Shown here piece by piece: positions 1 to 64,000 of a stretch of DNA of 64,000 nt. Made by a program: the position numbers and the translations under genes. Position 1 is the first letter of the stretch; every line of letters begins with the position of its first letter. This stretch comes from Aromatoleum toluclasticum ATCC 700605. GTDB lineage: Bacteria > Pseudomonadota > Gammaproteobacteria > Burkholderiales > Rhodocyclaceae. The notes beneath the pieces were generated by a model that did not search any database, was not told the origin of the DNA, and worked only from the letters and a program-made list of their open reading frames with translations. The stretch lies in contig NZ_KB899510.1 in assembly GCF_000378245.1 (NCBI RefSeq), forward strand, positions 1-64,000, in the 5' to 3' direction.

Positions 1-1281
<1,281 letters not shown>

Positions 1282-1298
1282 AGACGAGGAGATAGGAC

Positions 1299-2549
1299 AT
1301 GCAGCATTACTCGGGATTCGGGCTCGTCAAGCACGCGCTCACCTACCACGAGAACTGGCAGCGCGCGTGGCGCAACCCGACGCCGAAGAAGAAATACGAC
1401 ATCGTGATCGTCGGCGGCGGCGGCCACGGGCTCGCCACCGCCTATTACCTCGCCAAGGAACACGGCATCACCAACGTCGCGGTGGTCGAGAAGGGCTGGC
1501 TGGGCGGGGGCAACACCGCGCGCAACACCACCATCGTGCGCTCGAACTACCTGTGGGACGAGGCCGCGTGGCTGTACGAGCACGCGATGAAGCTGTGGGA
1601 AGGCCTCTCCCAGGATCTGAACTACAACGTGATGTACTCCCAGCGCGGCGTGATGAACCTCGGCCACACGCTGCAGGACATGCGCGACATCCACCGCCGC
1701 GTCAATGCCAACCGCCTCAACGGCATCGACGGCGAAGTGCTGGACGTCAAGCAGATCCAGGAGATCGTGCCGATCATGGACCTGTCGAAGAACACGCGCT
1801 ATCCGGTGATGGGCGCCTCCTGGCAGCCGCGCGGCGGCGTGGCGCGCCATGATGCGGTGGCCTGGGGCTTCGCCCGCGGCGCGGACGCGCTGGGCGTGGA
1901 CATGCTGCAGCAGACCGAAGTCACCGGCATCCGCAAGAACGGCAACAAGGTCGTCGGCGTCGAGACCAACCGCGGCTTCATCGCCGCCGACACGGTGGGG
2001 GTCGTGACTGCCGGCAACTCCGGTGTGCTCGCGAAGATGGCGGGCTTCCAGCTGCCGATCGAATCGCACCCGCTGCAGGCGCTGGTGTCCGAGCCGATGA
2101 AGCCCATCCTCGACACCGTCGTGATGTCGAACAAGGTGCACGGCTACGTGAGCCAGTCGGACAAGGGCGACCTCGTGATCGGCGCGGGCATCGACGGCTA
2201 CAACGGCTACGGCCAGCGCGGCAGCTACGCGACCATCGAACACACGCTGCAGGCCATCGTCGAGATGTTCCCGATCTTCTCGCGCGTGCGCATGAACCGC
2301 CAGTGGGGCGGCATCGTCGATACCTGCCCGGACGCGTGCCCGATCATCTCGGCCACCCCGGTGGGGGGGCTCTTCTTCAACTGCGGCTGGGGCACCGGCG
2401 GCTTCAAGGCCACCCCGGGCTCGGGCAACGTCTTTGCGGCGACCTTGGCCGCGGGCAAGGCGCATCCGCTCGCCGCGCCGTTCTCCATCGACCGCTTCAT
2501 CTCCGGAAAACTCATCGACGAGCACGGCGCCGCGGGCGTCGCGCACTGA
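1299..2549 (+). CDS. soxB: Sarcosine oxidase subunit beta
   Basis: Catalytic flavin subunit of heterotetrameric sarcosine oxidase, which oxidises sarcosine to glycine and passes the methyl carbon to tetrahydrofolate. The 416-residue length is normal. An FAD Rossmann motif ([11 protein letters not shown]) lies at residues 34-44, followed by [14 protein letters not shown]. The [12 protein letters not shown] segment (His184) matches the region that carries the covalently bound FMN in characterised enzymes; that role is by family analogy. The start follows the purine-rich GAGGAGATAGG. It is first in the soxB-D-A-G order, which is diagnostic of the heterotetrameric enzyme and rules out monomeric sarcosine oxidase. 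Confidence 0.96.
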
Positions 2550-2563
2550 CAGGAGCCGCACCC

Positions 2564-2863
2564 ATGCTGCACATCTACTGCCCGCACTGCGCGGAAACCC
2601 GCGAAGAGGAAGAGTTCCGGCCGAAGGGCGAAGCGCACATCGCGCGCCCGGTGGAACCGGAAGCCACGAGCGACGAAGACTGGGGCAACTACCTCTTCTT
2701 CCGCAAGAACCCGCGCGGCCTGCACCACGAGCTGTGGTACCACGCCGCGGGCTGCCGCAAGTTCTTCAACGTGACGCGTGACACCGTGAGCTACCAGATT
2801 CACGAAACCTACAAGGTCGGCCAGAAGCCTTCGGTCACCGCTGACAAAGGAGCGGCCAAATGA
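2564..2863 (+). CDS. soxD: Sarcosine oxidase subunit delta
   Basis: Small zinc-binding subunit of heterotetrameric sarcosine oxidase, 99 residues. The N-terminal CPHC pair and a downstream cysteine/histidine cluster (HHELWYHAAGCRKFF) are the expected metal ligands of the delta family. ATG at 2564 follows AGGAG, 14 bases after the soxB stop, and the stop overlaps the soxA start as ATGA. It has no catalytic role by itself; in known structures it binds zinc and helps assemble the alpha and beta subunits. Confidence 0.94.
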   Translation: MLHIYCPHCAETREEEEFRPKGEAHIARPVEPEATSDEDWGNYLFFRKNPRGLHHELWYHAAGCRKFFNVTRDTVSYQIHETYKVGQKPSVTADKGAAK

Positions 2864-5800
2864 GCCAGCAGAATCGTCTCGGTACGGGCGGGCGCATCGA
2901 CCGCAGCCGCCCGCTGCGCTTCAGCTTCAACGGCCAGACCCTTGAGGGCTTCGCCGGCGACACGCTCGCCTCCGCCTTGCTCGCCAACGGCGTCGATGTC
3001 GTGGGCCGCAGCTTCAAGTACTCACGCCCGCGCGGCATCGTTGCCGCGGGCGCCGAGGAGCCGAATGCGATCGTGCAGCTCGGGGCCACCGAAGCGGGCC
3101 AGGTGCCCAACGTGCGTGCGACGCAACAGGCGCTCTACGGCGGGCTGGTGGCCGCGAGCACCAACGGCTGGCCGAACGTCGACCGCGACCTGCTGGGCGT
3201 GATCGGCAGCGTCGGCGGGCGCATGATGCCCCCGGGCTTCTACTACAAGACCTTCATGGCACCGGCCTCGCTGTGGCCGAAGTACGAAAAGTACATCCGC
3301 AAGGCCGCCGGCCTCGGGCGCACGCCGAAGGAGAAGGACCCGGACATCTACGATCACATCAACCGCCACTGCGACGTGCTGGTGATCGGCGCGGGCCCGG
3401 CGGGATTGGCCGCAGCCTTGGCGGCGGGCCGTTCCGGCGCACGCGTGATCGTGTGCGACGAACAGGACGAGATGGGCGGATCGCTGCTCGATGCGCGCGA
3501 ACTCGTCGACGGCCGCCCGGCGTCCGCGTGGGTCGCCAGCGTGCTCGCCGAGCTCGCGACCCTGCCCGAAGTGCTGGTGCTGCCGCGCACCACCGCCAAC
3601 GGCTACCACGACCACAACTTCGTGACGCTGCACGAGCGCCGCACCGAGCATCTCGCGGATCTCGCGCCGAGCATCAACGGCCGCCGCCAGGTGCGCGCCC
3701 GCATGCACCGCGTGCGCGCCGGCGAGGTGATCCTCGCCACCGGCACGCACGAGCGTCCGCTCGTCTTCGCCAACAACGATGTGCCGGGCAGCATGGTGGC
3801 CGGTGCGGTGTCGACCTACATCCGCCGCTACGCCGTCGTCCCGGGCCGCCGCCTGGTGCTGTCGACCGCCAACGACCACGCCTACCGCGCCGCGCTCGAC
3901 TGGGCGGACGCCGGCCGCGAAGTGGTCGCGATCGTCGATGCCCGCGAGCATCCCGAGGGCGACCTCGTCAACGAAGCGCGTGCGCGCAACATCCGCATCA
4001 TCCCCGGCTCCGCGGTGATCGAAGCGAACGGCAAGAAGCGTGTCACGGGCGCGCAGGTCGCGCGCATCGACATCGGCGGCTTCAAGGTCGCCGGTCGCGT
4101 CGAAACCTTGTCCTGCGACACCATCGCGAGCTCGGGCGGCTACAGCCCCGTCGTGCATCTGGCGGCGCACACCGGTGCGCGTCCCGAGTGGCGCGATGAC
4201 ATCCTCGGCTTCGTGCCCGGCAAGGTGCCGGGCATGACCCCGGTGGGCGGCGTGCACGGCAAGAGCGCGATTGCCGAAGCGCTCGCCGACGGCGCCGCGG
4301 CCGGCGTGGCCGCGGCCCAGCGCACCGGCTTCAAGGTCGAAGCGCCCGCGCTGCCCAAGGTCGCCAAGGTGCGCGAAGGCAAGGCCGCGGCGCTCTACCA
4401 GGTGCCGCACGTGAAACCCGCGATGCGCGCCCCGAAGCAGTTCGTCGATCCGCAGAACGACGTCACCGCGGCCGGCATCGAGCTCGCCACGCGCGAAGGC
4501 TTCGAGTCGATCGAGCACGTCAAGCGCTACACCGGCATGGGCTTCGGCACCGACCAGGGCAAGCTCGGCAACATCAACGGCATGGCGATCGCCGCGCGCT
4601 GCCTGAAGCAGACCATCCCGCAGACCGGCACCACGGTGTTCCGCCCGAACTACACGCCGATCACCTTCGGCGCGATCGCCGGGCGCCACTGCCGCGAGTT
4701 CTTCGACCCGCGTCGGTTCACGGCACTGCACGCGTGGCACGTCGAGCACGGCGCGAAGTTCGAGGAAGTGGGCCAGTGGATGCGTCCGTGGTACTTCCCG
4801 CGCGGCAACGAGACCATGCACGAGGCGGTGCAGCGCGAATGCCGCGCCGTGCGCGAAGGCGTCGGCATCCTCGACGCCTCGACGCTGGGCAAGATCGAGA
4901 TCCAGGGCAAGGACGCGCGCGAGTTCCTCAACCGCATCTACACCAACGCCTGGACCAAGCTCGACGTCGGCAAGTGCCGCTATGGCCTCATGTGCAAGGA
5001 CGACGGCATGGTGATGGACGACGGCGTGACCGCGTGCATCGGCGACAACCACTTCCACATGACCACGACGACCGGCGGCGCCGCGGCGGTGCTGGACTGG
5101 ATGGAGCTGTGGCACCAGACCGAGTGGCCCGAGCTGGAGGTGTATTTCAACTCGGTGACCGACCACTGGGCGGCGATGGCGATCAACGGCCCCAACGCGC
5201 GGAAGCTCCTCGCGGAGCTCACCGACGACATCGACCTCGCGCGCGACAACTTCAAGTTCATGGACATGCGCGAAGGCACGGTCGCGGGCGTCCCGGCGCG
5301 CGTGTATCGCATCTCCTTCACCGGCGAGCTCTCCTACGAGATCAACGTGCAGGCCAACCACGCGCTGCATGTGTGGAAGGCGCTGTTCGAGAAGGGCGAG
5401 AAGTACGGCCTGACGCCCTACGGCACCGAGACCATGCACGTGCTGCGCGCCGAGAAGGGCTTCATCATCGTCGGCCAGGAAACCGACGGCTCGATGACGC
5501 CCGAGGATCTGGGCATGCAGTGGTGCGTGGGCTACAAGAAGCCCTTCTCGTGGATCGGGCGGCGCGCGCTGACGCGCCCGGACACCAAGCGCGAGGACCG
5601 CAAGCAGCTCGTCGGCCTCAAGCCCCTCGACCCGCAGCTGGTGCTCGACGAGGGTGCGCAGATCGTGCTCGAGAAGGAGATCCGCATCCCGATGCCCATG
5701 GTCGGGCACGTCACGTCGAGCTATTACAGCCCCAACCTGGGCCACTCGTTCGCGCTCGCGGTCGTCAAGGGCGGCAGCCAGCGCATCGGGCAAACCGTTT

Positions 5801-5889
5801 ATCTGCCGATGGCCGACGGCCGGGTGCATGCGGCCGAGGTCGTGAGCCCGGTCTTCCTGGATGCAGAAGGAGCACGCCAAAATGTCTGA
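2860..5889 (+). CDS. soxA: Sarcosine oxidase subunit alpha
   Basis: Largest subunit (1009 residues) of heterotetrameric sarcosine oxidase. The N-terminus resembles a [2Fe-2S]-fold domain (FNGQTLEGFAGDTLASALLA). A dinucleotide-binding Rossmann motif (VLVIGAGPAGLAAAL) lies near residue 173. The C-terminal roughly 380 residues form a GcvT-like aminomethyltransferase domain (start near MHEAVQRECRAVREGVGILD) that receives the iminium intermediate and makes 5,10-methylene-tetrahydrofolate. Length and domain order match the family. It is translationally coupled to soxD at its start (ATGA) and overlaps soxG by 8 bases at its end. Confidence 0.96.
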   Translation: MSQQNRLGTGGRIDRSRPLRFSFNGQTLEGFAGDTLASALLANGVDVVGRSFKYSRPRGIVAAGAEEPNAIVQLGATEAGQVPNVRATQQALYGGLVAASTNGWPNVDRDLLGVIGSVGGRMMPPGFYYKTFMAPASLWPKYEKYIRKAAGLGRTPKEKDPDIYDHINRHCDVLVIGAGPAGLAAALAAGRSGARVIVCDEQDEMGGSLLDARELVDGRPASAWVASVLAELATLPEVLVLPRTTANGYHDHNFVTLHERRTEHLADLAPSINGRRQVRARMHRVRAGEVILATGTHERPLVFANNDVPGSMVAGAVSTYIRRYAVVPGRRLVLSTANDHAYRAALDWADAGREVVAIVDAREHPEGDLVNEARARNIRIIPGSAVIEANGKKRVTGAQVARIDIGGFKVAGRVETLSCDTIASSGGYSPVVHLAAHTGARPEWRDDILGFVPGKVPGMTPVGGVHGKSAIAEALADGAAAGVAAAQRTGFKVEAPALPKVAKVREGKAAALYQVPHVKPAMRAPKQFVDPQNDVTAAGIELATREGFESIEHVKRYTGMGFGTDQGKLGNINGMAIAARCLKQTIPQTGTTVFRPNYTPITFGAIAGRHCREFFDPRRFTALHAWHVEHGAKFEEVGQWMRPWYFPRGNETMHEAVQRECRAVREGVGILDASTLGKIEIQGKDAREFLNRIYTNAWTKLDVGKCRYGLMCKDDGMVMDDGVTACIGDNHFHMTTTTGGAAAVLDWMELWHQTEWPELEVYFNSVTDHWAAMAINGPNARKLLAELTDDIDLARDNFKFMDMREGTVAGVPARVYRISFTGELSYEINVQANHALHVWKALFEKGEKYGLTPYGTETMHVLRAEKGFIIVGQETDGSMTPEDLGMQWCVGYKKPFSWIGRRALTRPDTKREDRKQLVGLKPLDPQLVLDEGAQIVLEKEIRIPMPMVGHVTSSYYSPNLGHSFALAVVKGGSQRIGQTVYLPMADGRVHAAEVVSPVFLDAEGARQNV

Positions 5890-6580
5890 GATTGCACAGA
5901 TGGACCTGAATCCGCGTGGCGCGGTGAAGTCCGAGTCGCCGCTGGCGATGACGCGCGTGAACGTCGTGCTCGCCGCGTCGGCGCGTGACGCCGGCGTGGT
6001 GGTGCGCGAGAAACCCTTCCTCGGGCATCTCGTGCTGCGTGGGCGCGCCGAGGACGAAGCCTTCCGCGCCGGTGTCGAGCGCGTGCTGGGTCTGGCGCTG
6101 CCGCTCGCGCTCGGTCCGGTCGCGCGCGACGAGGCGCGCGGCGTGAGCCTGCAGTGGATGTCGCCCGACGAGTGGCTGATCGTCGTGCCGGCCGGGCTCG
6201 AGTTCGACGCCGAGGCGGCGCTGCGGCGCGAGCTCACCGGTCACTACGCGGTGATGAACACCAGCGGCGGCCAGACGGTGCTGGAGCTCACGGGCCCGAA
6301 GGTGCGCGAGCTCTTGATGAAGTGCACCCCCTACGACGTGCATCCGCGCGCCTTCCCGGTCGGCAAGGGCGTCTCCAGCGTCTTCGCGAAGAGCTCGGCA
6401 GTCATCCGCCGCGTCGATGAAGAGCGCTGGGAACTCGTGATCCGCCGCAGCTTCGCCGATTACCTGTACCGCTGGATCCTCGATGCGGCGGAGGAGTTCG
6501 GGGTGTTCGTCTCGCCGTCGGAATCCGCAGGCTCAGTTGAACACCGTATGGCGCGCGAGGCGGCGGTCGAGGGTCGCTAG
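5882..6580 (+). CDS. soxG: Sarcosine oxidase subunit gamma
   Basis: Gamma subunit of heterotetrameric sarcosine oxidase, 232 residues, with GcvT-like folding (LQWMSPDEWLIVVPAG, TSGGQTVLELTGPKVRELL). The start at 5882 (MSEIAQ) is preferred over an in-frame ATG at 5861 because AAGGAG lies about 10 bases before it and the family begins similarly; it overlaps the soxA stop by 8 bases. It closes the soxBDAG unit. No further folate or formyl-tetrahydrofolate gene follows directly; the next DNA is a broken regulator. Confidence 0.92.
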   Translation: MSEIAQMDLNPRGAVKSESPLAMTRVNVVLAASARDAGVVVREKPFLGHLVLRGRAEDEAFRAGVERVLGLALPLALGPVARDEARGVSLQWMSPDEWLIVVPAGLEFDAEAALRRELTGHYAVMNTSGGQTVLELTGPKVRELLMKCTPYDVHPRAFPVGKGVSSVFAKSSAVIRRVDEERWELVIRRSFADYLYRWILDAAEEFGVFVSPSESAGSVEHRMAREAAVEGR

Positions 6581-6692
6581 ACGGGAGAATGCAAGCAAAT
6601 GGGAACGCCGGGCGTGCGACATCGGGCTGGATGTCGAGCGCCTGGCGTAGCCAGCCGGTGAGCGGAGATATTGCGGAGAGGAGTCTGGCAGC

Positions 6693-7530
6693 ATGCCCGA
6701 GGGTGCGAAAGTGCTGGTGGTCGATGATGACCCGGTGACCCGCAACTGCCTGGCGGAATACTTCGCTGCAGAAAATTACGATGTGATCGTCGCGGAGACG
6801 GCCGAGGAGGCTGGACGCATCGCCGTGACGGACGATGTCGACCTCGTGCTGCTCGATATCCGGCTGCCGGGGAAGACGGGCTGACCCTGACGCGCGAACT
6901 GCGTGTGCAGTCCGATCTCGGCATCATTCTCGTGTCGGGGCGACAGGACGAGATCGAGCGTATCGTCGGCCTCGAATGCGGCGCCGACGAGTACGTCACC
7001 AAGCCGTTCAACCCGCGGAAAATCCTGGCACGGGCCAAGAATCTGATCCGGCGGGTGAAGCAGGCACGTGCCGCGCCCGCCGACGCGGTTCGGGAAAACG
7101 TGGTGGTCTTTGCCGGTTGCACCCTGCATATCGACCGGCGGCGCCTCGCGTTCTCGGAAGAGCCTCTCGTCGCTGACCCTGTCGTGCTCTTCGTCCGCCG
7201 CGACCGGCAGTTCCCGTTCGCGCAATGGTCCGACCTCGCAGGCAAGACGGTGGGGCTGCTGCTCGGGGACAGTTTCGACGAGCGTTTCGACCGTTTTGCC
7301 GAGGCGCGCCTGAAGGTCGAACGGGTGTCGAGCAGCGAGCAGAACGTGCGCAAGCTGATGCTCGGGCGCATCGATTTCATGCCGGTCGGCCTGCGTACCT
7401 GGCGTCTGCAGGGGCAATGGTCGGCAGCGGCCAATGCTTGCGCGCGACCTGGAGGATGCAGAGGGCTATCTGCAATAGCGGTGGATTCGTGACAGAGGAT
7501 GGCGGATCGGTGCTATCCGCGCGTGATCGA
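6693..7530 (+). pseudogene. Broken TorR-like response regulator joined to a solute-binding-protein fragment
   Basis: The first frame (to the stop at 6884) gives a receiver-domain N-terminus with the acidic pocket VVDDDPVT and the phospho-acceptor VLLDIRLPG. The expected continuation (GLTLTRELRVQSD, then GADEYVTKPF) lies in another frame from about 6876, so one base has been lost or gained near 6875-6884. The second frame resembles TorR up to VFAGCTLHIDRRRLAFSEEPL. There, instead of the winged-helix DNA-binding domain, it becomes a family-3 periplasmic binding-protein segment (FAQWSDLAGKTVGLLLGDSF, KLMLGRIDFMPVG). That segment breaks down after 7420, with in-frame stops in the alternative frames. 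Two unrelated gene pieces have apparently been fused by deletion. It is unlikely to be functional. Confidence 0.8.
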
Positions 7531-7708
7531 AGCCTATCTTGAGGGAGCGTGTGCAAAATTGTGATGACTTGTGCGGTCGCGATTTACATCCAGGCCCGCG
7601 ACGGTGATACCCGTCGTCGCTGGATTGCTCGCACCTGTCGCAATGCGGCACGTTAAGGTCTGATCGCTGATTTATCTTGGGTCTTCGTAACACCGGACGG
7701 GGACGAAC

Positions 7709-8182
7709 ATGAACCAGATCTTCATCGATGACATTCACGCAGACGCGCAGGTCGGCATCTACCCGCATGAGCTGGTCGGTTCGCAGCCCGTGTCGATCAC
7801 CTTGCGCCTCGGCATCGGCGGACGGGCTGCCCGCAGCGACCGCATCGAGGACACCATCGACTACGCGGAGCTGGTCGTGCGCCTGCGGGAGTACCTCGCG
7901 CAGCGTCGCTTTGCGCTGCTCGAACACCTGGCAGATTCACTGGCCGGCGTGATCTTCGACAAATTCCGCCCGAGCTGGCTGACCCTGTCCGTGCATAAGC
8001 CACAGGTGCTGGAAGGCGTGGGGCGCGTCGGCGTGATGATCGAACGCAAGCACGACGAATACGTGGCGCAGGCTCCCTTCCCGCTGCACCAGGCGGCGAA
8101 GGAGGGCGTCGACGTCTTCCGCGTGTTCGACTCGCTCAACGACAAGGTCGCGGCGCGGGATCTGCTGGTCGAGCTCGCCTGA
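7709..8182 (+). CDS. folB: Dihydroneopterin aldolase-like protein with unusual C-terminal tail
   Basis: Residues 1 to about 115 match FolB, which converts 7,8-dihydroneopterin to 6-hydroxymethyl-dihydropterin in folate synthesis. Visible family landmarks are GIYPHE, DTIDYAELV, LLEHLA and the basic VHKPQ. FolB proteins usually end near here (GVMIER). This one continues about 40 residues, with a stretch (AAKEGVDVFRVFDSLND) very like a conserved motif of pyruvate/oxaloacetate carboxyltransferase domains, too short to fold as one. The tail may be a relic of a recombination. Its position between the sarcosine oxidase genes and pabB suggests folate supply for that enzyme. Activity is probable but the tail lowers certainty. 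Confidence 0.8.
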   Translation: MNQIFIDDIHADAQVGIYPHELVGSQPVSITLRLGIGGRAARSDRIEDTIDYAELVVRLREYLAQRRFALLEHLADSLAGVIFDKFRPSWLTLSVHKPQVLEGVGRVGVMIERKHDEYVAQAPFPLHQAAKEGVDVFRVFDSLNDKVAARDLLVELA

Positions 8183-8190
8183 GAACGGAT

Positions 8191-9357
8191 ATGGGACGCC
8201 GCGAAGACGCCTTGTCGGGTGACGAAGCCGTGACGCGCTTGCGTTTCGACTTTCCGACGCTCGATGAGCGCGAAGGACCGCTGGTATTCGAGCAGCCGTC
8301 CGAAACCATCGAAGCCCGCGAAGTGTCGCAGGTCCGCACCGCGCTCGCCCGGGCAGATCGCGCCGCCCGCGAGGGCAAGTGGGTCGCCGGCTTCGTCTGC
8401 TACGAGGCTGGCGCGGCCTTCGACCCTGCGTTTCGTTTCCGCGGCCGGGCGGATCTCCCGCTCGCATGGTTCGGCGTTTTCGATGAGCCCGTCGCGGCAA
8501 TCGCCCCAAGGCAGGCTGCGGCCCCGGCCTTCGACTGGGGCCTGTCGGCGGGCCGCCCGCGCTACGAGCAGGATATCGCGGCGATCCTGGAACACATCCG
8601 CGCGGGCGATGTGTATCAGGTCAACCACACGCTGCGCCTGGCCGGGCGCTACGCCGGCGACTGGCACTCGCTTTACGCCGGCTTGCGGCAGCGGCAGGCG
8701 ACGGGGTACTGCGCCTGTATCGAGTTGGGCCGGCACCGCATCCTGAGCGTTTCGCCCGAGCTGTTCTTCTCCCGTGAGAGTCGCCGCCTGACCTTCAAGC
8801 CGATGAAAGGCACGGCGCGGCGGGGCGCTTCGAAGGAACTGGATCGTGCGCTGCGGGATTCGCTTGCGACGGCGGAAAAGGAGCGGGCCGAGAACCTCAT
8901 GATCGTCGATCTCATCCGCAACGACCTGTCACGCATCGCGCAACCGCATTCCGTGTCGGTGCCGTCGCTGTTCTCCATCGAGAAATATCCCACGGTATGG
9001 CAGATGACGTCGACCGTGACCGCCGACATCGCGCCTGATATCGGACTGGAAGAGATCTTCGCCGCGACCTTTCCCTGCGGATCGATCACCGGCGCACCGA
9101 AGATCGAAGCAATGAAAATCATTGCCGAACTTGAGACCGAAGCGCGGGGAATTTATTGCGGTGCGATAGGAATGCTGCGGCCCGGCGGTGATGCGGTTTT
9201 CAATGTCGCAATTCGCACGCTCGCATTGGACACCATTGCAGGTACAGGCCAATACGGCGTTGGAAGCGGCATCACCGCCGATTCGATTGCCCGCAGCGAA
9301 TACGACGAGGTCTTCGCGAAATGTCTGGTGGTGCAGGAATTATCGGTAATCGATTGA
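8191..9357 (+). CDS. pabB: Aminodeoxychorismate synthase component I
   Basis: Chorismate-binding enzyme that aminates chorismate to 4-amino-4-deoxychorismate, the p-aminobenzoate precursor of folate. The 388 residues comprise a short N-terminal part and the conserved C-terminal chorismate domain: DVYQVNHTLRL, KGTARRG, ENLMIVDLIRNDL, FPCGSITGAPKIEAM and GVGSGITADS. The last is the typical end of the catalytic domain. There is no fused aminotransferase-IV (PabC) domain, which many relatives carry. The start is uncertain: ATG at 8191 lies 8 bases after folB, but a GTG near 8231 just before the conserved part is possible. It forms a two-gene folate unit with folB. Confidence 0.9.
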   Translation: MGRREDALSGDEAVTRLRFDFPTLDEREGPLVFEQPSETIEAREVSQVRTALARADRAAREGKWVAGFVCYEAGAAFDPAFRFRGRADLPLAWFGVFDEPVAAIAPRQAAAPAFDWGLSAGRPRYEQDIAAILEHIRAGDVYQVNHTLRLAGRYAGDWHSLYAGLRQRQATGYCACIELGRHRILSVSPELFFSRESRRLTFKPMKGTARRGASKELDRALRDSLATAEKERAENLMIVDLIRNDLSRIAQPHSVSVPSLFSIEKYPTVWQMTSTVTADIAPDIGLEEIFAATFPCGSITGAPKIEAMKIIAELETEARGIYCGAIGMLRPGGDAVFNVAIRTLALDTIAGTGQYGVGSGITADSIARSEYDEVFAKCLVVQELSVID

Positions 9358-9553
9358 TATTGAAGCGTCGCGAAAACGGACCACACCCTGCGTACTTCTG
9401 TTCGTGCCGGTGGCGGCCCCGATATAGAAGAATTCTGTTTATGGAAAGATGCCAGGAAGCACTCGACGGTTGTTCTCCCTCTCCAACCCGCATTCCCTCG
9501 CGTGCGGCATCTTTCCCTTTTATTGGCAGCAACATGAACTGCAGGAGAAAGTC

Positions 9554-9844
9554 GTGTCCAGGGATGCAGCAAAGAAACTGAAGCAGGCTTTTGCGGCTGC
9601 GCAGGACGAGGTGCAACGCAAGGCGGCGGCCGTTGCGTTGTTGAAACATAGTCTTGACCTGGGACACCGCCGGCTTTCATTGATGCGCCTGGAAGCCGCC
9701 ATCGGTTGCGGCGCTGCTCTTGCCGACGAGGACCTCCACCGTTGTGCGGATCTGGCGTTGATGGTCAGTGATCCGGGCATCCATGCCCGACTGGCGCAGG
9801 TGAGCCGTCGGCTTGCTGCCGTGCTTTCTTCCTCCGCGCCCTGA
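9554..9844 (+). CDS. Hypothetical protein, mostly helical
   Basis: A 96-residue frame starting at GTG 9554, chosen because GGAGAAAG lies directly upstream; an in-frame ATG at 9449 would add a low-complexity leader lacking a ribosome site. The protein is rich in alanine, leucine and charged residues (KKLKQAFAAAQDEVQRKAA; HSLDLGHRRLSLMRLEAAIG) and is predicted by eye to be helical and cytoplasmic. I recognise no family. It converges on cobC with a 16-base gap. The region before it (9358-9553) is less GC-rich than its surroundings and holds nothing recognisable. Confidence 0.45.
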   Translation: MSRDAAKKLKQAFAAAQDEVQRKAAAVALLKHSLDLGHRRLSLMRLEAAIGCGAALADEDLHRCADLALMVSDPGIHARLAQVSRRLAAVLSSSAP

Positions 9845-9860
9845 TTGGCGAAGGCGCAGC

Positions 9861-10847
9861 TCACCGCCACTCCGCAATTGCCGCCGCCAGTCGCTGCCAG
9901 TGTGCGTCGCCCGCCGGCAACCCGAAACGGAGCAGCGGTTGGGGATCGTAGTGCCGAACGAGAATGCCTCGTTCGGCAAAATGTTTGAAGAGGGAATGGG
10001 CGCGGTCGGTGGTGACGGTCGCGAATAGCGGCGTTGCGGCAACCTGGCCGAGCGGCGCCAGGACCTGCTGCAGTCGCCGACTGCCGGCTGTCAGCGCGTC
10101 TCGGGTTTCGGCCTGCCAGGTGTGATCAGCCAAGGCCCGCTTGGCGACTTCCCGGGATGGCCCGGCGAGCGCCCAAGGGCCGATGGCTTCGCGCAGGCGG
10201 GCGAGGATTTCGGCAGTCGCGAAGACGAAACCCACCCGTGCGCCGGCCAGTCCGAAAAACTTCCCGAGGGAACGCAGAACGATCAGGTTGGGCGCCTGCG
10301 CGCTGCCGGCCAGGTCGGCGACGCTGTTCTCCGGTTGGGAATCGGCGAAAGCCTCGTCCACCACCAGCCAGCCCCCCCGGCGTTGGAGTTCGTCGGCTGC
10401 GGCCAGCACGGCGCTGCGCGTATGCAACTCCGCGGTCGGGTTGTTGGGATTGCAGACCACCACCACGGGCGTGGCGGCGGCGAGCGCCTGCGCCAAGGTG
10501 GAATACGCCAGGGAGAGGACCCGATGCCCGGCCTTTGCCCACGCCTGCGGGTGCTCGTTGTAGATCGGAACCAGGCAGGCGACCGTGCCCGTGGGAAACA
10601 GGCCAGGCAAGAGCTGGATGGCGGCTTGTGATCCCGGGACGGGCAGCAGGCCATCGCTGCCGTAATAGCTTGCCGCTGCCGCTTCCAGTCCGTCGTCGTC
10701 TTCCGGCAAGCGTTGCCAACTGGCGGGCGGCAAGGGCGGCACCGGCCAGCCGCGTGGGCTTATTCCGGTTGAAAGGTCCAGCCATTCGGAGGGAGGGATT
10801 CCGTATCGTACGGATGCGGCGAGGAGGCGGCCACCGTGTTCAAGCAT
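9861..10847 (-). CDS. cobC: Threonine-phosphate decarboxylase
   Basis: PLP-dependent enzyme (328 residues) that makes (R)-1-amino-2-propanol phosphate for the nucleotide loop of cobalamin; named cobC in Pseudomonas and cobD in Salmonella. Aminotransferase class I/II features are [13 protein letters not shown] near the N-terminus, [17 protein letters not shown] and the PLP lysine context [17 protein letters not shown]. The start codon overlaps the end of cobD by 8 bases, so the two are co-translated. Its product is used by the adjacent CobD enzyme. It lies downstream of the leftward cobalamin riboswitch at 12285-12486. Confidence 0.92.
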
Positions 10848-11745
10848 TAAGGGCTCCGATGATCAAAAGGACGGCCAGCCAAAGCCAGAGCCCGCGCTGG
10901 ACCAGGGCGACGGCACGGCCGATGTCGGCGGCGCAGGCTGGCCCGCCTTTGCCCAGGGGCGGACGCTGCTCTTCGCGGCCGTGGTATATGGCGCTGCCGC
11001 CCAGGACGATGCCGAGCGTGCCGGCACCGGCTGCCATGACCGGACCGGCATTGGGACTTTCCCAGGCACCGGCCTGCGCTCGCCAGCAGGCCAGCGCCCG
11101 AACCGGGTGGCCTAGAAGGGCGTAGGTCAGTGCAGTCAGGCGGGCCGCCGGCCAGTTGAGGAGATCGTCGAACCGCGCCGCTGCCCAGCCGAAATCGAGG
11201 AAGCGACCGGTCTTGTAGCCCCACATTGCATCCAGCGTATTGGCCAGGCGGAAGAGCAGGGCGCCGGGGCCGCCCAGGAGAGCAAACCAGAACAGGGCGC
11301 CGAACACCGCGTCATTGCCGTTTTCCAGCACCGACTCGACGCCGGCTTTTGCGACGCCGGTGGCATCCAGGCTTGCGGTGTCGCGGGACACCATCCAGCC
11401 GACGCGTCTGCGCGCCTCCGGCAAGTCGCCGCTGGCCAAAGGGATTTGCACCGCCGTGGCATGTTCCGAAAGGCTCCTGGCGCCGAGCGCGAAATAGAGC
11501 AGAGCCGCGTCGACGACAAAGGGCATCAAGGGCCGCAGCCAGAACGCCAATGCGACCCAGGGGCCGACCGTCAGTCCCAGCGCGAGAATGCCGCCGGCGC
11601 GAGTGCGCCGGTTGAGGCGTGCCTCGGCGAGCGCGGCCAGCCGGCCGAAGCCGACCAGAGGGTGCCAGCGCCTCGGCTCGCCCAACAAGCGGTCGAGAAG
11701 CACGGCTGCGAGGGCAGCGAGCGGCAGCGAGAAGGCGTCTTGCAT
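10840..11745 (-). CDS. cobD: Adenosylcobinamide-phosphate synthase (CbiB/CobD family)
   Basis: Membrane enzyme joining aminopropanol phosphate to adenosylcobyric acid in cobalamin synthesis. The 301 residues have several hydrophobic segments and the family signatures [37 protein letters not shown] and [11 protein letters not shown] chose ATG 11745 because it begins the conserved core; the frame stays open further upstream but without family similarity. The stop overlaps the cobC start. The gene lies about 540 bases after the leftward cobalamin riboswitch, with damaged cbtB and bluB relics between. Confidence 0.92.
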
Positions 11746-11749
11746 CGGA

Positions 11750-11905
11750 TCAGGCCTCGGAGAGGGCCGACGGACCTCGGTGCTGCGGTACACGGTGCTG
11801 GCCACGCATGTCGCGGCGGCTGACGATGGTCCGATACACGGAGGCGCGTACTCGAGCGGAAAAGTGGTGTTCGGTCCGGATGGCTTGGCTTTCCATGGGA
11901 TTCAT
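11750..11905 (-). pseudogene. bluB-like 5' remnant
   Basis: A frame of about 50 residues beginning at ATG 11905 or 11896. Its middle ([20 protein letters not shown]) closely resembles the N-terminus of BluB, the flavin-destroying enzyme that makes dimethylbenzimidazole, the lower ligand of cobalamin. After this about 18 unrelated residues follow and the frame ends 5 bases before the cobD start, so about three quarters of a BluB (over 200 residues) is missing. The position in a B12-regulated unit supports the identification. It is based on one short motif, hence the modest confidence. Confidence 0.5.
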
Positions 11906-11958
11906 GCCTTGGCGAGAGAGAGTGCTGCCGATGACGACCCGTGACGGGGGCTCCGTGT

Positions 11959-12124
11959 TCAGGGGCAGGGGAAGACGTTGGCGTGGCGCGTGTCGTGTGC
12001 GGCATTGTGGGCCGCGATGAGGTGGCTGAAGCCGAAGCCGGAGACAGTCACGGCGCCGGGCAAAGCGGCGGCTTCCCACACCAATGGCGTGCCGGTGTAG
12101 CGGTGTACCGTTTTCCGAATGCAT
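11959..12124 (-). pseudogene. cbtB-like cobalt-transport subunit, apparently frameshifted
   Basis: The last about 40 codons of one frame end in SHLIAAHNAAHDTRHANVFP and a final Cys-Pro. This is the histidine-rich C-terminus characteristic of CbtB, the small single-span partner of the predicted cobalt transporter CbtA, which is commonly placed behind cobalamin riboswitches. The plausible start (ATG 12124, preceded by GGGGAG) lies in a different frame, and the 166-base distance from start to stop is not a multiple of three, so one indel separates them. The membrane segment is also weakly hydrophobic. No cbtA follows. It is probably non-functional unless a weak TTG/GTG start is used. Confidence 0.6.
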
Positions 12125-12284
12125 GACGACTCCCCGCGAGTGCGTGATAAACGCGCGCCGGGGAATGTCGGATCGGTACTTGTGGCTGGGTCGATGAGGC
12201 GTGGCGGACGGGCCTGAGCCCGCGACGGACGCGATCGGATTCCAGTCGGCAAGCCCACACCCCGGGGCGCAAACCTTCCAAATC

Positions 12285-12486
12285 GATCGGGCCGGTCTTC
12301 TGGCTTGCCTTCTTCCGGAACCCCGCCGCCTTCCCGAGAGTAAAGGCTCAGTGGCGTATGGCGGATCCGTCAGGCTTACAGCAGCGGGGGCTGCGCCGGA
12401 ATGTCTTGTAATCCAAGAGTCACCGGCTTCCCGTTTCACCCGCTCCACGGTCGTGGAGCAAGGTACCCGTGTTCGAAGTGTACCTA
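12285..12486 (-). promoter_or_regulatory. Cobalamin riboswitch, leftward
   Basis: Read on the minus strand, the hallmarks of a cobalamin aptamer appear in order: ACGGGAAGCCGGTGA, then CCCCCGCTGCTGTAAGC, the GCCACTG core at 12349-12355, GGGAAGGCGGCGG, and the B12 box AAGCCAGAAGACCGGC at 12291-12306. It precedes the decayed cbtB and bluB relics and then cobD-cobC, so it should repress B12 synthesis and cobalt uptake when coenzyme B12 is abundant. Exact ends are approximate. No clear terminator follows; control may act on translation or use a structure I could not resolve. Confidence 0.9.
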
Positions 12487-12628
12487 AAGCTAAAGTCATT
12501 TGGGAAGTGTTTAAATGCAAACCCATGACAATGCGACCAGGTCGTGCTCAATAGCGTCATTTGTGCGATTGGCATGGGCGCGAACCATTGACCGATTGAA
12601 TCCGGCCAGGCGAGAATCCCGTTTCCTT

Positions 12629-12792
12629 TCGGTTCGACGAAACGGAACACGGTGCGAATCCGTGGCGGGCCCGCCGCTGTATCCGGGGACGGCCGCTGCC
12701 AGGTTGAAGAAACCAGCCACTGACGGGGACCACCCCGGCGGGAAGGCGCAGCGATCCGGCTGATCCGGTAGCCAGAAGACGTGTCGAACCGA
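12629..12792 (+). promoter_or_regulatory. Cobalamin riboswitch, rightward
   Basis: The plus strand carries the aptamer hallmarks: ACACGGTGCGAATCCGTGG, CCCGCCGCTGTATC, the GCCACTG core at 12716-12722, GGCGGGAAGGCG and the B12-box variant AGCCAGAAGACGTGTC at about 12769-12784. A closing stem of 10 base pairs joins 12629-12638 to 12783-12792. It is followed at once by an alternative hairpin and a strong intrinsic terminator and then the cbpA-like peptide gene. The output is therefore a peptide-radical SAM pair and not a B12 synthesis gene. It lies head to head with the leftward riboswitch, about 140 bases apart. Confidence 0.92.
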
Positions 12793-12794
12793 TT

Positions 12795-12816
12795 CGGAGC
12801 CAAGGCAAGGGCTCCG
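12795..12816 (+). promoter_or_regulatory. Candidate antiterminator hairpin of the riboswitch
   Basis: Bases 12795-12801 (CGGAGCC) pair perfectly with 12810-12816 (GGCTCCG). The second arm is also part of the left arm of the terminator at 12807-12856, so the two structures exclude each other, as expected for a transcription-attenuating expression platform. The first arm starts just after the aptamer closing stem. The pairing is seen in the sequence; the switching role is inference. Confidence 0.5.
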
Positions 12817-12865
12817 GCTGAACGCATGCTTGCGCGTGCGCTCAGCCGGAGCCCTTTTTGTTTTT
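12807..12865 (+). terminator. Intrinsic terminator between riboswitch and cbpA
   Basis: Arms 12807-12821 and 12842-12856 form a perfect 15-base-pair stem, extended after one mismatch by CGCA/TGCG. The 3' side runs into TTTTTGTTTTT. It ends about 20 bases before the cbpA start codon, so transcription must read through it to express cbpA and cbpB. With the aptamer directly upstream it forms a B12-responsive OFF switch, as usual for this riboswitch class. Confidence 0.9.
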
Positions 12866-12883
12866 CATCTCGAGGAATAGATC

Positions 12884-13042
12884 ATGACCCGGACCGTTCA
12901 AACCCAAACCCAAACCCAAGCGCAAGCCAACATTCAGCAGCCCCAGGCAGCCGCGCCGACCATCGCCGTCCGCAAGAGCTGTAACCCGGACGGCATCGGC
13001 CTTTCGCACTATGTCCTGATGGACAAGAAGGCCGCCAAGTGA
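12884..13042 (+). CDS. cbpA: CbpA-type modified-peptide precursor
   Basis: A 52-residue peptide, short enough to be missed by gene finders. The N-terminal half is low complexity (TQTQTQTQAQANIQQPQ), suited to a leader. The C-terminal half has one cysteine and a distinct segment (RKSCNPDGIGLSHYVL, then MDKKAAK) that would be the core. ATG 12884 follows CGAGGAATAG. The stop overlaps the GTG start of the radical SAM gene (GTGA), so the pair is coupled. From memory, TIGRFAM-type models describe a rare family CbpA/CbpB of peptide plus radical SAM enzyme under cobalamin riboswitches, which matches exactly. The modification and its purpose are unknown to me. Confidence 0.82.
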   Translation: MTRTVQTQTQTQAQANIQQPQAAAPTIAVRKSCNPDGIGLSHYVLMDKKAAK

Positions 13043-14418
13043 CGGCGGCCCTGCCGAGCCGGGCCTTGGCGGGCCCGGCCCTCATTCCGGTGGACATCGG
13101 CCACCCCGTGTATGCGGCCGTGACCGATCCCGATACCGCCTTCTGGGCCCTGGTGGACAAGACCCGCCTGGCCGAAACCGTGGCCGGCGGCCCGCTGCTG
13201 GATGCCTACCGGGAGCAGGCCGGAGCTTTCGGGCAAGAACTGCATGCCCTGCGCTTCGGCTTGAAGCCTTCGGGCGTCTACCTCAACCCGACCGAGCGCT
13301 GCAATCTCGATTGCACCTATTGCTACCTGCCCGGCAAGCAGCGCAGCGGCGGCCAGCACATGCCTGCGGAAACCCTCATCGCCTCGCTCGGCCGGCTGCG
13401 CGACTATTTCCGCTCCGTCATGCCCGAGGGGCGGAAGCCACGTGCCATTTTCCACGGCGCCGAGCCGCTCATGAACCAGGCTGCGGTATTCGCTGCCATC
13501 AACGAATTCGCCGACGATTTCGCTTTCGGAGTACAGACCAACGGCACGCTCCTCAACGACGCTGCCGTCGATTTCCTGACCAGCCGCAATGTCAGCATCG
13601 GCCTTTCCCTCGACGGGCCAGTGGCCGGCATCACCGACGCCACCCGCCGCACCTGGGGCGGCAAGAGCGTGCACGGCAAGGTGTTGGCGGCGATGGACAA
13701 GCTGAAGGGTTACGGCTCGTGGAGCGTCATCACCACCTGCACCACCGAGAACCTGCCCCACCTCACTTCCATGGTCGAGCTGTTCCATGCCCATGAGGTG
13801 CCGACCTGCATGCTCAACACCCTGCGCTGCACGCTGCCGGGCGCGCGCGGGGTGAAGCCGGCGGACGGAGAGATGGCCAAGGCTTTCTTTGCCGCCCTCG
13901 ATCGCAGCCATGCCTTGTACCGGGAGTCCGGGCGGAAGCTGGTGGTGGCGAATTTTGCCAACATCCTGATCGGCATCCTGGCGCCGACGGCGCGGCGGTT
14001 GATGTGCGACATTTCGCCCTGCGGCGGCGGTCGCGCCTTCTTCGCCCTGGCGGCGGACGGCAGCCTTTATCCGTGCAGCGAATTCATCGGCCTGCCGCGC
14101 TTCAACGGTGGCTCGCTCCTCTCCGAGGGGGGTGTCGAGGCGGCACTGGCATCCGAAGCCTTCAAGACGGTGATCGGGCGCGACGTGGATAAATTCAGTC
14201 CCTGTGGCGACTGTGCCATCCGGCATTTCTGCGGTTCGCCGTGTCCGGCCGAAGCCCACGAAATGAATGGCGGCATGGAGAAAATCGGTGCCTTCTGCGA
14301 CTTCTACAAGGAGCAGGTCAATTACGCCCTGCGCCTGATCGCCGATGGCAAGGCTGACGACTATCTGTGGGACGGCTGGGACGAGGGCACCGAGACGCTG
14401 TTCGATCTCTCCCTCTGA
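13039..14418 (+). CDS. cbpB: Radical SAM/SPASM-type peptide maturase (CbpB-like)
   Basis: 459 residues. The radical SAM [4Fe-4S] motif is C88-x3-C92-x2-C95 (ERCNLDCTYCYLPG), placed after an 80-residue N-terminal region that could bind the peptide leader. The C-terminal third is cysteine-rich in the SPASM manner: MCDISPCGGGRAF, LYPCSEF, FSPCGDCAIRHFCGSPCP and AFCDFY. This implies auxiliary clusters, as in enzymes that crosslink or epimerise ribosomal peptides. The GTG start overlaps the stop of the 52-residue peptide, the presumed substrate. Expression is under the cobalamin riboswitch at 12629. No B12-binding domain is visible. No exporter or protease gene follows; a bidirectional terminator closes the unit. 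Confidence 0.87.
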   Translation: MTAALPSRALAGPALIPVDIGHPVYAAVTDPDTAFWALVDKTRLAETVAGGPLLDAYREQAGAFGQELHALRFGLKPSGVYLNPTERCNLDCTYCYLPGKQRSGGQHMPAETLIASLGRLRDYFRSVMPEGRKPRAIFHGAEPLMNQAAVFAAINEFADDFAFGVQTNGTLLNDAAVDFLTSRNVSIGLSLDGPVAGITDATRRTWGGKSVHGKVLAAMDKLKGYGSWSVITTCTTENLPHLTSMVELFHAHEVPTCMLNTLRCTLPGARGVKPADGEMAKAFFAALDRSHALYRESGRKLVVANFANILIGILAPTARRLMCDISPCGGGRAFFALAADGSLYPCSEFIGLPRFNGGSLLSEGGVEAALASEAFKTVIGRDVDKFSPCGDCAIRHFCGSPCPAEAHEMNGGMEKIGAFCDFYKEQVNYALRLIADGKADDYLWDGWDEGTETLFDLSL

Positions 14419-14444
14419 ACTTCAGGAAGATCGCGTAGATGCAG

Positions 14445-14470
14445 AAAAGGCCGGTTCATACCGGCCTTTT
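14445..14470. terminator. Bidirectional intrinsic terminator
   Basis: Arms 14445-14455 (AAAAGGCCGGT) and 14460-14470 (ACCGGCCTTTT) form an 11-base-pair stem with a TCAT loop. A-tracts and T-tracts flank both sides, so it can end both the rightward cbpA-cbpB transcript and the leftward methyltransferase transcript, which converge here. Confidence 0.85.
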
Positions 14471-14492
14471 TCGTGGTGCGCCCAGGTGTCGC

Positions 14493-16055
14493 TCAGGTGT
14501 TCGAGTCGGGGAAGGACTCCTTGCGCTGGCGCATATAGTCCTGGAGCGCCTCGTCGATGGCGGGGTCGAGCTCGGGCGCCTCGTACTCGCCGAGCATCTT
14601 CTTCCAGCGTGCGTTGGCGCGCTGGGCCATGTCGAGGCGGCCCTCGGCGTCCCATTGCTCGAAGCTGTTGTTGTCGGCGATGGGCGAGCGGTAGAAGGCG
14701 TTCTCGAAGTTCGCCTGGGTGTGGGCGCAGCCGAGGAAGTGCTTGCCGGGACCGACTTCGCGGATCGCGTCCATCGCCTGGCCGTTTTCGGACAGGTCGA
14801 CGCCGCCCATCAGGACCTGCATCATGCCGGCCTGGTCGGCGTCCATGATGAACTTCTCGTAGCCCATCGCCAGACCGCCTTCGAGCCAGCCCGCGGTGTG
14901 CAGCGCGAAGTTCACCCCGGCGAGCGCGGTGGGCAGCAGGGTGTTGGCGCTTTCGCTCGCGGCCTGTGCGTCGGGGACCTTCGAGGCCGTCAGCGATCCG
15001 CCGGAACGGAAGGGCACGCCGAGGCGGCGCGCGAGGTTTGCCATCACGTACAGCACCAGCGCGGGCTCGGGCGTACCGAAGGTGGGGGCGCCGGACTGCA
15101 TCGACATGGAGCTCGCGAAGCTGCCGAACACCACCGGGGCGCCCGGATTGACCAGCTGGACGAAGGCCATGCCGGCCATCGCCTCGGCGAGCGTCTGCGC
15201 GGCAGTGCCGGCGACGGTTACCGGCGACATCGCGCCGGCGAGGATGAACGGGGTGACGATGCAGGCCTGGTTGGCGCGCGCATAGACCTTGGCGGCGCCG
15301 AGCATCGTGTCGTCGAAGGTCATCGGCGAGTTGGCGTTGATCAGGTTGATCACGGCGGTGCGCGGCTTGCCCGTTTCGGGGTCGATCCACTGGTCGCCGA
15401 ACAGGATCCTGGCCATTTCGACCGTGTCCTGCGCGCGCTCGGGATGGGTGACCGAGCCCATGAAGCACTTGTCGGAGTACTTCATGTGGCTGTAGACCAT
15501 GTCGAAGTGGCGCTTGTTGACCGGTAGGTCGACCGGCTCGCAGATCGTGCCGCCGGAGTGGTGGAGGCCGGGCGACATGTAGGCGAGCTTGACGAAGTTG
15601 CGGAAGTCTTCGATGGTGCCGTAGCGGCGGCCGTCGTCGAGGTTGTGGATGAACGGGCAGCCATAGGCGGGCACGAAGACCGTGTTGGCTCCGCCGATGC
15701 GTACGCTGCGTTCGGGATTGCGCGCGATCTGCGTGAATTCGCGCGGTGCGTTCTCCTGGATCAGCTTGCGGCACATCCCGCGGGGCATCCGCACCCGCTC
15801 GCCCTGCACGTCGGCCCCGGCATCGCGCCAGATCTGCAGCGCCTCGGGGTCATCGCGGAAGTCGATGCCGATTTCCTCGAGGATCGTGTCGGCGTTGTGC
15901 TCGATGATCGAGAGCCCTTCTTCGTTGAGCACTTCGTAGAAGGGAACCTTGCGGGTGACGTACGGGATGCTCATGCCCTGCCCGCGCGACCGCGCCGCAC
16001 GGCGTGCCTCGCTTCCGCTGCGACCGCCGCGCCGGCGGGTTTCGGTGGTGCTCAT
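14493..16055 (-). CDS. MttB-family (non-pyrrolysine) corrinoid methyltransferase
   Basis: 520 residues of the trimethylamine methyltransferase MttB superfamily: SIIEHNADTILEEIGIDFRD, AYGCPFIHNLDDGRRYGT, GTICEPVDLPVNKRHFDMVY, INLINANSPMTFDDTML and FLGCAHTQANFENAFYRS. The frame has no amber codon, so it is the pyrrolysine-lacking branch. Known members of that branch demethylate quaternary amines such as glycine betaine by passing a methyl group to a corrinoid protein. ATG 16055 is chosen because GGAGAG lies 9 bases upstream; an in-frame ATG at 16070 is possible. The first about 25 residues are Arg-rich. No corrinoid protein or reactivase is in view. The B12 locus and BCCT transporter next door support a role on a quaternary amine; the actual substrate is unproven. 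Confidence 0.85.
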   Translation of the reverse strand: MSTTETRRRGGRSGSEARRAARSRGQGMSIPYVTRKVPFYEVLNEEGLSIIEHNADTILEEIGIDFRDDPEALQIWRDAGADVQGERVRMPRGMCRKLIQENAPREFTQIARNPERSVRIGGANTVFVPAYGCPFIHNLDDGRRYGTIEDFRNFVKLAYMSPGLHHSGGTICEPVDLPVNKRHFDMVYSHMKYSDKCFMGSVTHPERAQDTVEMARILFGDQWIDPETGKPRTAVINLINANSPMTFDDTMLGAAKVYARANQACIVTPFILAGAMSPVTVAGTAAQTLAEAMAGMAFVQLVNPGAPVVFGSFASSMSMQSGAPTFGTPEPALVLYVMANLARRLGVPFRSGGSLTASKVPDAQAASESANTLLPTALAGVNFALHTAGWLEGGLAMGYEKFIMDADQAGMMQVLMGGVDLSENGQAMDAIREVGPGKHFLGCAHTQANFENAFYRSPIADNNSFEQWDAEGRLDMAQRANARWKKMLGEYEAPELDPAIDEALQDYMRQRKESFPDSNT

Positions 16056-16179
16056 TGTCTCGCTCTCCATCGTGTTGTTCGGGACACATCTCGCTGTCAG
16101 TATGCGGAGGGAAGGGGGAGGCAGACATGGCAGGGAGCGACCCGCGAATAGCGAATTGCGCCATGCCCGGGTCGGGCGG

Positions 16180-16494
16180 TCAGGGGATGAGGGCGCCGGC
16201 CTGCCGCGACAGCCCTTCCTGCCACAAGCACAGGAGCCCGCGAAGCGAGAGCGGGTCGACGGAGGCCGGCTTGCCGTTTCCGCTTGCGACGTAAGGCGTG
16301 GGCGCGGTGGGCGGCCTACCCCGTGGGGTCTGCTCGCCCGCGGGCGGCCGCTTCGTCTCGGGGGCGCCACAGTGGATCGTCCGGCTTGCCGTCGGTTCGG
16401 GCGGATAACCGGTGGCAGGTGAAGGCATCACCAGTGCGGCTGCGAGGGCTGAGAAAAGCATCGTGAGGCGGGGCCTGGAGGCAAAGACTCTCAC
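16180..16494 (-). CDS. Possible small exported protein
   Basis: About 104 residues from GTG 16494, with GAGGGAG seven bases upstream; an ATG at 16518 is an alternative. The N-terminus looks like a signal peptide: basic start, hydrophobic TMLFSALAAALVM, and a likely cleavage near SPATG. The rest is proline-rich with two cysteines and no recognised domain. It lies between the MttB-like gene and the BCCT gene, all leftward. The evidence is only the signal-like start and ribosome site, so it may be chance in GC-rich DNA. Apart from this frame, the 16056-16632 stretch holds nothing I can identify. Confidence 0.35.
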   Translation of the reverse strand: MRVFASRPRLTMLFSALAAALVMPSPATGYPPEPTASRTIHCGAPETKRPPAGEQTPRGRPPTAPTPYVASGNGKPASVDPLSLRGLLCLWQEGLSRQAGALIP

Positions 16495-16632
16495 TGGAAA
16501 CTCCCTCGGTGTCTTCAATGCGACAGGCTTCGCACTGCACGAGTGTGACGTGCGAAGCGGGCGCGACTGCCTGTCGTGCCCGCCACGTGGTCTAAGCCAG
16601 CGCGAAGCCGTCCGTGGAACGGCCGCGTGTGT

Positions 16633-18186
16633 TCAGGCGTAGTGGCACTCGTGCAGTGCCTTGTAGAGGCCGATCATCATCACCAGCAATACGACGGTGA
16701 AGGGCAGGCCCGCGGTGACTGCGCCTGCCTGCAAGGCGTTGAGCGCATCCGTACCGCCAGCCGACAGGAGGATTGCGGCGATGATGCCTACCAGGCAGGC
16801 CCACAGCACCTTCTGCCGCCGTGGAGCGTCGACCTTTCCGCCGGCCGTGATGCAGTCGATCACCAGCGCGCCGGAATCCGCCGACGTCACGAAGAAGACC
16901 AGAATCAGCATGACCGCCAACGCGGACGTGACCGAGCTCATGGGCATGTTCGCGAGCATCTGGAAAAGGGGCAGCGACACATCGCTGATTCCCTTGGCCA
17001 GTTCCCCGATTCCCCCCGTGGCCTGCGCCAGCGCGTTACCACCGAAAGCGGTCATCCAGAGCAATGTGACCACGGTCGGGACGATGAGGACCGCGGTCAC
17101 CATTGCGCGTACCGTGCGGCCACGGGAGATGCGTGCGATGAAGATGCCGACGAAGGGCGACCAGGAGATCCACCATGCCCAGTAGAAGACCGTCCAGCCG
17201 TGGAGCCATTTGTCATCCTCGCGACCGATCCAGTTCGACAACTGGAACAGATGTGAGGCGTAGTCGGCGGCTGTAGTGCCGATCCAGCTGAAATACGCAA
17301 CGATGCCGCCCGCGAATGCGACGAACACCATCAATGTGGTCGCCAAAGCCATATTGATGTTGCTGAGGAGCTTGACGCCTCCGTCGATGCCGCGCCAGAC
17401 GGACAACACGGTGATGGCGCTCACCACGACGATGATCCAGATCTGCAGATCGAGGGAATTATCGGCCCCGGTCAGGAAATGAAGGCCGCTGGCTGCCTGG
17501 GTTGCGCCGAGCCCCAGCGAGGTGGCGAGACCGAAGATCGTCGCCAGTACTGCGACGATGTCAATGATGTGGCCCGCCCAACCACGCACTTTGTTGCCGA
17601 GCAGCGGAAAGAATGCTGCACGCAGCGACAGCGGTAACCCCATGTTGAAGGTGAAGAAGCCGATCGCGACCGCAACGACGGCGTAGATTGCCCACGGGTG
17701 AAGGCCCCAGTGGAACATCGTGGCGCCCATCGCCGCGCTGGCCGCCTCCGGCGTTCTCGCCTGCGCATTGAGCGGAGTGCCATACCAGTCGGTGTAATAG
17801 GCGACGGGCTCGGCGACGCTCCAGAACATCAATCCGATCCCCATGCCCGCAGCGAAAAGCATCGCGAACCAGGACGTTGTCGAGTATTCGGGCCGCGCCT
17901 TTGCGCCTCCGAGCCTTACCTTGCCGATCGGGAGTAGAACCAACGCAAAGCAGAACAGCACGAATGCGTTGCCCGCAAACATGAACAGCCAGTCGAAATG
18001 CTCGATTGTCCACGTCCGCGCGGCCACCATTTGCGCGCTGGCCGTGGCCGGGTCGAAGAGTGCGTAAAAAATGAAAAGGAGGGTAAAGCCGGCCGAAATC
18101 GGGAACACGGGATTATGAAAATCCATGCCCCAAAACTGCTTGTTGTCGATACCTGGCTCCAGAACCAGGGTTTGACTAACGCTCAT
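16633..18186 (-). CDS. BCCT-family transporter (betaine/carnitine/choline type)
   Basis: 517 residues with about 12 hydrophobic segments. The family hallmarks are AMLFAAGMGIGLMFWSVAEP and the tryptophan-rich segment GWTVFYWAWWISWSPFVGIF followed by ARISRGRT. These residues form the substrate cage for trimethylammonium compounds in structurally known members. It is an inner-membrane secondary transporter, likely for glycine betaine or a relative. The start at 18186 has AGGAGA upstream. It lies between a porin gene and the MttB-like gene, suggesting an uptake-and-demethylation set. The long cytoplasmic C-terminal tail seen in osmosensing BetP-like members is absent, so it may serve nutrition more than osmoregulation. 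Confidence 0.92.
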   Translation of the reverse strand: MSVSQTLVLEPGIDNKQFWGMDFHNPVFPISAGFTLLFIFYALFDPATASAQMVAARTWTIEHFDWLFMFAGNAFVLFCFALVLLPIGKVRLGGAKARPEYSTTSWFAMLFAAGMGIGLMFWSVAEPVAYYTDWYGTPLNAQARTPEAASAAMGATMFHWGLHPWAIYAVVAVAIGFFTFNMGLPLSLRAAFFPLLGNKVRGWAGHIIDIVAVLATIFGLATSLGLGATQAASGLHFLTGADNSLDLQIWIIVVVSAITVLSVWRGIDGGVKLLSNINMALATTLMVFVAFAGGIVAYFSWIGTTAADYASHLFQLSNWIGREDDKWLHGWTVFYWAWWISWSPFVGIFIARISRGRTVRAMVTAVLIVPTVVTLLWMTAFGGNALAQATGGIGELAKGISDVSLPLFQMLANMPMSSVTSALAVMLILVFFVTSADSGALVIDCITAGGKVDAPRRQKVLWACLVGIIAAILLSAGGTDALNALQAGAVTAGLPFTVVLLVMMIGLYKALHECHYA

Positions 18187-18561
18187 CTAGTTATCTCCTC
18201 GGATTTTGGTCGTGGCTTGTTGTCGGTTGTTATGGGTCCCGGAACTGCGTACTCCCCTATGTACAAGCCCTATTGTTCGCGCAGTGCCTTTCCCGTATCT
18301 GTCAGGATGCGACCGGCTACAGCCTAAATTGGTCATTGGTGCCCTGGCGACCTGCGCGAAGATGCGGGCGGGAGATGGGATCAACCATGATTCGCAACGA
18401 AAGATCGATGCGAATTAATCTGTCTTTCGATTCATTTCGCGATGAAGAAAGCGATTGCCGTTTTTCGCGGCAATCGCTCGAGGGGGCGATCCACGGCTGC
18501 GGGAACGAGTGCAAGCCCGTCTTTGCAATCAGGAATCGAATTGGCGGCCGCTCAGCCGAGC
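18187..18561. other. Intergenic region between BCCT and porin genes
   Basis: 375 bases of lower GC than the flanking genes. The right end holds the hairpin listed at 18451-18477. The left end holds the BCCT ribosome-binding site and presumably its promoter, but I see no convincing -35/-10 pair. Confidence 0.5.
18451..18477 (-). terminator. Hairpin after the porin gene
   Basis: GCGATTGCCG (18451-18460) and CGGCAATCGC (18468-18477) form a perfect 10-base-pair stem with a 7-base loop. On the minus strand TTTCTTC follows the stem, a short and imperfect U-run, 85 bases beyond the porin stop. It is a likely terminator or mRNA-stabilising end. Confidence 0.55.
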
Positions 18562-19785
18562 TCAGAAGTAGTAGCCGATACTGGCGTTGAATCGCCGTCC
18601 CGTGGTATTGGAGGAGCCGCCGGCGGCGAGTGCGTCGCCGAAGACAGGCGAGAGATACGGCTGGTTCTTGCCTTGGGCATAGTCGAGCATGATCCACCAG
18701 CCCCCACTGCCGAATTCGATGCCCGTCACATTCTGGACGCTACGGTCATAGCCGGATGCCGACTTCCTCAACTGACTCCAGTCGTTGTAAACGCGGAAAT
18801 TGCTGAATGGCCCGATCGACCCCGGAATCTTGTAGCTGAGGCTGACGATATCGATGTTGCCCTTTGCGGCCATGCGGTTCGTAAAGCCGTACGATCCGAT
18901 GATCACGCAATCGTTATTGCAGGCGGACCACCAGTTGCCGTCCACCGAGCCGTTTCCGGAAAAGCTGTTGCGATAGCGGATCGTCTCGAGCTTTACCCCG
19001 AAATTGCCGAATTCACCGGTGTAATGGATGGCCTGGGCATTGCGGCGGCCGTTGGACAGCGAGGAATCGGTCGTGGCGAGTTCGCCGGTGAGCGCAGAAA
19101 TGCCGATTTCCGATTTTCCGCCGCCGAGTTCCAATTCGTAGGCCAGGCGGCCCACGACCGTATTTCTCTCCTCGCGCCCGTAAGTCTTCATCAGGTGGTT
19201 GCTGAAACGGAGCGAATCGTAGCCGTCGAGTACCCTTGTATTGTCGGCTGCACCGAGCAGATGACCGCCGTCGGACGGGAAGAAACCGAGCGCAGAGCTG
19301 AGGCCGCCGTCCTTGCGCGAGTACTTCACGCCGAGTGCGAAGGTGTCCTCGAAACCCGCGTAATACGCCATCGATTCGAAGAAATTGTGCGAAGCGTAAC
19401 GGCCGCTTCCGAAGGGCACGAGATCCTGGCCGACGTGAAGTTCGCTCTTGTCCGCGAACTTGAGCCCCGCCCAGAGGTATTCGTTCATCAGGATGCTCGC
19501 GCCTTCGTCCGCGCCGGTCTGACGGGTCGAATAATGGTAGTAGCGCTCGCGGCCGGACGAGATGAAGCGACCATCGTCGTACGTATATCCGAGGCGGATC
19601 GTGTCGAACTCGAGCGTCCCTTTGCGATCCGGATTCCAGTCGAGGTGCTCGGCTCGAATGCGCACCGCACCGTCGAATTTCAACGGGGACTCGGCGACCT
19701 GGGCGACTGCCGCCGATGCCGACATGAACAGGCAGGTGCCTGCAATTGCGAGCGGCGCTGACCTTGCACGCTTCATGAATTTCAT
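18562..19785 (-). CDS. Outer-membrane porin-like protein
   Basis: 407 residues from ATG 19785, chosen because AAGGAGATAGG lies just upstream and because it begins a signal peptide (KRARSAPLAIAGTCLFMSA, cleavage near AVAQ). The mature part alternates polar and aromatic residues in short beta-strand-like runs with loops rich in Gly, Asn and Asp (FDGAVRIRAEHLDWNPDRKG; FSNFRVYNDWSQLRKS) and ends in IGYYF, with the terminal aromatic residue expected of outer-membrane barrels. Overall it resembles alginate-export/OprB-like or phosphate-selective porin barrels, but I cannot assign the subfamily. It may let quaternary amines pass to the adjacent BCCT system. It is divergent from the TRAP operon. Confidence 0.8.
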   Translation of the reverse strand: MKFMKRARSAPLAIAGTCLFMSASAAVAQVAESPLKFDGAVRIRAEHLDWNPDRKGTLEFDTIRLGYTYDDGRFISSGRERYYHYSTRQTGADEGASILMNEYLWAGLKFADKSELHVGQDLVPFGSGRYASHNFFESMAYYAGFEDTFALGVKYSRKDGGLSSALGFFPSDGGHLLGAADNTRVLDGYDSLRFSNHLMKTYGREERNTVVGRLAYELELGGGKSEIGISALTGELATTDSSLSNGRRNAQAIHYTGEFGNFGVKLETIRYRNSFSGNGSVDGNWWSACNNDCVIIGSYGFTNRMAAKGNIDIVSLSYKIPGSIGPFSNFRVYNDWSQLRKSASGYDRSVQNVTGIEFGSGGWWIMLDYAQGKNQPYLSPVFGDALAAGGSSNTTGRRFNASIGYYF

Positions 19786-20743
19786 TGACCTATCTCCTTC
19801 CTTGATGGCGATTGCTCTTATGTAGTTATTGAAAAGCTCGAGCGGGCACGGGCGGAAATTTCTTTCCTTTTTTTCGGCGGCTATTCCCGGTTTCGCCGAT
19901 GGCGGGCTCGATCGAGTTAACGGGTGGAATCGATGCATACAGCCCGGGCGAATCGGGACGCGACAAAATGCAGGCGAATATCGCAGCGAGGATTGCGTCC
20001 GGGTGCGGTCAGATGAAACCGCAGTGCCGAATCGGCTTCAATAGATGCGGCGCAGGAAGAATCGCGAGGGTCGCAATGGGAACATTGCTGCGCCGCGGTG
20101 GAGTCCGGAGTGGCGCGGGCCGAGGTCCCGTGAAGGGGCGGTCGCTCAGGGGCGAGGCAAAAAAGGAATCCTCCCGCTTCAAGAGCCGCAGGCGTGCGTC
20201 GAGTCGCGAGGCTCTTGATGAAAATGAAAGGTGCCACGCGGAGGGGTGGAGAGCGAGGTGAAATAACCTGGCCCGCGTGGCACCTTTTGGAAAACGCTCG
20301 TCGGGGTTGAGGGAGTGTTGCAGGCGAAGCCAGGCGTGGCGACCGGGCTCCGCCGTACGAGCGCGAAGCCGATGAAACCGGATATTCCGCGTCACGACAA
20401 GCATGGCTACGCAAATGGAACATCCGGTGTCGCATCGGGACGATCCGCTGCAGACGCCACTCCCGGTCCGCTTGTTGAGTTGTTGCGGACATGTCGTGCA
20501 AGCCATCCCGGACCGTCGTTTCGCCCCGGGGGCACGGCAAACCCGCGCAACTGTTCTCGAAGCGACATCCGCCCATACTGTTTGCGATCGACGTCTTGAA
20601 TGCGCGTGGTCTCTGCTGTCTGATCGCCCTGCGACGTACCCCTGATCCCGGTGTGGTTGTTGCGCATCATCTGCCGGCGCCCCCGTAGGCCAGAAGAAGC
20701 GGGCTGCGAGGCCGTACATGAAAAACGTTTGGAGACGACGGAA
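19786..20743. other. Long intergenic region between porin and TRAP operon
   Basis: About 960 bases without a credible gene; the short frames present lack ribosome sites and family features. It must hold the divergent promoters of the porin and TRAP genes. The only structure seen is the long inverted repeat at 20227-20287. Confidence 0.5.
20227..20287. repeat. Perfect 14-bp inverted repeat with 33-base loop
   Basis: AAAGGTGCCACGCG at 20227-20240 is exactly complementary to 20274-20287. Both outer edges carry short A/T runs, so it could act as a weak bidirectional terminator, a small-RNA hairpin or an operator. No gene boundary explains it. Confidence 0.6.
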
Positions 20744-21751
20744 ATGACCAGAAAATTGAAGTTGCGGAGCTTCCTCCTTGCAGCTGCGGCGATCACCTGC
20801 CTATTCGGCGAAGTCGCAAGTGCGGCGACGACCCTGAAAATGGCGACCGATTCGGGCGCCAAGGGCTCTCCCGCAGGCAATGCCCTGAAGAAATGGGCGG
20901 ACCTGATCGAGCAGAAATCCAAGGGCGATCTCAAGGTCAAGGTGTTCTACCAGAACGAGCTCGGGGGACAGCAGGAGGTGTTCGACCTGCACGTCGCGGG
21001 CGACGTGCAATTGATGCTCAACTGGCCGATGACCTCCTACGACAAGCGGATCGGCGTCATCTACACGCCCTACATGACCACGTCGTGGGACGATGCGCTC
21101 AAGGCCTACAGCCCGGGCGGCTGGGTGAATAACCTGCTCGGCGGCATCTACAAGGATATCGGCCTGAAGTTCTTCGGCCCCTGGCCGGAGGGCTTCAACG
21201 GCGTCGCCACGCGCGGAAGCCACGCGCTGACGATTGCGGACGCCAAGAACATCAAGGTGCGCACGATGACGGTGTTCCCTGCGCCGCAGACGATGCAGGC
21301 GCTCGGTTACCAGACCGCCGCGATCGACTGGGGCGAGGTCTATACGGCGATGCAGACCGGCGTCGTCGATGGCGAGGCCGGCAACGTGATCTTCTGGGAT
21401 TACGAGTACTTCCGCGACATCGTCAAGACCTACGTCCGCACCAAGCACTTCTTCATGACGGGCGTGCTGAGCATGAACCAAAAGGCCTGGGACAAGCTCA
21501 CGGCCGAGCAGCAGAAGGTGGTCAGCGAGGCCTCGCTCGAGATCATGAACGAGCAGTTCAAGGCAGCGAGGGCACAGGACGAGTTCTACGTGAAGAAGGC
21601 CGTCGATGCGGGTATCAAGTACATCGAGCCGACGCCGGCCGAACTCGCCGTTCTCGGCAAGGCGGCGCGCGAGAAGGTGTGGCCGCTGATGGAGAAGGAA
21701 ATCGGCGCGGAGATCGTCAAAACGATCCGCAGCAACGCCTCGCCACTCTGA
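20744..21751 (+). CDS. dctP: TRAP transporter substrate-binding protein (DctP family)
   Basis: 335 residues. ATG 20744 follows GGAGACGACGG and begins a signal peptide (MTRKLKLRSFLLAAAAI, cleavage near VASAA). The mature protein shows the DctP-family pattern: AKGSPAGNALKKWADLI, VFYQNELGGQQEVFDLHVAG, NIKVRTM and the GVVDGEAGN segment near the domain hinge. It is periplasmic and delivers ligand to the DctQM membrane pair encoded next. The conserved arginine in KVRTM usually binds a carboxylate, so an organic acid or zwitterion is likely. The substrate cannot be read from sequence; the surrounding betaine genes hint at a methylated or amino-acid-like compound. Confidence 0.92.
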   Translation: MTRKLKLRSFLLAAAAITCLFGEVASAATTLKMATDSGAKGSPAGNALKKWADLIEQKSKGDLKVKVFYQNELGGQQEVFDLHVAGDVQLMLNWPMTSYDKRIGVIYTPYMTTSWDDALKAYSPGGWVNNLLGGIYKDIGLKFFGPWPEGFNGVATRGSHALTIADAKNIKVRTMTVFPAPQTMQALGYQTAAIDWGEVYTAMQTGVVDGEAGNVIFWDYEYFRDIVKTYVRTKHFFMTGVLSMNQKAWDKLTAEQQKVVSEASLEIMNEQFKAARAQDEFYVKKAVDAGIKYIEPTPAELAVLGKAAREKVWPLMEKEIGAEIVKTIRSNASPL

Positions 21752-21821
21752 TTGATGCGTGCCTGCATGAAACCCGCCCAGCCCGCACGTTCGGGCTGGT
21801 TTTCGTCAAAGGGGTAAAAAA

Positions 21822-22367
21822 ATGACAATGAGAGCGATTGCCGCGCTCGGGAAAGGCGCGGCCTGGCTGCTCGATGCCGCAGCGTTCGTGTCCAGCGTGC
21901 TCGTGGTCGGGCTGATGCTGCTGCTCGTCGTGGGGCGCTATCTCTTCGGATGGTCGATCGTCGGCCTGCTCGAAGTGATCATGATGTTCGGCATGTGGCT
22001 TTACATGCTGGGCGCCCTGATCGCGAGCCGGCGCAAGGAGCATCTGGTCGTGGACTTCTTCGCGCAGAAGTTCGGCGACGGATGGGCGCGCGAAGCGCAC
22101 AGACTGCTCGTTGGCAGCGTCACCTTCGCGGCCACCGCATTCTTCACGCTGCTTGCATGGCGCATGCTGCGGTGGAGCTTCGGCCATCCGCAGACGACGC
22201 CGGGCATGGGCATTCCGCTATGGATCCCGCAATCGGCGATCCTGGTCGCCGCTGTCGGCAGCGGCCTCTATGCGCTGCGCGACATCGTGGCGGCGGGCTT
22301 CGACCTCGCTTCCGCGCGCGCACGTACCGTAACCCGCCGCGAGGAGGCGCTGTCATGGAAGGCTTGA
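21822..22367 (+). CDS. dctQ: TRAP transporter small permease (DctQ family)
   Basis: 181 residues with four hydrophobic segments, the DctQ layout. The family region LEVIMMFGMWLYMLGALIASRRKEHLVVDFF is visible around residues 48-78. It forms the inner-membrane complex with the large permease, whose start lies 12 bases inside this gene's 3' end. It begins 70 bases after dctP; the gap contains an inverted repeat around CCCGCCCAGCCC...TTCGGGCTGG that may protect the dctP message. Confidence 0.9.
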   Translation: MTMRAIAALGKGAAWLLDAAAFVSSVLVVGLMLLLVVGRYLFGWSIVGLLEVIMMFGMWLYMLGALIASRRKEHLVVDFFAQKFGDGWAREAHRLLVGSVTFAATAFFTLLAWRMLRWSFGHPQTTPGMGIPLWIPQSAILVAAVGSGLYALRDIVAAGFDLASARARTVTRREEALSWKA

Positions 22368-23650
22368 TCGCAGTCGGGCTGCTGCTCGTGATGATGGTGA
22401 TCGGCGTGCCGGTCGCATGGTCGTTCGCGGGCGTACTGGCGTATCTCGTGTCCGCCTACGACGTCAATATCGACACGATCATGATGCAGGGCTACCGCTC
22501 GCTCGATTCGGTGATCCTGATCGCCCTGCCCCTGTTCGTGCTCACCGGCTACTTGATGCAGGGCGGGGGTATCGCGAGGCGGCTCGTCGAGTTCATCGAA
22601 GTGATGGTCGGAAAGCGGCGCGGTGGCATGGGCGCTTCGATGGTGCTCGCCTCCGGCATCTTCGGCGCGATCGCCGGCACCGCGACCGCCGCAGTGGCAT
22701 CGATCGGCACGATCATGATCGGTCCGCTGGAGCAACGCGGCTATCCGCGCCACTATTCGTCGGCGCTGCTGGGCATCTCGTCCTTGCTCGGCATCCTGAT
22801 CCCGCCGTCGATCACGATGATCCTGTTCGCGGTGGTGACCCGTCAGTCGGTGGCCGCCTGTTTCGCAGCGTCGATCGGCCCGGCGATCCTGCTGATTCTC
22901 GGTCTGATCGTCGCGAACCGCTTCAGCGTCGGGCGGCTGTTCCACGAGACCTTCGCGGCCGCTTCGGATGGGCAGGAGCGGATGTCGAAGGGCCGCGCGA
23001 CGATAAGCGCGCTGCCGGCCCTGTCGTTGCCCCTGATCATCCTCGGGGGGATCTACGGCGGGATCTTCACGCCGACCGAGGCGGCGGCGGTTGCAGCCTT
23101 CTGCGCGATGATCGTAGGCTACTTCTTCTACCGGGACCTGACCGCGAAGGGCTTCGTGCACAACCTGGTCGCAGCCGCCGAGACGACCGGTACGGTGATC
23201 CTGATCCTGCTCTTCAGCTTCATGATCGGGCGCATCCTCGCATCCGAAGGTATTCCGCAGGATCTCACCGAATGGGTGACCTCGATGGTGAGCAATCCGC
23301 TGTTGATCCTGATCACGGTCAACCTCGTGCTGATCCTCGCCGGCATGATCATCGACGACGTATCCGTGACCGTCGTCGTGGCGCCGCTGTTCCTGCCGCT
23401 GATGATCGAATCCGGCATGCATCCGGTGCATTTCGCGTCCATCGTCGCGTGCTCGGTCGTGATCGGGGCGAACAGCCCGCCGGTTGCGCCGATCCTCTAC
23501 ATGGCGTGCCGTATCGGGAAGGCGGATATCCATCGCACGATCGCGCCCGCGATCGCGCTGATGGTGTTCGTGGCCCTGCCGGTGATGGTGATTACCACGT
23601 TTGTGCCGGAACTTTCGCTCGCGCTGCCGCGGCTGCTCGGCTTCCTCTAG
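22355..23650 (+). CDS. dctM: TRAP transporter large permease (DctM family)
   Basis: 431 residues with about 12 hydrophobic segments. It is the ion-coupled transport subunit of the TRAP system (usually sodium-driven). Family signatures are GGIARRLVEFIEVMVGKRRGG, GTATAAVASIGTIMIGPLEQ, GILIPPSITMILFAVVT and IYGGIFTPTEAAAVAAF. ATG 22355 overlaps dctQ and follows GAGGAGG. It is the last gene of the three-gene TRAP unit. Confidence 0.93.
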   Translation: MEGLIAVGLLLVMMVIGVPVAWSFAGVLAYLVSAYDVNIDTIMMQGYRSLDSVILIALPLFVLTGYLMQGGGIARRLVEFIEVMVGKRRGGMGASMVLASGIFGAIAGTATAAVASIGTIMIGPLEQRGYPRHYSSALLGISSLLGILIPPSITMILFAVVTRQSVAACFAASIGPAILLILGLIVANRFSVGRLFHETFAAASDGQERMSKGRATISALPALSLPLIILGGIYGGIFTPTEAAAVAAFCAMIVGYFFYRDLTAKGFVHNLVAAAETTGTVILILLFSFMIGRILASEGIPQDLTEWVTSMVSNPLLILITVNLVLILAGMIIDDVSVTVVVAPLFLPLMIESGMHPVHFASIVACSVVIGANSPPVAPILYMACRIGKADIHRTIAPAIALMVFVALPVMVITTFVPELSLALPRLLGFL

Positions 23651-23958
23651 AAACATGGTGAGACGCAGTCGCAGGAGGACTTGTCCTCGTTTGTCGTGTT
23701 TGAAACAAGGCGCGTCGTAATGAGGCAAGCCTGACGCCTCTTCGCTGTTGATTAGCCCTTCGCAGAGTGTCACTATTTCCCCGTCGGAAACGACGCGGCG
23801 AACGGTGCGCCGCGTCCCTGAAAAAAATCCCGTTCTACGACTTTCTGAGTAGGACTCCAGGGCGCGCGCACCGGCGGTGCACGAGGGATATTCAAACGAC
23901 AAGGCCGGCAAATAGACCGGTCTGCGTGGCACCCGAGGGTGCCAGTGGAGGAGGGGTA
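23651..23958. other. Intergenic leader before the regulator gene
   Basis: About 308 bases between dctM and the AraC-type gene. A perfect 8-base-pair hairpin with a 2-base loop (23927-23934 with 23937-23944, TGGCACCC/GGGTGCCA) ends 14 bases before the start codon and partly adjoins the ribosome site, so it may limit translation. Nothing else was recognised. Confidence 0.45.
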
Positions 23959-25128
23959 ATGAAGTACGAACGCAATGGCTCCGCGACCGGCCGGTCGGCG
24001 GAGCCGGGTGTCGGCGCGAGGCCGACCCGTATCGGTTTTCTGCTGCTCGACAATTTCACTCTCATCGCGCATTCGTCGGCCATCGAGCCCTTGCGCATGG
24101 CCAATCACCTGAGTGGGGAAGAGCATTACCAGTGGTTCACGCTGAGCGAGAACGGTGATCCGGTTCGCGCGAGCGACGGCCAGCGCATCCTCCCCGATGC
24201 GCCGATGGACGACGCGCACGACCTGGATATCGTGATCGTCTGTGGCGGCGTCGCACAGCAGCAGGCGATCCGCAAATCGCACCTGAACTTCCTGCAGGCC
24301 CAGGCCCGCCGCGGCGCGTTGGTCGGCGGTGTGTGCACGGGATCCTGGGCGCTGGCGCAGGCCGGACTGCTCGACGGCTACCGGGCCAGCATTCACTGGG
24401 AGTGCATTTCGGGCTTGCAGGAAGCTTTCCCGAAAGTGCTTGTCACGACTCGCCTATTCACGATCGAGGCGAACCGTCTCACCGCATCCGGCGGAACGGC
24501 CCCGCTCGACATGATGTTGAACCTGATCGGCAAGCAGCACGGGCGCGAGCTGATGGGGGCCATCTCCGAAATGTTCATGTGTGAGCGCATCCGCAACGAT
24601 CAGGAACAGCAGCGGATTCCCCTGCGCCACGTGCTGGGGACCTCGCAGCCGAAGCTGCTCGAGATCGTCGCGCTGATGGAGGCGAACATCGAGGAGCCGC
24701 TCGAACTCGAGGACCTCGCGGCCATCGCCGGCATCTCGAGACGCCAGCTGGAACGCCTCTTCCTCAAGCATCTGAACTGTTCGCCGTCCCGTTATTACCT
24801 GACCATCCGCATCAACCGCGCGCGCCAGCTGCTGCGGCAGACCTCGATGATGATCATCGAGGTCGCCACCGCCTGCGGTTTCGTATCGACGCCGCATTTC
24901 TCGAAGTGCTACCGCGGCTTTTTCGGCGTTCCGCCGAGCAGCGAGCGGACCATCGAGCCCGTGCCGCGCGGCGCCCGGGGACGGCGCGAGGTGTTCATCG
25001 CCGACGAGAGCGCCGAAGTCCATGATGCAGTCCTGCCGGCATCGACCGCCGAACTGGCGCTGATGGCCGCCAGGGGCGAAGCCACCTACGGGAGCGTGAT
25101 GCGCGTGCCGCGACGCTCGCTTTGTTGA
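23959..25128 (+). CDS. GATase1/AraC-type regulator (GbdR-like)
   Basis: 389 residues. The N-terminal DJ-1/PfpI-like ligand-sensing domain (RIGFLLLDNFTLIAHSSAIEPL, VGGVCTGSWALAQAGLLDG) is followed by an AraC DNA-binding domain (LEDLAAIAGISRRQLERLFLK and VATACGFVSTPHFSKCYRGFFG). This is the architecture of GbdR, the activator of glycine betaine and dimethylglycine catabolism in Pseudomonas, and the gene directly precedes the dgc cluster. ATG 23959 follows GGAGGAGGGG. The C-terminal about 60 residues extend past the usual end of the AraC domain. A paralogue sits at 40756-41775, so which of the two is the functional GbdR is unclear. Confidence 0.88.
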   Translation: MKYERNGSATGRSAEPGVGARPTRIGFLLLDNFTLIAHSSAIEPLRMANHLSGEEHYQWFTLSENGDPVRASDGQRILPDAPMDDAHDLDIVIVCGGVAQQQAIRKSHLNFLQAQARRGALVGGVCTGSWALAQAGLLDGYRASIHWECISGLQEAFPKVLVTTRLFTIEANRLTASGGTAPLDMMLNLIGKQHGRELMGAISEMFMCERIRNDQEQQRIPLRHVLGTSQPKLLEIVALMEANIEEPLELEDLAAIAGISRRQLERLFLKHLNCSPSRYYLTIRINRARQLLRQTSMMIIEVATACGFVSTPHFSKCYRGFFGVPPSSERTIEPVPRGARGRREVFIADESAEVHDAVLPASTAELALMAARGEATYGSVMRVPRRSLC

Positions 25129-25186
25129 AGCTGCTTCCTGCCGCAGCACACTGACGCGGGACAGAAGTTCGCGTCCCGTCGGTATC

Positions 25187-25230
25187 GAAGCCCGCCCTGG
25201 ACCGATCGGTCTTCGGCGGGCTTCTTGTCA
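25187..25230 (+). terminator. Intrinsic terminator after the GbdR-like gene
   Basis: GAAGCCCGCC (25187-25196) pairs with GGCGGGCTTC (25215-25224) in a perfect 10-base-pair stem followed by TTGTC. The T-run is short, so efficiency is uncertain. Confidence 0.6.
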
Positions 25231-25249
25231 AGGTGACAATCCAACACGG

Positions 25250-25310
25250 CCGTTCGCCCTGCGCTCGTCGAAGGGCGATGGCAGGGCTTCGACAGGCTCG
25301 GTCCGAACGG
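25250..25310. repeat. REP-like palindromic element
   Basis: The left half (CCGTTCGCCCTGCGCTCGTC then GAAGGG) and the right half (GGGCTTCGACAGGCTCGGTC then CGAACGG) form a long imperfect inverted repeat. The wording (TTCGACAGGCTC, CGAACGG) is that of a palindromic element dispersed in many proteobacterial genomes. No other full copy was noticed in this window. Confidence 0.6.
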
Positions 25311-25512
25311 TATCTGCTTGCCGGGCGAATCAGGTCTGAAACCCCGTCCCGCCGGGCGGACGGGCTGTCGCGCACTTGCTGCGTGCAAAGCTTGTCCCGG
25401 TGCGCACCGAAATGACGCATTTTGACTCGTCCCCGTCGCTTCCCGTGCGATAGGTCTTTCGGCGGGAACGCTATTCTCATCTCCACGAATAGCGCTTGCC
25501 GAGGAGCTGAGA

Positions 25513-26490
<978 letters not shown>

Positions 26491-26536
26491 GCCCGACCCC
26501 TTCCCGCCCCGACAACATACTGGAGACAAACCGAAC

Positions 26537-27064
26537 ATGAAGACCGCACCGCAACTGCCGATCGAAGTCGATTCCGAAACCGGCGTCTGGACCACCGACG
26601 CGCTGCCCATGCTGTACGTGCCGCGCCATTTCTTCATCAACAACCACAAGGGCATCGAAGAGGAGATCGGCGCCGAGCGTTACGCCGACATCCTCTACAA
26701 GGCGGGCTACAAGTCGGCCTGGCACTGGTGCGAGAAGGAAGCCGCACTGCACGGACTCTCGGGCGTCGCGGTGTTCGAGCACTACATGAAGCGCCTGTCG
26801 CAGCGCGGCTGGGGCCTTTTCTCGATCGAGGCGATCGATCTCGACGCGGGCACGTGCCGCGTGCGCCTCGACCACTCGGCCTTCGTCTATGAGTACGGCA
26901 AGGTCGGCCGCAAGATCGAATACATGTTCACCGGCTGGTTCGCCGGCGCGATGGACCAGATCCTCGCCGCCGCGGGCAGCCCGCTGCGCACGCTGGCCGA
27001 GCAGGCCCAGAGCGGCGCCGAGGAAGGCTGCGACTACGGCGTGTTCATCACCCGCCCGCGCTGA
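26537..27064 (+). CDS. DUF5943/4-vinyl-reductase-like protein, copy 1
   Basis: 175 residues, homologous in position and type to the DUF5943 protein beside dgcA in Pseudomonas (PA5397). The characteristic block is YKSAWHWCEKEA then HGLSGVAVFEHYMKRLSQRGW. The fold is probably the V4R (4-vinyl reductase) type, which often binds small ligands. The terminal cysteine cluster of V4R proteins is missing: the C-terminus reads QSGAEEGCDYGVFITRPR with a single cysteine. A paralogue at 42295-42837 keeps the cysteines. The function is unknown; conserved linkage argues for a role in dimethylglycine metabolism or its flavin/iron-sulfur enzymes. Confidence 0.85.
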   Translation: MKTAPQLPIEVDSETGVWTTDALPMLYVPRHFFINNHKGIEEEIGAERYADILYKAGYKSAWHWCEKEAALHGLSGVAVFEHYMKRLSQRGWGLFSIEAIDLDAGTCRVRLDHSAFVYEYGKVGRKIEYMFTGWFAGAMDQILAAAGSPLRTLAEQAQSGAEEGCDYGVFITRPR

Positions 27065-27073
27065 CAGGAGTAA

Positions 27074-29143
27074 ATGGCAATGGCCCAGTTCGACGCCCTT
27101 TTCCAGCCGATCCAGATCGGCAAGCTGACGATCCGCAACCGCATCGTCAGCACCGCGCACGCCGAGGTCTATGCGACCGACGGCGGAATGACCACCGAGC
27201 GTTACGTGCAGTACTACGAGGAAAAGGCCAAGGGCGGCATCGGCCTGTGCATCTGCGGCGGCTCGTCGGTGGTTGCGATCGACAGCCCGCAGGGCTGGTG
27301 GAAGTCGGTGAATCTGTCCACGGACAAAATCATCCCGCACTTCCAGAACCTCGCCGACGCGATGCACAAGCACGGCGCGAAGATCATGATCCAGATCACG
27401 CACATGGGCCGGCGCTCGCGCTGGGATGGCGAGAACTGGCCGCACCTGGTGTCGCCGTCGGGCATCCGCGAGCCGGTGCACCGCGCGACCTGCAAGACCA
27501 TCGAGCCCGAGGAAATCGAGCGCATCATCGGTAACTACGCGCAGGCGGCACGCCGCGCGAAGGAGGGCGGGCTGGACGGGGTTGAGCTGTCGGCGGTGCA
27601 CCAGCACCTGATCGACCAGTTCTGGAGCCCGCGTGTGAACCAGCGCTCCGACGAGTGGGGCGGTTCCTTCGAGAACCGCATGCGTTTCGGCATGGAGGTG
27701 CTGAAGGCCGTGCGCGCCGAAGTCGGCCGCGATTTCGTCGTCGGCATGCGCATCTGCGGCGACGAGTTCCACCCGGACGGCCTCACGCACGAGGACATGA
27801 AGCAGATCGCGAAGTATTACAGCGATACCGGACTGCTGGACTTCATCGGCGTCGTCGGTTCGGGCTGTGATACGCACAACACGCTGGCGAACGTGATCCC
27901 GAACATGAGCTATCCGCCGGAGCCCTTCCTGCATCTGGCGGCCGGGATCAAGGAAGTGGTGTCGGTGCCGGTGATCCATGCGCAGAACATCAAGGATCCC
28001 AACCAGGCGCAGCGCATCCTGGAAGGCGGCTATGTCGACCTCGTGGGCATGACGCGCGCGCATATCGCCGATCCGCACTTCGTCAACAAGATCAAGATGG
28101 GCAAGGTCGACCAGATCCGCCAGTGCGTCGGCGCGAACTACTGCATCGACCGCCAATACCAAGGCCTGGACGTGCTGTGCATCCAGAACGCCGCGACCTC
28201 GCGCGAGCATCAGGGGCTGCCGCACATCATCGAGAAATCGACCGGCCCGAAGCGCAAGGTCGTCGTCGTCGGCGGCGGGCCGGCCGGCATGGAGGCGGCG
28301 CGCGTCGCGGCCGAACGTGGTCACGACGTGACGCTGTTCGAGAAGAAGGACGCGCTGGGCGGCCAGATCTCGATCGCCGCGCGGGCGCCGCAGCGCGACC
28401 AGATGGCGGGCATCACGCGCTGGTACCAGCTCGAGCTCGCGCGCCTGAAGATCGACCTGCGCCTCGGTGTCGGGGCCGACGCGGCGACGATCCGCGACCT
28501 CAGGCCCGACGTCGTCGTGCTCGCGGTCGGTGCTCATCCCTTCCTCGAACAGAACCCGCACTGGGGCGCCGCCGAAGGGTTGGTCGTGAGCAGCTGGGAC
28601 GTCCTCGAAGGCCGGGTCGCGCCGGGCAAGAACGTGCTGGTCTACGACACGATCTGCGAGTTCTCCGGTATGTCGGTCGCCGATTACCTCGCCGACAAGG
28701 GCGCCAAGGTCGAGATCGTCACCGACGACATCAAGCCGGGTGTCGCAATCGGCGGCACGACCTTCCCGACCTACTACCGCAGCATGTACCCCAAGGAAGT
28801 GATCATGACCGGGGACCTGATGCTGGAGAAGGTGTATCGCGAGGGCGACAAGCTGGTCGCGGTGCTGGAAAACGAATACACCGGTGCGAAGGAAGAGCGC
28901 GTCGTCGACCAGATCGTGGTCGAGAACGGCGTGCGGCCGGACGAGGCGCTGTACTACGAGTTGAAGCCCGGTTCGCGCAACAAGGGCCAGGTGAACATCG
29001 AGGAGCTCTTCGCGATGCAGCCGCAGACTTGCCTCGCCGAAAAGGGCGACGGCTACCTGCTGTTCCGCATCGGCGACTGCGTGTCCCAGCGCAACACTCA
29101 CGCGGCGATCCTCGATGCGCTGCGGCTGTGCAAGGACTTCTGA
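27074..29143 (+). CDS. dgcA: Dimethylglycine demethylase subunit DgcA
   Basis: 689 residues of the old-yellow-enzyme/2,4-dienoyl-CoA-reductase type. The N-terminal TIM barrel with FMN covers about residues 1-345 (LTIRNRIVSTAHAEVYATDG). Four-cysteine [4Fe-4S] ligands begin at QC351VGANYC357 and continue in DVLCIQNA. The Rossmann FAD/NAD domain begins near residue 394 (VVVVGGGPAGMEAARVA). DgcA with DgcB converts dimethylglycine to sarcosine and passes electrons on through the adjacent Etf proteins. The length and neighbours (dipeptidase, DUF5943, dgcB, etfAB) match the Pseudomonas cluster. The start is two codons ahead of an alternative ATG; GACAGGAG precedes it. Confidence 0.93.
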   Translation: MAMAQFDALFQPIQIGKLTIRNRIVSTAHAEVYATDGGMTTERYVQYYEEKAKGGIGLCICGGSSVVAIDSPQGWWKSVNLSTDKIIPHFQNLADAMHKHGAKIMIQITHMGRRSRWDGENWPHLVSPSGIREPVHRATCKTIEPEEIERIIGNYAQAARRAKEGGLDGVELSAVHQHLIDQFWSPRVNQRSDEWGGSFENRMRFGMEVLKAVRAEVGRDFVVGMRICGDEFHPDGLTHEDMKQIAKYYSDTGLLDFIGVVGSGCDTHNTLANVIPNMSYPPEPFLHLAAGIKEVVSVPVIHAQNIKDPNQAQRILEGGYVDLVGMTRAHIADPHFVNKIKMGKVDQIRQCVGANYCIDRQYQGLDVLCIQNAATSREHQGLPHIIEKSTGPKRKVVVVGGGPAGMEAARVAAERGHDVTLFEKKDALGGQISIAARAPQRDQMAGITRWYQLELARLKIDLRLGVGADAATIRDLRPDVVVLAVGAHPFLEQNPHWGAAEGLVVSSWDVLEGRVAPGKNVLVYDTICEFSGMSVADYLADKGAKVEIVTDDIKPGVAIGGTTFPTYYRSMYPKEVIMTGDLMLEKVYREGDKLVAVLENEYTGAKEERVVDQIVVENGVRPDEALYYELKPGSRNKGQVNIEELFAMQPQTCLAEKGDGYLLFRIGDCVSQRNTHAAILDALRLCKDF

Positions 29144-29185
29144 GTACGCGGAGGTCCGGGGGCCGATGCGAGGAATTAGCCGGTC

Positions 29186-29223
29186 GTAGGGCGGAAGGCG
29201 CGCTTCGCGCTTTTCCGCCCTAC
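29186..29223. repeat. REP-like palindrome between dgcA and dgcB
   Basis: GTAGGGCGGAA (29186-29196) and TTCCGCCCTAC (29213-29223) are exact complements, with an inner GCGCTTCGCGC that extends the hairpin. This GTAGGGCGGA...CCGCCCTAC form is common as a dispersed intergenic palindrome. It falls in the only sizeable gap (124 bases) of the dgc operon and may stabilise the upstream message. Confidence 0.65.
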
Positions 29224-29267
29224 CCGATGTGCGTTCCGTATCCGCCCCTGCATCCTAGGAGAGACGA

Positions 29268-31247
29268 ATGCTTGACGTAGTACTCCCCATATTGATCTTC
29301 GCCTCGCTGGCGCTCGCCCTGCTGGGCGCCGTGCGGCGCATCCGCCTGTGGCGCCAGGGGCGCCCCTCGCCGGTCTCCGTGCTCGGCGGGCTGGCCGCGA
29401 TGCCGCGCCGCTACCTGGTGGACCTCCACGACGTCGTCGCGCGCGACAAGGTGTTCGCGAACACGCACGTCGCGACCGGCGGCGGTTTCGTCGCGGCGGC
29501 GGTGCTGCTGATCCTGGTGCACGGCTTCCAGCTCGAGAGCCGCCTGCTCGCCTGGGCGCTGCTCGCGGCGACGGTCGTCATGTTCGCGGGCGCGCTGCGC
29601 GTCGCGGCACGGCGCAGGAATCCCCCGAAGCGCCTTTCGCGCGGCCCGTGGATGCGCCTGCCGAAGAGCCTCCTCGCGTTCGCGAGCGGCGTGTTCCTGG
29701 TGACGCTGCCGACCGCCGGCGTCCTGCCTGCTGGATTCGGCGGCTGGGCGCTGGCCGCGGTGCTGACGCTCGCCGTCGCGTGGGGCGTCAGTGAGATGTT
29801 CCTCGGCATGACCTGGGGCGGGCCGATGAAGCACGCCTTCGCCGGTGCGCTGCACCTGGCTTTCCATCGCCGTCCCGAACGCTTCGGCGGGGGCCGCTCG
29901 ACCGGCCTCAAGCCGATCGACCTCAAGGACCCCGCCGCGCCCCTGGGCGTCGGCAAGCCCGCCGACTTCGCGTGGAACCAGCTGCTGGGCTTCGACGCCT
30001 GCGTGCAGTGCGGTCGCTGCGAGGCGATGTGCCCGGCCTTCGCCGCAGGTCAGCCGCTGAACCCGAAGAAGCTGATCCAGGACATGGTCGTCGGCATGGC
30101 CGGCGGCACCGATGCGGCCTATGCTGGTTCGCCCTATCCGGGAAAGCCGGTCGGCGAGCACGGCGGCGATGCGCACAGCCCGATCGTGCTGCGAGACGTA
30201 CGTGAAGGCCGCGCGCTGGTGGACGCGGAGACGCTGTGGTCCTGCACGACCTGCCGCGCCTGTGTCGAGGAATGCCCGATGATGATCGAGCACGTCGACG
30301 CGATCGTCGACATGCGGCGTTACCTGACCATGGAGCACGGCAATACGCCGAACAAGGGCAGGGAGGTGCTCGAGAATCTCGCGACTACCGACAACCCGGG
30401 CGGCTTCGATCCGGCCTCGCGCATGAACTGGGCGGCGGACCTGGATCTGCCGCTGATGGCCGGGCGCGGCACGGCCGACGTGCTGCTGTGGATGGGCGAT
30501 GGTGCCTTCGACATGCGCAACCAGCGCACGCTGCGGGCGCTGGTCAAGGTGCTGCGTGCGGCGCGGGTGGATTTCGCGGTGCTCGGCAACGAGGAACTCG
30601 ACAGCGGCGACGTCGCGCGCCGGCTCGGCGACGAAGCGAGCTTCCAGGCGCTCGCGCTGCGCAACGCCGCGACCCTCGCCAAGTACCGCTTCCGCGAGAT
30701 CGTGACCTGCGACCCGCACAGTTTCCACGTGCTGAAGAACGAATACCCGGCCTTCGGCGCGAGCTATACGGTGACCCACCACAGCACCTTCATCTCCACG
30801 CTGATGGAGAAGGGGCGGCTCGCGCTGGGCGAGTGGGCAGGCGGCAGTGTGACCTACCACGACCCGTGCTATCTCGGCCGCTACAACGGTGAATACGAAG
30901 CGCCGCGCAAGGCGCTGAAGGGCATCGGCATCAAGGTCGTGGAGATGGAGCGCTCCGGCTTCCGTTCGCGCTGCTGCGGCGGCGGCGGCGGCGCCCCGAT
31001 CACCGACATCCCCGGCAAGCGGCGCATCCCCGACATGCGCATGGAGGAAATCAACTCGACCAAGGCCGATATCGTGGCGGTCGGATGTCCGCAATGCACG
31101 GCGATGCTCGAAGGCGTCGTCGGGCCGCGCGCCGAAGTGCTCGATATCGCCGAACTCGTCGCGGCGCAGCTCGTCGCGACACCCGCGCCGGCACCGCGCG
31201 CCGGCAAGACGGCTGTAGCCGAAGGCGCAGTGGAGGTGGTGGCATGA
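29268..31247 (+). CDS. dgcB: Dimethylglycine demethylase subunit DgcB (Fe-S oxidoreductase)
   Basis: 659 residues. Three to four hydrophobic segments occupy the N-terminal about 200 residues, placing it in the inner membrane. Two [4Fe-4S] motifs follow: CVQCGRCEAMCP near residue 245 and CTTCRACVEECP near 325. Two heterodisulfide-reductase-type cysteine domains close the protein: HDPCYLGRYN near 533, CCGGGGG near 568, and VGCPQCTAML. This suits transfer of electrons from DgcA/Etf to the quinone pool. ATG 29268 follows AGGAGAG. The stop overlaps etfA as ATGA. Confidence 0.92.
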   Translation: MLDVVLPILIFASLALALLGAVRRIRLWRQGRPSPVSVLGGLAAMPRRYLVDLHDVVARDKVFANTHVATGGGFVAAAVLLILVHGFQLESRLLAWALLAATVVMFAGALRVAARRRNPPKRLSRGPWMRLPKSLLAFASGVFLVTLPTAGVLPAGFGGWALAAVLTLAVAWGVSEMFLGMTWGGPMKHAFAGALHLAFHRRPERFGGGRSTGLKPIDLKDPAAPLGVGKPADFAWNQLLGFDACVQCGRCEAMCPAFAAGQPLNPKKLIQDMVVGMAGGTDAAYAGSPYPGKPVGEHGGDAHSPIVLRDVREGRALVDAETLWSCTTCRACVEECPMMIEHVDAIVDMRRYLTMEHGNTPNKGREVLENLATTDNPGGFDPASRMNWAADLDLPLMAGRGTADVLLWMGDGAFDMRNQRTLRALVKVLRAARVDFAVLGNEELDSGDVARRLGDEASFQALALRNAATLAKYRFREIVTCDPHSFHVLKNEYPAFGASYTVTHHSTFISTLMEKGRLALGEWAGGSVTYHDPCYLGRYNGEYEAPRKALKGIGIKVVEMERSGFRSRCCGGGGGAPITDIPGKRRIPDMRMEEINSTKADIVAVGCPQCTAMLEGVVGPRAEVLDIAELVAAQLVATPAPAPRAGKTAVAEGAVEVVA

Positions 31248-32494
31248 GTGAAATCGTCAGACGCGATCCGCGCACCGAGTGGATCGCCCGCAACCGCCTG
31301 CATCCCGAGCACGACGCCGTGCTCGCGCAGCTCCACGGCGGTGCGCCCGCCGCGCAGTGGATGGGGCCGAACGGCATCATCCGGCGCAATCCGCACGCGG
31401 TCGGCTTCATCGGCCCGAACGGCATCCGCCGCATCGACCGCAGCGGCGCGCAGACGGCGAATGCCGCGGGCGCGTCCAGACGCGATACGGCTGCGGCGCC
31501 AGCGCGGCGTCGCGTGCAGATCGACATCCCGGCGTTCATCATCGCAGTGGTTGCGGACATGCCCGGCGGCCGCCTGTCGGCGCACGACCGCGACCTGCTC
31601 GGCCTCGCGCGTCAGCTCGCCGACGGCGCGGTGCAGGGCGCCGTGCTGCTGGTGAGTTTCGGGGAGTCCCGCGACGAGGGGCTGGCCGAAGCCGGTGTGG
31701 ACCGCGTCGTGAATTTCTCCGGCGAGGCATTCGACGGATACGCGCCCGAGCAACGCCTGACCGCGTTGGGCGGCATCGAACGGCAGCACGAGCCGCGTCA
31801 CTGGCTGTTCCCCGATTCGCCGCTGGGCGGCGCGGAGCTGGGCCGGCGTTTCGCGGCACGGCAGGGCGAGCGGCCGGCGACGCAGGTGTGGCAGATCGCC
31901 GATGGGCAATGCACGGGGCGTGGAGCGGCCGGCACGATCGACGTCACGCGCGGCCTGCGGCGCATCGTGCTCGCGTTGCCCGAATGTGCCGAGCCGGTCA
32001 GCGACACGGTCCATGCGGCCGAAGCGGTTGCGCCGCCCGCGGCCCTGCCGCAGGCGCTGCGCCGTATCGAGGACCTTGGCGCGGTGGCGGTCGATCCGGC
32101 GGGTGTCGCGCTCGCGGAAGCCGAGTTCATCCTGTCCGCGGGCAACGGCATCCGCGACTGGGACGGTTTCCATCGTACGGCGCGCGTGCTCGGGGCGACC
32201 GAAGGGGCGTCGCGCGTCGCGGTGGACAACGGCTTCATGCCGCGTCACCGCCAGGTCGGTGCGACCGGAACATGGGTGACCGCAAGGGTGTACCTGGCCG
32301 TCGGCATTTCGGGCGCGATCCAGCATCTGCAGGGCATCCAGCAGTGCGACAAGGTCATCGCGATCAACACGGATCCGGGCTGCGACATGGTCAAGCGCGC
32401 GGACCTGTCCGTCATCGCGGATTCGAGCGAGGTGCTCGCGGCACTGGTGGAGTTGGTCGAGGGCGTTCGCAGGGAGCAGCGCAATGCAGCGTGA
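31244..32494 (+). CDS. etfA: Electron transfer flavoprotein alpha subunit of the dgc system
   Basis: 416 residues, longer than the usual about 310. The C-terminal half has the Etf-alpha FAD signatures: LGATEGASRVAVDNGFMPR, QVGATGTWVTARVYLAVGIS, AIQHLQGIQQCDKVIAINTD. The extra N-terminal about 100 residues contain two copies of a GPNGI(I/R)R motif at residues 41-47 and 57-63. Long alpha subunits of this kind occur next to dgcB in Pseudomonas (PA5400 type). It presumably accepts electrons from DgcA or DgcB. It is coupled to dgcB by ATGA and overlaps etfB by 11 bases. Confidence 0.9.
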   Translation: MSEIVRRDPRTEWIARNRLHPEHDAVLAQLHGGAPAAQWMGPNGIIRRNPHAVGFIGPNGIRRIDRSGAQTANAAGASRRDTAAAPARRRVQIDIPAFIIAVVADMPGGRLSAHDRDLLGLARQLADGAVQGAVLLVSFGESRDEGLAEAGVDRVVNFSGEAFDGYAPEQRLTALGGIERQHEPRHWLFPDSPLGGAELGRRFAARQGERPATQVWQIADGQCTGRGAAGTIDVTRGLRRIVLALPECAEPVSDTVHAAEAVAPPAALPQALRRIEDLGAVAVDPAGVALAEAEFILSAGNGIRDWDGFHRTARVLGATEGASRVAVDNGFMPRHRQVGATGTWVTARVYLAVGISGAIQHLQGIQQCDKVIAINTDPGCDMVKRADLSVIADSSEVLAALVELVEGVRREQRNAA

Positions 32495-33299
32495 CGGCAA
32501 GGAAAAAGTGGGTGCTGAGGGCCTGAAGGTCGCGGCCCTGGTTTCGGTGGGGCGCCACCCGGTGACGGGACGGTCCCGGCGGGCGGAATACGATGCGCGG
32601 GCCGTCGAGATCGGCCTGTCGCTGGTGCGGTCCGGGGACTTGTCCCTGGTGCACGCCGGCGAGTGTTCGCCCGAGACGGAAGGCGCGCTTCGGGCTTACC
32701 TGGGCATGGGCATCGATGCCATCGACGTCCTGCAGCAGCCGGCGGGGTCGGACATCGTGCCGGCGCTCGAAGCCTGGTTGCGCGCCGCGGGACCTCGCGT
32801 CGTGCTCTGCGGTGCGCGGGGCGAAACGGGCGAGGGCTCGGGGCTGGTGCCTTTCCTGCTCGCAGAGCGCCTGGGCTGGTCTCTGGTGTCCGGGCTCGCC
32901 GAAGTCGAATCGGTCGAGCGCGACACGATGACGGTGCTGCAGGCCTTGCCGCGCGGTCAGCGTCGCCGGCTCAAGGTGCGCCTGCCCGCGGTCGTCACCA
33001 TCGACGCCGCCGCGCAGCCTGCACGGCAGAGCGCCTTCGGCCCGGCGCGACGCGGCGAGTTGTGCCCGCTTGCTGCCGAAGTGACGCCGGATGCGGCGGC
33101 GCGGGAATGGACGACCGCGCCGGCACGCAAACGTCCCAAGCGCCTCAAGATCGTCAAGGCGAGCTCCGCGCGAGACCGTTTCAAGGCCGCCGCGGCGAAG
33201 GCGGAAGGCAGCGGCGGGCAGGTGCTCACCGGGATTTCCGCGCAACAGGGGGCTGAGGCTATCCTCAAGCTCCTGCGCGAGGAAGGGGTCTTGCGATGA
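32484..33299 (+). CDS. etfB: Electron transfer flavoprotein beta subunit of the dgc system
   Basis: 271 residues of the Etf-beta/FixA type: VAALVSVGRHPVTGRSRRAE at the N-terminus, CGARGETGEGSGLVPFLLAE for the nucleotide-binding loop, and LPAVVTIDAAAQPARQ. The central sequence is more diverged from housekeeping EtfB than usual, as in the specialised dgc-linked form. It forms a heterodimer with the etfA product, with which it overlaps by 11 bases. Cytoplasmic. Confidence 0.9.
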   Translation: MQRDGKEKVGAEGLKVAALVSVGRHPVTGRSRRAEYDARAVEIGLSLVRSGDLSLVHAGECSPETEGALRAYLGMGIDAIDVLQQPAGSDIVPALEAWLRAAGPRVVLCGARGETGEGSGLVPFLLAERLGWSLVSGLAEVESVERDTMTVLQALPRGQRRRLKVRLPAVVTIDAAAQPARQSAFGPARRGELCPLAAEVTPDAAAREWTTAPARKRPKRLKIVKASSARDRFKAAAAKAEGSGGQVLTGISAQQGAEAILKLLREEGVLR

Positions 33300-33402
33300 G
33301 CGCCGGACTGGCTGGACGCCCCGAGGAGGACCTGTCGACGCATGGAGTGGGGAAGGGGCTTCCGGCGACGGCGCTCCTGGATCCTTGCGGGAGGACGATC
33401 CG

Positions 33403-33624
33403 ATGATGTTTGCCGACCTCGTCGACGTCGATGACTTCCGTCAGCGCCTGGGCGAACTGGGGATCGATCTGCCCGTGGGAGGCTCCCCCGACGACTGGGC
33501 CGGGCTCGTGCGCGCAGCCCAGCCCGTCGACGGCCTGCCGGAGCTGATCGGAATCTTGTGCGCCGAAGGCGTCACGCTGCAGCCCGAGGTGCGCCAGACC
33601 GTCGACATCATCCTCATGCCCTGA
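33403..33624 (+). CDS. Small acidic protein at the end of the dgc operon
   Basis: 73 residues from ATG 33403, with GGGAGGACG upstream. It is acidic and leucine-rich (FADLVDVDDFRQRLGELGID; VDGLPELIGILCAEGVTLQ) with one cysteine and no membrane segment. No family is recognised. It starts about 100 bases after etfB in the same direction, so it is probably co-transcribed. Codon use matches its neighbours, which favours a real gene. Confidence 0.6.
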   Translation: MMFADLVDVDDFRQRLGELGIDLPVGGSPDDWAGLVRAAQPVDGLPELIGILCAEGVTLQPEVRQTVDIILMP

Positions 33625-34046
33625 GGCTCGCGAAGAAACCGGTCATCACTCCGGGTCGCCAGGCTCGGGGCGAACGGTCGTAGCGGCCGGTCAGGGGGCT
33701 CGAAAACGGGCAAGTTCCGGCCTCCCGGCGCCGCATTTCGGGGCGCCGAATGCACCATGAAAATGCGCTGAAAATCCTTTGCGCCGACAGCACTTTGATT
33801 TGACGCAAATAGGGTGGATGGAGGTCGTAACGGAGTATCTTGCCTAATCAGGAGACCCCTAGACTGGCCTCGCCTACCCGCTGCGAAGTGCTCGTGCCGC
33901 AACGCTTGCTTCACCGAAGGCGCGAATCCCCGAAGCCGCTGGTCGGCTGTTGCACTGCAGGACAGAAGCTCTCGACTCGCATTCACAGAGACTCACCCAC
34001 ATACGGGCCGCCGCATAGAGCCCGACACAGCAGACTGGAGGAGCAG
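33625..34046. other. Intergenic region before the betaine ABC transporter
   Basis: 422 bases. A short inverted repeat (CGGCGCC 33726-33732 with GGCGCCG 33742-33748) could mark the end of the dgc operon but lacks a T-run. The AT-richer stretch about 33755-33850 is the likely promoter area. No gene recognised. Confidence 0.45.
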
Positions 34047-34937
34047 ATGTTTTCAAGACTGAGGCAAGCATTCAAGCAGGCAATCGGGGCAGCGATGATC
34101 GTATCGGCGGTGGCCGGAGCGACGGGCGCCCACGCCGCCGAGCAGAAGGCGATCAAGATCGGCTGGACGGCCTGGTCCGACGCCGAGGCGGTGACCAATA
34201 TCGCCAAGCAGCTGCTCGAACAGCGGCTCGGCTACAAGGTCGAGCTGGTGATGACCGACATCGGCCTGCAGTACCAGGGCGTCGCCAAGAAGCAGCTCGA
34301 CGTGATGCTGATGGCGTGGCTGCCGAACACGCACAAGGCCTACTGGGACAAGCTCAACGGCGAGCTGGTCGATCTCGGTATTCTGTATGACAACGCCAAG
34401 CTCGGCTGGGCCGTTCCCGACTACATCCCGGCCTCCGAGCTGTCGTCGATCGACGACCTGAAGAAGCCCGAAGTTGCGAAGAAGCTGAAGAGCCAGGTCC
34501 AGGGGATCGACCCCGGTGCCGGCCTGATGCGAGCCTCCGAGCAGACGCTCAAGGACTACGACCTCGCCGGCTACGACCTGCGCACCGGTTCCGACGCGGC
34601 GATGATCGTCGCCCTCGATCGCGCGATGAAGCACAAGGACTGGATCGTCGTCACGACCTGGAATCCGCACTGGATGTTCTCGAAGTACAAGGTGCGCTAT
34701 CTAGAGGATCCGAAGAAGTCCCTCGGCGGCGCGGAAGCGATCCACGCGATCGGCCGGAAGGGCTTCGACCAGGACTTCCCGAAAGCCGCGGCCTTCATCA
34801 AGAACTTCAAGATCCCGCTGTCTGACCTCGAAGGCATCATGGCGAAGGCGAAGGAATCGTCCTACGAGAAAGAGGCCGCAGCCTACATCGCGAGCCATCC
34901 GGAACTGGTTGCGAGCTGGTTGAAGGACGCCCAGTAA
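34047..34937 (+). CDS. proX: Glycine betaine ABC transporter substrate-binding protein (OpuAC/ProX type)
   Basis: 296 residues. ATG 34047 follows CTGGAGGAG and starts a signal peptide (AIGAAMIVSAVAGATGAHAA). The mature part is an OpuAC-type binding protein: KIGWTAWSDAEAVTNIAKQL, LMAWLPNTHKAYWDKL, GIDPGAGLMRASEQTL, VVTTWNPHWMFSKY. The aromatic residues in these segments are those that form the cage for trimethylammonium ligands in the family. Periplasmic or lipid-free. First of a three-gene uptake operon; a strong hairpin follows it. Confidence 0.93.
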   Translation: MFSRLRQAFKQAIGAAMIVSAVAGATGAHAAEQKAIKIGWTAWSDAEAVTNIAKQLLEQRLGYKVELVMTDIGLQYQGVAKKQLDVMLMAWLPNTHKAYWDKLNGELVDLGILYDNAKLGWAVPDYIPASELSSIDDLKKPEVAKKLKSQVQGIDPGAGLMRASEQTLKDYDLAGYDLRTGSDAAMIVALDRAMKHKDWIVVTTWNPHWMFSKYKVRYLEDPKKSLGGAEAIHAIGRKGFDQDFPKAAAFIKNFKIPLSDLEGIMAKAKESSYEKEAAAYIASHPELVASWLKDAQ

Positions 34938-34964
34938 GGGGGCGTATTTCGCGCAGACGCGAAA

Positions 34965-34993
34965 CCGGTGTCCGCAGCCGTCGCGGACACCGG
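34965..34993. repeat. Intercistronic hairpin after the binding-protein gene
   Basis: CCGGTGTCCGC (34965-34975) and GCGGACACCGG (34983-34993) form a perfect 11-base-pair stem with a 7-base loop and no T-run. Its place between binding-protein and ATPase genes suits mRNA stabilisation or partial termination that raises the level of the binding protein. Confidence 0.7.
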
Positions 34994-35038
34994 ACTCGAT
35001 TCACGGATGGAGCAGTACCGCTGGAGGCACCCGAGGCC

Positions 35039-36250
35039 ATGCAGGAAAAGATTGTCGTAAAGGATCTGTACAAGATCTTCGGACCCAAACCGGATCAGGC
35101 GATGCAGATGCTGCGTTCGGGCAAGGACAAGGATCAGATCGTCCGGGAAACCGGGATGGTGGTCGGTGTCCAGAAAGCGAACCTCCACATCAACGCCGGC
35201 GAGATCTTCGTCATCATGGGTTTGTCCGGGTCGGGCAAGTCCACGCTGATCCGCCTGCTCAACCGGCTGATCGAGCCCAGCTCCGGTCAGGTTCTGGTCG
35301 ACGGGCAGGATGTCGCGTCGATGGACCCGCGCGAGCTCATCAAGCTGCGCCGCCGCGACATGGCGATGGTCTTCCAGTCGTTCGCGCTGCTGCCGCACCT
35401 CACGGTGCTCGCGAACGCCGCCTTCGGGCTGGAGGTCTCCGGCGTGCCGCGCAAGGAGCGCGAAGCGCGGGCGATGAAGGTGCTCGAACAGGTGGGCCTG
35501 GGCGCGTACGCGAACCGCTATCCGCGCGAGCTGAGCGGCGGCATGCAGCAGCGCGCCGGACTCGCGCGCGCGTTGGCCGTCGATCCGTCGCTGATGCTGA
35601 TGGACGAGGCCTTTTCCGCGCTCGACCCCCTTAAACGCACCGAAATGCAGGACCTGTTGCTCGACCTGCAGCGCGAACAGCAGCGCACGATCATCTTCGT
35701 CTCCCACGACCTCGACGAGGCCTGCCGCATCGGCAACCGCATCGCCATCATGGAAGGCGGGCGCATCGTGCAGATCGGCACGCCCGACGAGATCATCCGC
35801 AACCCCGCCGACGAATACGTGCGGGCCTTCTTCAACGGGGTGGATGTGAACAAGTACCTGTCCGCCAAGGACATCGCCGACGCCGACGCCGTGCCGGTCT
35901 TCAAGGCGCACGGCGATTTCGCGAACGGCTTTCACGACGCGATCGAGCGGCTGCGTGCAGTGCGGCGCAATTACGGCTTCGTCGTGGATGGCGAGCGCAA
36001 GCTCGTCGGCACCGTGTCGATCGACTCGATGATCCGCTCGCTCGAATCCGGCTCCACCGAGCTCGCGCACGCGCTGCTGACGGACCTGCCGCCGGTCAAT
36101 GGCAACCTCAACCTGCGCGAACTCATCTGCCGCATCGTGAAGATGCCCTATCCGCTGCCCGTGATCGAGCCGCAAGGCCAATACATCGGCGCGGTCACGC
36201 AGACGATCCTGTTGAAGAAAATGGCGAAGGAAGAGCTCAGCCATGCGTGA
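35039..36250 (+). CDS. proV: Glycine betaine/proline ABC transporter ATP-binding protein
   Basis: 403 residues. ABC ATPase with Walker A GLSGSGKSTLIR, signature LSGGMQQRAGLARAL and Walker B SLMLMDEAFSAL followed by the switch histidine in VSHDLDEA. The C-terminal about 120 residues form a CBS pair (EYVRAFFNGVDVNKYL onward), the module that senses ionic strength or nucleotides in OpuA/ProV. The distinctive N-terminus (VKDLYKIFGPKPDQAMQML) is that of the ProV subfamily. The stop overlaps the permease start. Confidence 0.95.
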   Translation: MQEKIVVKDLYKIFGPKPDQAMQMLRSGKDKDQIVRETGMVVGVQKANLHINAGEIFVIMGLSGSGKSTLIRLLNRLIEPSSGQVLVDGQDVASMDPRELIKLRRRDMAMVFQSFALLPHLTVLANAAFGLEVSGVPRKEREARAMKVLEQVGLGAYANRYPRELSGGMQQRAGLARALAVDPSLMLMDEAFSALDPLKRTEMQDLLLDLQREQQRTIIFVSHDLDEACRIGNRIAIMEGGRIVQIGTPDEIIRNPADEYVRAFFNGVDVNKYLSAKDIADADAVPVFKAHGDFANGFHDAIERLRAVRRNYGFVVDGERKLVGTVSIDSMIRSLESGSTELAHALLTDLPPVNGNLNLRELICRIVKMPYPLPVIEPQGQYIGAVTQTILLKKMAKEELSHA

Positions 36251-37112
36251 TTTCCTGCCAATCGGCGAATGGGCCGAGAAGACCATCAACTTCATCCTCG
36301 AGAACGACCACGGGGTGCTGGAGAACCTGGGCGACGTCGTAGGGGAAATGACGGCACTGACCGAGCAGCTCCTGCAACTGGTGCCGGACTGGCTCCTCGC
36401 GGGCATTTTTGTCGCCGTCGGATTCTGGCGCCTGGGCTGGAAATTCGCCCTCATCTCGGCCGCGGCCTTCGTCGTCATCATCGGTACGGGCTTCTGGCCG
36501 GCGACGATGGTCACGCTCGCGCTGATCATCGCGGCGACGCTCATCAGCCTCCTCGTCGGCATACCGCTCGGCATCGCCGCGGCGCTCAACCGGCGCATCA
36601 ACTACTTCCTGCGTCCGGTGCTGGATTTCATGCAGACGATGCCGGCCTTCGTCTACCTGATTCCCGCCGCGATGGTGTTCGGCCTCGGTCGCGTACCCGC
36701 GGTGCTGGCGACGGTGATCTTCGCGATGCCGCCCGTGGTGCGCCTGACCGCGCTGGGCATCCGCCAGGTGAACAAGGAGCAGGTCGAAGCCGGCATCACC
36801 TTCGGCTGCACGCCGTTGCAGGTCCTGCTGAAGATCCAGATCCCGGGCGCGCTGCCCTCGATCATGGCCGGCATCAACCAGACGATCATGATGGCGCTGT
36901 CGATGGTCATCATCGCGTCCATGGTCGGCGGCGGCGGACTGGGCAACAACGTGCTCGCCAGTATCCAGCGCCTCGACATCGGGCTGGGCTTCGAGTCCGG
37001 CCTCGCGGTGGTGCTGCTCGCGATCATTCTCGACCGTCTCACCGAGAGCTTCGGCGTGCGCAAGGAAGAGCGCATCGCACGCCGGCAAGGCGGCCAGGGT
37101 CAGGAGTCCTGA
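36243..37112 (+). CDS. proW: Glycine betaine/proline ABC transporter permease
   Basis: 289 residues, about six membrane segments. ProW/OpuAB signatures are LDFMQTMPAFVYLIPAAMVFGLG and GVRKEERIA, and the coupling loop is EQVEAGITFGCTPLQVLLKIQIP. The long N-terminal region before the first span (WAEKTINFILENDHGVLENLG) is typical. It completes the X-V-W uptake system and overlaps proV by 8 bases. An 8-base-pair GC hairpin (37125-37132 with 37140-37147) lies just after the stop. Confidence 0.94.
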   Translation: MRDFLPIGEWAEKTINFILENDHGVLENLGDVVGEMTALTEQLLQLVPDWLLAGIFVAVGFWRLGWKFALISAAAFVVIIGTGFWPATMVTLALIIAATLISLLVGIPLGIAAALNRRINYFLRPVLDFMQTMPAFVYLIPAAMVFGLGRVPAVLATVIFAMPPVVRLTALGIRQVNKEQVEAGITFGCTPLQVLLKIQIPGALPSIMAGINQTIMMALSMVIIASMVGGGGLGNNVLASIQRLDIGLGFESGLAVVLLAIILDRLTESFGVRKEERIARRQGGQGQES

Positions 37113-37190
37113 CAACCGAGGCGCCCCGGCGCGATCCATGCGCCGGGCACCGCGCCGGTTTCATTCCCGGATCCGCAGTCGCCCCGCGGG

Positions 37191-40100
37191 TCACCAGGTC
37201 GGCGCGCTACGGATCATCCGCTCGGCGGTCTCGGCGTCGAGCGGCGGGCCGAAGAAATAGCCCTGGCCACAGTCGACGCCCAGCTCCCGCAGACGGGCGA
37301 GCTGGGCCGCGTTCTCGACACCCTCCGCGATCACGCTCATGCCGAGCGTCCGCGCCAGCGTGACGATGGTCTGGACGATGTCGTCGGCCGTACGGTCGGC
37401 GTCCATGCGGCGCACGAAGGACGCGTCGACCTTCAGGGTGTCGAGCGGGAAGCGGTGCAGGTAGGACAGCGACGAATAGCCGGTACCGAAGTCATCCATC
37501 AGCAGTTCGATGCCGAGCGCCCGCAGCTTCGTCAGTACCGCGGCCGCGGCGTCGGCGTGCTCCATCAGCACCGTTTCGGTCACCTCGAGCTTGAGGCTGT
37601 CGGCTTCGAGGCCGGTTTCGGCGAGCACCGCCCGGATCTGCTCGAGCAGGTCCGGCTGCGCGAATTGCCGGCCCGCGAGATTTACGCTGATCTTCCCCGC
37701 CGCGCGGTCCGGGAAGCGCTGGTGCCAGTCCCGCATCTGCCGGCAGGCTTCGGCCAGCACCCAGCGTCCAATCGACACGATGAGGCCGGTCTCCTCGGTG
37801 AGCGGAATGAACTCGCCCGGAGGGACCAGCGTGCCGTCGGTGCGGCGCATCCGCACCAGCGCCTCGAAGCCGGCCAGGCGTCCCGTGGGCAGGGCGACGA
37901 TGGGCTGGTAGTAGACGCGGAACTCGTCGCCGCGCGCGACGGCCCGGCGCAGTTGCGTCTCCATGTCGAGCAGCGCGACGACGCGCTCGCGCATGTCCGC
38001 GGCGAACACCTCCTGGCACGCACCGCCGCGCCGCGCCGCGTTGTGCGCGGCCGTCTCCGCGTCGCGGAGGATGTCGGCCGGGTCCGCGTAGTCCGGCCGG
38101 CTGAGCGCGATCCCCACGCTCGCCGAGGAGAAGAGCGCATGCCCGTCCACATTGAACCCGGCAGCGAGCTCGCCTTGCAGTCGCTCGGCGAAGCGGACCG
38201 CCTCCGCGACATCGTTGGTGTCCTCGAGCAGGATCGCGAAATTCTCCCCGCCGAGGCGAGCCGCCGTGTCCCCTGTTCGCAGTCCCGAGCCGAGGCAGCG
38301 CGCGACGGCGATCAGGAATTCGTCGGCGACGGCCGCACCGAGGCTGTCGCCGATGAGACGGAAACGATCCAGGCTGACGAACAGGACTGCGAAGCCGTGT
38401 GCACTGCCGAGCCGGGCGCGGTCGAGCGAATCACCCAGACGGGTCAGCAGCAGGCTGCGGTTCGGCAGCCCCGTCAGGCTGTCGCGCAGCAGCTCTTCCT
38501 CGACCACCGAGCCCAGCACGAGGCGCGCGGATGCGGCGCCGATGACGCCGGAGAGCTGCGCCTCGCAGTAACGCGCGAGGTCCGCATCGACGTCCCGCGG
38601 CCATGCGAGACCGTGTCGGCCCGCGTAGGCGATCATTGATTGACGGGCGTTCTCGGGCCCGAGGAAGCGCCCCATGAGCGCGTGCAGATCGGCTAGCGAA
38701 CCGCGTGCGCCCCAGGCGCGTTGGGCGCTGCGGTCGTGCCGCGACGCGTCGACGAACAGCGCCGCCTGGGTCTGCTCCACGCTGTTCTGTTCACTGAGGA
38801 CCGACACCGCAACGTAGGCGCCGATATTCGCGAACATGGTCCACAGAACCGCATGGCTGGTCTCGTCGAGGCCTTCCAGGCCCAACAGCGCGAGCGGGCG
38901 CAGCAGCGCGACGCCGAAAGGGCCGTGTTCGAGCAGCGTCGGCGACAACCAGCCCGCACGGGCGAAGGCCGGCACGACGAGGGTGTAGAGCCACAACGCG
39001 AACCCTGCGCTGAGTCCGGCCAACGCACCCGCCTTGGTGCCTCCCTTCCAATACAAGCCGCCGAGCAGCGCAGGCGCGAACTGCGACACCGCAGCGAGCG
39101 AGATCAACCCGATGGAGGCCAGTGCATACGCTTCGCCCGCCAGTCGGTAATACGCGTAGCCGAGCAGGAGTCCCGCCACGATCGTGATGCGGCGGATCGC
39201 GAGCAGCAGGCCCGAGAGATCCCTCCGTTCCGCGAGGCGCAGCGCCTTGACGCGCAACAGGATGGGCATCACGAGGTCATTGCACACCATCGTCGACAGC
39301 GCAATGACCTCGACGATCACCATGCCGGTCGCCGCGGCGAAGCCACCGACGAAGACGAGCAGGGCCAGTGCCTCCCGCTGCGCAGACATCGGCAGCGCGA
39401 GAACGTAGGTTTCGGGACTCACGGTGCCGTCGGAGCCGAACCGCAGCAAGCCGCCGAAGGCCAGGGGCAGGACGAAGAGGTCGAACAGGAGGAAATACAG
39501 CGGAAACAGCCAGATCGCCCGGTTGACGTGTGTCTCGTCGACGTTCTCGATCACCGCGACCTGGAACTGCCTCGGCAGGAACATGACCGCGAGCATCGTG
39601 ACGAGATAGATCGAAAAGACGGAGCCCCAGCTGTTTCCGCCGCTCCCTTCACCGCCGATCGTGAAGAGCGCCGCGAGTCGAGGCACCTGGGCTGCACGCG
39701 CGAAAATGTCGCCCGGCCCGTCGTACATGCCCCAGGTGACGAAGATGCCGACGGCGAGAAAGGCGACCAACTTGACCAACGAGTCGAAGGCGATGGCGGC
39801 GACCATGCCTTCGTGGCGCTCGGCGAGATCGAGCTTGCGCGTGCCGAATACGACGGTGAACGCGGCCAGCAGCACCGTCACGTAGAAGGCCGTGTCATGC
39901 CAGATGCTTTCGGCCCGCGCCGCGGTCGCCAGCACGTCCGGATAGCCCCGCAGCACGTGGAAGCTCATCGAGATCGCCTTCAGCTGCAGCGAGACGTAGG
40001 GCGTGACGCCGAGGGTCGCAATCACGGTCACGAGTCCCGCCAGCAGGCCGCTCTTGCCGTAGCGCGAGGAGATGAAGTCGGCCAGCGACGTGAGGCGGTT

Positions 40101-40385
40101 GTCCTTGGCGATGCGTATGATCTTTCGCAGCACCATCCACCACAGGCAGGCGATCACGCAGGGCCCGATATTGGCCGGGAGGAAACCGATGCCGGTGGCT
40201 GCGGCCACTCCGACGTCGCCGTAAAAACCCCATGCAGTCATGAAGACGCATAGCGAGAGTGCATAGACGTAGGGGTTGGCGATCAGGCTGCGGCCCGCGT
40301 CCGCGGCGCGCTCGCCGAGATAGGCGATCCCGAACAGCAATCCGAGATACGCCGCGATCACCGCCGCGATAACCCATGTCGGCAC
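37191..40385 (-). CDS. Sodium/solute symporter-like sensor fused to GGDEF and EAL domains
   Basis: 1064 residues. About the first 500 form an SSS-family membrane domain (SLCVFMTAWGFYGDVGVAAATG, ERHEGMVAAIAFDSLVKL). A STAC-like linker follows (about 560-640, LSGVIGAASARLVLGSVVEE), as in CbrA. The diguanylate cyclase domain (LRDSLTGLPNRSLLLTRLGD) has GGENF near residue 712 in place of GGDEF/GGEEF, so the fourth, catalytic position is lost. The EAL domain looks complete: FEALVRM near 837, SVNLAGRQF, LEVTETVLM, LMDDFGTGYSS, LKVDASFV, AEGVENAAQ and QGYFFGPP. Expected activity is c-di-GMP hydrolysis controlled by a transporter-like sensor, in the inner membrane. The ligand is unknown; the betaine surroundings suggest an osmolyte. 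Confidence 0.9.
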   Translation of the reverse strand: MPTWVIAAVIAAYLGLLFGIAYLGERAADAGRSLIANPYVYALSLCVFMTAWGFYGDVGVAAATGIGFLPANIGPCVIACLWWMVLRKIIRIAKDNRLTSLADFISSRYGKSGLLAGLVTVIATLGVTPYVSLQLKAISMSFHVLRGYPDVLATAARAESIWHDTAFYVTVLLAAFTVVFGTRKLDLAERHEGMVAAIAFDSLVKLVAFLAVGIFVTWGMYDGPGDIFARAAQVPRLAALFTIGGEGSGGNSWGSVFSIYLVTMLAVMFLPRQFQVAVIENVDETHVNRAIWLFPLYFLLFDLFVLPLAFGGLLRFGSDGTVSPETYVLALPMSAQREALALLVFVGGFAAATGMVIVEVIALSTMVCNDLVMPILLRVKALRLAERRDLSGLLLAIRRITIVAGLLLGYAYYRLAGEAYALASIGLISLAAVSQFAPALLGGLYWKGGTKAGALAGLSAGFALWLYTLVVPAFARAGWLSPTLLEHGPFGVALLRPLALLGLEGLDETSHAVLWTMFANIGAYVAVSVLSEQNSVEQTQAALFVDASRHDRSAQRAWGARGSLADLHALMGRFLGPENARQSMIAYAGRHGLAWPRDVDADLARYCEAQLSGVIGAASARLVLGSVVEEELLRDSLTGLPNRSLLLTRLGDSLDRARLGSAHGFAVLFVSLDRFRLIGDSLGAAVADEFLIAVARCLGSGLRTGDTAARLGGENFAILLEDTNDVAEAVRFAERLQGELAAGFNVDGHALFSSASVGIALSRPDYADPADILRDAETAAHNAARRGGACQEVFAADMRERVVALLDMETQLRRAVARGDEFRVYYQPIVALPTGRLAGFEALVRMRRTDGTLVPPGEFIPLTEETGLIVSIGRWVLAEACRQMRDWHQRFPDRAAGKISVNLAGRQFAQPDLLEQIRAVLAETGLEADSLKLEVTETVLMEHADAAAAVLTKLRALGIELLMDDFGTGYSSLSYLHRFPLDTLKVDASFVRRMDADRTADDIVQTIVTLARTLGMSVIAEGVENAAQLARLRELGVDCGQGYFFGPPLDAETAERMIRSAPTW

Positions 40386-40433
40386 GACGAGTCTCCGGGC
40401 TGCAGCCGAGCGGCGCCGTGCTGCAGTTCGCCG

Positions 40434-40628
40434 CTACGTCCGCTCGATCACCAGCATCAGGAGGGCGACAAGCAGTGCCCACGCGACGAAGGCGTACACG
40501 TACAGAATCGGAATCCCGGCGACCAGCGTCGGATGGTTGAACAGGGCCAGCAGCGGATAGTTGAACAGCAGCACGCCGAGAACGAACATCGCCGCCAGGC
40601 GATACGTCTTGATGTTGGGCCTGTTCAT
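40434..40628 (-). CDS. Small two-span membrane protein upstream of the symporter fusion
   Basis: 64 residues from ATG 40628. Two hydrophobic segments (LAAMFVLGVLLFNYPLLALF and LYVYAFVAWALLVALLMLVI) surround a short polar loop, with N- and C-terminal charges. It resembles the small membrane partners (DUF485/DUF3311-like) that often precede SSS transporters. It lies 48 bases ahead of the fusion gene in the same direction, so they are probably co-expressed and may form a complex. Confidence 0.75.
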   Translation of the reverse strand: MNRPNIKTYRLAAMFVLGVLLFNYPLLALFNHPTLVAGIPILYVYAFVAWALLVALLMLVIERT

Positions 40629-40755
40629 GGTTTCCGCTCCCGATGGTTCTTCGACGACCGGCCTTTGCGCGTTCCCGTGGTACAAGGATAGGAAACGGCT
40701 CCGCGCATTGCACGGAGCATCGAACGAATCGGCGGCGATCAGCGTATCGGGGGCG

Positions 40756-41775
40756 TCACGCTGCGAAATGATGCACGACCGGTTTGTCCCGCTGCTGCGC
40801 ATCTTCAGCCCCTGCTCCCTGCGGCCGACGCTCGCTGCTGGGCGGCTTGCCGAACAGCGCGCGGTAGCACTTGCTGAAATGACAGGCGGACTGGAAGCCG
40901 CAGGCGACCGTGATGCTCGTGATCGACATCTCCGTCTGCATCAGCAGCTCGCGCGCGCGCCGCAAGCGCAGTTCAAGATAGTAGTGGCTGGGGGTGACCT
41001 GGAGCGCCTCCTGGAACAGGCGCTGCAGATGGCGCTGCGACAGCCCGGCCAGTTGCGACAGCTCCTCCAGAGACAGCGGCTCCTCGATGTTCGCTTCCAT
41101 CAGTGCCGCCACTTCCACCAGGGCCCGGCGGTTGCAACCCGCGCGCGCCGCCAGCGGAATATGTTGGCGGTCCTTGCTGTCGCGAACCCGTTCGAGGATG
41201 AACTGCTCGGAGATCTCCGCGACCAGCGTCTTCCCGCAGCGCTCGCGCACGACGGAAAGCATCATGTCGATCGGCGCGATGCCGCCCGTACAGGTGATGC
41301 GGTCGCGGTCGATGACGAAAAGCTCCTCGACGAAAATGATCTTGCCGTGCGCTTCGCGCAAGGCGCTCAGATTCTCCCAGTGGATCGTCGCACGGTAGCC
41401 GTTGAGCAGGCCGGCCTTCACCAGCGCGTAGGTTCCGGTGCACAAGCCGCCGAGGATCACCTTGTCGTGTGCGATGCGCCGGAGCAGGGCGAGTACCTTG
41501 TCATCGACGAAGCGCGTGACGTTGGTGCCGCCGCATACGAACACCATGTCGAACGGCCCGGAATCCTCGTAGGTTCCGATCTGCGCAGGCGCGAGGCCGT
41601 TGCTGGACGGTACGGTTTGGCCGTCCGCGCTGATCACCGACCAGCTGTAAAGGGGCTTGCCACTGATGTGGTTGGCCATGCGCAATACTTCGACCGCACT
41701 CGAGAAGGCGATCATCGTGAACTCGTTCAGCACCAGGAAGCCGACGCGCGTCACGGATGAGAGGGGAGCGGACAC
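40756..41775 (-). CDS. GATase1/AraC-type regulator, second GbdR-like paralogue
   Basis: 339 residues with the same two-domain layout as the protein at 23959: a DJ-1/PfpI-like sensor (RVGFLVLNEFTMIAFSSAVE, LGGLCTGTYALVKAGLLNG) and AraC domain (LEELSQLAGLSQRHLQRLFQE, ITVACGFQSACHFSKCYRALF). In Pseudomonas, related regulators (GbdR, CdhR, SouR, ArgR) control betaine, carnitine, sarcosine and arginine use. It is divergent from the DUF5943-gbcAB unit, a classic position for its activator. A perfect palindrome at 42143-42162 lies in the shared intergenic region. Confidence 0.88.
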   Translation of the reverse strand: MSAPLSSVTRVGFLVLNEFTMIAFSSAVEVLRMANHISGKPLYSWSVISADGQTVPSSNGLAPAQIGTYEDSGPFDMVFVCGGTNVTRFVDDKVLALLRRIAHDKVILGGLCTGTYALVKAGLLNGYRATIHWENLSALREAHGKIIFVEELFVIDRDRITCTGGIAPIDMMLSVVRERCGKTLVAEISEQFILERVRDSKDRQHIPLAARAGCNRRALVEVAALMEANIEEPLSLEELSQLAGLSQRHLQRLFQEALQVTPSHYYLELRLRRARELLMQTEMSITSITVACGFQSACHFSKCYRALFGKPPSSERRPQGAGAEDAQQRDKPVVHHFAA

Positions 41776-42294
41776 TTTGTGCCTCCGAGCTCAGGGTTGG
41801 GCAGTTTCAAACGATAAAGTGGGCAGGCGCCGGCTTTCGCCGGCACCGTCGCTGTGCGCTGTCAGCGCGAACCATGCCGCCTCGTCGGCCCGTACGAAAC
41901 CGACAGGATGGCAAGGGTCGGAAACTGCCGGTCAGCCCTTCGACCCGTGAGTCCCGACAGCGCAAACGCAAAGGGCGCGACGGATTCGTGGGGGCGGAAA
42001 GGAAGGTGAGGCAAGCCTCGGCGCCGCGGGCGGGCGGAAGTGGCACATCGTCGTCTCCTGTTGGTCGTCCTCGCGCTTTGCGCCCCAAGACGGGGCATGC
42101 GCCGGCGCTTCTTGTCGGTTCTGGTGCGCCGCTCGGATCGATCTATGTTTCTGTAAACATAGCGTCTTCTCGTGTCCTTGGCCAGTACCCGGCCTGTGGT
42201 GGATCGGCACTGTCGCAATTGAACGGAAATGCGTCGGAACCAGACCGACCCGCGCGAAATTACGGGTGAATAATGTTGCAATGAGGCAAATGGG
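41776..42294. other. Divergent regulatory region between regulator and gbc unit
   Basis: 519 bases with no credible gene. The right half is AT-richer and holds the 20-base palindrome listed separately; the promoters of both the leftward regulator and the rightward DUF5943-gbcA unit must lie here. Confidence 0.55.
42143..42162. promoter_or_regulatory. Perfect 8-bp inverted repeat, candidate operator
   Basis: CTATGTTT (42143-42150) and AAACATAG (42155-42162) flank CTGT. It is AT-rich in GC-rich DNA and lies about 130 bases upstream of the gbc-linked start codon, in the divergent regulator/target spacer. The symmetry is seen; binding by the adjacent AraC-type protein or another factor is inference, as AraC proteins more often use direct repeats. 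Confidence 0.5.
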
Positions 42295-42837
42295 ATGGTG
42301 CGCAACGTGAATTCGCAAGCGCCCGGTGAGGGGCAGGACAACGATGATCGCCTCGCGACCGGGCACGACTCCCTTCAGCGCGTCACGCGTGACTTCTGCC
42401 GGAGCATGCAGAAAGCAGCCGGTAGCGGGTCAGGTGGCGAACCCTATGCGGAGATCCTCTACCACGCCAGCTACAAGTCGGCCCGTCACTGGTGCGAGAA
42501 GGAAGCTCGGACTCTGGGTCTTTCCGGCATGGCGGTGTTCGAGCATTACCTCCACCGCCTTTCGCGCCGCGGCTGGGGCCGTTTCAGCGTGGTGGAGGCC
42601 GACGCGACCAACGGCTTCGCGGATGTCCGCCTCGACCACTCGACCTTCGTCCTCGCCCAGGCGGAAGCCTGCGCGACCAAGACCTGCTACATGTTCGCGG
42701 GCTGGTTCGCGGGCATGATGGACTGGATCGCCGAGAACGCCGGCCAGCCGGTGAAGACGATCTGCTGCGAGACGCAGTGCGGGGCCGACGGCTTCGACCA
42801 CTGCATCTTCGCCATCCGGCCGCAACTGTTCACCTGA
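42295..42837 (+). CDS. DUF5943/4-vinyl-reductase-like protein, copy 2
   Basis: 180 residues, paralogous to the protein at 26537 (shared block YKSARHWCEKEA, LSGMAVFEHYLHRLSRRGWG). It keeps the V4R-type cysteine cluster at its C-terminus (ICCETQCGADGFDHCIF), expected to bind a metal or a reactive ligand, unlike copy 1. The first about 45 residues are a polar, poorly conserved extension. ATG 42295 is near a weak ribosome site (AAATGGG), so a later start is possible. It stands directly before gbcA, so each of the two demethylation enzymes of the pathway has its own DUF5943 partner. Confidence 0.8.
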   Translation: MVRNVNSQAPGEGQDNDDRLATGHDSLQRVTRDFCRSMQKAAGSGSGGEPYAEILYHASYKSARHWCEKEARTLGLSGMAVFEHYLHRLSRRGWGRFSVVEADATNGFADVRLDHSTFVLAQAEACATKTCYMFAGWFAGMMDWIAENAGQPVKTICCETQCGADGFDHCIFAIRPQLFT

Positions 42838-42962
42838 GCGCTCCGCGACGCCGACGCGGGCCTCGATGTCGGAATTGAATGGGATTGCGTCCACAAAGCA
42901 CAAGTGACCGCGGGCAGGCTGCGGGAATATCCCTCCAACGTTTCTGCACGGAGGAGGAAAAA

Positions 42963-44204
42963 ATGAAAGTCAGCAGTGAGGTGAGGGAACTCCTCGCCAA
43001 CCGACGCAAGGGGCACAGCCTCGATGCGCAGTTCTACACCAGCCAGGAAATCTTCGACCTGGACATGGAAGCCATCTTCGGCCAGCACTGGATCTACGTC
43101 GGGGTCGAACCCGACGTCCCCGAGCCGGGCGACTACTTCACGGTCAAGCTCGGACGCGCCTCGGTCGTCGTGCTGCGCAACGACGACATGGAGCTGCGCG
43201 CCTTTCACAACGTCTGCCGCCATCGTGGCGCGCAGCTGTGCAACGCGCACAAGGGCAGCGTCGGCAACCTCGTGTGTCCCTACCACCAATGGACCTACGA
43301 CCTGTCGGGCAAGCTGATCTACGCCGAGCATATGGGCGAGGACTTCGACCCGTCCGGCCGCGGCCTCAAGCGCGTGCATGTCGAGAGCGTCGCGGGACTC
43401 ATCTTCGTGTGCCTGGCCGAGAATCCGCCGCAGGACTTCAGCCGGATGCGCGAAACGATGTCGCGCTACATCGGGCCGCACCAGCTCTTCGAATGCAAGA
43501 TCGCGGTGCAGGACGAGATCGTCGAGGCCGGCAACTGGAAGCTGGTCATGGAGAACAACCGCGAGTGCTACCACTGCGTGAGCAATCACCCGGAACTCAC
43601 GATCTCCCTCTACGAATACGGTTTCGGCTATCAGCCTTCCCCGTCGAACGTCGAACAGGTCCAGGCCTTCCGCGACCTGATCGAGCGTGAGCACGCCCGC
43701 TGGGAAGCCGCGGGACTCCAGTCGGCGGAAATCGACGAACTGGATAGCCGTGTCACGGGTTTCCGCACGCAGCGCCTGCCGCTGGACAAGGCCGGCGAAT
43801 CCCAGACGATGGACGCCAAGGTCGCCTGCCATAAGCTGCTCGGCAAATTCGACCAGCGCAACCTCGGCGGCCTGTCGTTCTGGACCCAGCCGAACTCCTG
43901 GCACCACTTCATGAGCGACCACATCGTGACCTTCACGGTGCTGCCGATCGGCCCCGATCAGACGCTGGTGCGCACGAAGTGGCTGGTGCACAAGGACGCC
44001 GTGGAAGGGCGCGACTACGATCCCGCCAAGCTCACCGCGGTGTGGCGCGCGACCAACCAGCAGGACCGCGAACTGGTCGAGATGTCCCAGCGCGGCGTCG
44101 CCGATCCGGCCTACGAACCGGGCCCCTATTCGCCCTACACGGAGGAGCTGGTCGAGAAGTTCGCCAACTGGTACGTGGGGCGCCTTCAGGCCGCCGCGGA
44201 GTAA
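42963..44204 (+). CDS. gbcA: Glycine betaine monooxygenase, Rieske oxygenase subunit
   Basis: 413 residues. It demethylates glycine betaine to dimethylglycine and formaldehyde with O2 and electrons from GbcB. The Rieske [2Fe-2S] ligands are C85-x-H87 (NVCRHRGAQLC) and C105-x2-H108 (CPYHQW). The mononuclear iron site is visible as E201-C-Y-H204-x4-H209 (NNRECYHCVSNHP). ATG 42963 follows ACGGAGGAGG. The length and the pairing with gbcB match the Pseudomonas GbcAB system. The close alternatives are carnitine or stachydrine oxygenases; the dgc and sox clusters in the same window favour betaine. Confidence 0.93.
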   Translation: MKVSSEVRELLANRRKGHSLDAQFYTSQEIFDLDMEAIFGQHWIYVGVEPDVPEPGDYFTVKLGRASVVVLRNDDMELRAFHNVCRHRGAQLCNAHKGSVGNLVCPYHQWTYDLSGKLIYAEHMGEDFDPSGRGLKRVHVESVAGLIFVCLAENPPQDFSRMRETMSRYIGPHQLFECKIAVQDEIVEAGNWKLVMENNRECYHCVSNHPELTISLYEYGFGYQPSPSNVEQVQAFRDLIEREHARWEAAGLQSAEIDELDSRVTGFRTQRLPLDKAGESQTMDAKVACHKLLGKFDQRNLGGLSFWTQPNSWHHFMSDHIVTFTVLPIGPDQTLVRTKWLVHKDAVEGRDYDPAKLTAVWRATNQQDRELVEMSQRGVADPAYEPGPYSPYTEELVEKFANWYVGRLQAAAE

Positions 44205-44353
44205 ACGACGCGAGCCGGGACGTGCCGTTCGGCTGTCCCGGCCCGAAGTGAGGCGGAAGGACAGCATCGGCTCCCCGTCCGCCATTCACAGCAAGTCGCC
44301 GCGCCGGCGTTCCCTACGCCGGCGGGGCCTGGAATCCCGAGGAAGTATTCAGC

Positions 44354-45460
44354 ATGAACGGACCGATTACTCGTGATGTATGGCAGCTCGTGCCGCCCCT
44401 GTGGAACGCCGAGGAGGATGACCTCCTGCTCTGCTGCCAAGTCCGCCAGGAAACGCACGACGTCAAAAGCTTCATCCTTCGTCCCCGGACGCCCGGCCTG
44501 GTCCGCTTCCTGCCGGGGCAGTTCCTCACGCTGGAACTGGAAATCGACGGCGAGACGGTCAATCGGTGCTACACGATCTCGTCTTCCCCGACCCGTCCGG
44601 ACACCCTGTCGATCACCGTCAAGCGCGTGCCCGGCGGCCTCGTCTCCAATTGGCTGCACGACAATTTCACCGCAGGCATGAGCCTGCGCGCGCTGGGGCC
44701 GAGCGGCGAGTTCGCATGCGCATTGCATCCGGCGGCGAAGTACCTGTTCCTCTCCGGCGGCTCGGGGGTCACGCCGCTGATGTCCATGTCGCGCAGTTTC
44801 CACGACCTGGGCGAGGATCGGGATGTTGTCTTCGTGCATAGCGCACGCACGCCGGCGGACATCATCTTCCGGCGGGAGTTGAGCCTGCTGGCCACCAATC
44901 AGCCGGGCTTCCGCACGGCCTTCGTGTGCGAAGGGCGGGGCAGCGAGGCCGATTGGTCTTCGCCGACCGGCTACCTCGACCTCTCGCTGCTCAAGCGAAT
45001 CGCTCCCGACTTCGCCGAGCGCGAGATCTTCTGCTGCGGACCGGAGCCTTACATGGCCGCCGTCCGGGCCTTGCTGGCCGAGGGTGGCTTCGACATGAAG
45101 CACTATCACGAGGAAAGCTTCAGCTTCGCCGAAACGCCCAACGATCAGGAAAGCGAGGACGCCGGCGAGGCAAACGATACAAGCGCTGCCGACGCAGTCG
45201 GTTTCACCGTCGAGTTCGCGAAAAGCGGCCGTACAGTGGTTTGTGCGCCTGGACAGAAGCTGCTCGACGCAGCGCGCGCGGCGGGCCTGCGGCTGCCATC
45301 GTCGTGCGCCAAGGGCGTGTGCGGCACCTGCAAGTCGCGCCTCGTTTCCGGCGAGGTGGACATGGTCCATGGCGGGGGCATCCGCCAACGCGAGATCGAT
45401 CAGGGCTTGATCCTTCCCTGCTGCAGCACGCCGCGGAGCGACCTCGTTATCGAGCGATAA
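44354..45460 (+). CDS. gbcB: Glycine betaine monooxygenase, reductase subunit
   Basis: 368 residues. Ferredoxin-NAD(P)H reductase with flavin-binding R71CYTISSS and pyridine-nucleotide loop LSGGSGVTPLMSMSRSF. A plant-type [2Fe-2S] domain at the C-terminus (about residues 317-353) has CAKGVCGTCKSRL plus the distal cysteine in LILPCCSTP. It feeds electrons to GbcA. A 149-base gap after gbcA contains a GC palindrome. An acidic linker (about residues 262-280) joins the reductase and ferredoxin domains. Confidence 0.92.
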   Translation: MNGPITRDVWQLVPPLWNAEEDDLLLCCQVRQETHDVKSFILRPRTPGLVRFLPGQFLTLELEIDGETVNRCYTISSSPTRPDTLSITVKRVPGGLVSNWLHDNFTAGMSLRALGPSGEFACALHPAAKYLFLSGGSGVTPLMSMSRSFHDLGEDRDVVFVHSARTPADIIFRRELSLLATNQPGFRTAFVCEGRGSEADWSSPTGYLDLSLLKRIAPDFAEREIFCCGPEPYMAAVRALLAEGGFDMKHYHEESFSFAETPNDQESEDAGEANDTSAADAVGFTVEFAKSGRTVVCAPGQKLLDAARAAGLRLPSSCAKGVCGTCKSRLVSGEVDMVHGGGIRQREIDQGLILPCCSTPRSDLVIER

Positions 45461-46097
45461 CGGCAGCTCGCACCTTCGCTGCACGCAATTTGTCGATGCT
45501 TACCCGAGCCACTTCCGGTTCGGTAGGTCGGGGCTCGCGCCCACGGGCAGGCATTCATTCGGGTCAGGAACTTCGGGCGGTCCGTGCCTTCAAAGCAGGG
45601 TGTTGCCCTTATGAGCGGCCGCGAATCGGCGAAATCGAATCATGGTCAAGAGATCAATCGTTGGAGCGCGTCGGAAGTCTTTCCGATGTTCCTCACCCTG
45701 GTCGCAGACGGTGCCGTGACTCGCGTGATACCGGATCATCTGGGCGCGATGGCGCGCACTTCTGAGCAGTTTTTCCGGGATTGCCCCGGATACTCCTTGA
45801 AAGTGGCGTTGGATTTCCTATCCTCAGGACCATAGTCATAGCTCTATGGCCAACGTAAGCCTATGGTCGCTACTCGCAGTTGATCCAGTCGTTAATTCGT
45901 ACTTTCGAGCCTGGAAGTACAGGGTTTTCACATCAACTTGCCGGGCACTGGATTACTGCGATTGGTTCGAACACCGGGAACCTTCTCACAAGCGTGGTCG
46001 ATGCGGCTCGCAGGCTCGCCACATCCTGCATGCTGCGGGTTCTTTGGACGAATCACTGGAGCAGATCAATAGCCTGAACGATCAGGGGTGAGAGTAG
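45461..46097. other. Junction region between high-GC betaine DNA and the lower-GC nuo region
   Basis: 637 bases. The first about 350 bases keep the high GC of the left side and the rest does not. A frame at 45611-45835 (74 residues, EVFPMFLTLVADGAVTRVIP) and one at 45846-46091 have no recognised family and no good ribosome site, so I do not call them as genes. A short palindrome CCATAG...CTATGG lies at 45830-45848. I see no tRNA, integrase or insertion-sequence end. The nuo promoter should be near the right edge. Confidence 0.5.
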
Positions 46098-46460
46098 ATG
46101 TTATCGGACTATTTCCCTGTTTTTCTGATGGCCGGGGTGGTTACCCTGCTGGGGCTATTTATCCTGAAAATATCGTCGCTCCTTCGACCCGCCAACCCCT
46201 ATCCTGCAAAAAACCAGCCCTATGAGTGTGGCGTCGATCCCGTTGGCGATGCCTCGGTGGGGCAAGTCAAGATCCACTATTTTGTCATTGCCATTGCCTT
46301 CATTATCTTCGATGTCGAGACGCTGTACTTGTTTCCGTGGGCCGTGGTGCTGACGGATATTGGCCTGTTCGGTTATATCGAAATGTTTGTCTTTATCTTT
46401 CTGCTTTTGGTTGGCTTTATCTATGCGTGGGCGACTGGGGCACTGGAATGGCAAATCTAG
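46098..46460 (+). CDS. nuoA: NADH-quinone oxidoreductase subunit A
   Basis: 120 residues, three membrane spans, with the NuoA motifs [10 protein letters not shown] and [12 protein letters not shown]. It is part of the membrane arm near the quinone site of complex I. ATG 46098 follows GGGGTGAGAG. It is the first gene of a tightly packed operon, and its stop overlaps the nuoB start. Confidence 0.95.
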
Positions 46461-46957
46461 AGAACCGTTTTTCCAATAATGTATTTTTCGGCACCGTTAA
46501 TTCCCTCATTAACTGGAGCCGTAGTTCGGCGCTGTGGCCCGAGACTTTCGGAATTGCCTGCTGCGCCATCGAGATGATCTCGGCCGGTTGTGCACGTTAT
46601 GACCTGGACCGCCTGGGCGTAGTGTTTCGTCCTTCACCCCGGCAATCCGACGTAATGATCATCGCCGGCACCGTGACCAAGAAATTCGCCCCGATCGTCC
46701 GCTTGCTCTATGACCAGATGACCGAACCCCGTTGGGTCATTGCCATGGGTACCTGTGCCATCTCCGGTGGTGTCTATAACACCTATGCGGTGGTCCAGGG
46801 TTCAGAGCGCATCGTGCCGGTGGATGTCCACGTCCCGGGTTGCCCCCCCCGGCCGGATGCACTGATTCATGGCATCTTGATGCTGCAGGAGAAGATCAAG
46901 AAGCAACATGTACAACGCAGAAAAGACCCGCAAGAAACAGGGAAGGTATCGCCATGA
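46448..46957 (+). CDS. nuoB: NADH-quinone oxidoreductase subunit B
   Basis: 169 residues. Carries the terminal [4Fe-4S] cluster N2, with ligands visible in [17 protein letters not shown] and [10 protein letters not shown]. It sits next to the quinone-binding pocket formed with NuoD. ATG 46448 lies within the end of nuoA (13-base overlap), and the 3' end overlaps nuoC by 4 bases. Confidence 0.96.
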
Positions 46958-47466
46958 GCAACCACCCGCTGCGCGAACTGCTTCAACGGGAGTCGATACA
47001 GCAGCACTGCGAGTCGGTGTATGAAACCTTCGGGATGCTTACTTTGACGGTAAGCAAGGAGAACCTGCTGGCCCTCTGCCATTTGCTGAAACACGATAGC
47101 GCTCTGCAGTTTAATTTCCTCTCCGATATCTGCGGTGTCGATCATTATCCCCAACGCCCGCGCTTCGAGACCGTCTATCACCTCTATTCGATACCGTTCA
47201 AATATCGTTTGCGGCTCAAATGCCGCTTTGAGCTGGATGAGTTTCCCCCGTCGGTGGTGCCGGTGTGGCAGACCGCCAACTGGCATGAGCGGGAGGCCTA
47301 TGACATGTACGGGATTGCGTTTGTCGGGCACCCGGATCTACGACGTATTTATATGTGGGAAGGCTATGACGGATACCCGATGAGAAAGGACTATCCATTG
47401 CGTGGCTACGCTGACCACTACAACCCGTTTGGCGAGGCGCGTAGCGAAAAATCAGAGGGGGCGTGA
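46954..47466 (+). CDS. nuoC: NADH-quinone oxidoreductase subunit C
   Basis: 170 residues of the 30-kDa subunit type, with [28 protein letters not shown] and DYPLRGY near the C-terminus. It is peripheral-arm scaffolding. It is separate from nuoD, unlike the fused nuoCD of enterobacteria. The ATG overlaps the nuoB stop (ATGA). Confidence 0.95.
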
Positions 47467-47476
47467 CGGTGGCCTT

Positions 47477-48691
47477 ATGACCGACATCAGTCTGTTAAGC
47501 AAGGGCGAAGCGGGTCAGAAACTGACCAAAGAGCTGTTGCTCAACCTCGGACCGCAACACCCCAGCACGCATGGCGTCCTGCGCATCATGCTGGAGTTGG
47601 ACGGGGAAGAGATTCGCGGGGTGGATACCATCATCGGCTACCTGCATCGCGGCACTGAAAAACTCGCCGAAAACTTTACCTATACCCAGATCATTCCCCT
47701 GACCGACCGGCTGGACTATCTCTGTGCGCCCTCGAACAACCTGGCCTATGTATTGGCAGTGGAGCGCCTGCTGGGGATCAAGGCCCCCGAGCGTGCCCAG
47801 TATATTCGCGTCATGATGGCCGAGATGGCCCGTATCTCCGGTCATCTGCTGATCAGCGGCGCGCTGCCGATGGATCTGGGGGCCATGACCACCTTGCTCT
47901 ATGTGATGCGCGAACGCGAGATGATCATGGATCTGATGGAGATGATCACCGGCGCGCGCATGCACACTTCATTCTGTCGGGTCGGCGGGGTGCGCGAGGA
48001 TCTGCCTGATGGATTCGAGCCGCGTTGCCGCGAGTTCTGTCACGTGATGAAGCAGCGCATTGACGATTACGAGCGCCTGATTGCAGAAAATCGTATCTTC
48101 CTCAAACGCACCCGGGATATTGGCAAGATCAGTGGCGAACAAGCCATCGATTGGGGCTTGAGCGGGCCCTGCCTGCGTGCCTCGGGGGTTAACTGGGATA
48201 TGCGGCGCGATAACCCCTATGAGATCTACGACCGGCTCTCGTTCGAGGTGATCGTGCGTGAAAACGGTGACTGCTACGACCGTTGGAAGTGCCGCATGGA
48301 CGAGATGCGCGAGAGTGTAAAACTGATCGAGCAGTGCCTGGATCAGATGCCACCGGGGCCGGTGGCCGTGGCGATGCCCGATATTGCCTTTCCGCTCAAC
48401 AAGATCACGGTGAAGTCGTCCATGGAAGCGATGATTCATCACTTCGACGTCTCCGCCTATGGTTTCCCGGTGCCCAAGGGCGAGGCCTATGTCAGCATCG
48501 AAGCGCCGAAGGGCGAGTTGGGCTTTTACATCATCAGCGACGGTAGCCCCAAGCCTTTACGGATGAAGGTCAGAGCCCCTTCTTTCATCAATCTGCAGGC
48601 GCTTGCCGTGCTGGCCAGGGGGTGTTACCTGGCCGATGTGATTGCCATTATCGGCAGTCTGGACCCGGTGATTGCCGAGGTCGACAAGTAA
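47477..48691 (+). CDS. nuoD: NADH-quinone oxidoreductase subunit D
   Basis: 404 residues of the 49-kDa subunit, which with NuoB forms the quinone site. Signatures are LNLGPQHPSTHGVLRI, IGYLHRGTEKLAEN and DRLDYLCAPSNN. The invariant C-terminus is present (IGSLDPVIAEVDK in place of the usual ...DR). ATG 47477 is 10 bases after nuoC. NuoD is the homologue of NDUFS2, the known target of NDUFAF7-type methyltransferases; a relative of that enzyme is encoded at 62993. Confidence 0.96.
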   Translation: MTDISLLSKGEAGQKLTKELLLNLGPQHPSTHGVLRIMLELDGEEIRGVDTIIGYLHRGTEKLAENFTYTQIIPLTDRLDYLCAPSNNLAYVLAVERLLGIKAPERAQYIRVMMAEMARISGHLLISGALPMDLGAMTTLLYVMREREMIMDLMEMITGARMHTSFCRVGGVREDLPDGFEPRCREFCHVMKQRIDDYERLIAENRIFLKRTRDIGKISGEQAIDWGLSGPCLRASGVNWDMRRDNPYEIYDRLSFEVIVRENGDCYDRWKCRMDEMRESVKLIEQCLDQMPPGPVAVAMPDIAFPLNKITVKSSMEAMIHHFDVSAYGFPVPKGEAYVSIEAPKGELGFYIISDGSPKPLRMKVRAPSFINLQALAVLARGCYLADVIAIIGSLDPVIAEVDK

Positions 48692-48734
48692 TTCCGACGA
48701 ACCAGCGGGTTGCGCAATTCACGAGAAAAAAGTG

Positions 48735-49241
48735 ATGAAGGACCAGACCCTGAAGCAGCAGATCACCGAGATGGCTACACGCTATCCGGCCGCCCGGTCG
48801 GCGGTGATGCCGGCCCTGCATCTGGCCCAGGCCCACTATGGTTATCTGACGCAAGATGCCATGGCCGAGGTGGCCGAGTATCTGCACCTGCCGCGGGTGG
48901 CGGTGCTGGAAATCGCCACCTTCTACAGTCTGTTTCACACCCGGCCGGTGGGTAAATACCACCTGCAACTCTGTACCAATCTCAGCTGCATGTTGTTGGG
49001 CGCAGAGCGGCTGCAGCGACAGCTGGAACAGCAGCTGGATATCCGTTGTGGCGAGACCACCGCCGACGGACGTTTTACCCTGACCGCGGTGGAGTGCCTG
49101 GGGGCCTGTGAAATGGCGCCGGTAATGCAACTCAACGATGACTACTGCGGTCATCTGAATGAGCAGCGCCTGGCAGAGATGCTGCAAACACTACAAGAGG
49201 AAGCAAACCGCAAGCCGGAAAACGGACCACCGAGCAGTTGA
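48735..49241 (+). CDS. nuoE: NADH-quinone oxidoreductase subunit E
   Basis: 168 residues, thioredoxin-like [2Fe-2S] subunit (N1a) of the NADH-input module. Cluster ligands are in QLCTNLSCMLLG and VECLGACEMAPV. ATG 48735 (MKDQTL) follows AGAAAAAAGTG; a GTG one codon earlier is possible. The 3' end precedes nuoF closely. Confidence 0.94.
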   Translation: MKDQTLKQQITEMATRYPAARSAVMPALHLAQAHYGYLTQDAMAEVAEYLHLPRVAVLEIATFYSLFHTRPVGKYHLQLCTNLSCMLLGAERLQRQLEQQLDIRCGETTADGRFTLTAVECLGACEMAPVMQLNDDYCGHLNEQRLAEMLQTLQEEANRKPENGPPSS

Positions 49242-49270
49242 TCAAACAGTCTGCCAATGGAGAGCCCGAG

Positions 49271-50533
49271 ATGTACGAGCAGGTACTCTTGCTGGAGAAG
49301 CGCGATTCTGAGTACCAGGATCTTGCAGGCTATCGTTCGGTGGGCGGTTATTCGGCACTGAGCAGCACCCTGCGTGACTCCACTCCCGAGCAGTTGATCG
49401 ATCTGGTGAAAGAGGCCAAATTGCGTGGCCGGGGCGGGGCGGGTTTTCCCACCGGGTTGAAGTGGTCCTTTGTGCCGAAGGGTAGCGCGTCTGCCAAATG
49501 GCTCCTGTGCAATGCCGATGAGGGTGAGCCGGGCACCTTCAAGGACCGGATCATCATGGAACAGACGCCCCATCTGTTGCTTGAAGGGATGATTCTGGCC
49601 GCCTATGCCATTGGCGCGGCCAAGGCCTATATCTACATCAGGGGAGAATACGTCACCGCGATCAGGCGCTTGGAGCGGGAGATTCAGGCCTGTCGGCAGG
49701 CCGGTCTGCTGGGCAAGAACATCCTCGGTTCCGGGTTTGATCTTGATATCTATCTGCACCGTGGTGCCGGTGCCTACATCTGTGGCGAGGAGACGGCGCT
49801 GATCGAATCCCTGGAGGGAAACCGCGGCCAACCCCGCTTCAAACCACCATTTCCCGCCGTCTCCGGCTTCTATAAGGGACCGACAGTGGTCAACAATGTC
49901 GAAACCCTGGCCTGTGTTCCGCCCATTGTGCAACGCGGTGCCGACTGGTTTCGCTCCATCGGTAGCGAGAAATGTCCCGGTCCCAAGCTCTATTGCCTCA
50001 GTGGGCATGTAAAACGCCCCGGCCTGTATGAACTGCCCATGGGCATCTCGCTGCGGGAGCTGGTAGAACAGCACGCCGGTGGCACGCACTCGGGGAAAAA
50101 GATCAAGGCGGTCATTCCGGGGGGGATCTCCGCCGCCCTGTTACCCGAACCGGCGCTGGACATTGCCATGGACTTCGATGCCTTGTCGGCCGCAGGCACC
50201 ATGTTGGGCTCGGCTGGGGTGATCGTGATGGATGAGAGTACCTGCATGGTTCAGGTGGCGCACCGCATCATCGAGTTTTTCCATCATGAATCCTGTGGAA
50301 AGTGCACCCCCTGCCGGGAAGGATTGGCCTGGGTCGAGCAGATGCTTAGACGCATTAAGGACGGCGAGGCAAAGTCGGGTGAGCTGGAATCGATGGAACG
50401 GATATATGGAAATATCGAGGGCAACACCTTCTGTCTACTGGGTGATGGGGCGGTGATGGCACTGCGTGGGGTGGTGAAAAATTTTCGCCACGAGTTTATC
50501 GAACGAATACAGCAGGGTGGCCGGGCCGCATAG
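49271..50533 (+). CDS. nuoF: NADH-quinone oxidoreductase subunit F
   Basis: 420 residues. Binds NADH and FMN (LRGRGGAGFPTGLKWS, NADEGEPGTFKDR, GAGAYICGEETALIES) and carries cluster N3 (ESCGKCTPCREG). ATG 49271 is preferred over an upstream in-frame TTG at 49238 because GGAG lies just before it and the family starts similarly. It forms the NADH dehydrogenase module with nuoE and nuoG. Confidence 0.95.
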   Translation: MYEQVLLLEKRDSEYQDLAGYRSVGGYSALSSTLRDSTPEQLIDLVKEAKLRGRGGAGFPTGLKWSFVPKGSASAKWLLCNADEGEPGTFKDRIIMEQTPHLLLEGMILAAYAIGAAKAYIYIRGEYVTAIRRLEREIQACRQAGLLGKNILGSGFDLDIYLHRGAGAYICGEETALIESLEGNRGQPRFKPPFPAVSGFYKGPTVVNNVETLACVPPIVQRGADWFRSIGSEKCPGPKLYCLSGHVKRPGLYELPMGISLRELVEQHAGGTHSGKKIKAVIPGGISAALLPEPALDIAMDFDALSAAGTMLGSAGVIVMDESTCMVQVAHRIIEFFHHESCGKCTPCREGLAWVEQMLRRIKDGEAKSGELESMERIYGNIEGNTFCLLGDGAVMALRGVVKNFRHEFIERIQQGGRAA

Positions 50534-50589
50534 TGGTATGTGTCTGATGCGGCGATTCGATGGGATATTTGGGATCGGATACGAGAGCG

Positions 50590-53145
50590 ATGGTCAAGAT
50601 TTCTATCGACGGACAATCAGCCGAATTTGAGGCCGGTACCACCATCCTGGATGCCGCCCGTCAGATGCAGATCGTCATCCCGACCTTCTGTTATTACCCC
50701 GGGCTCAGCCCTTCAGGCTCTTGCCGCATGTGCCTGGTCGAGATTGAAGGACAGCGCCGCCTGCAGCCGGCCTGTATTACCGCCATTGCCGATGGCATGG
50801 CGGTACAGACAAAGTCAAATGCGGCAAAGCGGGCACTGGAAGGTAACCTGGAATTCTTCCTCTCAAGCCATCCGCTGGATTGCCCGGTTTGTGATAAGGC
50901 GGGTGAATGCGAATTGCAGGATCAGGTGATGGACCATGGCCCGCGGATGGGGGTATTCGTGGAACAAAAGCGTATCTTCAATAACCGGGATATGCCGCTC
51001 AATGATGTGATCATCTTCAATGCCAATCGTTGTATCCAGTGTGTGCGTTGTGTCCGCATGTGTGACGAGGTCGTCGGGGCCCATGTCCTGGGAGCGATCG
51101 AACGCGGCAACTACAGCCAGATCGCCGGCTTTGGCGATGATCTGAAAAACTGCGATCAGTGCGGTAACTGTATCGAGGTCTGCCCGGTGGGGGCCTTGAT
51201 GAATCGTCCCTACCGTTACAAGGCCCGGCCTTGGGATCTGCAGCGGGTGGATAGCGTCTGCCCCTTGTGCGGCACCGGCTGCCAGTTCACGGTCGAGTCG
51301 CGGGATGGCGCGCTGGTGCGGGTCCGCTCGCAACAGGCGCTGGGACTGAACAATGAGACCCTCTGTGCCCGGGGTCGCTTCGGTATCGATTTTGTCAATC
51401 ACCCGGACCGCATCAAGAGCCCGATGCTGCGACAGGGTGAAGCGTTGGTGGCGGTTTCCTGGGACGAGGCGGCGGATTTTCTTAAACAGGCGTTTGCCGG
51501 AATGTTTGACCGGGGAAACCGGGTCGGGGGCCTGATCTCGCCACGCCTGGGCAATGAGGCGCAATTCCGCTTCCAGCAACTGATGCGCGGAGTCGTGCAG
51601 ACCAACAATATTGATAGCTTCAGCCGTTGGTCCTATGCCGTGGACCGTGCCGACTCGCCGTATCCGGTTCTGCAGGATCTGCTCCGCAATCACTATAGCC
51701 GTCAGCCGCTCACCAGTCTGCTCAAAGGTGATCTGACCCTGCTCTACGGCTGCGATGTGGAAGATGAGAACCCGGTTTCGGATTATCTGATCCGCCGTAG
51801 CCTGACACGAACGGCAAACCGGCTCTATCTTATCTCACCCCGTCCGCTACGCCTCGAAGAGCATGCCGCCGCAGCAATCAACTGCATTCCCGGGGATGAG
51901 GGCTTGCTGCTGGCCTGGGCGCTGCACGGGATGCAGGCGCAGAGCGGCGATCCCGCATTGGGTAAGGCCCTGCCCGATGGCCCGCTTCCCGACTTGCCCA
52001 CCGCAGCATGTCGGCGGTTTGTCGATCAACTGACCACCGGGCTTTTGGCCGCTGATGAGATCACCCTGCTTACGGGTACCGACCTGCTCAGAACGTCATC
52101 GGTGTTGTCCGGCCTACAGCTGCTGAACAACCTGACACAGGTGCTCAAAAAACTCGGCAAACAAGTTCATCTGCAATTTCTGCATGACCAGTGCAATCAG
52201 ATGGGCAGTTGGGATCTGGGGGTTAGCCCGTATTGGTTACCCGGCGCAATCGCCCTGTCTGATACGGCGGGAAGAGCAGCCTGTGAGCGGCATTGGCGTA
52301 TGACGCTGCCGGCGATGTCGGGTATGGATTTTAATCAAATGCTCGATAGTTGCATCGATGGTCAAATGGACTGCCTCTATCTGGTGGCAGAGGATCCGCT
52401 GGTCAGCACGCCGGATAGGGATCGCGTGGCAAACGCTTTGGATAAGGTGAACTTGCTGATTGTGCAAGATGCCTTCATGACCGCCACGGCACAGCAAGCC
52501 GATCTGCTCTTGCCGGCCACCAGCTACGCCGAGACTGATGCCAGCTACACGAACAATGAGGGCCGGCTGCAGCAGGTGCGGGGGTTTTACCCGCAGCCCG
52601 AAGGCATAAAATCGGATTGTGAGATCTTTTGTTGGATGGCCAGCAGCCTGGGGGCTGAACTGGGCTCAAGCCGTCCTGAAGCGATTCGGCAGGAGATCGA
52701 ACAGCAGCTGCCAGCTTATCAGGGCTTGATCGAGGAAGCCAACGCCGGGGGCCGGTTTACCCGGGGCTTGACGACTGAACAAACCCCGGCGGTACTGGTG
52801 CGTCCCGTGTTGCCGCCGCGGATAAAACCGGCCGGCCTGCTGCTGATCACCGGCAACACCAGGACTCATGCCGGTTATTTGACCGAGCGATCCCCTACCT
52901 TGTGTCAAATATTGGCTGAACCCTATATCGAGCTCAATACCGATCAGGCAGCAACACTGGGTATCAGCGAGGGCCAACGACTGGAGGTGCAGGCTAACGG
53001 GTATGCGATAAGCGCCAACGCCCGACTCAATCCATCGCTGCAACCGGGTGTGGTCTTTGTACCTGGCCATTTCAGTAAGGTCGAGTTGAACCGTCTGTTC
53101 AAGGCTGGCGAGTACCCCTGTCCGGTCACGTTGAGGATTGCCTGA
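50590..53145 (+). CDS. nuoG: NADH-quinone oxidoreductase subunit G
   Basis: 851 residues from ATG 50590 (MVKISIDG, the usual family start); an ATG at 50560 would add ten residues. Clusters in order: [2Fe-2S] in [14 protein letters not shown], histidine-liganded cluster in [26 protein letters not shown] and [12 protein letters not shown]. An additional CPLCGTGC...CARGR motif corresponds to the extra N7 cluster found only in some complexes I. The large C-terminal molybdopterin-oxidoreductase-like domain lacks obvious cofactor function, as is usual. The stop TGA shares a base with the nuoH ATG. Confidence 0.95.
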
Positions 53146-54131
53146 TGGAACTGATGATTGCCGCCGCAGTGATCATGGTGAAGGTGATATTGATCACCGT
53201 CATCCTGTTTATCGTGCCGGTGCCATTGACCTGGCTGGAGCGCAAGATAGCCGGGCATATTCAACAGCGTATGGGACCCATGCGGGTCGGCTGGCATGGC
53301 CTGTTGCAACCGGTGGCCGATGGTCTGAAATTGTTGACGAAAGAGGACAACATCCCGGATCAGTCCGACCGGGTGCTGTTCAAGATTGCTCCCTTTGTCG
53401 CCTTGGTACCGCCCTTTATGGTGTTTGTCGCCGTACCCTTTGGCGACGACGTCAGTATTTTTGGCTACGAGACTCCCCTTTATCTGTCCGATATGAATGT
53501 CGGACTGCTCTATATTCTTGCTGTAGCTGGACTTGAAATCTACGGCGTCATCTTTGGTGGTTGGGCCTCCAACAGCAAATATGCCCTGTTGGGCAGCTTG
53601 CGCACCTGCGCACAGCTGATCAGTTATGAGATCCCCATGGGGTTTGCGGTGATCGGTGTGGTCATGCTGAGCCAGTCCATGAACCTTTCGGATATCGTCG
53701 ACGCTCAGGAGCCCCTCTGGTTTATCGTCTATCAGCCCTTGGGCTTCTTTGTCTTCTTTATCGCCGGCCTTGCCGAAGCACAACGGATTCCTTTTGACCT
53801 GGCCGAGGCCGAAGGCGATCTGGGGGCGGGCTACCATACCGAATACAGCGGTATGCGGTTCTCCTTTTTCATGATCAGCGAGTATCTGGTGATGCTGACC
53901 ATCTCGGTGCTCTGTGTCTTGCTCTTTTTTGGTGGTTGGCATGGTGTGTTGATCCCATTGCCCGCACCCATTTGGTTTGCCCTGAAGGTTGGTTTCTTTA
54001 TCTACCTCTTCATGTGGTTCCGCTTTACCTTCCCCCGCTATCGTTATGATCAACTGATGAGTATCGGCTGGAAGGTACTGGTTCCGCTCTCAATTCTAAA
54101 CATCCTGATTACCGGGATATTTGTCTATTGA
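53145..54131 (+). CDS. nuoH: NADH-quinone oxidoreductase subunit H
   Basis: 328 residues, eight membrane spans, linking the quinone site to the proton-pumping arm. Signatures are LTWLERKIAGHIQQRMGPMR, DGLKLLTKEDNIP, IPMGFAVIGV, GLAEAQRIPFDLAEAEGDLG and the C-terminal FRFTFPRYRYDQLM. The start is coupled to the nuoG stop. Confidence 0.96.
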   Translation: MELMIAAAVIMVKVILITVILFIVPVPLTWLERKIAGHIQQRMGPMRVGWHGLLQPVADGLKLLTKEDNIPDQSDRVLFKIAPFVALVPPFMVFVAVPFGDDVSIFGYETPLYLSDMNVGLLYILAVAGLEIYGVIFGGWASNSKYALLGSLRTCAQLISYEIPMGFAVIGVVMLSQSMNLSDIVDAQEPLWFIVYQPLGFFVFFIAGLAEAQRIPFDLAEAEGDLGAGYHTEYSGMRFSFFMISEYLVMLTISVLCVLLFFGGWHGVLIPLPAPIWFALKVGFFIYLFMWFRFTFPRYRYDQLMSIGWKVLVPLSILNILITGIFVY

Positions 54132-54164
54132 GGTCTGTCTGGATATCCTGACAAGGCATCTCTT

Positions 54165-54749
54165 ATGTACAACGAAAATACGCTGAACAAGTTCAGCCGA
54201 GAGCACCGATGGATCGGCGTGACTTTTTTTCTCGATCTGATCAATGGTCTCTCCCTGACCTTCAAGTACATGTTTTCAAAAAGTGTCACGATGCAGTATC
54301 CGGACAGGGAGAAATGGGTGCCGTATCCACGTCATCGTGGGCACCATGTGTTGCGCCGGGATGAGAATGGCGAGAATAAATGTGTCGCCTGTGAGCTTTG
54401 TGCAAAGATCTGTCCCTGCAACTGTATTACGGTGGTGCCCTACGAGGATGAGAATGGCAAACGGCGACCCTTGGTCTATGATGTTGATATGGCGCGTTGC
54501 CTCTACTGCGGCCTATGTGAAGACTCCTGCCCGGAAGAGGCCATTGCCCTCGGAAGCGTATTCGAATACTCCAGTTATACCTCGGAAGAACTGGTGGTAG
54601 GCCGCGATTCGTTGCTTGAGATGGATGGTAAGACCGAGTACCCGGGAAGTGTCGTCAAGGCGCGGTACCTACCATTGGCGCAGTCTACGGTTGAAGCGCA
54701 GGAGTCTTCCGGGTATGACTGGTGGAGGTTTATCCATAGAAAGGATTGA
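54165..54749 (+). CDS. nuoI: NADH-quinone oxidoreductase subunit I
   Basis: 194 residues, carrying clusters N6a and N6b on two ferredoxin motifs: CVACELCAKICPCN and CLYCGLCEDSCPEE. The N-terminal helix region (LINGLSLTFKYMFSKSVTMQYP) anchors it to the membrane arm. The C-terminus is longer than in enterobacteria. A 209-base non-coding gap follows, the only large one within the operon. Confidence 0.95.
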   Translation: MYNENTLNKFSREHRWIGVTFFLDLINGLSLTFKYMFSKSVTMQYPDREKWVPYPRHRGHHVLRRDENGENKCVACELCAKICPCNCITVVPYEDENGKRRPLVYDVDMARCLYCGLCEDSCPEEAIALGSVFEYSSYTSEELVVGRDSLLEMDGKTEYPGSVVKARYLPLAQSTVEAQESSGYDWWRFIHRKD

Positions 54750-54816
54750 AGGTTATTGGGTCTGAACGCAAGGGAATGCACGGGTTGGCTATACAACAAA
54801 CAAGGACCCAATAGCC
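54749..54816. repeat. Inverted repeat in the nuoI-nuoJ gap
   Basis: GGTTATTGGGTC (54751-54762) and GACCCAATAGCC (54805-54816) are complementary at 11 of 12 positions around a 42-base loop. It lies just after nuoI in an otherwise tightly packed operon and has no T-run on either side. It may be an mRNA processing or stabilising structure, or an insertion scar. Confidence 0.55.
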
Positions 54817-54958
54817 TAGCCATCGGCAGTGCTGGATGCCATGTCTGGCGTCGGCAGCGCACCGAACAAAGACCATAGGGGCTTTGTTTGATACGGGAGA
54901 GAAGGAATCCGGAATACCACAGCGGCATTAATAATGATGAACAAAAAGGGCTGGCTAA

Positions 54959-55462
54959 ATGGAACAGGCTTTTTTTCTCCTCTTCGCCTCGATCGCCGTA
55001 GCTTCGGCCTGTGGTGTGGTGCTGCTGAAAAATCCTGTCCATAGTGCGGTCTCCCTGATGGCCTGCTTCATCCAGATCGCCGCCCTCTATATCCTGCTCC
55101 ATTCCCCCTTCCTGGCGGCGGTGCAACTGTTCGTCTATGTGGGCGCCATCATGGTGCTGTTCATATTCGTCATCATGATGCTGGAGATTCGCCAGGCGAC
55201 CCTGGAACGGTTTCTGCCCGGAAGTAAATATATCGCGCTGGTGTTTTCCGTGGTCCTGGGGAGTGCCATGTTGTGGCTGCTGTTCAGCAGCCCGCTGTTA
55301 TCGCAGATTCCGCCACCCACGCCGTCAGCGAGCCAAGGCAGCGTCAGCGAACTGGGCCAGGCCCTGTTTACCCAGTATTTGCTGCCCTTTGAGGTTGTAT
55401 CGATCGTCCTGCTGGTGGCCCTGGTTGGGGCCATCTTCATGACGCATAAAGGGGATGGGTGA
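54959..55462 (+). CDS. nuoJ: NADH-quinone oxidoreductase subunit J
   Basis: 167 residues, five membrane spans, with the NuoJ patterns [20 protein letters not shown] and [18 protein letters not shown] (the pi-bulge helix). It is part of the membrane arm. Its stop codon overlaps the nuoK ATG. Confidence 0.94.
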
Positions 55463-55764
55463 TGGCGCCACTCTCCTGGTATATCGCACTCAGTGTCAGT
55501 CTATTTGTCATCGGCCTCTACGGCGTGTTGAGCCGACGCAATGTCTTGATCGTCCTGATGTGCCTGGAGTTGATGCTCAGCGCAGTCAATATCAACCTGG
55601 TGGCCTTCTCGTACTTTCTTTCGCATCTGGGTGGCCAGATCTTTGCGATCTTTGTCATCACGGTGACGGCCGCCGAGGTGGCGGTGGCCCTGGCGATTGT
55701 CATTGCCTTTGTGCGCCAAAAGGGCAGCCTCAAGATCGACGAAATCAGCATCATGAAAGGGTGA
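55462..55764 (+). CDS. nuoK: NADH-quinone oxidoreductase subunit K
   Basis: 100 residues, three spans, homologous to MrpC. It has the NuoK/MrpC motif [21 protein letters not shown] and [15 protein letters not shown] with the membrane glutamates needed for proton transfer. ATG 55462 is chosen over a GTG one codon earlier. Confidence 0.95.
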
Positions 55765-55768
55765 TGCA

Positions 55769-57244
55769 ATGGCGGCCAGCGAATCCATCACCCCCGTGCT
55801 TGCGATCCTGGTCTCCCTTGGTGCCGCCTTGGTCATCCTGGCACTGCATCAGCGCCCCAATCTGCGCGATGCGACTTCGGTCATCGCCGCGGTGATCAAG
55901 TTCATGCTGGTGATCTCCATGGCACCCATGGTGCTGCGGGGCGAGCTGATCGAATACAACTTGTTTACCGTCTTGCCCGGCATTGACTTCGCCTTCCGGG
56001 TCGACCCGCTGGGGATGGTTTTTGCGACCACCTCAAGTCTGTTATGGATCGTGGCGGCCCTCTATTCAATCGGTTATATGCGCAGCCTGAATGAGCATGC
56101 GCAGACGCGCTTTTATGCCTGTTTTGCGGTCAGCCTTTCAGCAGCCGTGGGCGGTGCCTTTGCCGCCAACCTCTTTACCTTGATCATCTTCTACGAGGTG
56201 TTAAGCCTGATCACCTATCCCCTGGTCTATCACCACGAGGATGAGGCGGCCTGGGAGGGGAGCAAGAAATATATCGTCTATCTCATGGGGGCCTCCAAGA
56301 CCTTCCTGCTTATTGCGGTGGCGTTGACCTATTTTCTTACCGGAAGCCTCGATTTTGCCCACGATGGTTTGCTCAAGGCGGTATCAAGTTCACCCCTGAT
56401 CCTGACACTGCTCTATTTCTGCTACCTGTTTGGTTTTGCCAAAGCCGCCATCATGCCATTTCATGCCTGGCTGCCGGCGGCCATGGTGGCGCCAACTCCG
56501 GTCAGTGGCCTGCTGCACGCGGTGGCCGTGGTGAAAATGGGGGTGTTCTGTGTGTTGCGGGTCATCTTCCATGTCTTTGGTGTACAGCTTATGGGCGATC
56601 TGGGGCTGGGCATTGCCACCGCCTATCTGGTGTCTTTCACCATCATCACGGCCTCGCTCTATGCCCTGACCCGCGATGATCTCAAGGCCCGGCTGGCGTA
56701 CTCGACGGTTAGTCAACTCTCCTACATCGTCCTCGGCGCGGCACTGCTTAGTCCCGGCACGATGGTCGGTGGCATCATGCATATCGCCGGCCACGCCTTT
56801 TCCAAGATCACTCTGTTCTTCTGCGCCGGTTCCATCTTCTGCGCCTGTCGGCGACGAAAGATCAGCGAACTGGGCGGGATCGGGCACCGACTGCCGTGGA
56901 CCATGACGGCATTCTTTATCGCTTCCTTGAGCATGATCGGCATTCCGCCGGTGGGAGGCTTTATCAGCAAGTGGTATCTGATCGTAGGCGCCATCGAGGC
57001 ACAGCAGTTGGCATTTGTACTGGTCTTGCTGATCAGCTCACTACTCAATGCGGCCTATTTTCTTCCCATTAGCTACACAGCCTTTTTTGATAAGGAGGCG
57101 CCGCCGAATGGGGCCGCACCGACAGCACCGATCCGTGAGATTCCCCTGATGGCCGCCACCGTGATGACGACGGCCTTGCTGTCGCTGCTGCTGGGGCTTT
57201 ATCCCGACTATTTCCTGAGCTTGGCACAGGAGGTGATCAAATGA
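55769..57244 (+). CDS. MrpD/NuoL-like antiporter subunit, first copy
   Basis: 491 residues, about 14 membrane spans, proton-conducting-transporter family. Functional landmarks are the glutamate in IIFYEVLSLITYPL, the lysine in the KAAIMPFHAWLPAAMVAPTP region, and the later lysines in RDDLKARLAYSTVSQLSY and HAFSKITLFF. It occupies the usual place of nuoL after nuoK but is about 120 residues shorter and lacks the long lateral helix at the C-terminus, so it is closer to MrpD. It overlaps the next small gene by ATGA. It presumably forms one of four pumping modules of this complex I. Confidence 0.88.
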   Translation: MAASESITPVLAILVSLGAALVILALHQRPNLRDATSVIAAVIKFMLVISMAPMVLRGELIEYNLFTVLPGIDFAFRVDPLGMVFATTSSLLWIVAALYSIGYMRSLNEHAQTRFYACFAVSLSAAVGGAFAANLFTLIIFYEVLSLITYPLVYHHEDEAAWEGSKKYIVYLMGASKTFLLIAVALTYFLTGSLDFAHDGLLKAVSSSPLILTLLYFCYLFGFAKAAIMPFHAWLPAAMVAPTPVSGLLHAVAVVKMGVFCVLRVIFHVFGVQLMGDLGLGIATAYLVSFTIITASLYALTRDDLKARLAYSTVSQLSYIVLGAALLSPGTMVGGIMHIAGHAFSKITLFFCAGSIFCACRRRKISELGGIGHRLPWTMTAFFIASLSMIGIPPVGGFISKWYLIVGAIEAQQLAFVLVLLISSLLNAAYFLPISYTAFFDKEAPPNGAAPTAPIREIPLMAATVMTTALLSLLLGLYPDYFLSLAQEVIK

Positions 57245-57495
57245 TCGCTAAGCTGGTCAACTTCTTTGGCGATCCGCAATATCGTGCGCGGCGCAGGCAG
57301 CTGTTCGTCATTATCCTGGCGATGACCCTGGCGGCCGATTTTCTGGTGAGGCGGGATCATGTCGAGGGCTTCTGGCAGGCGATACCCGGGTGGGGGGCTT
57401 TGTACGGGTTTATTGCCTGTTTCCTGATTGTTTTTGTCTCCAAGTTCCTCGGCCACCAGGGCAAACTGATGCGTCGGGAGGACTATTATGATTGA
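57241..57495 (+). CDS. Small two-span membrane protein within the nuo operon
   Basis: 84 residues, overlapped at both ends by the neighbouring antiporter-like genes (ATGA at the start, 8-base overlap at the end), so it is translated with them. There are two hydrophobic stretches (QLFVIILAMTLAADFLV and ALYGFIACFLIVFVSKFLG) with basic ends. It is not one of the 14 standard Nuo subunits and I recognise no family. A structural adaptor between the two MrpD-like subunits is a reasonable inference. Confidence 0.85.
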   Translation: MIAKLVNFFGDPQYRARRRQLFVIILAMTLAADFLVRRDHVEGFWQAIPGWGALYGFIACFLIVFVSKFLGHQGKLMRREDYYD

Positions 57496-59239
57496 GTGGG
57501 TCCACCCGGGGATGGTCTATATCTTTGGGGCACTCTTGATTCCCCTGTTCAAGGGACGCCGCCGCCAGGGCTATTTGCTGTTGGTCACCTTGCTGGCCTT
57601 GTCTGCCGTATTCTCGCTGTCACCGGGGCAATACACCGTTTTCAGCTATACCGGCAAAGAGATCATCCTGGGACAGGTGGACAAGCTCAGCATCCTCTTC
57701 GCCTGGGTCTTCAGCCTGATGGGCTTGATCGGCACGGTCTATGCGCTGCAGGTGAGAGGCGCCGGTGAACATGTCGCCGCCTTTCTCTATGTAGGCAGCG
57801 CCCTGGGGGTGGTCTTTGCCGGTGACTTCCTCAGCCTGTTCCTGTTCTGGGAACTGATGGCCTTTGCCTCGGCCTATCTGGTGTTTGCCCAGGGGGGCAA
57901 GGCGGCCCTCGCGGCAGGTTTTCGCTATCTGCTGGTGCATATCGCCGGAGGACTCTGCCTACTGGGCGGGATTGTGTTGCACTATGCCGCCGCCGGGTCC
58001 ATCCAGTTTGGTCCCCTGAACGGGGGTGGGGCCGCCTTCTATCTCATCCTGACCGGTTTTATCCTCAATGCGGCGGTGCCGCCGCTTAATGCCTGGCTCA
58101 CCGACGCCTATCCCGAGGCCACCGTTACCGGCGCCGTCTTCATGAGCGCCTTTACCACCAAGACCGCCGTCTATGTGCTGTTGCGTGGTTTCCCCGGAAC
58201 CGAGGTGTTGATCTGGCTGGGCGCAGTCATGGCGATCTATGGGGTGGTCTACGCGGTGCTGGAAAACGATGCCCGACGTTTGCTCGCTTACCATATCGTC
58301 AGCCAGGTGGGTTATATGGTGGCCGGGGTCGGGATCGGCACCGAAATGGCGGTCAACGGCGCCAGCGCCCACGCTTTTGCCCATATCCTCTACAAGGGGC
58401 TGTTGTTCATGGGGGCGGGGGCGGTGATTTTTGTCACCGGCCGTCGCAAGCTCACCGAACTGGGCGGCTTGTATAAACAGATGCCGGTGACGCTGTTTCT
58501 CTACATGATTGGCGCTTTTTCAATCTCGGCCTTCCCGTTCTTTAGCGGTTTTGTCAGCAAGTCGATGGTGATCGCAGCCGCCACGGGGGACGGTCGCAGC
58601 CTGATTGCCTTGATGCTGATACTGGCCTCATCGGGTACCTTCCTGCATACCGGGCTCAAGTTGCCCTACTACATGTTCTTTGGCAAGGATTCCGGACTCA
58701 AGGCAAAGGAGCCGCCAACGAACATGCTCATCGCCATGACCATCGCGGCCAGCCTCTGTCTGTTGATCGGCATCTTCCCGGATCTGCTCTACCGGCTTTT
58801 GCCCTATAGCGTCGACTTTCATCCCTATACCGGCGTGCACATCACCGAGACCATGGGCCTGCTGCTCTTCACCGGCCTGGGCTTCGCGCTGTTTCTCAAA
58901 CACCTGGACCCCGAGCGCACCATCAGCCTGGATACCGACTGGTTTTACCGCACCGGGGCAAGGTGGTTGATGTGGTTTGCCCGTCGTCCGCTGACGCGCT
59001 ACGAAGAGGTGGTCAGCGATTTTTCCAACTCGCTGGTACTCAAGCCCCATACCGCCATCGCAAAGCTTGGACTCTGGTTTGATCAGCATATTGTTGATGG
59101 GGTGGTCAATGGCGTGGCGACCGGTCTGATCCGGTGTGCCACGCAGCTGCGCCAGCTGCAAAGCGGCATCCTGAGCCAGTATGCCCTGGGTATCGTGGCG
59201 GGGCTGGTGGCCTGTCTGTTGTTGTATGGTTTTTTGTGA
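57488..59239 (+). CDS. MrpD/NuoL-like antiporter subunit, second copy with C-terminal extension
   Basis: 583 residues. The core is of the MrpD/Mbh type: FLFWELMAFASAYLVF with the key glutamate, LNAWLTDAYPEATVTGAVFM and SAFTTKTAVYVLLR, RRLLAYHIVSQVGYM, HAFAHILYKGLLFM. The proline/histidine of the usual HxWLP segment is changed to LNAWLTD. The last about 110 residues (SLDTDWFYRTGARWLM, DGVVNGVATGLIRCATQL, a final span) resemble the NuoL C-terminus with its lateral helix and anchor. It is therefore the likely distal, NuoL-replacing subunit. A 43-base gap leads to nuoM. Confidence 0.87.
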   Translation: MIEWVHPGMVYIFGALLIPLFKGRRRQGYLLLVTLLALSAVFSLSPGQYTVFSYTGKEIILGQVDKLSILFAWVFSLMGLIGTVYALQVRGAGEHVAAFLYVGSALGVVFAGDFLSLFLFWELMAFASAYLVFAQGGKAALAAGFRYLLVHIAGGLCLLGGIVLHYAAAGSIQFGPLNGGGAAFYLILTGFILNAAVPPLNAWLTDAYPEATVTGAVFMSAFTTKTAVYVLLRGFPGTEVLIWLGAVMAIYGVVYAVLENDARRLLAYHIVSQVGYMVAGVGIGTEMAVNGASAHAFAHILYKGLLFMGAGAVIFVTGRRKLTELGGLYKQMPVTLFLYMIGAFSISAFPFFSGFVSKSMVIAAATGDGRSLIALMLILASSGTFLHTGLKLPYYMFFGKDSGLKAKEPPTNMLIAMTIAASLCLLIGIFPDLLYRLLPYSVDFHPYTGVHITETMGLLLFTGLGFALFLKHLDPERTISLDTDWFYRTGARWLMWFARRPLTRYEEVVSDFSNSLVLKPHTAIAKLGLWFDQHIVDGVVNGVATGLIRCATQLRQLQSGILSQYALGIVAGLVACLLLYGFL

Positions 59240-59282
59240 CTTGAATGTAACGCGCGTGGCGTGTTGATCAAGGAGGTTGTGG

Positions 59283-60788
59283 GTGGTGGATTCAGCCGTC
59301 AACACAATGGGTTTTCCCGTGCTGAGCCTGATCGTGCTGGTGCCGTTGGCTGGTGCGTTGCTGTTGCTCTGGCTCAAGGATGACCTTCAGATCAAGCGAC
59401 TGGCCCTGCTGGTCACCACGCTTGATCTGGCGCTGACGCTGAAGCTGCTGGCGCATTTCAATCCAGACACCCACCTGATGCAGTTTTTCGAAGAATATCA
59501 GTGGATACCTGCCTTGGATATCCACTATGCGCTGGGTGTCGATGGCATCAGCGTGCTGTTTGTCTTTCTCAGTGCGTTTCTGGGCTGGATCTGTGTGCTG
59601 GCTTCCTGGCGTGCCATTGAACAGCACGTGAAAGGTTTCATGTGCGCGCTGTTGGTGATGCAGACCCTGATGTTAGGCGTCTTTTGCGCCATGGATCTGT
59701 TTCTCTTCTTCATCTTCTGGGAGGCGATGCTGATACCGATGTATCTGATCATCGGTGTCTGGGGTGGGGACAACCGCATCTATGCCGCTTTCAAATTCTT
59801 TCTCTACACATTGTCCGGCAGCGTACTCTTTCTGGTGGGCATGATCGTGCTCTATTTTGAAGGCGGGCGCAGCTTTGATATTCCGACCCTGATGACGCAA
59901 AAGTATCCCTTTACCGTCCAGTTCTGGGTCTTTATCGCCTTCTTTATCGCGTTTGCCATCAAAGTGCCGATGTTCCCGTTTCATACCTGGTTGCCCGATG
60001 CCCACGTACAGGCCCCCACCGCTGGCAGCATCGTGTTGGCTGGCGTCCTGCTGAAGATGGGGGCCTATGGCTTTTTGCGTTTTTCACTGCCGATGCTGCC
60101 TCTGGCGACCCACTATTTTGCAACGCCGGTGGTGCTGCTCTCCTTGGTGGCCATCATCTACGGCGGCTATCTGGCACTGGCCCAGGACGACCTGAAAAAG
60201 CTGGTGGCCTATTCCAGTATTAGCCACATGGGCTTTGTCACCGTCGGCCTGTTTGTGCTCAATGTTGCCGGTCTGAAAGGCGGTATTTTGCAGATGTTTA
60301 GCCACGGCATCATCACCGGTGCGCTGTTCCTGCTGGTCGGGCTGGTCTATGAGCGTACCCATACCCGGCTGATCAGCGATTACGGCGGACTGATGAAGGT
60401 GATGCCGATCTACACCACCGGGCTGGCCTTTTTTACCCTGGCGGCGATGGCCTTGCCCGGCACCGGTGCCTTTATCGGTGAATTGCTGGTGTTGGTGGGG
60501 GTCTTTGGCTTTAGCAAGATCGTTGCCGCACTGGCAGTCATTGGTGCACTGCTCAGTGCCGGTTATCTGCTGAGTATGTTTAAACGGGTGGCGCTGGGCA
60601 AGGTGACCAACCAGGCGCTGACCAAAAGTTGGGATCTGGATGCCAGGGAAGTGGTGGCGCTATTGTCGCTGGCCCTGTTTGTTCTCTGGGTGGGCTTCTA
60701 TCCCATGCCCTTCCTGAACATCATGCATGCATCCGTCGAGCACCTGCTGCAGCAGACGCAAGCGCAGGTGGTATTGATTAGCCGGTAA
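59283..60788 (+). CDS. nuoM: NADH-quinone oxidoreductase subunit M
   Basis: 501 residues from GTG 59283, 7 bases after a strong AAGGAGG; an in-frame TTG at 59277 is too close to it. Complex I signatures are GVDGISVLFVFLSAFLGWI, FFIFWEAMLIPMYLIIGVWG, FPFHTWLPDAHVQAPTAGSI and LKKLVAYSSISHMGFV. The canonical NuoM, adjacent to nuoN as in standard operons. Confidence 0.95.
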   Translation: MVDSAVNTMGFPVLSLIVLVPLAGALLLLWLKDDLQIKRLALLVTTLDLALTLKLLAHFNPDTHLMQFFEEYQWIPALDIHYALGVDGISVLFVFLSAFLGWICVLASWRAIEQHVKGFMCALLVMQTLMLGVFCAMDLFLFFIFWEAMLIPMYLIIGVWGGDNRIYAAFKFFLYTLSGSVLFLVGMIVLYFEGGRSFDIPTLMTQKYPFTVQFWVFIAFFIAFAIKVPMFPFHTWLPDAHVQAPTAGSIVLAGVLLKMGAYGFLRFSLPMLPLATHYFATPVVLLSLVAIIYGGYLALAQDDLKKLVAYSSISHMGFVTVGLFVLNVAGLKGGILQMFSHGIITGALFLLVGLVYERTHTRLISDYGGLMKVMPIYTTGLAFFTLAAMALPGTGAFIGELLVLVGVFGFSKIVAALAVIGALLSAGYLLSMFKRVALGKVTNQALTKSWDLDAREVVALLSLALFVLWVGFYPMPFLNIMHASVEHLLQQTQAQVVLISR

Positions 60789-60792
60789 TCGG

Positions 60793-62244
60793 ATGGGAAC
60801 AATGGATCAAGATGCCATTATCCATTCATTGATCACCAGTCTGCCGGAGATAACGGTGTTACTTGCCGCTTGTCTGCTGTTGATGCTCGATCTCGTGTGG
60901 CGGCGTCAACGAGTCGCCGTGATTGGCTATCTGGCGATCGCCGTGATCGCCATTGCGGCACTGGAGACCCTGTTGATCGCCGGGCAAATCAAGCCCGTCT
61001 ATAACGGCATGTTTGTGCTGGATGACTTTGCCGTATTTTTCAAGCTGCTCTTCTGTCTGATCACGGCACTGTGCATCCTCTTCTCCATCGGTTATCTGCA
61101 GCAGGAGCAGATCGAGCACAGCGAATACTACGTGCTGCTGCTGTTTGCCCTTTGCGGGCTGATGATTCTGGCCTCGGCGGTGGATCTGATCATCATCTAT
61201 GTGGGGTTGGAGCTGATGGCCCTGTCGATCTATCTGCTGACCGGGTTCAAGCGCCAGAGCCGGTTATCCAATGAGGCGGCACTCAAGTATGTCATCCTGA
61301 GCGCCTTGTCCTCCAGTGTGCTGCTGTACGGTATGTCACTGCTCTATGGCCTGACCGGGACGACCAATATTGCGGATATTGCCGCGGTGATCGGGCTACA
61401 GGCGGCGATTGATCCGCTGCTAATCTTCGCGATTGTGTTCCTGATAGGCGGATTCTCATTCAAGATCGCGGCTGTCCCGTTTCATATGTGGGTGCCCGAT
61501 GTCTATCAGGGGGCTCCGACCTCGATTACCGCCTTCATGTCGGTTGGACCCAAAGCGGCGGGATTTGTCGTGCTGTTACGCGTGTTTTTGCAAGGTTTGC
61601 TACCCGTCTCGGAGATCTGGCTTGGGCTGTTTACGGTTATCGCGGTGGCGACCATGGCACTTGGCAGCATCGTGGCATTGGTCCAGCACGATATCAAACG
61701 CATGCTGGCGTATTCGAGTATCGCCCATGTCGGCTTTGCCCTGTTGGGTGTGGTGGCTGGCGGGAAGGCGGGTATCGCCAGTGTGATGCTTTATCTGCTG
61801 ATTTACAGCTTTATGAACCTTGGCATCTTTTCCGCCATCATCGTGATGCGCCAAGGGGCATTCGGCGGTGAACGAATCGAAGACTATACCGGTCTTTCCC
61901 GGTCACATCCGGTGTTGGCCATGCTGATGTTGATCCACCTCTTCTCATTGGCCGGCATTCCCCCGACGGCCGGTTTTTTTGCCAAGTTTTATATTTTTGT
62001 GGCGCTGATCGAACAACAACATATTGCCCTGGCGGTGATTGCGGTGATGTTCAGTGCGGTGGTTGCCTTCATCTATATCCGCATCGTGATGCTGATGTAT
62101 ATGCGCCCGCCCACGGGTGAATTTGCCATGCAGCTTGAATTGCCGCCACGGCTGGCGTTAGGCATCACCAGCATGGCGGTCATCGTGATTGGTCTGTTCC
62201 CCTCCTGGTTTCTCACCCTGGCTCAGATCGCGATACTTCAGTAG
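60793..62244 (+). CDS. nuoN: NADH-quinone oxidoreductase subunit N
   Basis: 483 residues, about 14 spans, with the NuoN signatures YYVLLLFALCGLMILASA, GLELMALSIYLLTGFKR, FKIAAVPFHMWVPDVYQGAP and IKRMLAYSSIAHVGFALLG. It starts 4 bases after nuoM. Last gene of the operon, giving the membrane arm two standard (M, N) plus two MrpD/NuoL-like antiporter subunits. Confidence 0.95.
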   Translation: MGTMDQDAIIHSLITSLPEITVLLAACLLLMLDLVWRRQRVAVIGYLAIAVIAIAALETLLIAGQIKPVYNGMFVLDDFAVFFKLLFCLITALCILFSIGYLQQEQIEHSEYYVLLLFALCGLMILASAVDLIIIYVGLELMALSIYLLTGFKRQSRLSNEAALKYVILSALSSSVLLYGMSLLYGLTGTTNIADIAAVIGLQAAIDPLLIFAIVFLIGGFSFKIAAVPFHMWVPDVYQGAPTSITAFMSVGPKAAGFVVLLRVFLQGLLPVSEIWLGLFTVIAVATMALGSIVALVQHDIKRMLAYSSIAHVGFALLGVVAGGKAGIASVMLYLLIYSFMNLGIFSAIIVMRQGAFGGERIEDYTGLSRSHPVLAMLMLIHLFSLAGIPPTAGFFAKFYIFVALIEQQHIALAVIAVMFSAVVAFIYIRIVMLMYMRPPTGEFAMQLELPPRLALGITSMAVIVIGLFPSWFLTLAQIAILQ

Positions 62245-62426
62245 CAAGGAACTGCACTAGCCTTACCCTCTGAGTCAGACCGGTTGTCACCTCGATGAAA
62301 TCCGAAACCGACGGCGATAAGGGGAAAACGAAGTGGCGAGTTACCGGCAAGCATCCAGGGACAACGCAGTAGTGAAGTTGTTGTTTCCGGAGAGCGCGTC
62401 AGTAGAGATGGCGTCGCGGGATTGTC

Positions 62427-62454
62427 TGGACACGTTGTGGGTCAGGACTACACT
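62427..62454 (+). promoter_or_regulatory. Candidate sigma-70 promoter of the CBS protein gene
   Basis: TGGACA (62427-62432) and TACACT (62449-62454) with a 16-base spacer, 41 bases before the start codon. The match is good in both boxes and lies in the only gap between nuoN and the CBS gene, so the latter probably has its own transcript. Confidence 0.55.
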
Positions 62455-62495
62455 AAGGAGTGGAGTTCCTGCAAAGAAATGAAGGAGGTGCGCTC

Positions 62496-62942
62496 ATGCT
62501 CGTTGAATCTGTGCTGGCAACGAAAGGTCATGATGTATTGACAATTTCACCGGATGCCACGGTCTATGAGGCCTTGGCACTGATGGCTAAAAACAATGTG
62601 GGTTGTGTGCTTGTAATGTCCAAAGATCAAATCGCAGGCATCTTCTCGGAACGGGATTATGCCAGAAAGATAATTCTAAAAGGTAAGGGCTCGAAAGATA
62701 CCCCGGTGAGCGAGGTGATGACCACGGAGGTCTGCATCGTCGATAAAGGGAAGACCCTCGATGAGTGTATGGCTGTGATGACCGCCAAACGAGTACGCCA
62801 TCTACCGGTAGTCGAAGGCGATAAGCTCATTGGTATAATCAGTATTGGCGACACCGTAAAAAGCATTATCGATGAAAAGGAACAGGAAATCGAACACATG
62901 ATTGATTTCATTCATGGCGGGGTAACCCCCCCCGGAAAATGA
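62496..62942 (+). CDS. CBS-domain protein
   Basis: 148 residues made almost wholly of two CBS domains: GHDVLTISPDATVYEALALM and GCVLVMSKDQIAGIFSERDY for the first, VSEVMTTEVCIVDKGKTLDE and VRHLPVVEGDKLIGIISIGD for the second. Such stand-alone pairs bind adenosine nucleotides and act as energy sensors for partner proteins. ATG 62496 follows GAAGGAGGTG, an excellent ribosome site. It has its own likely promoter. The partner is unknown; placement after the complex I genes may be chance. Confidence 0.9.
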   Translation: MLVESVLATKGHDVLTISPDATVYEALALMAKNNVGCVLVMSKDQIAGIFSERDYARKIILKGKGSKDTPVSEVMTTEVCIVDKGKTLDECMAVMTAKRVRHLPVVEGDKLIGIISIGDTVKSIIDEKEQEIEHMIDFIHGGVTPPGK

Positions 62943-62992
62943 TGATCGTCAGAAGTAGAATTTTCTCGAACGCAGTCGGAGGAAGTTCTACG

Positions 62993-64000
62993 TGAAGAAG
63001 TCTCTTTTTCAGACGCAGTTACCAGAACCCGCCGCCGATGCCCAGGCGCGAAGTCTGCTACTCGTTGAGCAGATCCAGCAGGCGATCGCTGACCAGGGCG
63101 GGCGGTTGCCCTTTGACCAGTATATGGAGATGGTCTTGTATCAACCCGGTCTGGGTTATTACACGGCGGGTTCGCGTAAATTTGGTCCCAGCGGGGATTT
63201 TATTACCTCGCCGGAGATCTCGTCCCTGTTTGCCAAATGCCTGGCTCGCCAGTGTCGGCAGGTGCTGGCACTGCTGGGGGGTGGCTATCTGCTTGAGGTG
63301 GGGGCCGGTTCTGGTGTATTGGCCGCCGATCTGCTGGCCGAGCTGGAGCAACTGGGCCAGTTACCGGAGGCCTATCTGATCCTGGAGTTGAGCCCGGATC
63401 TGCGGGCACGGCAACGTGAGATGCTGCAGACAGAGGTCCCCACCTTGGTTGACCGGGTACGCTGGCTGGATACCCTGCCCGAGGCTGGGTTTCGCGGTGT
63501 GGTGGTTGCCAATGAGTTGTTGGATGCGATGCCGGTGCACCGTTTTAGGCTGGAGCAGGGGGCGATCAAAGAGCAGTTTGTCACGTCCCGGGATGAGGGG
63601 TTAGCGCTGGTATGGGACAGGCCGGTGAGTCGGGGGTTTGTCGAGGCGGCAGCCGCTGTGGCCACCCAATTGGGAAAGGCGGGCGCAGACTACGAATCAG
63701 AGATCAATCTGCGGGCGCCCCCCTGGCTGCAGGAGCTGGCAAAGGCGGTTGACGCCGGGGCTGTGTTGTTGATCGATTATGGCTACAGCCGGGCCGAGTA
63801 TTATCATCCCGAGCGCAGCCGCGGCACCCTGATGTGCCACTATCGGCACCGTGCCCACCCGGACCCCATGGTTTACCCCGGGCTGCAGGATATCACCGCC
63901 CATGTCGATTTTTCCGCTGTGGCCGAGGCGGCGCTGGCTGCCGGGTTTGCGGTGGCCGGCTTTACCACCCAGGCCTTTTTTCTGATGGGCAACGGCTTGG
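62993..64000 (+). CDS. SAM-dependent methyltransferase, MidA/NDUFAF7 family, 3' end missing
   Basis: 336 codons are visible before the window ends, the frame still open. GTG 62993 follows GTCGGAGGAAG. Family signatures (formerly DUF185) are LPFDQYMEMVLYQPGLGYYT, FGPSGDFITSPEISSLF, the SAM loop LLEVGAGSGVLAADLL, VVANELLDAMPVHRF and LLIDYGYSRAEYY. The mitochondrial member NDUFAF7 dimethylates an arginine of NDUFS2 (NuoD homologue) during complex I assembly. Finding this gene just beyond a nuo operon suggests a matching role here; that part is inference, since many bacteria carry midA elsewhere. Confidence 0.9.

Follow-up and report, generated by a model that had tools for sequence, protein, structure and literature searches.

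We propose that a short cassette in the DNA analysed here, a window of 64,000 nucleotides from Aromatoleum toluclasticum ATCC 700605, is a B12-repressed system of the RiPP type, in which the radical SAM enzyme CbpB may convert the peptide CbpA into a fixed, cofactor-like molecule that remains inside the cell and serves cobamide synthesis or cobalt handling. We give this reading a probability of about 0.5. Judged by its sequence, the cassette is a member of the named, uncharacterised NCBIfam family CbpA/CbpB (TIGR04164/TIGR04163). A search of the open-access literature for the family names, with most subscription papers outside its reach, returned no paper, described product or function; wider literature searches listed none on the family either, and the accessible part of PMC9600662 holds nothing on the cbpAB cassette. 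The features of the cassette are as follows.

12613..12802, + strand, cobalamin riboswitch aptamer RF00174 (cmscan 77.5 bits against a gathering threshold of 31.5, E 2.3e-17)
12794..12817, + strand, antiterminator helix (12794-12801 pairs with 12810-12817)
12807..12866, + strand, intrinsic terminator (50-nt hairpin at 12807-12856 and U-rich tail)
12884..13042, + strand, cbpA, 52-residue precursor peptide (TIGR04164, 56.9 bits, cut-off 35)
12962..13030, + strand, CbpA core, residues 27-49 (IAVRKSCNPDGIGLSHYVLMDKK), from identity across 82 peptides
13039..14418, + strand, cbpB, predicted radical SAM/SPASM peptide maturase of 459 aa with a GTG start (TIGR04163, 721.5 bits, cut-off 375)
13300..13323, + strand, radical SAM CxxxCxxC motif (C88, C92, C95), invariant in 49 CbpB sequences
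14005..14298, + strand, SPASM region (C323, C328, C346, C389, C392, C398, C402, C420), invariant in 49 sequences

The first-pass annotation of this DNA had proposed a cobalamin aptamer, a mutually exclusive antiterminator and terminator, a 52-residue precursor-like peptide and a radical SAM enzyme with extra C-terminal cysteines, all packed without spare space, and had suggested a CbpA/CbpB-like name. Each of these elements was recovered. The aptamer begins 16 bases further upstream than had been thought, both genes exceed their family cut-offs, the extra cysteines proved to be the eight-cysteine SPASM pattern, and cbpA and cbpB overlap by 4 bases, the start of cbpB overlapping the stop of cbpA. 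This overlap suggests translational coupling of the two genes.

The identity of the riboswitch and the layout of the predicted switch are well supported at the level of sequence. Antiterminator and terminator are mutually exclusive because 12810-12817, one strand of the antiterminator, is also the 5' arm of the terminator. On folding, the terminator hairpin with its tail reaches -44.8 kcal/mol (z -9.3), with none of 200 shuffles equally stable; the antiterminator folded alone (12783-12819) gives a modest signal of -14.9 kcal/mol (z -1.85), matched by 12 of 200 shuffles. The minimum-energy fold of 12613-12870 has the terminator formed and the antiterminator strand paired to the 5' side of the aptamer, which is consistent with an OFF switch. 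A generic consensus scan for terminators passed over that of the window, probably owing to an internal mismatch in the hairpin; it returned 2 terminator-like sites against a shuffle mean of 2.2. Of the 66 loci positive for the motif, made up of the window and 65 relatives, 57 showed a terminator-like hairpin, or 56 by a second method, and no terminator was found in nine (L043, L053, L064, L081, L095, L096, L100, L101 and L105). Masked letters lie within the terminator hairpin of L053. An antiterminator duplex of at least six Watson-Crick pairs occurs in 47 of 56 terminator loci, window included, compared with 18% of shuffles, and it covaries across lineages through the compensatory pairs GGAGCC/GGCTCC, GAAACC/GGTTTC and GGGACC/GGTCCC. 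This covariation and the architecture of the leader both support the B12-off transcription switch predicted in the first-pass annotation. With a cobamide bound, the antiterminator strand would be sequestered in the extended P1 helix, the terminator would form and cbpAB would be shut off; under cobamide shortage, the peptide CbpA and the enzyme CbpB would be produced together.

The riboswitch accompanies the peptide and enzyme pair in most relatives. A cobalamin aptamer lies 5' of cbpA in all 17 whole-genome relatives scanned, a set that excludes L027, which starts inside cbpB, and before cbpA in 72 of the best 80 of 249 named relatives (65 detected by motif, 6 by Rfam, with the L084 match near threshold, and 1 clipped at a contig edge). 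Rfam confirmed all 4 of the motif-positive loci submitted to it, the remaining 61 being assigned by motif alone. Three of the eight relatives that lack an adjoining aptamer (L059, L062 and L063) lie among cobamide genes of the same strand, with a riboswitch 3-6 kb upstream; L058 is a cut-off locus, and at L033, L087, L094 and L104 neither the motif scan nor the Rfam scan detected a riboswitch. The cbpAB of a Methylovirgula plasmid likewise has none. The genome carrying the window has six cobalamin riboswitches, two of them inside the window, and the other four lie in regions with genes for cobamide synthesis, BluB, a BtuB-like protein and the CbtAB cobalt transporter.

A conserved small frame beside homologous enzymes, on which the initial proposal had staked itself, was found upstream of cbpB in the same gene order in all 80 fetched relatives (the best 80 of 249). 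Alignment of these with the window and the Methylovirgula plasmid gave 82 peptides, none dropped, in which R30, C33, G37, G39, L40, S41, H42 and L45 are identical throughout and Y43 is kept in 81, being F once; this lone change suggests that the phenol oxygen of Y43 may be dispensable. The overall core pattern is I-A-x-R-K-x-C-x-x-x-G-x-G-L-S-H-Y-[VI]-L-M-D, which retains Cys, His, Tyr and mostly Asp and contains a single invariant Cys. Conservation does not extend to the leader: positions 30 to 10 ahead of the Cys hold 0.5-1.4 bits, compared with 3.4-4.3 at well-kept core positions. Measured from the nearest plausible start (present in 79 of 82), precursors are 32 to 80 residues long, and in 78 of 82 peptides the chain runs on for 18-19 residues past the Cys. 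At the fixed core residues the third codon positions vary, which indicates selection on the peptide itself; this variation and the conservation in 80 of 80 relatives rule out cbpA as a chance frame or artefact. Two Sedimenticola precursors carry two complete cores each, pointing to a unit of roughly 21 residues as the functional element. Pfam gave no match to CbpA, and comparison with solved structures gave none up to E 10. GVGFSH of CbtB resembles GVGLSH of CbpA, a match discarded as too short.

CbpB has the marks of a SPASM-type maturase. It matches the SPASM model TIGR04085 at 46.9 bits (cut-off 27) and Pfam Radical_SAM, and its Pfam SPASM score falls below gathering (17.5 vs 21.5). Beyond the cysteines listed above, C257 and C264, in or near a strand at 256-261, are likewise invariant in 49 sequences. 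The AlphaFold2 model (mean pLDDT 86.7) found its best Foldseek matches in CteB (top), anSMEcpe, ChlB, TigE and SuiB, and the best PDB sequence matches were CteB and anSME. Taken in isolation, the modelled N-terminal part, with three strands and two helices, gave no significant match, the best being to an RRE protein (E 0.95). Profiles for PapB, dynobactin, QHNDH and SCIFF maturases match CbpB well under their cut-offs; from these matches, formation of a thioether or cyclophane crosslink by CbpB is plausible but unproven. CbpB would place one or more radical crosslinks in the core at the C-terminal end of CbpA, near Cys33 and the invariant Gly-x-Gly-Leu-Ser-His-Tyr-x-Leu segment.

CbpB is rare: the class sample of 274 genomes yielded 1 (the window's own), the order sample 3 in 250 and the sample of the window's family 19 in 199, 18 of the last above the curated cut-off. 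A scan of named genomes yielded 249 candidate relatives, the best 80 of which were kept; these derive from 77 genomes or bins, with two entries each from three of them, and span nine phyla by submitter label, three of the nine resting on one bin each, and bins may contain foreign contigs. A CbpB tree made by a quick method groups the sequences phylum by phylum, with 9 label changes compared with a minimum of 8, so that the cassette appears to be old, or at least not to move freely between phyla. In the genus, CbpB falls into two lineages: the window's sequence groups with A. evansii and other Aromatoleum sequences are placed elsewhere, a pattern suggestive of exchange or paralogy. One plasmid record, Methylovirgula pHY1, carries cbpAB, and one scan of viral contigs did not find cbpB.

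No third gene was found as a constant companion of the pair. When neighbours were grouped as connected components over codon-trained gene calls at 81 loci, cbpB was present in all 81 and, cbpA and cbpB aside, no family exceeded 17, the largest being cobamide amidation enzymes (17), mixed ABC ATPases (14) and CobO (13). With looser coverage, one mixed group reached 30 of 81 loci, its best-connected member being a 1086-residue protein. The ABC-ATPase group includes exporter-like types and lies at a varying distance (median 3.3 kb). No exporter, receptor, immunity, protease, chaperone or tailoring gene is a fixed neighbour at the 81 loci, which extends to relatives the earlier remark that no exporter is encoded nearby. 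Cobamide genes occur within the stretch examined at 22 of 80 loci, and at the other 58 no cobamide gene of the query set was found there. At L059, L062 and L063, which form one CbpB clade, cbpAB is flanked by cbiF and cbiX, all on one strand.

The gene content of the hosts points in the same direction. Our family sample comprised all 19 cbpB-positive genomes and 55 of the 180 cbpB-negative ones, and the p-values given here ignore relatedness. All 19 cbpB-positive genomes have the late cobamide gene cobQ, compared with 31 of 55 cbpB-negative ones (Fisher p 1.6e-4), and in the 74 genomes tested cbpB is missing from each of the 24 that lack cobQ. For cbiD the counts are 14 of 19 and 12 of 55 (p 1.4e-4), and among cobQ-positive genomes 14 of 19 and 12 of 31 (p 0.02). 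CbtA does not clearly track cbpB in the 50 cobQ-positive genomes (4 of 19 vs 1 of 31, p 0.06). Of the 77 named genomes, 33 were selected so as to span more distant lineages; 28 of these have cobQ (27 over cut-off) and 24 have cbiD, and the five without a cobQ match are all metagenome bins. The gene cobN was over cut-off in 5 of 52 cbpB-positive genomes, and neither cbiD nor cobN turned up in G542 or G642, both of them near-complete. A link solely to the anaerobic cobamide pathway is ruled out, since some hosts have cobN and lack cbiD.

Several other roles deserve to be weighed against this evidence. The modified peptide could serve as a backup cofactor for an enzyme that does without B12 and takes over from a B12-dependent one under cobamide shortage, a peptide analogue of the B12-independent isozymes in B12 regulons. 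The accessible text of PMC3766115 treats isozymes of B12-dependent enzymes as an established group among the targets of cobalamin riboswitches, the fixed core and the want of a fixed exporter neighbour would suit a cofactor, and about 2 kb separate cbpAB from pqqA, pqqD and pqqE on the Methylovirgula plasmid. We nevertheless regard this role as unlikely, because no partner enzyme is fixed beside cbpAB at the 81 loci, because a substitute for B12 should also help the cobQ-negative genomes, from all 24 of which cbpB is missing, and because metE, the one isozyme tested, does not track cbpB (0 of 19 vs 1 of 31 cobQ-positive genomes). A secreted cobaltophore or cobamide-scavenging peptide, released and then re-imported under shortage in the manner of a metallophore, would make use of the Cys, His, Tyr and mostly retained Asp of the core, of the BtuB-like TonB receptor and cobalt transport genes in the same regulon, and of the exporter-like ABC ATPases that lie within 10 kb at some loci. 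Metallophore cores usually vary between taxa, whereas that of CbpA does not, and neither an exporter, a receptor nor a protease is a fixed neighbour; metallophore-type export or uptake genes are not kept beside cbpAB, the nearest to such being the ABC-ATPase group at 14 of 81 loci. Secretion for scavenging thus strikes us as rather improbable.

The same near-invariance of the core, and the failure of any immunity or receptor gene to appear as a fixed neighbour, make it very improbable that CbpA gives rise to a signalling peptide or to an antimicrobial aimed at competitors for B12, even though such molecules are known among radical SAM RiPPs. Finally, the overlap of the two genes, with the translational coupling that it suggests, could mean that cbpA is a mere leader frame whose translation tunes cbpB, with CbpB acting on a different substrate. 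We consider this barely credible given the constancy of the amino acids against varying third codon positions, a sign of strong selection on the peptide, and the presence of two complete cores in each of two precursors.

An intracellular factor for cobamide or cobalt metabolism remains our preferred reading. A near-fixed core behind an unfixed leader argues for one defined intracellular molecule, as does the failure to find a gene for an exporter, receptor, immunity protein or protease that regularly adjoins the pair; such a product, with a cofactor-like use, is the most likely outcome of CbpA maturation. Since the hosts nearly always carry cobQ and cbpAB sometimes lies among cobamide genes, its most likely job would be in making cobamides or in handling cobalt for them. 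Among the functions suggested at the outset, the cobalt and cobamide economy fits best, and we found no specific support for a lower-ligand or signalling role. That CbpA yields an undescribed, near-invariant peptide that acts in the cobamide pathway, perhaps as an assembly cofactor or by binding or chaperoning cobalt in the cytoplasm, is a possibility that we rate below even odds, and a Cys- and His-bearing cobalt ligand or chaperone is our leading specific guess, put forward tentatively. The problem is in any case narrowed to a fixed core of about 20 residues with a lone invariant Cys, in cobQ-carrying hosts and behind a predicted B12-off switch. If the product does serve cobalt or cobamide assembly, it would be a new part in a vitamin pathway that has been studied in great depth, and a metabolic tool of a new, RiPP-derived kind that nine bacterial phyla, as labelled, have in common.

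Compared with known systems, the cassette differs in nothing essential from the NCBIfam CbpA/CbpB definition, both of whose cut-offs it exceeds. CbpB shares the SPASM radical SAM fold with the PapB and CteB maturases of ranthipeptides and SCIFF peptides, but scores below cut-off against PapB, its next-best profile (NF047865, 107.5 of 340 bits), and against the SCIFF maturases (TIGR03974, 83.9 of 425 bits). Ranthipeptide and SCIFF peptides have several core Cys or a CxxxD array, unlike the CbpA core with its one invariant Cys. In PQQ and mycofactocin biosynthesis, a small fixed precursor and a SPASM radical SAM enzyme lead to one conserved redox cofactor; cbpAB differs in having no fixed chaperone, protease or tailoring neighbour and in having a B12 riboswitch in front. 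That riboswitch is of the same aptamer class as in other cobalamin regulons, and the other aptamers of this genome precede regions of genes typical of them. In its accessible text, PMC3766115 classes cobalamin-riboswitch targets as synthesis, B12 transport, cobalt transport and isozymes, and the term 'radical SAM' occurs 0 times in its main text. A modified-peptide cassette fits none of these four categories outright, and the CbpA factor, if real, would constitute a fifth functional class of cobalamin-riboswitch targets.

The cobalamin riboswitch upstream of cbpA is not the only one in the window. A second, higher-scoring element has the opposite orientation, pointing to cbiB and cobD, and between it and cbiB lie remnants of two genes, cbtB and bluB, longer copies of each of which are present at other sites in the same genome.

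12482-12273, minus strand: second cobalamin riboswitch, 110.3 bits
12069-11965, minus strand: cbtB remnant, 77% identity, 35 residues
11878-11798, minus strand: remnant of the start of bluB

Three planctomycete loci carrying cbpB (L084, L086 and L099) likewise have a divergent pair of cobalamin riboswitches.

In the Sedimenticola loci L079 and L080, a single CbpA precursor peptide holds two complete cores. In CbpB (encoded at 13039-14418 of the window), C257 and C264 are invariant as well, and both lie outside the radical SAM and SPASM cysteine sets.

On the Methylovirgula plasmid (L011), where a cobalamin riboswitch was not detectable for cbpAB, pqqA, pqqD and pqqE are found near this pair. 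In L062, a gene of 189 residues sits among the cobamide genes; it had no match in an NCBIfam search at E 1e-5, and by eye it is similar to a gene close to the cobamide genes of locus L043.

L011, 19804-24753: cbpAB with the pqqA, pqqD and pqqE region
L062, 5229-5798: gene of 189 residues

In L066 and L068, what by eye appears to be a BluB-like gene, oriented as cbpB is, starts where cbpB ends. A small same-strand gene is located 7-72 bases 3' of cbpB in L039, L042, L044, L046 and L065; the copy in L046 resembles GNAT acetyltransferases, at a score below all cut-offs, and members of this small gene's family occur in 7 of 81 loci. In the window, two genes past cbpB are on the opposite strand.

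14493-18186, minus strand: MttB-like methyltransferase gene and BCCT transporter gene

The MttB-like gene scored 260.8 bits, below the cut-off of 525. By eye, counterparts of this gene and of the BCCT transporter gene also follow cbpB in A. evansii (L028).
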